Origin: Ramlibacter sp.
GTDB taxonomy: Bacteria; Pseudomonadota; Gammaproteobacteria; Burkholderiales; Burkholderiaceae_C
Assembly: GCA_021156245.1 (NCBI GenBank)
Contig: JAJNBO010000146.1
Coordinates: 1 to 9,076 of the forward strand
Length of the DNA stretch: 9,076 nucleotides
Direction: 5' to 3'
A program made the position numbers and the translations under genes. Positions 1 through 9,076 of the stretch are shown here, one piece after another; positions within the stretch are counted from its first letter, which is position 1; every line of letters begins with the position of its first letter. Under the pieces are notes generated by a model. The model saw only the letters and a list, made by a program, of their open reading frames with translations, made no database searches and was not told where the DNA came from.

Positions 1-1
1 A

Positions 2-508
2 CCGGTGCGCGCCACCGCGGTCGCCGCCGCGCCTGCGCCCGCACCGGCACCGGCACCGGCGGCCCGCCCTGCCGCAGCTGCTCCGGCACCTGCCGCCGCC
101 CCCGTCCCCGCCGCCGCACCTGCTCCCGCCCCGGCTCCGGCCGCCGCAGCGCCTGCTGCTGCCGCCGGCTCCAGCAAGGACGTCGAAGCCGCCGTCCGCG
201 CCTGGGCCGCAGCCTGGGCAGCGAAGGACATGACCGCCTACCTGGCCGCCTACGGCAAGGAATTCGACCCCCCCGGCCGCCAGTCGCGCCAGGCCTGGGA
301 AGCCGATCGCCGGGCGCGCATCGTCGGCAAATCGAAGATCACCGTGAACGTGTCCGACCTGAACGTCACGGTCAACGGCAACAAAGCCACCGCCCGTTTC
401 CGCCAGGCCTACAGCGCGGACTCGCTCAACGTCAATAGCCGCAAGACGCTCGACCTGGTGAAGAGCGGCGACCGCTGGACCATCGTGCGGGAGAGCACCG
501 GCGCCTGA
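2..508 (+). CDS. C-terminal part of an Ala/Pro-rich protein with an NTF2-like (Csd6-type) domain; 5' end outside the window
   Basis: The frame is open to the left edge, so the true start lies upstream and the GTG at position 5 is unlikely to be it. The visible part begins with about 55 residues of almost pure Ala/Pro, a flexible linker partly encoded by GCACCG repeats at 41-58. A compact alpha+beta domain of about 110 residues follows, starting KDVEAAVRAWAAAWAAKDM and ending near DRWTIVRES. The pattern (amphipathic helix with paired tryptophans, AYLAAY, then alternating strands with VNVSDLNV and ATARFRQAY) is that of the NTF2-like domain found at the C-terminus of L,D-transpeptidase-fold enzymes such as Helicobacter Csd6. 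The neighbouring gene, 21 bases downstream, ends in the same kind of domain. No catalytic residue is visible, so a binding or scaffold role in the envelope is inferred. The N-terminal domains cannot be seen; TPR repeats are possible but unproven. Confidence 0.75.
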   Translation, partial: PVRATAVAAAPAPAPAPAPAARPAAAAPAPAAAPVPAAAPAPAPAPAAAAPAAAAGSSKDVEAAVRAWAAAWAAKDMTAYLAAYGKEFDPPGRQSRQAWEADRRARIVGKSKITVNVSDLNVTVNGNKATARFRQAYSADSLNVNSRKTLDLVKSGDRWTIVRESTGA

Positions 509-529
509 GGGCGCGCGCGGCCCCAGGCG

Positions 530-1798
530 ATGGTTGAGCAGTTGAACCCTCCCCGGCTCCTCCCGCTGCTGAAAGCGGCGCTGGTAGCCCTGTGCTGCGC
601 GGCGGTGCTGCCCGCGGCCACCGCCGGCGGGCAGCCGCGCAAGTCCGCCTCCAGCCGCAGCGCGGCGCCGGCCGCCCCGGTGGTGCGCGACGGCGAAACC
701 GAGGCGCGGCTGATCGAGATCTACCGGCTGATCGGCCAGGCGCGGACGCGCACGGCACTGGCGCGTGCCGAAGCCCTGGTCAAGGACCACCCCAACTTCA
801 GCCTCGCGCAACTGGTCTACGGCGACCTGCTCATGGCGCAGCAACGCCCCGTGCGCTCGTTCGGCGACGTGCCGGAGCAGCACGCGCAGGCAGGCAGCCA
901 GGCGCTGGCGGAACTGCGCGAGGAATCGCAGCTGCGCATGCGCGCCCTGCGCGAAAGGCCGCCGGCCGGGGCGATCCCGGCGCAGTTCCTGCAGCTGTCA
1001 TCCAAGAACAGGCACGCGATCGCGATCGATACGTCCCGCGCCCGCCTGTACCTGTTCGAGAACCGTCCCGACGGACCCAAGCTCATTGCCGATTACTACA
1101 TCTCGGTGGGCAAGTCGGGCATCGAGAAGGCCGCGGAAGGCGACCTGCGTACGCCGCTGGGCGTGTACTACATCACCAGCAACCTCGACCCGAAGTCCCT
1201 CAAGGATTTCTACGGCTCGGGCGCCCTGCCGATCAACTATCCGAACCCGTACGACGCCCGCCGCGGCAAGACGGGGCGTGGCATCTGGCTGCACGGCACG
1301 CCGCCCGACCAGTTCTCGCGCGCGCCCAAGGCGACCGACGGATGCGTGGTGCTCGCCAACCCGGATCTCGAGCGGATCATCCGCACCGTCGAGGTTCGCA
1401 GCACGCCCGTGATCATCGCGCCTGCGCTGCGCTGGGTGCAGCCCGCTGCCGTCCAGGCCGAGGCGCGCCACTTCCACGACGTGCTGCAGGCATGGCGCGG
1501 CGCCAAGGCGAGCGGCGACGTCAGCCGCCTGCTGGCCTTCTACACGCCGGACTTCGCCGTGAACGGCAAGACGCTGGCCGAATGGACGCCGCTGCTGCAG
1601 GTGGAGCTCGGCAAGGCGCGCGGCAAGCTCATCGAGCTCAAGGACTTGTCGGTCCTGCGCTGGACGGACTCTGCAGACACCATGGTGGTAACCTTTGGCG
1701 AAGTTGCCACCGGCGCGCGCACGGGCCCCGTGAAGCGCCAGTACTGGGTGCGCCAGGGGGCGCAGTGGAAGATCTTCTTCGAAGGAGTGATCGGTTGA
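530..1798 (+). CDS. Exported L,D-transpeptidase (YkuD-fold) with C-terminal NTF2-like domain
   Basis: 422 residues. Residues 10-33 look like a Sec signal peptide (KAALVALCCAAVLPAA core). Residues 60-104 are helical and TPR-like. The YkuD catalytic domain spans about 158-298. The active-site His255 lies in LHGTP and the nucleophile Cys272 in TDGCVVL, which replaces the commoner SHGC; Arg282 follows as in the family. Residues 313-422 form an NTF2-like domain (AWRGAKASGDVSRLLAFY ... QWKIFFEG). This order, helical N-terminus, YkuD, NTF2, is that of H. pylori Csd6, which works as an L,D-carboxypeptidase. The enzyme may therefore form or anchor L,D-crosslinks, or trim stem peptides, in the periplasm; the sequence cannot decide between these. 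The ATG at 530 has no clear Shine-Dalgarno. No other start is obvious in this frame before the signal peptide. The stop overlaps the next start (TGATG), suggesting translational coupling. Confidence 0.92.
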   Translation: MVEQLNPPRLLPLLKAALVALCCAAVLPAATAGGQPRKSASSRSAAPAAPVVRDGETEARLIEIYRLIGQARTRTALARAEALVKDHPNFSLAQLVYGDLLMAQQRPVRSFGDVPEQHAQAGSQALAELREESQLRMRALRERPPAGAIPAQFLQLSSKNRHAIAIDTSRARLYLFENRPDGPKLIADYYISVGKSGIEKAAEGDLRTPLGVYYITSNLDPKSLKDFYGSGALPINYPNPYDARRGKTGRGIWLHGTPPDQFSRAPKATDGCVVLANPDLERIIRTVEVRSTPVIIAPALRWVQPAAVQAEARHFHDVLQAWRGAKASGDVSRLLAFYTPDFAVNGKTLAEWTPLLQVELGKARGKLIELKDLSVLRWTDSADTMVVTFGEVATGARTGPVKRQYWVRQGAQWKIFFEGVIG

Positions 1799-2382
1799 TG
1801 GTTTCGATCTCGCGCCGCGCCGCGGCCCTGGTGCTCGGGGCGTGCCTGGCAGCCCCCGCATGGGCAGCGGATGCGCCCAAAGTCAAGCTGGCCACCAGCG
1901 CCGGCGACATCGTCCTCGAGCTGTATCCCGACAAGGCGCCCAAGACGGTCGAGAACTTCCTGCAGTACGTGCGCGACAAGCACTACGACGGCACCATCTT
2001 CCACCGCGTGATCGACGGCTTCATGATCCAGGGCGGCGGCATGGACCGCAACATGGCCCAGAAGAAGACGCGCGCACCGGTGGCGCACGAGGGCCGCGAA
2101 GCGCATGCCAAGGGCCTCCGCAACGAGGCCGGCATGGTGGCGATGGCGCGCACGAGCGATCCCGATTCGGCCACTTCGCAGTTCTTCATCAACGTCGCGG
2201 ACAACAAGCGCACGCTCGACCCGCCGGGCGAGAACGCGCCAGGCTACACCGTGTTCGGCCGCGTCGTCAGCGGCATGGACGTCGTCAACAAGATCAAGGG
2301 CGTGCCGACCGGCCGCAGCGGCCCGCACGGCGACGTGCCGGTCACGCCCATCGTCATCAACTCGGCCACGCTCGTGCGCTGA
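1798..2382 (+). CDS. ppiA: Periplasmic cyclophilin-type peptidylprolyl isomerase
   Basis: 194 residues. Residues 1-23 are a signal peptide ([19 protein letters not shown], cleavage after AWA), so the enzyme acts in the periplasm on prolyl bonds of exported proteins. The cyclophilin domain is complete: [19 protein letters not shown] at 36-54, the catalytic [14 protein letters not shown] at 68-81 (Arg70 is the catalytic arginine), [20 protein letters not shown] at 113-132, then [17 protein letters not shown]. The length matches bacterial PpiA proteins. The ATG at 1798 overlaps the upstream TGA by one base and is preceded by GAAGGAG at 1781-1787, which fixes the start. A close, shorter paralogue lies 13 bases downstream, and the two share a nearly identical 60-base stretch. 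Being in a run with an L,D-transpeptidase and lpxH suggests a role in envelope protein folding. The symbol rests on location and signal peptide, not on an alignment. Confidence 0.95.
1981..2040 (+). repeat. Direct repeat, copy 1 (inside ppiA)
   Basis: This 60-base stretch encodes [20 protein letters not shown] and matches 2510-2569 in the next gene at 59 of 60 positions by eye; the only difference is A at 2026 against G at 2555. The identity includes synonymous positions, so it is more than shared protein motif. Confidence 0.9.
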
Positions 2383-2395
2383 CAGGAAAACTGGA

Positions 2396-2797
2396 ATGAA
2401 CCCGAAAGTCGAATTGCACATTGCCGGCGGTGGCGTGATCACGCTGGAGCTGGACGAACAGAAGGCGCCGAAGACGGTCGCCAACTTCCTGAACTACGTG
2501 AAGAAGGGCCACTACGACGGCACCATCTTCCACCGCGTGATCGACGGCTTCATGGTCCAGGGCGGCGGCTTCGCCCCCGGCATGACCCAGAAGCAGTTCT
2601 TCATCAACGTCTCCGACAACGCCTTCCTGAACCACACCGCGCCGACCGCGCAGGGCTGGGGCTACGCCGTGTTCGGCAAGGTCGTGGGCGGCCAGGACGT
2701 GGTCGACCGCATCAAGGGCGTGCCCACCGGCAACCGCGGCGGGCACGGCGACGTGCCGAAGGACGACGTCGTCATCGAGAAGGCGGTCGCGGTCTGA
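2396..2797 (+). CDS. ppiB: Cytoplasmic cyclophilin-type peptidylprolyl isomerase with an apparent internal deletion
   Basis: 133 residues, no signal peptide, so cytoplasmic. It begins with [21 protein letters not shown], carries the catalytic [14 protein letters not shown] and ends with [20 protein letters not shown] and [10 protein letters not shown], all typical of PpiB. Cytoplasmic PpiB proteins are usually about 164-168 residues. Here GFAPGMTQK (ending at 2593) runs directly into QFFINVSDN (from 2594). The block normally between them, which ends in a MARTSDPHSATA-type strand, is absent. Against the upstream paralogue the gap covers its codons 90-127 (2065-2178). The loss is in frame and both flanks are intact, so the gene still reads through. 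The missing part includes a core strand lining the active site, so activity is doubtful. AGGA at 2384-2387 is eight bases before the ATG. Either a real deletion or a collapsed assembly is possible. Confidence 0.88.
2510..2569 (+). repeat. Direct repeat, copy 2 (inside ppiB)
   Basis: Second copy of the 60-base repeat found at 1981-2040, with one mismatch. The copies lie 529 bases apart in tandem genes and could serve as substrate for gene conversion or recombination. Confidence 0.9.
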
Positions 2798-2844
2798 ACA
2801 CGCCGCAGGCGCAGGAACTGAGCGCCGGCCCCGGCTGGCGCTCG

Positions 2845-3564
2845 GTGGAGTTCATCTCCGACCTGCACCTGCAGGCCGCCGCGCCGGCAACCTTCGAGGC
2901 GTGGCGCCGCTACATGGCGCAGGTGCGCGCCGACGCGCTGTTCATCCTGGGCGACCTGTTCGAAGCCTGGGTGGGCGACGACGCCGCCCAGGAGGCCGGC
3001 GCGTTCGAGGCGACGTGCGCGGCGATCCTGCGCGACACCGCGCAGCGGCTCCCGCTCTTCTTCCTGGTCGGCAATCGCGACTTCCTCGTAGGGTCGGCGC
3101 TGGCCGGTGCGACCGGCATGACGCTGCTGGAAGACCCGGCGGTGTTCACGTTCGGAGAACGGCGCTGGCTGCTGTCGCACGGCGACGCGCTGTGCATCGA
3201 CGACCACGAATACCTCGCGTTCCGCCAGCAGGTGCGCAATCCGCTGTGGCAGCAGCAGTTCCTGGCGCAACCGCTCGCGACGCGGCAGGCGATCGCGCGA
3301 GGCATGCGCAAGGAAAGCGAGCAGCTCAAGCAAAGCGGACGCGAGTACCCGGACGTCGACACCGCCACCGCGCTCCAGTGGCTGGAGGCGGCCGATGCCC
3401 GCGTGCTGGTGCACGGCCACACGCACCGCCCGCGGGACCACGAGCTCGACCCGACGCACCGCCGCGTCGTGCTGAGCGACTGGGATGCGGAGGCCGTGCC
3501 GCCGCGCCTCGAAGCGCTGCGCATCACGCGCGAGGGCGAAGTCCAGCGCATCGGGTTGTCCTGA
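2845..3564 (+). CDS. lpxH: UDP-2,3-diacylglucosamine diphosphatase LpxH
   Basis: 239 residues from the GTG at 2845. LpxH is a peripheral inner-membrane, metal-dependent calcineurin-type phosphoesterase. It splits UDP-2,3-diacylglucosamine into lipid X and UMP in lipid A synthesis. The metal-site motifs are all present in order: D6 and H8 in ISDLHL, D37 in ILGDLFEAWVGDD, N77 in VGNRDF, H112 in LSHGD, and H192 and H194 in VHGHTHRP. Their spacing matches E. coli LpxH (D8, H10, D41, N79, H114, H195, H197). The start is uncertain. GTG 2845 lies directly on the first beta-strand and has no clear ribosome-binding site. The frame is open upstream to a CTG at 2794 that overlaps the ppiB stop, giving a longer N-terminus (LNTPQAQEL...GWRSVEF). 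The stop overlaps the next start in TGATG. Confidence 0.95.
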   Translation: MEFISDLHLQAAAPATFEAWRRYMAQVRADALFILGDLFEAWVGDDAAQEAGAFEATCAAILRDTAQRLPLFFLVGNRDFLVGSALAGATGMTLLEDPAVFTFGERRWLLSHGDALCIDDHEYLAFRQQVRNPLWQQQFLAQPLATRQAIARGMRKESEQLKQSGREYPDVDTATALQWLEAADARVLVHGHTHRPRDHELDPTHRRVVLSDWDAEAVPPRLEALRITREGEVQRIGLS

Positions 3565-4319
3565 TGTGGTCGTGGCTGCGCCGGCGCCTCGGCGGCCCGG
3601 CCCTGCCGGATGCCCTGTGGGAGGGCGTGCTGGCACGCTACCCATTCCTCGCGCTGCGCACCCCCGAGGAGAAGGCCCGCCTGCGCGCGCTGTCCGCACG
3701 CTTCATCGCCGACAAGGAATTCCACGGCGCCGGCGGACTCGTGATCACCGACGAGATCGCCCTTTCGATTGCGGCGCAGGCGGTGCTTCCGGTGCTGCAC
3801 CTGGGCCTCTCCTGGTACGACGACTTCGTCACTGTCGTCGTGCATCCGGACGAAGTGGTTGCGCGCCGCACGGAGGTCGACGACGACGGCGTCGTGCACG
3901 ACTGGGACGAGGTCCTGGCCGGCGAAACCATGGAGGGCGGCCCGGTCATGGTGAACTGGCGGGACGTGGCGACGGCGGGATCCGCCGCGGAGTCCGGCTT
4001 CAACGTGGTGATCCACGAATTCGTCCACAAGATCGACATGCGTGACGGCGCGCCCGACGGCTGCCCGCCCATGCGCTCGCGCGAGGCGCGCGCCCGCTGG
4101 CTGGCGGTGCTGCAGGCGCAGTACGACCGCTTTCGCGAGCAGGTGGTGATCGCTGAGCGCTTCGGCGGCGAGCCGCCGTGGCTGGACAGCTACGGCGCGG
4201 AGGCGATCGACGAGTTCTTCGCCGTCGCCTGCGAGGCGTACTTCGTGAACCGCGAGCGGTTCACGCAGGACTTCCCGGAACTCACCGTCCTCTTCGACGG
4301 CTTCTACCTGCCGCGCTAG
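3564..4319 (+). CDS. mtfA: MtfA-type zinc-dependent peptidase (M90 family)
   Basis: 251 residues, close to the 265 of E. coli MtfA. The zinc site is visible: HEFVHKID at 151-158 supplies two histidines and the catalytic Glu152, and Glu217 in DEFFAVACEAYF is the likely third ligand. The N-terminal WSWLRRR, the PFLALRTPEEKARLR segment and VVVHPDEVVARR are typical of the family. In E. coli, MtfA is a cytosolic peptidase that interacts with the glucose-PTS repressor Mlc. Whether this bacterium has a comparable partner cannot be judged here, so the physiological role is open. The ATG overlaps the lpxH stop by one base, so it is probably translated by coupling from lpxH. It is the last gene of the + strand run and its TAG interlocks with the stop of the convergent DUF349 gene. 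Confidence 0.93.
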   Translation: MWSWLRRRLGGPALPDALWEGVLARYPFLALRTPEEKARLRALSARFIADKEFHGAGGLVITDEIALSIAAQAVLPVLHLGLSWYDDFVTVVVHPDEVVARRTEVDDDGVVHDWDEVLAGETMEGGPVMVNWRDVATAGSAAESGFNVVIHEFVHKIDMRDGAPDGCPPMRSREARARWLAVLQAQYDRFREQVVIAERFGGEPPWLDSYGAEAIDEFFAVACEAYFVNRERFTQDFPELTVLFDGFYLPR

Positions 4320-7108
4320 CCCCGCAGCAGCGCCTTCAACGCGTTCTGCAAGCGGCGCGCGGCGCCGGCTTCGTAGCCGGTCGCCAGCACCTTCGCCACG
4401 TCGGCGCCCCAGGTCTCCTGCGGCGACGGGTCGTTGCGGCGGGTCAGCAGCTGCAACTGCAAAGCGCGACGGGCCGTGATCTGCTCCGCGGGCGTGGGCA
4501 CGTCCGCGGCGATTTCCAAGCGAAGCAGCGCTTGCGCGGCGTCACCCGACGGCCCCTTGCCCAGGGCCTGCGTCCAACCGGTGCGCACCTGCGGGCTCAC
4601 CACCTTGCCGAGCTCCTGGTGGCTGGGCACCTGCTCCGCCGAGCGCTGCTCCCAGGCCGTCATCAACTGCGTGAGCGCTTCGCCGTGGGCCTGCGCCGCC
4701 AGCTTGCGCAACGCCGCCTGCGCGTGCTCCAGCGCATCGCGCTGCGCGCGGAAGGCGGCGTCGCCCAGGCGTGGCCCGCGGTCCTCGCGGCGGTCGTCGC
4801 GGTCCCGGCCGAAGCCGCCGCGGTTGTCGCGCATGTCGCGGCCACCGGGTGCGCCGGGCCGGCGCGCATCGAACTTGCCTCCGGGACGCGCCGCCGGCAT
4901 CTCGGGCCGCCGCCCACCCGGCCGGTCGTCGCTGCGGCGTGCGGCCACCACCGGCTTCGGCGGCGCCTTCGGTGCGGGCGCGGGAGCGGCGGCGGCTTCC
5001 GAGCCGCCTTCCGCCGTGACGGGTTCGCCGGCGCTCTCGCCCTCCACCGCTGGCGCGGACGGTGCCGGAGCAGCCGCGGCCGGCGCCGGCGCGCCCGCCG
5101 CGGCAGCCGCCGCAGCCTGTTCATCGTCACGCGCACGCAGTGCCTGCTCCAGCGTCGCCATCGCGGTGCGGATCCTCTGCGCGTCGCCACTGGCCGTGGC
5201 TTCCTCCACGGCACGCGAGGCTTCCAGCACGGCGCGGTCGCGTCCGCTCATGGCGGCGGCCGCCTTTTCGCGGTCGGCCGTCTTGCGGTTGAACGCGTCG
5301 TCGATCGGCTTGCGGAACGCGTCCCACAGCTTCTGTTCCTGCTTGCGGTCCAGCGGGACCGTCTGCGCCTCGGCCTGCCAGCGCTGCTGCAGCGACTTGA
5401 CCGCGTCGATGCGCAGCATGGGAGCGTCGCCGAGCAAGCGCGCTTCCTCGATCATGGCGTTGCGGCGCTCGATGCTGGCCTTCTGCGCCTGCTCCAGCGG
5501 CGCGGCCGCCTGGTTGATCGCGTCCTTCCACAGCGGCTGCAGTTCGGCGAAGGCCTTCTCGCTCAGGTGGCCGGCTTCGCGCCAGCGATCGGAGAACTGG
5601 TGCAGCGCGCGGTTGAACGACTTCCAGTCGCCTTGCTGCGGCTCGGGATGCGCCGCCGCCCAGCCCTTGACCTCCTCGATCAGCGCCAGCCGCGCCGTGC
5701 GATGCTCCGCGGCCTCGGACTTGACCCGGTCCAGCCATTCCTGCACCACCTTGTAGGCCTCGTTGCAGGCTTCGTCGAAGCGCTTCCACAACGCGTGGTT
5801 GGGCGGGCCGCCCTGGTCCACCTGCTTCCATTGATCGCGCAGGCTGCGCAGCGTCTCCTGCATCTTGCGGCCGCCATAGCGCGGCTTGCGCACGCTCGCG
5901 ACGGCTGGCGCGGGAGCGGGTGCGGGTGCCTGCGGCGCATCGGCCGCGGGCTCGCCTTCCGCCGTCGCGGGCGCGGGGTCCGCCGGGGCCTGGCTCTCCG
6001 CCGGGGCTTGCGGCTTCGGGCCGCGCACCGGCACCATCTCGAACAACGCCTCGGCCTTGGCGACCAGTTCCTGGCGCAGCTGGTCCGCACGCCAGCGCTG
6101 CCAGCCCTCCAGCTCTGTCGCCGCGCCGAGCGCGGCGTGCGCCTGCGCCTCCAGCTTGTCGTCCACCAGCTTGCCGAATTCCTTCAGGGCATTCCGCAGC
6201 GCGTTCGCCGCGCCGGCACTGGCCTTGCCGTGACCTTGCGCCACTTCCTGTTCGACCTTCGCCAGCGCCTCGCCCACCACCTGGTTGGCCTTGGCGCGCT
6301 GCTCCGGGTCCACTCTCGGCCGAGCTGGCTTGGCCGGGGCGGCTTCCGGCGGCAGGCCGCGGGCCTGGCGCAGCTCATCGGCCCACACCGGCACGGGAGG
6401 CAGCGGTGCATTGGTGTCTTCCGCGGCGGCCGTGGCCTGCGCCAGCGCCGACTGGAAGGCGTCCCATACCGCCTGCAATTGCCCGCGCGAGGCCTCCAGC
6501 AGCGGCGGAAACCTCGGTTCCACGCTCACCCAGTTGGGATCCTCCAGCAGGGCCTGGGCCTGGGCCTGCCACTGCGGCACGTCCGTGCGCAGGGCATCCG
6601 CCGCAGCCTGGGCGTCGCGCCACGACTTCGTGGAAAGCACCTCGATGCGCTGCGCCAGCAGCACGGCTGCCTCGCGCTGCACCTGCACGCGGGTCTGCAG
6701 GTCTTCGATGCCCTTGATGCGGTCGGCCAGCTCGGTCTTCACGCCGGCCAGCGGCTCACGGCTGAGCGGGGCGCCGGCCTTGGCGGCGTCCCGCTGCCAG
6801 GCCATGGCGTCCGCGATGTTCAGGCGCGGCTGGGACAACAGCGCGCGCGCCTTCTCCGTCCATTCGGCGGCGATGGCCTCCTGCCCCTTGGCGCGCTTGA
6901 TCTCGTCCAGCTTCTCGCGCAGCGGGCGGGCGGCGCCCTTGTCGCGGGCGCTCAGTTCCCGGAACACGTCCTGCATCTGCTCGGCGCTCGGCTCGCTCGC
7001 CAGCCAGTCGCGGACGCGGGCGGCCCGTTCGCCGGAAGTCGGTGCGGAGAAGGCACCCCCGGTCAGCGCATCCAGCGCGTGGGTGTCGTGGGATTTCAAG
7101 GAGCTCAC
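4316..7108 (-). CDS. DUF349-repeat protein with Arg/Gly-rich disordered segment
   Basis: 930 residues from the GTG at 7108. Residues 1-250 are mainly helical, starting SHDTHALDALTGGAFSAP. A second helical stretch covers 268-357. An Ala/Pro/Glu-rich linker follows at 363-405. Three DUF349 units lie at about 418-455 (LRDQWKQVDQGGPPNHALWKR), 492-532 (FSDRWREAGHLSEKAF) and 568-608 (LQQRWQAEAQTVPLDRKQEQ); each has the W...(L/F)W...F pattern. Residues 662-783 are disordered, first Ala/Pro-rich and then Arg/Gly/Asp-rich at 724-782 (GGRDMRDNRGGFGRDRDDRR). A C-terminal helical domain ends at KALLRG. The family's function is not established; RNA or ribosome binding is inferred only from the Arg/Gly tract. 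No signal peptide is seen. The frame runs upstream to an ATG at 7348, but the extra residues cross two hairpins and lack helical character, so GTG 7108 is preferred although no good Shine-Dalgarno precedes it. Stray + strand openness here is only GC bias. Confidence 0.9.
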   Translation of the reverse strand: MSSLKSHDTHALDALTGGAFSAPTSGERAARVRDWLASEPSAEQMQDVFRELSARDKGAARPLREKLDEIKRAKGQEAIAAEWTEKARALLSQPRLNIADAMAWQRDAAKAGAPLSREPLAGVKTELADRIKGIEDLQTRVQVQREAAVLLAQRIEVLSTKSWRDAQAAADALRTDVPQWQAQAQALLEDPNWVSVEPRFPPLLEASRGQLQAVWDAFQSALAQATAAAEDTNAPLPPVPVWADELRQARGLPPEAAPAKPARPRVDPEQRAKANQVVGEALAKVEQEVAQGHGKASAGAANALRNALKEFGKLVDDKLEAQAHAALGAATELEGWQRWRADQLRQELVAKAEALFEMVPVRGPKPQAPAESQAPADPAPATAEGEPAADAPQAPAPAPAPAVASVRKPRYGGRKMQETLRSLRDQWKQVDQGGPPNHALWKRFDEACNEAYKVVQEWLDRVKSEAAEHRTARLALIEEVKGWAAAHPEPQQGDWKSFNRALHQFSDRWREAGHLSEKAFAELQPLWKDAINQAAAPLEQAQKASIERRNAMIEEARLLGDAPMLRIDAVKSLQQRWQAEAQTVPLDRKQEQKLWDAFRKPIDDAFNRKTADREKAAAAMSGRDRAVLEASRAVEEATASGDAQRIRTAMATLEQALRARDDEQAAAAAAAGAPAPAAAAPAPSAPAVEGESAGEPVTAEGGSEAAAAPAPAPKAPPKPVVAARRSDDRPGGRRPEMPAARPGGKFDARRPGAPGGRDMRDNRGGFGRDRDDRREDRGPRLGDAAFRAQRDALEHAQAALRKLAAQAHGEALTQLMTAWEQRSAEQVPSHQELGKVVSPQVRTGWTQALGKGPSGDAAQALLRLEIAADVPTPAEQITARRALQLQLLTRRNDPSPQETWGADVAKVLATGYEAGAARRLQNALKALLRG

Positions 7109-7125
7109 TGCAAGTCGTTCGAAGG

Positions 7126-7154
7126 GGGAAAGGAAAGCCCCCGGTTGCGGGGGC
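7126..7154 (-). terminator. Terminator-like hairpin in the leader of the DUF349 gene
   Basis: On the - strand GCCCCCG-CAAC-CGGGGGC forms a perfect 7-bp stem with a 4-base loop (7137-7154), followed by TTTCCTTT. It ends 28 bases before the GTG start of the DUF349 gene. It could stop read-through from the RNA upstream, act as an attenuator, or simply stabilise the 5' end of the DUF349 message. On the + strand no T tract follows. Confidence 0.5.
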
Positions 7155-7163
7155 AGGGGCCGT

Positions 7164-7169
7164 ATTCTC
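7164..7169 (-). promoter_or_regulatory. Possible -10 element of the DUF349 gene
   Basis: GAGAAT on the - strand resembles a sigma-70 -10 box and would place the start at about 7157, just before the GC hairpin. No matching -35 is visible 16-18 bases upstream, so this is weak. Confidence 0.25.
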
Positions 7170-7221
7170 GCCGCGAATTGGGATACCGGGGCCCAGGCGC
7201 GGTCATGGCCACGGCAACCCC

Positions 7222-7265
7222 CAAATAGAAAGCCCGGCCAGGCGCCTGAAGCAGCCTGCCGGGCT
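7222..7265 (-). terminator. Intrinsic terminator ending the predicted ncRNA
   Basis: On the - strand AGCCCGGC ... GCCGGGCT pairs over about 8 bp and extends by a further AGG/CCT-type helix with one bulged base (7231-7265). TTTCTATTT follows. The T-rich side is only on the - strand, which sets the direction. Confidence 0.6.
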
Positions 7266-7406
7266 GACGGCGCGACCACTCGCTGCCGTCTGGGTTCGCG
7301 ATGGGGACAAGGCGTCCGCATCGCGCCGGAGGCAAAGATTGCCTCCAAGAGGGGCCGGGGCTACCACGGGATGTGGCCCTACCGGCTGACGCCCAATCAC
7401 TTGGGC
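7222..7406 (-). ncRNA. Predicted structured RNA of about 185 nt, family not recognised
   Basis: Read on the - strand from 7406, five hairpins follow one another with little spacer. H1 (7391-7406) is GCCCAA-GUGA-UUGGGC. H2 (7354-7386) is GCCGG/CCGGC, GGC/GCC and CAC/GUG helices with two 3-base bulges and an AUCCC loop. H3 (7328-7346) is GGAGGCAA-UCU-UUGCCUCC. H4 (7297-7325) is CGCGAUG/CAUCGCG, one C-C mismatch, then GGAC-GCCUU-GUCC. H5 (7266-7290) is GACGGC/GCCGUC, one bulged A, then GCGA-GUGG-UCGC. The terminator hairpin ends it. A sigma-70-like promoter sits so that the start falls on the first base of H1. No protein frame here looks real. It shows none of the landmarks I know for tRNA, tmRNA, RNase P RNA, SRP RNA or 6S RNA. 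It could be a free small RNA or a terminated leader of the DUF349 gene. Confidence 0.55.
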
Positions 7407-7412
7407 CTGCTC

Positions 7413-7441
7413 AAGGTAGTCCACCCCTGCGCGCTTTTCAA
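7413..7441 (-). promoter_or_regulatory. Sigma-70-like promoter for the predicted ncRNA
   Basis: On the - strand TTGAAA (7441-7436) and TACCTT (7418-7413) are separated by 17 bases. The region just upstream is A/T-rich (AAAAATCGATT), like an UP element, in an otherwise GC-rich area. A start seven bases after the -10 falls at about 7406, the first base of hairpin H1. Confidence 0.5.
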
Positions 7442-7714
7442 ATCGATTTTTCAATCGCGGTGGGCGACACCATTGCCCGTTGTTCCACGGTCTCGGGTCA
7501 TTCCTGACGACCCTGCTCGCTGAAAAGGTGCCCCGACAAGCGGTTTCCGGGCGTCGTAGCAGCAGAAACTGCTCCTGAAATGAGAGCGCTGGCCCCCTGT
7601 CAGCCATTGTCTTACAGGCTCCGGCGGGAATTTCCCACGAACTCCGCGGCTGGCTCAGCCCTAAATTAGGCAATCGATATGGCGGCAGATGCATATAGAA
7701 CGCCGAAAACATCC
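7442..7714. other. Non-coding stretch, lower G+C than surroundings
   Basis: I see no credible protein or known RNA gene here. The base composition is visibly less GC-rich than the genes, as expected of intergenic DNA. It holds two short odd-centred inverted repeats, GGGAA-T-TTCCC (7626-7636) and CCTAA-A-TTAGG (7660-7670), upstream of the + strand promoter, and a weak TATAGA box at 7694-7699. Confidence 0.5.
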
Positions 7715-7744
7715 TTGACCCGGCATTAAGGCCCTGCCTAGAAT
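7715..7744 (+). promoter_or_regulatory. Sigma-70 promoter of the lytic transglycosylase gene
   Basis: TTGACC (7715-7720) and TAGAAT (7739-7744) are separated by 18 bases. Each box matches five of six consensus bases, making this the best promoter in the window. The start would be near 7751, giving a leader of about 185 bases. Confidence 0.7.
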
Positions 7745-7750
7745 CCGCCC

Positions 7751-7934
7751 GTCCCGACGATCGTGCCGGGGCGACGACCAGATCAACCCGCTGCCGAACC
7801 CGGCTAAGTCCGGTTCGAAGCGCCTCCGGAATCCGGAGAGCTCGAGCCCGATGGCGTACCGATCCAAACGAGGAGCCGGAGCGTTGCTGCCCACAGGCGC
7901 ACCTCCCCGACCCCCCGCGTAGAAAGGAAGTGCT
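7751..7934 (+). promoter_or_regulatory. Structured 5' leader of the transglycosylase gene
   Basis: This leader folds locally: a GC helix around 7751-7777, GAAC(C)CGG-CTAAGT-CCGGTTC at 7796-7816, and CTCCG-GAATC-CGGAG at 7824-7838. CCGGCT (7800-7805) could pair instead with AGCCGG (7874-7879), competing with the second hairpin. The ribosome-binding site AAAGGA (7923-7928) precedes the ATG at 7935. I could not match it to a riboswitch class I know; SAH and c-di-GMP motifs were considered and do not fit. Confidence 0.4.
7851..7922 (+). CDS. Possible 23-codon upstream ORF in the transglycosylase leader
   Basis: An ATG at 7851 opens 23 codons ending in TAG at 7920-7922, one base before the downstream ribosome-binding site and 12 bases before the next ATG. 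The peptide starts MAYRSKRGAG and ends APPRPPA. GGAGAG (7835-7840), ten bases before the ATG, could serve as a weak Shine-Dalgarno and lies partly in the 3' arm of a hairpin. The proline-rich end could slow ribosomes. Nothing but position and the box supports translation; it may be chance. Confidence 0.25.
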   Translation: MAYRSKRGAGALLPTGAPPRPPA

Positions 7935-8759
7935 ATGACAGCGTTAGGAAAACTGGCCAGGGGCCTGCAGACATTCGTCGGCGACGTGGCCCAGGGCTTC
8001 TTCGAGATCACGCACAACGGCTTCGCGGTGGTGGGGCTGGCGACGGTGTTTTCCGTGCTCACCCTGCTCGCCCGGCCCGATTTGCGCCAGGTGGGCGAAT
8101 CGCAGCTCATGACGTGGCTCCATGCCCGCCAGGCGCAGGCCCTGGGGTTTGTGCCCGAGCTGGATGCGATCGACCGCGCAACGGCGCTGAACCCCAAGGA
8201 CCTGCCCAAGCAGCAGGCCGCGGTGGCCTATTGGATCAGCAAGAAGTACCGCGTGGCGCCCGAGCCGCTGTCGGCGCTGGTGGCCGAGGCCTACGAAATC
8301 GGCGGGAAGATGAACATCGACCCGACGCTGCTGCTGGCCGTGATGGCCGTGGAGTCCGGCTTCAACCCGTTCGCCCAGAGCCCGGTGGGCGCCCAGGGCC
8401 TGATGCAGGTGATGACGGGCATCCACAGCGACAAGTACGAAAGCTACGGCGGCAAGCTGGCGGCTTTCGACCCCGTCACCAACCTGCGCGTCGGCGCCAA
8501 GGTGCTGCAAGAGTGCATCCAGCGCGCCGGCTCGGTCCAGAACGGCCTGAAGTTCTACGTCGGCGCGGCCCTGCTGCCCCACGACGATGGCTATGCGGCC
8601 AAGGTGCTGGCCGAGCACGAGCGCCTGCGGCAGGTCGCCACCGGGCGCGCGGTTCCGCTCGTGACCCCGCCGATCCCGCTGCGCACCCTGGCGCCCGCGA
8701 TCGCTCCCCAGACCGAGCCGGAGCAGGCCCAGCCCGCTGCGCCCCAGGTCACCTCCTAA
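7935..8759 (+). CDS. Membrane-anchored SLT-type lytic transglycosylase
   Basis: 274 residues. Residues 29-46 (GFAVVGLATVFSVLTLLA) are one hydrophobic segment, probably an uncleaved signal anchor that leaves the rest in the periplasm. The SLT domain covers about 110-215. Glu140 in AVMAVESGFNPFAQSPVGAQG is the catalytic acid of family 1 transglycosylases, followed by GLMQVM at 155-160. The usual YN-G motif appears as FYVGAA (207-212), with Val in place of Asn. The enzyme would cut the MurNAc-GlcNAc bond of peptidoglycan with 1,6-anhydro ring formation, allowing wall turnover or insertion of machinery. The C-terminal 40 residues are Pro/Ala/Gln-rich and probably disordered. AAAGGA at 7923-7928 supports the ATG. 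The gene has its own promoter and long leader, and faces away from the DUF349 gene. Confidence 0.92.
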   Translation: MTALGKLARGLQTFVGDVAQGFFEITHNGFAVVGLATVFSVLTLLARPDLRQVGESQLMTWLHARQAQALGFVPELDAIDRATALNPKDLPKQQAAVAYWISKKYRVAPEPLSALVAEAYEIGGKMNIDPTLLLAVMAVESGFNPFAQSPVGAQGLMQVMTGIHSDKYESYGGKLAAFDPVTNLRVGAKVLQECIQRAGSVQNGLKFYVGAALLPHDDGYAAKVLAEHERLRQVATGRAVPLVTPPIPLRTLAPAIAPQTEPEQAQPAAPQVTS

Positions 8760-8825
8760 GCTAAACTAGGCAGGCACGCGACTGGCGATAGGCGTCCCGC
8801 CCGGGGCGCTGACGTGGATCCATCC

Positions 8826-8840
8826 GGGGGCCCTGCCCCC
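8826..8840 (+). other. GC hairpin between the transglycosylase gene and glyA
   Basis: GGGGGC-CCT-GCCCCC pairs perfectly over 6 bp with a 3-base loop. No T run follows on either strand, so it is at best a weak or Rho-assisted terminator, or a leader element of glyA. Confidence 0.4.
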
Positions 8841-8858
8841 GCACCAACCACTGGGGAG

Positions 8859-8884
8859 CGTGCCACGCGCGTGCCACGCGCGTG
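8859..8884 (+). repeat. Tandem 11-bp repeat of palindromes upstream of glyA
   Basis: CGTGCCACGCG occurs twice in direct succession (8859-8869, 8870-8880), with a third partial CGTG. The junctions create two copies of the perfect palindrome CACGCGCGTG (8864-8873 and 8875-8884), offset by 11 bp, about one helical turn. This is the layout of a cooperative operator, about 55-75 bases before the glyA start. Confidence 0.6.
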
Positions 8885-8938
8885 ACCCGCCGTTCGCCTG
8901 GGCAGCCCTCGTCATCGACAGGGAACCAAAGGACTGCC

Positions 8939-9076
8939 ATGTACGACCGCAACACCCTCATCGAACAGACCGACCCTGAACTCTGGGCCGCCATCCAGGC
9001 CGAGAACCGCCGCCAGGAAGAGCACATCGAGCTGATCGCCAGCGAGAACTACGCCTCGCCCGCCGTCATGGCGGCC
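8939..9076 (+). CDS. glyA: Serine hydroxymethyltransferase, N-terminal part (cut by window end)
   Basis: The first 46 codons are visible, beginning [18 protein letters not shown] and including [20 protein letters not shown], the family hallmark near the N-terminus that E. coli GlyA shares ([20 protein letters not shown]). The full protein is usually about 415 residues. The enzyme uses pyridoxal phosphate to convert serine and tetrahydrofolate to glycine and 5,10-methylene-tetrahydrofolate in the cytosol, supplying one-carbon units. AAAGGA five bases before the ATG fixes the start. The PLP lysine lies outside the window. Confidence 0.97.

Follow-up and report, generated by a model that had tools for sequence, protein, structure and literature searches.

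The window considered here, that is, the whole 9,076-nt stretch of Ramlibacter DNA, carries on its minus strand a predicted RNA gene of about 184 nt (7406-7223), which lies between a divergent gene for an SLT-domain transglycosylase (PF01464) and, downstream on its own strand, a gene for a DUF349 protein (PF03993). Its promoter (7413..7441) is composed of a -35 box TTGAAA (7441-7436), a 17-nt spacer and a -10 box TACCTT (7418-7413), the latter being weak with three of six matches to TATAAT. Further upstream (7447..7475), the consensus over 70 related loci marks two boxes, CAAT (7475-7470) and ATTGAAAAA (7455-7447). The predicted 5' end leads directly into hairpin 1 (7391..7406; 6 bp in the window by RNAfold), which is followed by hairpin 2 (7354..7386; from single-sequence RNAfold predictions), whose length and inner sequence vary by lineage. 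Next come three hairpins delineated by both RNAfold and covariation: hairpin 3 (7328..7346), which column conservation marks as the most conserved element; hairpin 4 (7297..7325), with a GGAC-loop-CUCC top in the family consensus and a covarying lower stem; and hairpin 5 (7266..7290), of the form GACGGC...GCCGUC. The gene closes with an intrinsic terminator (7222..7265), likewise recovered by both approaches, with its stem at 7265-7231 and a U-rich tail extending to about 7222. A consensus scan of the window for promoters and terminators flagged neither the promoter nor the terminator of the RNA. Between the RNA and the start of the DUF349 gene, there is a second terminator-like hairpin (GCCCCCGCAACCGGGGGC-TTTCC; 7154-7130, minus strand); a -10-like box, GAGAAT, stands before it and is found again in two relatives.

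The preliminary description of this DNA had claimed a promoter, five hairpins and a terminator on the minus strand over about 185 nt. The coordinates of these elements were verified on the sequence, and RNAfold forms all five hairpins and the terminator stem, with a predicted energy of -106.8 kcal/mol as against -81.5 +/- 4.3 for shuffled sequences. None of 200 shuffles folds as well as the minus-strand RNA (z -5.9), which, along with the covariation presented below, sustains the earlier judgment that such a chain of hairpins is very unlikely to arise by chance. The plus strand of the locus is equally foldable (z -5.98); hence, the folding energy is silent on the strand. We assign the RNA to the minus strand because the promoter, the upstream boxes and the U tail all point that way and because G-U cells outnumber A-C cells (124 vs 75) where the columns of the relatives' alignment are paired. 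The GNRA-type loop, which belongs to hairpin 1, is kept only in part: reading the loop letters by eye in 19 sequences, we found a GNRA tetramer in seven, including the window, and none in the other 12.

A search at the DNA level recovered matches in 21 of 200 genomes of the family, including the window's own. Of these, two lacking the promoter or hairpins were left out by eye as spurious, leaving 19 sequences (the window and 18 relatives). The kept relatives have most of the hairpins in common, along with the terminator and the promoter boxes. From these 19 sequences, a covariance model was built for the 3' core (R1). Within the window's GTDB family, it detected the RNA in 151 of 399 genomes, representing 58 of 141 genera; a broader model from 70 sequences (R2) extended this to 157 of the 399 genomes and 62 of the 141 genera. 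Carriers nearly always have a single copy (R1), with two matches in just two genomes. In order-wide samples, every match (five in 250 genomes with R1; six in 300 with R2) fell inside the same GTDB family. A pattern scan of one genome per species for 84,980 species, which overlaps in part with the family-genome set, yielded 72 stretches, of which 52 were confirmed by the covariance model at 72.6 bits or more; the remaining 20 (from planctomycetes, Chloroflexi, two Janthinobacterium, a Nitrosospira and others) were taken as chance matches. The confirmed carriers belong to Ramlibacter, Polaromonas, Curvibacter, Rhodoferax, Hylemonella, Caenimonas and Xylophilus, along with metagenome-assembled genomes (MAGs) labelled at higher ranks. 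The NCBI taxonomy places six of these seven named genera in the Comamonadaceae; the name Xylophilus is ambiguous there, and we take the genus to belong to the same family. One Polaromonas MAG, E14_maxbin.029, has two confirmed copies on different contigs, reflecting either a duplication or a mixed bin. A search of a plasmid collection for the RNA returned no match.

The predicted structure is conserved through compensatory changes. The consensus of the 19 sequences predicts 39 pairs, 16 of which have changed on both sides; within hairpin 1, the pairs 6-20, 7-19 and 8-18 have double-sided changes that keep pairing in three, four and one of the 19 sequences, respectively. For the part from hairpin 3 to the terminator, a 36-pair structure was written by hand from this consensus and counted on 70 cores aligned with MAFFT. 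There, 88.5% of the cells are paired, as against 80.3 +/- 0.4 in shuffles and at most 48.3% for slid structures; 26 of the 36 pairs have changed on both sides; the 234 cells changed on both sides compare with 70.9 +/- 11.3 in shuffles and at most 81 for slid structures; and the covariation score is 0.271 vs 0.138 +/- 0.006. None of 500 shuffles reaches any of the five measures. A caveat is that these counts favor well-kept cases, given that 19 of the 70 sequences supplied the structure itself and that a model of the same core was used to find the remaining 51.

Individual elements contribute differently to this signal. In hairpin 3, 97.9% of the cells are paired and five of eight pairs have changed on both sides in the 70 sequences; its inner stem-loop, GCAAU(C/A)nnUUGC, is nearly invariant and its outer pairs covary. 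We also considered this hairpin as a DNA palindrome: 25 of its cells are G-U pairs, and since such cells are common there an RNA hairpin is favored over a palindrome. In hairpin 4, all 11 pairs have changed on both sides with 76.5% of the cells paired, and the GGAC...CUCC top is kept. Hairpin 5 is a composite of three outer pairs (two changed on both sides; 88.4% paired), three further pairs with one-sided variation only (92.3% paired) and three top pairs, each with changes on both sides (74.1% paired). The terminator stem has 98.0% of its cells paired and five of eight pairs changed on both sides in the 70 sequences, and 57 of the 70 loci have six or more T within 10 nt close to the end, an approximate count as the ends of 51 loci were set at a fixed distance. 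Hairpin 2 is different: the 19-sequence consensus fold leaves it unpaired and it shows no covariation support; hence, it rests on single-sequence folds, and these predict different shapes among the relatives. Thus, the compensatory changes that the preliminary description had proposed to look for in relatives are seen in hairpins 1, 3, 4 and 5 and the terminator and are lacking in hairpin 2. A GUAGnAGCCAGUCC-like stretch in hairpin 2, common to one group of relatives and paired differently between predicted folds, could be a seed or binding site. Nowhere in the 70 cores do three or more successive unpaired columns attain 80% identity, a limit of our choosing for a conserved open seed.

The upstream consensus of the 70 loci reads CAATcg, about 11 columns, gccATTGAAAaa and then TTTGca-17-cTAnnnT, where a capital denotes agreement in 70% or more of the rows that have a letter at that column, a level attained by the letters of CAAT and ATTGAAA. 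With its boxes conserved upstream of these 70 loci, the promoter first proposed from the window alone gains the support of its relatives. The CAAT and ATTGAAAA (ATTG) boxes could together form an operator, a regulator site or an UP-like site. Turning to coding potential, the 70 cores range from 114 to 144 nt in length and are distributed as 25, 28 and 17 over residues 0, 1 and 2 modulo 3; therefore, no single frame can run through all of them, and the conserved protein frame that had been raised as a contrary reading is not found through the core of all relatives. Short frames are open in 132 of 420 cases, by chance or otherwise.

Covariance models from Rfam 15, run at E<=10 against the window and the 18 relatives, gave no hit at the gathering threshold within the RNA, in agreement with the initial view of it as an unrecognised family. 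The sole overlap, seen in the window, is with P15: it extends over only the final ~13 nt of the RNA, at the 3' end, and scores 16.9 bits where the cut-off is 70. 6S RNA (RF00013) was considered and set aside: it has no match at the RNA locus, and a 6S-like locus lies elsewhere in six of eight relatives; the incomplete genome of the window itself yielded none. These 6S-like RNAs score 34-44 bits, below the Rfam cut-off of 46.4, and would therefore be missed by threshold-based annotation. In the titles and abstract openings that our literature searches brought up, we recognised no description of the Comamonadaceae RNA, and other print could hold one; on the sRNAs of these betaproteobacteria in general, the same searches yielded little.

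The genomic neighborhood is stable on one side: in 67 of the 70 loci, the transglycosylase gene lies next to the RNA in divergent orientation. In three genomes, the RNA and the match to the leader of this gene are on different contigs, indicating that the RNA can exist apart from its transglycosylase neighbor. The 5' leader of this gene (7746-7934, plus strand; core 7779-7882) is itself a second, strongly conserved element. In the alignment of 34 leaders (of 51, the rest being unusual in length or poorly aligned), CGCTGCCG and GGC are invariant and are followed by GATGGCG-TACCAATCCAAACGAGG and then by a start region that is also conserved. Of 200 family genomes searched with a covariance model, 61 carry this leader, all but one of them a single time; the leader has no match in Rfam, and the window's copy shows weak single-sequence folds (z -1.2 and -1.6). 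It is possibly an unannotated regulatory leader. Farther along, a candidate ZMP/ZTP riboswitch (8768-8910, plus strand) scores 30.2 bits, below its cut-off of 39, and lies just upstream of an ORF that we take, from its first residues, to be glyA; the same riboswitch family occurs above the cut-off after the transglycosylase gene in five relatives.

Taken together, the conserved structure with covariation, the terminator of its own and the promoter-like boxes are what would be expected of a stand-alone structured sRNA, and we regard the existence of the RNA gene itself as nearly certain. It constitutes a new family within a kind of RNA already known, the structured stand-alone sRNAs. As to its function, we tentatively favor an sRNA acting in trans that is bound by a ProQ/FinO-domain protein, an explanation that, taken as a whole, we consider almost an even prospect. 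Briefly, the RNA would be transcribed from the boxed promoter, seemingly under regulation, and would end at the terminator. Since the conserved core lacks an open seed, recognition might proceed via stem-loops, namely GCAAUnnnUUGC of hairpin 3, the top of hairpin 4 and the terminator. The partner would be the ProQ/FinO-domain protein of the carrier genomes, which might stabilise the RNA and aid its action on other transcripts. This reading as a ProQ-type client stems from the rigid character of the RNA, its conserved stem-loops, the lack of an open seed in the core and the terminator. In the published accounts, meningococcal ProQ is described as binding highly structured regions (PMC7272453), and E. 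coli ProQ and FinO as binding intrinsic terminators (PMC12001967). A ProQ/FinO-domain protein is present in all five near-complete relatives and in five of six carriers overall; we give this weak weight because the protein was not found in the window's own genome, which is 69% complete, and was counted in carriers only.

The next explanation, a stand-alone Hfq-dependent antisense sRNA with its seed perhaps in hairpin 2 or in opening strands of the stems, is in our estimate possible and rather less probable. Hfq is present in all six carrier genomes, and the RNA could therefore be an Hfq client too; most loci, by the approximate count above, have a U-rich end; the GUAGnAGCCAGUCC-like stretch is shared by one group of relatives; and in hairpins 3 and 4 the 3' strands, being C-rich, could match ribosome-binding sites. 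However, the core offers no conserved unpaired run of even three columns, and the 3' strands within the stems are paired in 76.5-97.9% of the cells. Pairing with the leader of the neighboring transglycosylase gene was no better for cognate than for non-cognate partners (z -0.99; 34 loci), in a blunt test that scored duplexes over their whole length and left competing folds aside.

We consider it quite unlikely that the RNA is a scaffold in the manner of 6S and CsrB, sequestering one dedicated protein. The nearly invariant GCAAUnnnUUGC stem-loop, the GGAC...CUCC top and the presence of one copy in nearly every carrier across much of the family would all suit such a role; against it, we noticed no CsrB-like repeated motif, six of the eight relatives have a 6S-like locus of their own elsewhere, and CsrA was not found in any of six genomes (five of them at least 99% complete), in a search that was positive in three of 14 control genomes. 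Likewise unlikely is the allied proposal of a core RNA, present once per genome across the lineage, that regulates by sequestering proteins or by serving as a scaffold and is recognised by a partner protein via the invariant GCAAUnnnUUGC stem-loop; if true, the RNA would fill, in bacteria where CsrA was not found, a role comparable to that of 6S or CsrB.

That the RNA is the 5' leader, or attenuator, of the gene downstream, which in the window encodes the DUF349 protein, is very improbable. The RNA does precede that gene on the same strand with a terminator at its end, and a strict pattern for a separate downstream promoter is present in only 10 of the 70 loci (an approximate count, with the end of 51 loci placed at a fixed distance), which gives no general support to separate promoters for the downstream genes. 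However, the downstream gene is inconstant, DUF349 being found in only 21 of the 70 loci (flanks of ~1.5-2 kb), which argues against the RNA being a DUF349 leader; further, several relatives have, by eye, a TTGAC...ATG start after the terminator. Finally, we give hardly any credence to the hairpins being accidental or to the locus being a repeat element or coding: GC-rich sequence that folds well on both strands and the open short frames might suggest such readings, but the covariation over 70 sequences, the single copy in nearly every carrier and core lengths not confined to one frame contradict them.

The RNA offers a concrete conserved target for studying structure-based RNA regulation in these betaproteobacteria. 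It is kept in about two-fifths of the sampled family genomes (157 of 399) with strong compensatory changes and has no Rfam family; it is probably, as judged from these sequence comparisons, a regulator missed by Rfam-based annotation.

Among known systems, 6S RNA shares with the Comamonadaceae RNA its stand-alone character and a length of about 185 nt; it differs in that 6S RNA is one long bulged rod, whereas the latter is a chain of hairpins. The CsrB/RsmY-type sponges of CsrA too carry several successive hairpins and a terminator. We nevertheless reject this identity, against which the preliminary description had argued from the absence of GGA loops: in the predicted folds GGA is mostly paired, being free in only 12 of 241 instances, and the six genomes searched lack a detectable CsrA. 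The Bordetella repeat BRE, set alongside by description only, is likewise betaproteobacterial and mostly intergenic, and is reported in Comamonadaceae as well; however, it occurs up to 29 times per genome (PMC3110155), in contrast to the nearly always single-copy RNA described here. Lastly, the meningococcus, another betaproteobacterium, has an intergenic sRNA of 188 nt, NMnc0006, which is reported to lose stability without ProQ (PMC7272453). The likeness to the predicted Comamonadaceae RNA is one of general traits: both are intergenic, highly structured, of similar length and from betaproteobacteria with a ProQ/FinO-domain protein.
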